From assembly GCA_009885185.1 (NCBI GenBank), contig VFLF01000072.1, forward strand, positions 1-9,974: DNA of 9,974 bases, written 5' to 3'. The notes below the pieces were generated by a model that worked only from the letters and a program-made list of their open reading frames with translations, did not search any database and was not told the DNA's origin. The DNA is from Nitrosomonadales bacterium (GTDB lineage: Bacteria; Pseudomonadota; Gammaproteobacteria; Burkholderiales; SG8-41). Positions 1 through 9,974 of the stretch are shown here, piece by piece (the first letter of the stretch is position 1; each line of letters begins with the position of its first letter). A program made the position numbers and the translations under genes.

Positions 1-495
1 CAGTTCGCCCGCGATGTGGGGATTCGATCCCGCGCCCGCCGTGCCATAAGTGATCGCGTTGGGTTTGGCCCGCGCGAGCGCGATCAGCTCTTTCATCGAA
101 TTCACCGGCAGCGCCGGATGCGACACCAGGACGGACGCCACCGACGCGAGTAGCGAAACGGGCGCGAAATCGTTGACCGGGTCGTACGGCGTCTTGGCAT
201 AAGCGAACTGGTTGGTCACGAAGGGCAAGGTGTTGACGAGCAGCGTGTAGCCATCGGGCGGCGAATTCTTCGCGATCTCGGTGCCGATCATGCCCGTGGC
301 GCCGCTGCGATTGTCGACGATGATCTGCTGGCCGAGCGCCTTGCTCAAGTCCGCGCTCAGGATGCGCGCAACGAGATCAACGCTGCCACCCGGTGGAAAC
401 GGCGAGACGATGCGGATCGACTTGATCGGATAGTCGGCGGCGAAAGCACACGCCGCCGTGAATGAAAGCACTACCCATGCCAAGGCTCGTTTCAT
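1..495 (-). CDS. Bug-family (TctC-like) periplasmic binding protein, 3' end beyond window
   Basis: This is the N-terminal 165 codons of a tripartite tricarboxylate transporter substrate-binding protein of the Bug family (full length is usually about 320 residues); the rest lies below position 1. Residues 1-19 form a Sec signal peptide (MKRALAW start, hydrophobic core, AFA before the mature ADYP). Family motifs follow in order: PFPPGGSVDLVARI, QQIIVDNRSGA, SPPDGYTLL, the PYD segment, and a ligand-loop motif ending in PHIAGEL. Bug proteins bind carboxylic acids in the periplasm and deliver them to TctAB or act as orphan receptors; no TctAB gene is visible. The ATG at 495 overlaps the stop of the upstream dehydrogenase (ATGA), and a strong GGAGGGAG Shine-Dalgarno sits just upstream, so the start is secure. 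Family assignment is firm; the ligand is unknown. Confidence 0.93.
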   Translation of the reverse strand, partial: MKRALAWVVLSFTAACAFAADYPIKSIRIVSPFPPGGSVDLVARILSADLSKALGQQIIVDNRSGATGMIGTEIAKNSPPDGYTLLVNTLPFVTNQFAYAKTPYDPVNDFAPVSLLASVASVLVSHPALPVNSMKELIALARAKPNAITYGTAGAGSNPHIAGEL

Positions 496-1613
496 TGAGT
501 GACTCCCTCCATTACCCGCTTTTTTACTTCATCCGGCCTGCCCGCGAGATCCATATCCGCCAGCGACGGCCCCCACTTCCACGTATCAACACCGAGCAGC
601 ACGCCGAGTATCTCCGCGAAAGATCGGTGCAGCGGCGCCGCGATGCCCGCTTGCTCGGCCAACTGCACGCACGGCACGATAGCATACGGCAAATCGTCCG
701 CTGCCCACGTGCGCCAGACGTCGGGCTGAAACGGCGGGAACGATTTGTATACGGGGTTATGCATCGCATCAAAGAAGGTGTTGCTCTTGAAGCCGTAGTA
801 CTGGTCGATGGCCTTCGCCATCGAGGTGTGCACCACACCGTAGGCCTCGCACACGCGCTTGCGTTCCGCGTCGAGCGCGTCGCCGAGCACGCCCGCCGCG
901 GGCACCACGCCCTCCTGATAGAAGCCGAACTTGCGGCCGTCGATCTTCGCGCGTTCCATCGCGCCGACGTTCGGCAGCAACATCGCCGGATGCACGATCA
1001 GGTTGAGATTCTCCAGCCCGGTTTGCAGCACCGAGGACGCCGCCGTGAAATCCGGGAACAGCGGCTTTAACGCCGCCAGCGCCTCGGCTGATCGCGAAGC
1101 GGGTACGGTTGCGATCTGTATGCCCTTACGCAAGCCCTTGGGTGTCACCACCGTGCCCTCGAAGCGCGCGGCGTGCGTCGGCGCGGGCGCTTCGGTGACA
1201 AGCACGTCTTCTCGGCCGGCCTTCCTCAACAGCGGCGTCAGGCGCGCCGCCGGCCAGTAACCGTGGCTTTGCACATGCACCACGGCGCCGCGCGCGAACT
1301 CAGGAATCATCGCGCGAAACTTCGCTTCGAGCTGATGCATGTCCACTTCGATCAGCACGGCCTCGGCATCCTTCAACGCTTCGGCGGTGGTGTCGCAGAT
1401 TTTGTCGAGCTTCGCGAAGCCGGTTTTCTTCGAGATGAGGTGCTTCGCATCGCCCTCAACAGTAAAGCCGCCCGCTTTGCGCAACGCCGCAAGCTGGCCC
1501 ATCTGCTCGGGGAAAACCGCGAAGCGAACGTCGTGACCGCATAGCGTGAAATCCGACGCGCACACGGCGCCTATCGCGCGCGCGGTGTTACCGATGACTG
1601 CAACTTTAGACAT
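492..1613 (-). CDS. NAD/NADP octopine/nopaline dehydrogenase family protein
   Basis: This 373-residue protein matches the opine dehydrogenase family, whose members reductively join an amino acid and a 2-oxo acid, or run the reverse oxidation, with NAD(P)H. An N-terminal Rossmann fold (residues 3 to about 150) is followed by the all-helical opine DH domain. Visible landmarks are NLIVHPAMLLPNVGAMER (204-221), which holds the likely catalytic His208, and the DDLPYAIVP stretch (306-314), corresponding to the family's conserved Asp/Glu of the His-acid pair. The nucleotide loop is unusual: VIGNTARAIGAV (6-17) instead of the normal GxGxxG/A. GGAGTAA lies about 7 nt before the ATG. The gene begins 33 nt after the upstream LLM gene and overlaps the downstream Bug gene by 4 nt, so the three probably share a transcript. 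The fold assignment is good. The substrate and reaction are unknown, and related ketopantoate-reductase-like activities cannot be excluded. Confidence 0.85.
   Translation of the reverse strand: MSKVAVIGNTARAIGAVCASDFTLCGHDVRFAVFPEQMGQLAALRKAGGFTVEGDAKHLISKKTGFAKLDKICDTTAEALKDAEAVLIEVDMHQLEAKFRAMIPEFARGAVVHVQSHGYWPAARLTPLLRKAGREDVLVTEAPAPTHAARFEGTVVTPKGLRKGIQIATVPASRSAEALAALKPLFPDFTAASSVLQTGLENLNLIVHPAMLLPNVGAMERAKIDGRKFGFYQEGVVPAAGVLGDALDAERKRVCEAYGVVHTSMAKAIDQYYGFKSNTFFDAMHNPVYKSFPPFQPDVWRTWAADDLPYAIVPCVQLAEQAGIAAPLHRSFAEILGVLLGVDTWKWGPSLADMDLAGRPDEVKKRVMEGVTQ
503..510 (-). promoter_or_regulatory. Strong ribosome binding site for the terminal Bug gene, inside the preceding CDS
   Basis: On the minus strand the sequence reads GGAGGGAG and ends 7 nt before the ATG at 495. 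It lies within the last codons of the upstream opine-dehydrogenase-like gene. With the 4-nt ATGA overlap it indicates translational coupling, and it fixes the start of the truncated Bug gene. Confidence 0.8.
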
Positions 1614-1646
1614 GCCGTTACTCCATGGGTTAATCGCATCCCTTTC

Positions 1647-2714
1647 TTACAACTTCTCGATAATGTTCTTCGCGTAATCCCGCACCATCTGGTAGCCGCG
1701 TTCCAGCGGGAAGTTGCACATCAGTTGGCGCACGCCCTGGCGCTCCAGTTCGCGCACCTGCTCCAGCACCTCGGCCGGCTGGCCCACGATGCAAAAGCGC
1801 TTGATGACTTCGGGCGTGACAAAGCGACGCTCGTCCGGGGCCACATAGACGTTGTGGCTCTCGTGCATCATTTTCTGGCGTTCGGCGGCCGGCCGCGCCA
1901 TGTGAAACTCAAGATAGTCCTTCCATATCGGCCGCAGAAACTCGGGCGGATCCTCGCCGAATTCCAGGTGCCGGTCCATGGTGGAGTGCATGGCGGTGGT
2001 GATGGCCGGGCCGTATTCATTGACGATGCGCTCGGAATCCACCGGCTCGCCGGGGTCCAGCACGGCGAAGTTCACCCGCACCGACAGGTGGAAGTGCTCA
2101 AAGTTGTCCAGCACGCGGCCGCTTTTCGCCGCGCCCTTTTTGACGTTGGCTAAAATCTGCTCCAGCGTGCCCCCACGCGGCACATGCGTGGTAAGGCCGT
2201 CGGCGATCTCACCGGCCAGTGCCTGCGCCTTGGGGCCGTAACCGGCGAGGTAGATGGGGATGGGATCGCGCAGGTTACGATACCCCTTTTCGGTGAGCAT
2301 GAAACGGATGGTGTGCTTATCACCGTTGTGCTCGTGCTCCGCGTCTTTGCTGTCCAGCAGGTTACGCACGCTGCGCACATAGGCCTCGAAGTTTTTCAGG
2401 GCCATAGGCTTTCTGCCCAGCAGGCGCATGGCAGTATTGCCGGTGCCCATGGCAAGAAAGCAGCGACCCGGCGCTACCATGTTGAGCGTGGCCATACCGG
2501 CGGCCAGTGTGGGTGCCAGGCGCAATCCCGGCACCGCCACGCCCATGCCGAGCTTCATGGTCTTGGTCTTTAACGCGGCAACCGTCAGAAACACGAAGGC
2601 GTCGGAACGAATCAGCCCGCTGTCGGTCACCCACAGGTGCGTGAAGCCGAGATTCTCGGCTTGCGTGACGTAATCCATTTCATCGAGCTTCGCCCAGGTG
2701 AGTCCGAATTCCAT
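1647..2714 (-). CDS. LLM-class, Mer-like F420-dependent oxidoreductase (predicted)
   Basis: This 355-residue TIM-barrel protein belongs to the luciferase-like monooxygenase superfamily and resembles its F420-using, methylenetetrahydromethanopterin-reductase-like branch. Signatures are HLWVTDS (26-32), an LGMGVAVPG strand (55-63), PGRCFLAMGTGNTAMRLLG (82-100), PIYLAGYGPKAQALAGEIADG (153-173) and a late VGQPAEVLEQVRELERQGV segment (near 315-333). In this superfamily such proteins transfer hydride between F420 and an organic substrate, while other branches use FMN. F420 use is inferred here from the motifs plus the F420 biosynthesis genes upstream in the same direction. GGAG sits 5 nt before the ATG at 2714. 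The gene lies 39 nt after the second Bug gene and 33 nt before the opine-dehydrogenase-like gene. It is clearly different from the other LLM protein in the window, so the two probably act on different substrates. The substrate is unknown. Confidence 0.88.
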   Translation of the reverse strand: MEFGLTWAKLDEMDYVTQAENLGFTHLWVTDSGLIRSDAFVFLTVAALKTKTMKLGMGVAVPGLRLAPTLAAGMATLNMVAPGRCFLAMGTGNTAMRLLGRKPMALKNFEAYVRSVRNLLDSKDAEHEHNGDKHTIRFMLTEKGYRNLRDPIPIYLAGYGPKAQALAGEIADGLTTHVPRGGTLEQILANVKKGAAKSGRVLDNFEHFHLSVRVNFAVLDPGEPVDSERIVNEYGPAITTAMHSTMDRHLEFGEDPPEFLRPIWKDYLEFHMARPAAERQKMMHESHNVYVAPDERRFVTPEVIKRFCIVGQPAEVLEQVRELERQGVRQLMCNFPLERGYQMVRDYAKNIIEKL

Positions 2715-2753
2715 GCTGTCTCCGTATTGATAAACTTTTGTTTGCGGCGGTTT

Positions 2754-3734
2754 TTATTGCCGCTCGATGCCCGCCCGCTCAATGACAACCTTCCACTTGT
2801 CGATCTCCGCGCGCATCAGCTTGCGCGCCTCGTCGGGTGATGCACTTGCGCGACCGGTCGCGCCCATGTCGCCGAGCTTCTGCATGACATCGCCGGATTT
2901 CACCGCGGCGCTGATCTCCCGGTGCAGGCGCGTAATGATGGCATCGGGTGTTTTTGCCTTTACCGAAATGCCGGTCCACGAGGTCGCCTCATAGCCGGGC
3001 ACGCCGCTTTCCGCGAGCGTCGGCGTGTCGGGCAACAGGGGCGAACGTTGCGTGCTGCCTATGCCCAGCGCCTTGAGGGCGCCGCTTTTCAACTGCCCGA
3101 TCAGCGCCGGCACGGTTTCGACGACCAGCGGTATCTCGTTGCCGCGCAGCGCATTGATCGCCGCGGGCGTGGCCTTGAACGGTATTGTTTGCGCCTGGAT
3201 GTTTGTCATCGAGGTAAACAATTGCACCGCCAGGTGCTGCGTGGTGCCAATGTTGCCGGTGCCGATACTCAACTTGCCGGGGTGCTTCTTCGCGGTCGCC
3301 AGCACATCGGCAACGGTGTTCATGGTTGCATTCACGTTGGTGGCGAGCACAATATCGAAGTACGCCAGCGTCGATATGGCGGTGAAATCCCTGGCGACAT
3401 CATAGGGCAGCGACTTGAACAGACCCTGGCTGATCGCCGAGCCGTTGCCGGCCTGAACCAGCATGTAACCATCAGGCGGCCCCTGCAAGGCGATGTTCGC
3501 GGACACCACCATGCCCGCGGCCGGACGATTGTCGATGACGATCTGCTGACGCATGTTATCGGTCATTTTTTGCGCGACGATGCGCGCGGTGAGATCACCG
3601 ACGCCGCCCGGCGCGAACGGCACCAGCCATCGTATCGGCTTGCGTGGATAATCCTGTGCAGCGGCATGTGCGCAAACAGCAAGCGCGACGCACGCCGCGA
3701 CCAGACTCCGCACGATTATCTTTTTCAGGTTCAT
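2754..3734 (-). CDS. Bug-family (TctC-like) periplasmic binding protein
   Basis: This complete 326-residue Bug protein has a Sec signal peptide (MNLKKIIVRS start, hydrophobic to about residue 22, AHAAA before QDYP, cleavage near 24-26). The mature part shows the family order: RKPIRWLVPFAPGGVGDLTA, QQIVIDNRPAAG, GPPDGYMLV, LPYDVARDFTAI, a ligand-loop GTGNIGTTQHLA, and LLPDTPTLAESGVPGYE near the C-terminal third. Length matches the family. Bug proteins are extracytoplasmic carboxylate receptors, often orphans without TctA/TctB, as here. The ATG at 3734 has a weak GGAAAAG upstream. The gene follows a 159-nt repeat-containing gap, so it could open a second transcript covering this gene, the LLM gene, the dehydrogenase and the last Bug gene. 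The family is certain; the ligand is unknown. Confidence 0.95.
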   Translation of the reverse strand: MNLKKIIVRSLVAACVALAVCAHAAAQDYPRKPIRWLVPFAPGGVGDLTARIVAQKMTDNMRQQIVIDNRPAAGMVVSANIALQGPPDGYMLVQAGNGSAISQGLFKSLPYDVARDFTAISTLAYFDIVLATNVNATMNTVADVLATAKKHPGKLSIGTGNIGTTQHLAVQLFTSMTNIQAQTIPFKATPAAINALRGNEIPLVVETVPALIGQLKSGALKALGIGSTQRSPLLPDTPTLAESGVPGYEATSWTGISVKAKTPDAIITRLHREISAAVKSGDVMQKLGDMGATGRASASPDEARKLMRAEIDKWKVVIERAGIERQ

Positions 3735-3797
3735 CTGCTTTTCCGTGGGCCTCTACGGGACTCCCGATACATACAAGACAGAAAACAAAAGTCTCAC

Positions 3798-3879
3798 TGT
3801 CATTCCCGCGCAGGCGGGAATCCATAACACTGTGCCATTTTAGACGGGCTTATGGGTTCCCGCCTTCGCGGGAACGACA
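3798..3879. repeat. Pair of inverted ATTCCC...GGGAAT palindromes (dRS3/REP-like, possible small MITE)
   Basis: Two 27-nt blocks (3798-3824 and 3853-3879) are inverted copies of each other with about three mismatches. Each contains a perfect hairpin with an 8-bp stem and a 4-nt loop: ATTCCCGC-GCAG-GCGGGAAT at 3802-3821, and GTTCCCGC-CTTC-GCGGGAAC at 3856-3875. The consensus ATTCCC-N8-GGGAAT equals the neisserial dRS3 layout and resembles interspersed repeats common in beta- and gammaproteobacterial genomes. The pair fills the gap between an LLM gene and a Bug gene. On the minus strand a T-rich run follows the second hairpin only after about 11 nt, so terminator function is possible but not canonical. 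Confidence 0.85.
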
Positions 3880-3893
3880 GGGATGGCGAGGTC

Positions 3894-4949
3894 TCAGGCA
3901 GCCGTGATCTGCTCCAGCGGCGTCGGCGTGGCCTTTTGCAGGGCCGGCAGCAACTCTTCCGACATCAGCCGCATGCTGGCCATGGCGCTGGCGGCGGGCA
4001 TGCCGAGAAAGTGCGTGCGGAACACGAAGTGGGTCACGCCCAGTTCATTGATGTAGGGCTGAAGCTGATTCCAGCAGTCTTCGGGCGAGCCGATCACGAA
4101 ACGATCCTGCACCAGTTCTTCAAACGACTTGTCGATGCGCTCGTGTTCCGGCATGGCTTTGTCGCTCTCCCACTGCGCGTAGGCCTTGTACTTCTCCGAA
4201 ATATACGGCCCCGCCAGCGCCATGGCGGTGGCGCGATCCTTGGCGCAAAAGATTTCAATGCGGCAGGGGTTTTCTTTCGGCAGGGGTTTGCCGGCCTTGC
4301 GCAGTTCGTCCTTGTAGATCGCCAGCCGTTCTTTATGCGTAGCGAGCGTGGCCTTGGGGCTGTGGTAAAGGCAATCGCCCAACTGCGCGGCGCGACGGAT
4401 GGCATTGGGATGCTTGGCTGCAAACCATATGGGCGGGTAGGGCTTTTGCACGCACTTGAGCGAGAGGTGTGCATCTTTCAATATGCAGGTGTCGCTTTCG
4501 TAACTCACTTTGTCTTCTGTCCACAGCCGTTTGGCGACGACGAGGCATTCCTCGAAACGCTGCACCCGCTGGCCCTTGCGCACGCCAAACGCCTCGAACT
4601 CGGTGGTGCGGTAGCCCAGCCCCACGCCGAAAATCAACTTGCCGCGCGAGATCACATCGAGTGTGGCAATGGTCTCGGCGGTGTAGACGGGGTTGTGCAA
4701 AGGCGCCAGCAGAAGCCCCAGACCCAGCGACATGTCCCCCGCGTCGGCGGCAAGACGGGCAAGATAGGGCACCATTTGCAAACCCTGATTGCCGCCCTCG
4801 TTCAAATAATGCTGCCCGGTAAAGTACGAGTCCCATCCGCTGTCGCGGGCCTGCCGCACGATCACGATCTGTTCGTCCAGGGCTTGCACCATATCCGCCC
4901 CTTCGTACTGCTGGTTGCCGATCATGATGCCTGCTTTTACGCCACTCAT
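3894..4949 (-). CDS. LLM-class flavin- or F420-dependent oxidoreductase
   Basis: This 351-residue member of the luciferase-like monooxygenase superfamily is predicted to be a cytoplasmic TIM barrel. Visible motifs are SYFTGQHYL (41-49), the equivalent of the usual EHH-type segment, then LGLGLLLAPLHNPVYTAE (75-92), RGKLIFGVGLGYRTTEFEAFG (102-122), KGQRVQRFEE (125-134), and YPPIWFAAKHPNAIRRAA (171-188). Members transfer hydride from F420H2 or oxygenate substrates with FMNH2. The sequence does not decide the cofactor by eye; the F420 genes upstream in the same orientation favour F420. AAGGAA sits 6 nt before the ATG. The gene begins only 12 nt after the dienelactone-hydrolase-family stop, so the two are almost certainly co-transcribed and may act in successive steps. 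It shares little obvious motif detail with the LLM gene at 1647-2714. The substrate is unknown. Confidence 0.88.
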   Translation of the reverse strand: MSGVKAGIMIGNQQYEGADMVQALDEQIVIVRQARDSGWDSYFTGQHYLNEGGNQGLQMVPYLARLAADAGDMSLGLGLLLAPLHNPVYTAETIATLDVISRGKLIFGVGLGYRTTEFEAFGVRKGQRVQRFEECLVVAKRLWTEDKVSYESDTCILKDAHLSLKCVQKPYPPIWFAAKHPNAIRRAAQLGDCLYHSPKATLATHKERLAIYKDELRKAGKPLPKENPCRIEIFCAKDRATAMALAGPYISEKYKAYAQWESDKAMPEHERIDKSFEELVQDRFVIGSPEDCWNQLQPYINELGVTHFVFRTHFLGMPAASAMASMRLMSEELLPALQKATPTPLEQITAA

Positions 4950-4961
4950 TTTTGTTTCCTT

Positions 4962-5660
4962 CTACCCAAGATGCTGCTTAAAAAATTCCACCGTCAGCGC
5001 CAACGCGCGATCCGCGTCATCCTTGCGAAACGGCTTGCCGCCATGCCGCGCGAATGCGTGATCGGCGTCGGGATATTTATGGATGGTCACCAGCGGGTTG
5101 GGTGAAAGCCGCCGCTCCAGCAACTCGTTCACTTCGGCCTGCACCCAGCGATCTTTCATCGCCATGTGCAGCATGAACGGGCGGTGCAGGTTTTTCACTT
5201 CGCGGATGTTGTGCTCAATATACGTGCCGTAGTACGCCACCGCGCAGTCGATGTCAGTGCGGCAGCACAGCAGATAACACAGCTTGCCGCCGAGGCAATA
5301 ACCGACGGCGCCGGCGCGGCCGTTGCACTCCGGCAGGCCCGCGAGGTATTTCACCGTGTCTTCCATGTCGCGCACGCCGAGGTCGTAATCGAACTCGTAA
5401 TACAAATCGAACGCCTTTTTGCCGTCTTCCGGGTTGCGGTCGGACAACTCCACGCCCGGCTCCTGCCGCCAGAATAAATCCGGCACCAGGCACACAAAGC
5501 CGGCTTCCGCGAATTCGTGCGCGTGCTGGCGCATGGTGTCGTTCACGCCCCAGATTTCCATGATGGCGACGATGCCGCCTTTGGGCGGGCCGTCGGGCAC
5601 CGCGAGATAAGCGCCCATCATGCCGTCGCGCAGCGGGACCTGGATATTTTTCGTTTTCAT
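4962..5660 (-). CDS. Dienelactone hydrolase family protein
   Basis: This 232-residue alpha/beta-hydrolase of the dienelactone hydrolase family is close to the usual length. The nucleophile motif GYCLGG gives Cys122, and the triad is completed by Asp170 (KDRWV) and His201 (ADHAF). Glu35 in MEIWGVN matches the family's conserved glutamate that gates the cysteine. There is no signal peptide, so it is probably cytoplasmic. Characterised relatives hydrolyse dienelactones in the modified ortho-cleavage of halocatechols, but many family members act on other lactones or esters, so the substrate is open. AGGG lies 6-7 nt before the ATG. It sits 12 nt upstream of an LLM oxidoreductase gene, suggesting an oxidoreduction and a hydrolysis step in one pathway. 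The 99-nt gap before it contains a palindromic repeat. Confidence 0.93.
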   Translation of the reverse strand: MKTKNIQVPLRDGMMGAYLAVPDGPPKGGIVAIMEIWGVNDTMRQHAHEFAEAGFVCLVPDLFWRQEPGVELSDRNPEDGKKAFDLYYEFDYDLGVRDMEDTVKYLAGLPECNGRAGAVGYCLGGKLCYLLCCRTDIDCAVAYYGTYIEHNIREVKNLHRPFMLHMAMKDRWVQAEVNELLERRLSPNPLVTIHKYPDADHAFARHGGKPFRKDDADRALALTVEFFKQHLG

Positions 5661-5684
5661 AACGACCCTAAAATCAAAACCTTA

Positions 5685-5746
5685 GACACAGATTTCGCAG
5701 ATTAACCGCTCGGTTTTAATCTGCGTAAATCTGCGAAATCTGCGTC
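5685..5746. repeat. Palindromic intergenic repeat built from an ATCTGCG-type unit
   Basis: A 19-nt arm at 5685-5703 (GACACAGATTTCGCAGATT) is matched by its inverted copy at 5728-5746 with one mismatch. Inside it, 5696-5705 pairs perfectly with 5716-5725 (CGCAGATTAA / TTAATCTGCG), and AACCG-CT-CGGTT forms a small palindrome at 5704-5715. The right half also repeats the ATCTGCG unit in tandem. Two alternative hairpins are therefore possible. The element lies between a Bug gene and the hydrolase gene, downstream of one and just upstream of the other. Similar ATCTGCG-rich repeats are known in many environmental genomes. No canonical terminator T-run follows. Confidence 0.75.
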
Positions 5747-5759
5747 GAGGATGTTGCCC

Positions 5760-6728
5760 TTACTGTTGTTTTATCCCCGCCGCCTTCACCACCTTGCCCC
5801 ACTGCGCGTATTCCTGTTTCAGCAGATCGGCAAAGGCTTCCGGCGTGGAGCCGATGGTTTCCACCGCCATCGCGGTCATGCGTTCTTTGGTTTCGGGCGT
5901 GGCCAGCGCGCGTAGCGTATCGGCGCGCAATTTCATCACCAGCGCGCGCGGCAGCCCCGCGGGCCCGAGCAGGCCGTACCAGCCCGAGGTATTGAATTGC
6001 AATCCGCTCTCCGCCACCGTCGGCAAATCGGGCAGCAATGCCGAGCGTTTGTCACCGCCCACCGCCAGCGCGCGCAGGCGGCCCGCTTTCACCTGCGGCA
6101 GCGCCGCCGACAAGCCGTTGAACATCATGTTCACTTCGCCCGCGAGCAGCGCGGTCATGCCCGGCCCCGCGCCTTTGTACGGCACGTGGGTGATTTTCAC
6201 GCCGGCGGCGAGGTTGAATAATTCGCCGGCCATGTGGATACCCACGCCGGTGCCGCCGGAGGAGAAATTCAGTTTGCCGGGTTGTGATTTTGCGTAATCA
6301 ACCAGCTCTTTCACCGATTTCACCGGCAGGCTGGGATGCACCAGCAGCACGTACGGCGCGGAGGCCGCCAGCGTAATCGGCGTGAAATCCTTATTGGTGT
6401 CGTACGGCACCTGCTTCACCAGATGCGGCACGATGGCGAGCGGGCCGGAGAAGCCCATCAGCAAGGTGTAACCATCAGGCGCGGATTTCGCCACGATCTC
6501 GGCGCCGATCAAACCCGCCGCGCCCGCACGATTGTCGACCACGATTTGTTGGCCGAGCATGTCGCCAAGGCTGATGCTGATCGCGCGTGCGATCACATCC
6601 ACGGGACCGCCCGCCGACGACGGCGCGATCATGCGGATGGGGCGGTTGGGGTAGTTCGCGGTTTGCGCAGAGGCTAGCGTGGCAAGGCATATGCTTGCGG
6701 TCAGAGTGGTGATTCGCAGCCAGTTCAT
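5760..6728 (-). CDS. Bug-family (TctC-like) periplasmic binding protein downstream of cofC
   Basis: This complete Bug protein has 322 residues from the chosen start. It carries a Sec signal peptide (MNWLRITT start, hydrophobic core, ASA before QTANYP). Family motifs are RPIRMIAPSSAGGPVDVIAR, QQIVVDNRAGAAG, SAPDGYTLL, VPYDTNKDFTPI, the ligand loop SSGGTGVGIHMAGELF, and LLPDLPTVAESG. An in-frame ATG two codons earlier (6734) would leave the AAAGG directly against the start codon. The ATG at 6728 has it about 6 nt away, so the shorter form is preferred. The gene starts 26 nt after the cofC stop, so it appears to belong to the F420 operon. That is an unusual neighbour for cofactor genes and suggests that the F420-linked pathway acts on an imported carboxylate. 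The ligand is unknown. Confidence 0.94.
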   Translation of the reverse strand: MNWLRITTLTASICLATLASAQTANYPNRPIRMIAPSSAGGPVDVIARAISISLGDMLGQQIVVDNRAGAAGLIGAEIVAKSAPDGYTLLMGFSGPLAIVPHLVKQVPYDTNKDFTPITLAASAPYVLLVHPSLPVKSVKELVDYAKSQPGKLNFSSGGTGVGIHMAGELFNLAAGVKITHVPYKGAGPGMTALLAGEVNMMFNGLSAALPQVKAGRLRALAVGGDKRSALLPDLPTVAESGLQFNTSGWYGLLGPAGLPRALVMKLRADTLRALATPETKERMTAMAVETIGSTPEAFADLLKQEYAQWGKVVKAAGIKQQ

Positions 6729-6734
6729 GTTCAT

Positions 6735-6740
6735 CCTTTA
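6735..6740 (-). promoter_or_regulatory. Ribosome binding site deciding the Bug start
   Basis: On the minus strand the sequence reads TAAAGG and is followed immediately by ATGAACATG. The spacing is zero for the first ATG and 6 nt for the second, which favours initiation at 6728. Confidence 0.55.
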
Positions 6741-6754
6741 CCCGTATTTACCGG

Positions 6755-7453
6755 TTACTTGGTGCGCGATGTCAACGCCGCCGCGCCGCGCGGTGCGGTA
6801 TACGGCAGTGTGTCGAGAAAATCCCGCGGTGCGTCGTCGCCATTACACCATTCCACGAAATCATCCACCGTATCCAGATCAAACGCCAGCGCCGCATGCA
6901 CGCACGCCGCCGTGCGCGCGCCGCGCGCATTGCCCTGCGCGAGGTGTCGTGCGTAACTGTCTGCGCCGAACGCAAACTCGCGCACGCCCGCATTCACCAG
7001 CAGCGCATTGGTGCCCGCGTGATGCCGGTCAGGCGCGATCACCACGTCGGCGCCGGCAACCGGCACGGCCTCCAGCGCCTGCAATGCCGCCACGTCCATC
7101 CGAGGAAGATCGCACGGCAGCACCAGCAGGCGTTGCGCGCCCCGCGCGGCGGCGTACGCGGCCGCCTGCGACAGCGCGTCATTCAAATCCAGCGTAGCGT
7201 CCTGTTCCGGAAGTGCAACCGCGCCCGCTTTGCGCGCGAGTGCGCGCGTCACCTCGCATGGGCTCACCACGATGCAGCGTTGCGCGCCATGGACATCTCC
7301 CAGCCACTGTGTCACCACACCCAAGGTGCGCGCGAGCAGCCAGCGATTCAGTTTGCCGCGCGCCACGTCGCTCAACACGGCAGACAAACGCGACTTGCCC
7401 GCGTTCACGCCACGATGCGGCACAATCACGTATAAGTATTTGTTTTTATTCAT
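6755..7453 (-). CDS. cofC: CofC, phospho-acid guanylyltransferase of F420 biosynthesis
   Basis: This 232-residue nucleotidyltransferase of the CofC/FbiD family couples GTP to 2-phospholactate, phosphoenolpyruvate or 3-phosphoglycerate, depending on lineage, giving the activated precursor for CofD. Motifs are VPHRGVNAGKSRLSAVLS (11-28), DLNDAL (89-94), LPCDLPR (112-118) with the metal-binding Asp115, PDRHHAGTNALL (141-152), FGADSYARH (162-170) and FDLDTVDDF (191-199). The family normally has a lysine in the VPxK part of the first motif, and here it is Arg14; the second lysine (Lys20) is kept. The first codons overlap the end of cofD by 8 nt (ATGAATAA), so translation is probably coupled. The Bug gene starts 26 nt downstream. 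The family is secure. Which phospho-acid is used cannot be read by eye; a 3-phosphoglycerate-using CofC is known from Mycetohabitans (Paraburkholderia) rhizoxinica. Confidence 0.93.
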   Translation of the reverse strand: MNKNKYLYVIVPHRGVNAGKSRLSAVLSDVARGKLNRWLLARTLGVVTQWLGDVHGAQRCIVVSPCEVTRALARKAGAVALPEQDATLDLNDALSQAAAYAAARGAQRLLVLPCDLPRMDVAALQALEAVPVAGADVVIAPDRHHAGTNALLVNAGVREFAFGADSYARHLAQGNARGARTAACVHAALAFDLDTVDDFVEWCNGDDAPRDFLDTLPYTAPRGAAALTSRTK

Positions 7454-8387
7454 TATTTTGTGCCGCCGCGAATGAAATCACGCGCCGCGCCAGTGCCGCG
7501 CTTTCACTGCGATTGTGCATCAGCGTATCCGTCATCAACACTTTTTTATCCATGCGCTCGATCACGCCCGCCCATTTTGCATCCTGCCGGTCGATCACCC
7601 AATGATCGACGGCGCTGCCATAGTGTCGCGCCATTTCCGCGGCGGTGGGTTTGATGCCCAGCTCGCGCATCATCTTTGCCGCCGGGCCCTTGACCGCCGC
7701 GCCGCCGATGATCGGCGACACCGCGATCACCGGAAACGTGCGCGCCTTCAACCATGCCCTGATCGCCGGCACACTGAAAATCGGCGCGATGCTGACGAAC
7801 GGATTCGAGGGGCACAGCACCACCGCATCCACGCCAGCACGCATCACGCGCGCCAGCGCATCGGGCACGCGCGCCTTGCGCGCACCGGCGAAACGAAATC
7901 CTGTCACACGTGGCTTGCAGCGCTGGCGCACGAAATAATCCTGAAAATCGAGTTCGCCGGATGTTGTTTTAACGACGGTGCGTACCGGCGTTTCACTCAT
8001 CGGCACAATCGTGTGCCTGACACCGAAGCGCGCGGCCAGCTCGCGCGTCACGGTTGATAACGATGCACCTCGCGCCAGCGCCTCGCGGCGCAGCACATGC
8101 AGCGCCAGATCGCGGTCGCCCAACTGAAACCAGTCCGCGCCGCCGAGGCGTTTCACTTCATCCATGAAATTCCAGGTCTCGCCCGCTCGGCCCCAACCGG
8201 TTTTGGGGTTATTCACCCCCGCCAGCGTGTACAGCACGGTGTCCAGATCGGGGCACACGGTAAAGCCCAGGTGCTCGAAATCGTCACCGGTATTCACTAC
8301 GATGGTAAGTTCACTCGGCGGCAGCACCGCAGCCAGCCCCACCGCGAGCTTCGCGCCCCCCACACCGCCCGCGAGTGCCACGATCAT
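7446..8387 (-). CDS. cofD: CofD, phospho-acyl transferase forming F420-0 from Fo
   Basis: This complete 313-residue CofD/FbiA protein transfers the phospho-acid moiety from the GDP-linked CofC product to the deazaflavin Fo, giving F420-0 or its variant. Motifs are ALAGGVGGAKLAVGL (4-18), VNTGDDFEHLG (31-41), CPDLDTVLYTLAG (45-57), GWGRAGETW (64-72), LGDRDLALH (89-97), FQDYFV (148-153), PSNPFVSI (193-200) and VSPIIGGAAVKGPAAK (223-238). The acidic residues in NTGDD and PDLD correspond to the metal and substrate site of the family. The start codon overlaps the cofE stop by 4 nt (ATGA), and the stop lies within cofC, so the three genes form one tightly coupled unit. No domain is missing and the length is normal. 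The assignment is unambiguous. Confidence 0.97.
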   Translation of the reverse strand: MIVALAGGVGGAKLAVGLAAVLPPSELTIVVNTGDDFEHLGFTVCPDLDTVLYTLAGVNNPKTGWGRAGETWNFMDEVKRLGGADWFQLGDRDLALHVLRREALARGASLSTVTRELAARFGVRHTIVPMSETPVRTVVKTTSGELDFQDYFVRQRCKPRVTGFRFAGARKARVPDALARVMRAGVDAVVLCPSNPFVSIAPIFSVPAIRAWLKARTFPVIAVSPIIGGAAVKGPAAKMMRELGIKPTAAEMARHYGSAVDHWVIDRQDAKWAGVIERMDKKVLMTDTLMHNRSESAALARRVISFAAAQNNE

Positions 8388-9145
8388 CGGAACAAATCCT
8401 CGGCCTCATCGCGCAGCAGTTCTTTGACCGAACCCTCGCGCGGCGCGTAGGGAAAACCGCGCACCATCACGGCGGGCGTGCCTTCATCCGCCTGCCCCAT
8501 CACCAGCGATGCGGCGGCGGCCAGTTCATCGGAGGCGGCCACCTGCGTGACCCGCAACGTGCGCCCTTCGCGGTCTTTGTTGCCGCGCATATCGACCAGC
8601 GCGGGGAGCCCCGCCACGCCGATGGCCGTGCCGGTAACGCCGTGGCGCCAGGCGCGGCCGAAGCTGTCGATAATCAGCACGCCCATCTCAACGTCACACT
8701 TATCGCGCAGTTCGTCACGGAGCTTGCGCGCGGACGCATCGGGGTCTTGCGGCAACAGCAACACCGCTTCGTCACCGTCTGGCACATTCGATTGATCGAT
8801 GCCCGCGTTCGCCATGATGAAACCCAGCTTGTGTTCGGTGATGATGATGCCCGGTTTCACGCGCAGCACCTTGTTTGATTCACGCAGCATGAGTTCGACG
8901 AGGCGCGGGTCTTTGTCGGCTTGCTGTGCAATGGTTTGTGCGCGTTCCGAGGGCGTAACGCTGGAGAGTGGCACTACCCGGCCTTCGGCCTTGGAGATAA
9001 TTTTTTGCGCGAGGACGAGGATGTCGGCGGGTTGTGGGGACAAGCCGGTGCGCGTTAGCGCCGCCAACAATAGGCTGCCGAGCGACGCTCTTTGCGTCAC
9101 TTCGGGAATTCCAGGCAGGGCAATAAGTCGGAGTTCGCGCGGCAT
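8384..9145 (-). CDS. cofE: CofE, F420-0:L-glutamate ligase (stand-alone form)
   Basis: This 253-residue GTP-dependent ligase adds glutamate(s) to F420-0. Motifs are LPGIPEV (10-16), VLAQKIISKAEGR (44-56), EHKLGFIMANAGIDQSNV (104-121), LLPQDPDASARKLRDEL (130-146), DSFGRAWRHG (160-169), IGVAGLPALVDMRGNKD (175-191) and a final AVMVRGFPY (225-233). It ends after the CofE domain, so it lacks the C-terminal nitroreductase-like domain found in actinobacterial FbiB. The C-terminal ATGA overlap links it to cofD. The ATG at 9145 fits the usual CofE N-terminus, but the 18 nt between it and the upstream MITE-like repeat contain no convincing Shine-Dalgarno, so initiation may be weak or altered by the repeat. 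The functional assignment is very secure. Confidence 0.97.
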   Translation of the reverse strand: MPRELRLIALPGIPEVTQRASLGSLLLAALTRTGLSPQPADILVLAQKIISKAEGRVVPLSSVTPSERAQTIAQQADKDPRLVELMLRESNKVLRVKPGIIITEHKLGFIMANAGIDQSNVPDGDEAVLLLPQDPDASARKLRDELRDKCDVEMGVLIIDSFGRAWRHGVTGTAIGVAGLPALVDMRGNKDREGRTLRVTQVAASDELAAAASLVMGQADEGTPAVMVRGFPYAPREGSVKELLRDEAEDLFR

Positions 9146-9163
9146 GTGCGCGTCTGTGGTTGC

Positions 9164-9316
9164 CCCTCACCCCAACCCACCACCCCTCAAGGGGGTGCTG
9201 TGCTGAGTCCCCGCAAGCGGGGCGAGGGGGCGGCTTGGTGGCAATGGAAAGAGTTCCACGCCAACCAACAAAACGGCCCCCTCGCCCGCCTGGGCGGGAG
9301 AGGGTTGGGGTGAGGG
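9164..9316. repeat. MITE-like nested inverted repeat between the F420 reductase gene and cofE
   Basis: A perfect 15-bp terminal inverted repeat, CCCTCACCCCAACCC at 9164-9178 and its complement at 9302-9316, bounds about 153 bp. A second perfect 12-bp pair lies inside (GGGCGAGGGGGC at 9220-9231, complement at 9276-9287). Each half also holds its own hairpin: CCCCGC-AA-GCGGGG at 9209-9222 and CCCGCC-TG-GGCGGG at 9285-9298. The element encodes no protein. The same module appears widely in proteobacterial intergenic regions, where it is often mistranslated as short proline- and serine-rich ORFs. It splits the predicted operon and ends 18 nt before the cofE start. No flanking target duplication was obvious. 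Confidence 0.85.
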
Positions 9317-9347
9317 TAGGGCGCGTGCGTTCATACTAAAGGTTACG

Positions 9348-9974
9348 TTAAGGAGATGGCGGCACGCCAGTAATGCGTATCCCCGACCCCGCGACCTTGT
9401 AACGCTTGTTAATCGCAATCAACACCGAGGTCAGCGCTTCGGAGGCAATCGAATTCGCCAGCACGCCCGCGTGCCACGCGCGCAGTCCCGCGTCGTGTGC
9501 AAGCCCAATGACCACTTCGCGCGCCTCGGCATCATCGCCGCACACCAGCACATCGCAATCGACTTCATGCGCGGGGTCTTTCAAATGCGTGGCGGACACA
9601 TTTTGAAACGCAGACACCACTCTCACCTGCGGGCCGAGCCGCCGTTGCAACGCCACCACCGCCGACTCGCCATGGGGCAACTGCACGCGATCCACCTTGG
9701 GCGGCGCGAGCGGCACGGTGACATCGATCAGAATTTTGCCCGCCAGTTGCGCAGCCACGCTGTCCGCTGTCGCCAGTTGTGCTGCGTAGGGCACGGTGAG
9801 CACCACCACCCCGGCCTGCGCGGCATCTGCGTTGCTTGCGCCGCGCACCGTTGATTTGCCGCCGAGCAATTGATTTAATTCTGCCGCGCCCGCTGCCGCT
9901 TTGGCTTTATCACGCGAGCCGATCACAACGTCGTGCCCCGCCAGCGCCCAGCGATACGCCAGCCCGCCGCCTTC
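9348..9974 (-). CDS. npdG: NADPH:F420 oxidoreductase (NPDR/FNO), N-terminus beyond window
   Basis: The C-terminal 208 codons of an F420-dependent NADP reductase are present, with the reading frame open to the window edge. The first visible residues, EGGGLAYRWALAGHDVVIGS, continue the Rossmann glycine loop and lead to SRDKAKAAA, the NADP-2'-phosphate-binding segment typical of this family. Further motifs are VVVLTVPYAAQ, ILIDVTVPL, VVSAFQNVSATHL and CDVLVCGDD, and the protein ends in RITGVPPSP. Roughly 10-15 residues are probably missing. The enzyme moves hydride between NADPH and F420; in aerobic bacteria it usually supplies F420H2. A GTG at 9926 is an internal codon, not the start, because the conserved glycine loop lies upstream of it. 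The gene precedes cofE in the same direction, separated by 202 nt containing a repeat. The family assignment is firm; the symbol follows common usage. Confidence 0.93.
   Translation of the reverse strand, partial: EGGGLAYRWALAGHDVVIGSRDKAKAAAGAAELNQLLGGKSTVRGASNADAAQAGVVVLTVPYAAQLATADSVAAQLAGKILIDVTVPLAPPKVDRVQLPHGESAVVALQRRLGPQVRVVSAFQNVSATHLKDPAHEVDCDVLVCGDDAEAREVVIGLAHDAGLRAWHAGVLANSIASEALTSVLIAINKRYKVAGSGIRITGVPPSP

Follow-up and report, generated by a model that had tools for sequence, protein, structure and literature searches.

An F420 gene row adjoining putative F420-using enzymes in an apparent uncultured betaproteobacterium

Introduction

The actinobacterial npd system for picrate and dinitrophenol combines NpdG with luciferase-like (LLM-type) hydride transferases and a hydrolase. 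Neither a dienelactone hydrolase (DLH) nor a Bug receptor is known to be part of that system. F420 genes in the order cofGH (annotated cofH)-npdG-cofE-cofD-cofC, of which the part npdG-cofE-cofD-cofC is also seen here, lie on one strand of plasmid 2 of Aromatoleum aromaticum EbN1 and of plasmid pCME4A9I of Croceicoccus marinus. In Croceicoccus, LLM genes stand on both flanks of the operon. A betaproteobacterial 3PG-F420 pathway with CofC and CofD is described for Mycetohabitans (Paraburkholderia) rhizoxinica (PMC8498797, PMC8764529). According to the former, a 2021 review, none of the F420-dependent enzymes known so far has a homologue in P. rhizoxinica. The review adds that neither a reductase using F420H2 nor a dehydrogenase reducing F420 had been studied experimentally in F420 producers beyond Actinobacteria, and it calls for experiments on the role of F420 there (PMC8498797).

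Here we analysed a window, the whole 9,974-nt stretch of DNA, whose host lineage appears to be an uncultured betaproteobacterium. In this window, a conserved row of genes for F420, a rare redox cofactor, adjoins enzymes that look able to use it.

Results and Discussion

The sequence-only reading had described a seven-gene row on a single strand, and all seven genes were confirmed as open frames on the minus strand. They are npdG/fno, for NADPH:F420 oxidoreductase (9348-9974, with its 5' end beyond the window edge); cofE, for F420-0:gamma-glutamyl ligase (8384-9145; PF01996); cofD, for 2-phospho-L-lactate transferase (7446-8387); cofC, for a phospho-lactate/PEP guanylyltransferase of non-3PG type (6755-7453); Bug1, for a TctC-type periplasmic receptor, the first gene 3' of cofC (5760-6734; PF03401); a gene of the DLH family (4962-5660; PF01738); and LLM1, for a luciferase-like enzyme (Bac_luciferase) whose fold is nearest to flavin-type monooxygenases (3894-4949). 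The row extends further on the minus strand with Bug2, another TctC-type receptor (2754-3734; PF03401), LLM2, a luciferase-like enzyme on the Mer/F420 side (1647-2714), an octopine-dehydrogenase-like NAD(P) enzyme (492-1613; PF02317), and Bug3, an open frame (1-495) with its 3' end beyond the window, judged from relatives to be a TctC-type receptor.

The overlaps are 4 nt between cofE and cofD and 8 nt between cofD and cofC, while 202 nt separate npdG from cofE, 99 nt Bug1 from DLH, and 12 nt DLH from LLM1. The spacing of 26 nt reported earlier between cofC and Bug1 holds for the second ATG of Bug1; the gap to the Bug1 coordinates given here is 20 nt. A terminator scan for a transcription stop between these two genes found no terminator-like site there. 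Across the whole window there were 8 such sites, compared to 10.8 (sd 3.3) in shuffles, and both promoter and terminator scans gave results at or below the level of shuffled sequence. Inverted repeats lie between DLH and Bug1 (5675-5756; 32-nt arms, 81% complementary) and between Bug2 and LLM1 (3794-3883; 34-nt arms, 88% complementary), and nested inverted repeats lie between cofE and npdG (9164-9316; two 32-nt arm pairs, 78% and 75%).

The genes taken to define bacterial F420 biosynthesis each scored above their own curated NCBIfam equivalog cut-off: CofC reached 127.4 bits (TIGR03552, cut-off 105), CofD 307.6 bits (TIGR01819, cut-off 257.45), and CofE 278.1 bits (TIGR01916, cut-off 180.65). 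The NpdG score of 179.5 bits, obtained despite the cut 5' end, exceeds the TIGR01915 equivalog cut-off of 149.8 and identifies an NADPH:F420 oxidoreductase (Fno/NpdG). The window does not contain fbiC. In most of the relatives whose loci were mapped, this gene is directly upstream of npdG, and the copy scanned, from locus L208, scored above cut-offs. The npdG orthologues in relatives are 71-91% identical and adjoin cofE. The NCBIfam scores support the earlier proposal that the cluster makes and reduces F420.

The form of F420 was approached through the residues of CofC. A 3PG-type CofC was defined by M91 and S162 (and C95 and H145) in MycB3 numbering, with the residues taken from PMC8764529. 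At M91, C95, H145, and S162 of the 3PG enzyme, the window CofC has L, L, A, and G. Neither M91 nor S162 occurs in any of 20 CofC proteins (the window and 19 relatives), C95 occurs in one (L001), and H145 in none. We therefore rejected 3PG-F420 as the product and predict a different product in these betaproteobacteria. Compared to P. rhizoxinica, the window differs both in its CofC, which is without M91 and S162, and in the presence of LLM2.

Downstream of cofC, the known operons diverge from the window: the next feature 3' is a crotonase-family gene in EbN1, an LLM of TIGR03619 in Croceicoccus, and Bug1 here. When the proteins of the window were used as tblastn queries against both (E 1e-15), only fbiC, Npd, CofE, and CofD were found, and no DLH, LLM1, LLM2, or Bug1; since CofC and LLM genes that are annotated there escaped this threshold as well, distant homologues may still be present. 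Unlike the picrate npd system, the window cluster carries cofactor synthesis itself, and the parallel with NpdG and its LLM hydride transferases stays an analogy. Among open-access journal papers, none was found that joins F420, dienelactone hydrolase, and luciferase, none that joins F420 biosynthesis with tripartite tricarboxylate, and none that combines most of F420, cofD, LLM, Betaproteobacteria, and Bug.

The conserved synteny that the sequence-only reading had asked for was found in relatives, where the usual order is LLM3-Bug-fbiC-npdG-cofE-cofD-cofC. Bug1 is the next gene 3' of cofC at 17 of 22 cofC loci. Orthologues of Bug1, DLH, and LLM3 keep their positions in family members that share 63-85% CofD identity with the window. 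LLM1 and LLM2 are often positioned away from the F420 genes; of the 17 family genomes that carry LLM1 together with cofD, 9 have the order cofC-(Bug1)-DLH-LLM1 and 8 have LLM1 elsewhere.

The DLH protein matches 1din with E = 3.3e-41. It conserves E36, C123, D171, and H202, which we take to be catalytic in dienelactone hydrolase, together with R206, presumably one of two substrate arginines; the other, R81, is replaced by G. Four family genomes (G016, G033, G038, and G043) carry the Bug1-DLH module without cofD, and a single F420 pathway running from cofC onward was rejected on this ground. The earlier claim that F420 is spent on a Bug-imported organic acid or its derivative finds no support here for the same reason: DLH and its Bug also form a module free of cofD. 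A first look gave 67 to 1044 Bug candidates per genome (74 genomes). The Bug1 search at E 1e-90 listed matches in at least 72 of the 74 genomes, mostly other Bugs, so that orthology of Bug1 was assigned by identity and position only.

None of the three luciferase-like proteins passes a curated NCBIfam cut-off. The best PDB sequence match of LLM2 is Mer 1z69 (E = 3.3e-26), and all 15 of its 15 best structural matches are F420 enzymes, meaning that its nearest solved relatives use F420. Mer, the F420-dependent methylene-H4MPT reductase (1z69, 8qpl), is 26% identical to LLM2 in the structural alignment. LLM2 scores below the curated cut-offs for F420 LLMs (best TIGR03842, 131.5 of 295.45 bits), among them the Mer equivalog TIGR03555 (107.9 of 348.7 bits), and is therefore classed as F420-type by fold and sequence only, outside any named family. 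The best NCBIfam model of LLM3 is the F420 family TIGR03619, below its cut-off, and LLM3 was found only alongside cofD (25/25). The octopine-dehydrogenase-like protein has 1bg6 as its nearest solved relative (E = 7.3e-25), and its gene occurs in 24 of 74 family genomes, 23 of them with cofD.

The evidence on the LLM1 cofactor is split. Its best NCBIfam model is also TIGR03619, at 124.1 bits against a cut-off of 166.9, which leaves it under every curated F420 LLM cut-off; the best FMN model gives 84.7. Nearly all genomes with LLM1 have cofD (17 of 18 in the family, 7 of 7 in an order sample), an association that loses its significance when kinship is taken into account. This distribution counts against FMN use, since an FMN enzyme would not need F420. 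The LLM1 model is structurally closest to luciferases and flavin-type monooxygenases by Foldseek and VIA-align, although VIA-align ranks only chains already ranked by Foldseek and families outside that set could match too; when hits are sorted by Foldseek E-value, Mer, which uses F420, comes as early as rank 9. Its nearest solved relatives are thus not F420 enzymes. One of them, the luciferase-like monooxygenase RslO1 (7bip), is 25% identical to LLM1; it is described as an enzyme of rishirilide biosynthesis whose FMN dependence was itself deduced from structure (PMC8093152). The Pfam scan, which covered 10 window proteins, turned up no flavin reductase. Overall, distribution and NCBIfam score lean toward F420, and fold and nearest solved relative lean toward FMN; a structure ranking cannot prove a cofactor. 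The expectation of F420-type LLMs in the cluster is supported for LLM2 and LLM3 but, given its flavin-type fold, not for LLM1, the sole LLM of the original seven genes. Against the phylum sample (392 genomes, E 1e-50), LLM1 gave 2 matches, G003 itself and one at 35%, and its 492 records among plasmid proteins were all below 60% identity.

Across the 74 family genomes, co-occurrence with cofD was assessed by Fisher tests, which ignore kinship. The counts (gene with cofD/gene only/cofD only/neither) were 17/1/14/42 for LLM1 (p = 1.6e-7), 13/1/18/42 for LLM2 (p = 2e-5), 21/7/10/36 for DLH (p = 9e-6), and 23/1/8/42 for the octopine-dehydrogenase-like gene (p = 2e-11). These associations are weakened by kinship. 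Independent pairs were drawn on a recA tree, on which LLM1 changes state about 5 times. Of the 74 genomes, 66 gave a recA match; 65 sequences were collected from these, and the 61 that exceeded 500 bases entered the tree. For pairs differing in the gene, cofD differed the same way/the other way/not at all in 2.6/0/1.4 for LLM1, 0.4/0/2.6 for LLM2, 2.1/0.1/3.8 for DLH, and 3.5/1.0/1.5 for the octopine-dehydrogenase-like gene, none of which is significant. For pairs differing in cofD, LLM3 was borderline (5.3/0/1.7, median p 0.06) and LLM1 was not significant (2.6/0/4.4, median p 0.25). Without G001, G057, and G076, the LLM3 result was 5.7/0/1.3 (median p 0.03); G002 was also named for exclusion, but is absent from the tree. 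Of the two recA matches in G001, one is truncated, and the copy used is nearly identical to the recA of G057, so the G001 bin may be mixed.

We consider it probable that the window holds an F420 operon with two movable modules attached at its downstream end, Bug1-DLH and LLM1/LLM2/octopine-dehydrogenase-like, with LLM2 and LLM3 as F420H2 reductases and LLM1 most likely an FMN oxygenase. A rival explanation, in line with the sequence-only reading, is one operon in which LLM1 and LLM2 are both F420H2 hydride transferases working in a picrate-like manner on an acid captured by Bug1 and processed by DLH. The short gaps at cofC-Bug1 (20 nt) and DLH-LLM1 (12 nt), the near confinement of LLM1 to cofD-bearing genomes, its top score in an F420 family, and the shared order in 9 of 17 genomes all agree with this. 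However, that score is below the cut-off, the LLM1 model is closest to flavin-type enzymes, LLM1 lies elsewhere in the other 8 genomes, Bug1-DLH also exists without cofD, and 99 nt with an inverted repeat separate Bug1 from DLH, which makes a single operon of this kind doubtful. Mere adjacency would mean that F420 serves LLMs elsewhere in the genome and that the Bug, DLH, and LLM neighbors, from abundant families, are hitchhikers. There are indeed 2 to 22 LLM1 matches per relative genome (E 0.001, 13 genomes) besides the many Bug candidates, and both the cofD-free Bug1-DLH module and the scattered LLM1 and LLM2 fit this idea, but the kept positions of Bug1, DLH, and LLM3, the restriction of LLM3 to genomes with cofD, and the F420-type fold of LLM2 render it quite improbable.

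If the operon with two modules is correct, FbiC, CofC, CofD, and CofE would produce F420 of a non-3PG form, and Npd would reduce it with NADPH. LLM2 in the window and LLM3 upstream of fbiC would use hydride from F420H2 to reduce a catabolic intermediate at a carbonyl or unsaturated group, and LLM1 would most likely oxygenate a related intermediate with FMNH2 and O2. DLH would open an enol-lactone or lactone, and Bug1-DLH, which is present without F420 too, would act as a catabolic unit. What the sequences themselves establish is which genes are present, to which families they belong, how they are ordered, how far that order is conserved, and how the genes are distributed; the cofactor of each LLM is what we infer here, and the pathway and substrate are guesses. 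A bolder version, which we rate as unlikely, dedicates F420 to an undescribed catabolic route: the gene pair LLM1, a flavin-type oxygenase, and LLM2, an F420H2 reductase, would act in turn on one substrate, DLH would open the lactone product, and ACMSD-like and Fe-ADH/maleylacetate-reductase-like enzymes would then decarboxylate or reduce it.

The conserved row provides a shortlist of candidates, with LLM3 first and LLM2 second, and with Npd supplying the electrons. The row also marks a limit of gene-neighborhood inference, as Bug1-DLH, part of the apparent pathway, also occurs without the cofactor genes.

Among the genes further along, Bug2 orthologues lie 3' of LLM1 at three loci (L205, L206, and L207), and Bug3 orthologues, 86-89% identical, lie downstream at L204, L207, and L208. 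Genes for ACMSD-like and Fe-ADH/maleylacetate-reductase-like enzymes were seen near the Bug1-DLH or LLM modules in relatives.

Gene order around cofC

The window is filled by 11 open frames, all on the minus strand. CofC, CofD, CofE and NpdG exceeded the curated equivalog cut-offs in profile scoring, and on sequence grounds the identity of the cofactor genes is certain. The window stops within npdG; therefore, any FO synthase gene (fbiC) upstream would fall outside view.

A CofD scan gave at least 80 loci, to which further neighbourhoods of relatives were added. The best 11 of these loci (L001-L011) are betaproteobacterial by title, with CofD 62-80% identical to that of the window. Bordetella parapertussis is the title of MAG records L001 (CofD 80%) and L009 (66%), and Klebsiella pneumoniae that of MAG record L022 (56%). 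Misbinning or misnaming seems to explain these titles, and the Bordetella parapertussis label is probably wrong.

Typically, the order runs LLM3 - Bug - fbiC - npdG - cofE - cofD - cofC - Bug1 - DLH, where LLM3 is a luciferase-like gene, Bug1 (5760-6734 in the window) a TctC-type receptor and DLH (4962-5660) of the dienelactone hydrolase family. In relatives, an optional tail follows DLH: LLM1 - LLM2 or Bug2 - octopine-dehydrogenase-like gene - Bug. The fbiC of L208 passed the CofG, CofH and CofGH cut-offs. cofC was visible in 22 of the 24 loci compared (no match is seen in L005, and L011 stops at cofD). The gene match directly after cofC was Bug1 in 17 of these 22, DLH in four and neither in one; DLH lay downstream on the same strand in 18, on the opposite strand in one and was unseen in three. 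The gene row is real and conserved. Since the loci were picked for carrying cofD or LLM1, genome counts are the fairer figures.

LLM3 lay upstream in 19/24 loci. The sequence stops at or before its position in L002, L007, L204 and L209, and L006, with only 2.4 kb upstream, shows neither fbiC nor LLM3. L005 and L011 have LLM3 and no fbiC match. L005 departs from its relatives (10001-12053): LLM3 immediately precedes cofE, neither fbiC nor npdG gives a match, and Bug1 comes after cofD, with no CofC detected in between.

Known F420 operons and the expected F420 variant

The operon core is already known, and the arrangement with Bug and DLH is a variant of it. Aromatoleum aromaticum EbN1 and Croceicoccus marinus each have a plasmid with an annotated cofH-npdG-cofE-cofD-cofC core, and Paraburkholderia and Variovorax carry cof genes in other orders. 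The full operon of EbN1 lies on plasmid 2 (L318), typed conjugative, with a PPOX-family gene upstream, a crotonase downstream and transposases around it. EbN1, a named betaproteobacterial strain, is a possible host for F420 work. The betaproteobacterial arrangement with Bug and DLH was not found in the open-access literature, the scope of the search. According to a 2021 review (PMC8498797), no F420-dependent enzyme from F420 producers outside Actinobacteria had yet been examined by experiment.

At the positions of the 3PG enzyme residues M91, C95, H145 and S162 (PMC8764529), the window CofC has L, L, A and G. M91 or S162 occurred in 0/20 CofC sequences (window plus 19 relatives). As read from sequence, the product should be F420 from 2-phospholactate or, given a reductase, phosphoenolpyruvate.

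Candidate F420 users and separable modules

Within the family of G003 (74 genomes), cofD was found in 31 at E 1e-40. LLM3 occurred in 25 genomes, all with cofD; LLM1 (3894-4949; 81-94% identical) in 18, 17 with cofD; LLM2 (1647-2714; at least 84%) in 14, 13 with cofD; the octopine-dehydrogenase-like gene in 24, 23 with cofD (exception G020); and DLH (80% or more, two being fragments) in 28, 21 with cofD. At E 1e-60, LLM2 matches reached 17 family genomes in all, the extras being one 58% and several 41-45% homologues. G021 is the sole family genome with LLM1 and LLM2 orthologues but without cofD; it may be incomplete, because both lie on small contigs and recA was likewise not found. In the order sample, cofD was present in 31/399 genomes and LLM1 (at least 83% identity) in seven, all with cofD. 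G011, G131 and G213 are LLM1-bearing genomes there outside the family list, and G082 has a 39% LLM1 homologue with cofD. Kinship among genomes makes these co-occurrence counts weaker than they appear.

Among the 17 family genomes with LLM1 and cofD, LLM1 followed DLH on the cofD contig in nine (G002, G003, G004, G017, G068, G069, G070, G076, G077) and was located elsewhere in eight. LLM1 adjoined LLM2 in 10/14 of the genomes carrying an LLM2 orthologue. Elsewhere, alphaproteobacterial MAGs (L013, L017, L018, L031, L036, among the best 80 CofD loci) carry five tandem LLM genes, 36-43% identical to LLM1, downstream of cofD at a distance of about 3-10 kb and on the opposite strand; one gene is split in L031.

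The sequence-only reading had the cluster make F420, reduce it and spend it on an imported organic acid or its derivative. The F420 chemistry holds in part: LLM2 and LLM3 are better candidates for F420 users than LLM1. The Bug1-DLH pair is a neighbour of the F420 genes that also exists independently of them. Bug1 (67-69%) adjoins DLH (82-88%) in G016, G033, G038 and G043, family genomes in which cofD was not found at E 1e-40. In these four, an amidohydrolase lies within ~2 kb of the pair, and one is also beside DLH in G059 and G062, both likewise without cofD. The L005 member of this amidohydrolase family most resembles 2-amino-3-carboxymuconate-6-semialdehyde decarboxylase (E = 1.7e-47). An iron-containing alcohol dehydrogenase lies 0.5 to 4 kb from the LLM1/LLM2 pair in four of the eight compared loci holding both (L195, L196, L199, L202); its solved relatives include maleylacetate reductases, and its best NCBIfam score, under cut-off, is for 4-hydroxybutyrate dehydrogenase. 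The neighbours form a catabolic setting that points to no particular substrate.

In 11 of the 32 sequences compared (31 loci plus the window), there is a thiamine-diphosphate enzyme belonging to the acetolactate-synthase superfamily (L004 15617-17290, L204 12061, L208 18821). It lies downstream of the cof genes on the opposite strand in 10/24 loci, and near LLM1 in L201. Among the 25 NCBIfam families listed for it, the L004 protein reached the cut-off of none.

Intergenic repeats

A REP-like inverted repeat is present in each of three intergenic gaps of the window (3794-3883, 5675-5756 and 9164-9316). The TTCCCGCNNNNGCGGGAA pattern also occurs in the Bug1-DLH gap of L003 (12679-12749), whereas that of L208 has AATCTGCGAAATCTGCG (12810); thus, the same gap holds different repeats.
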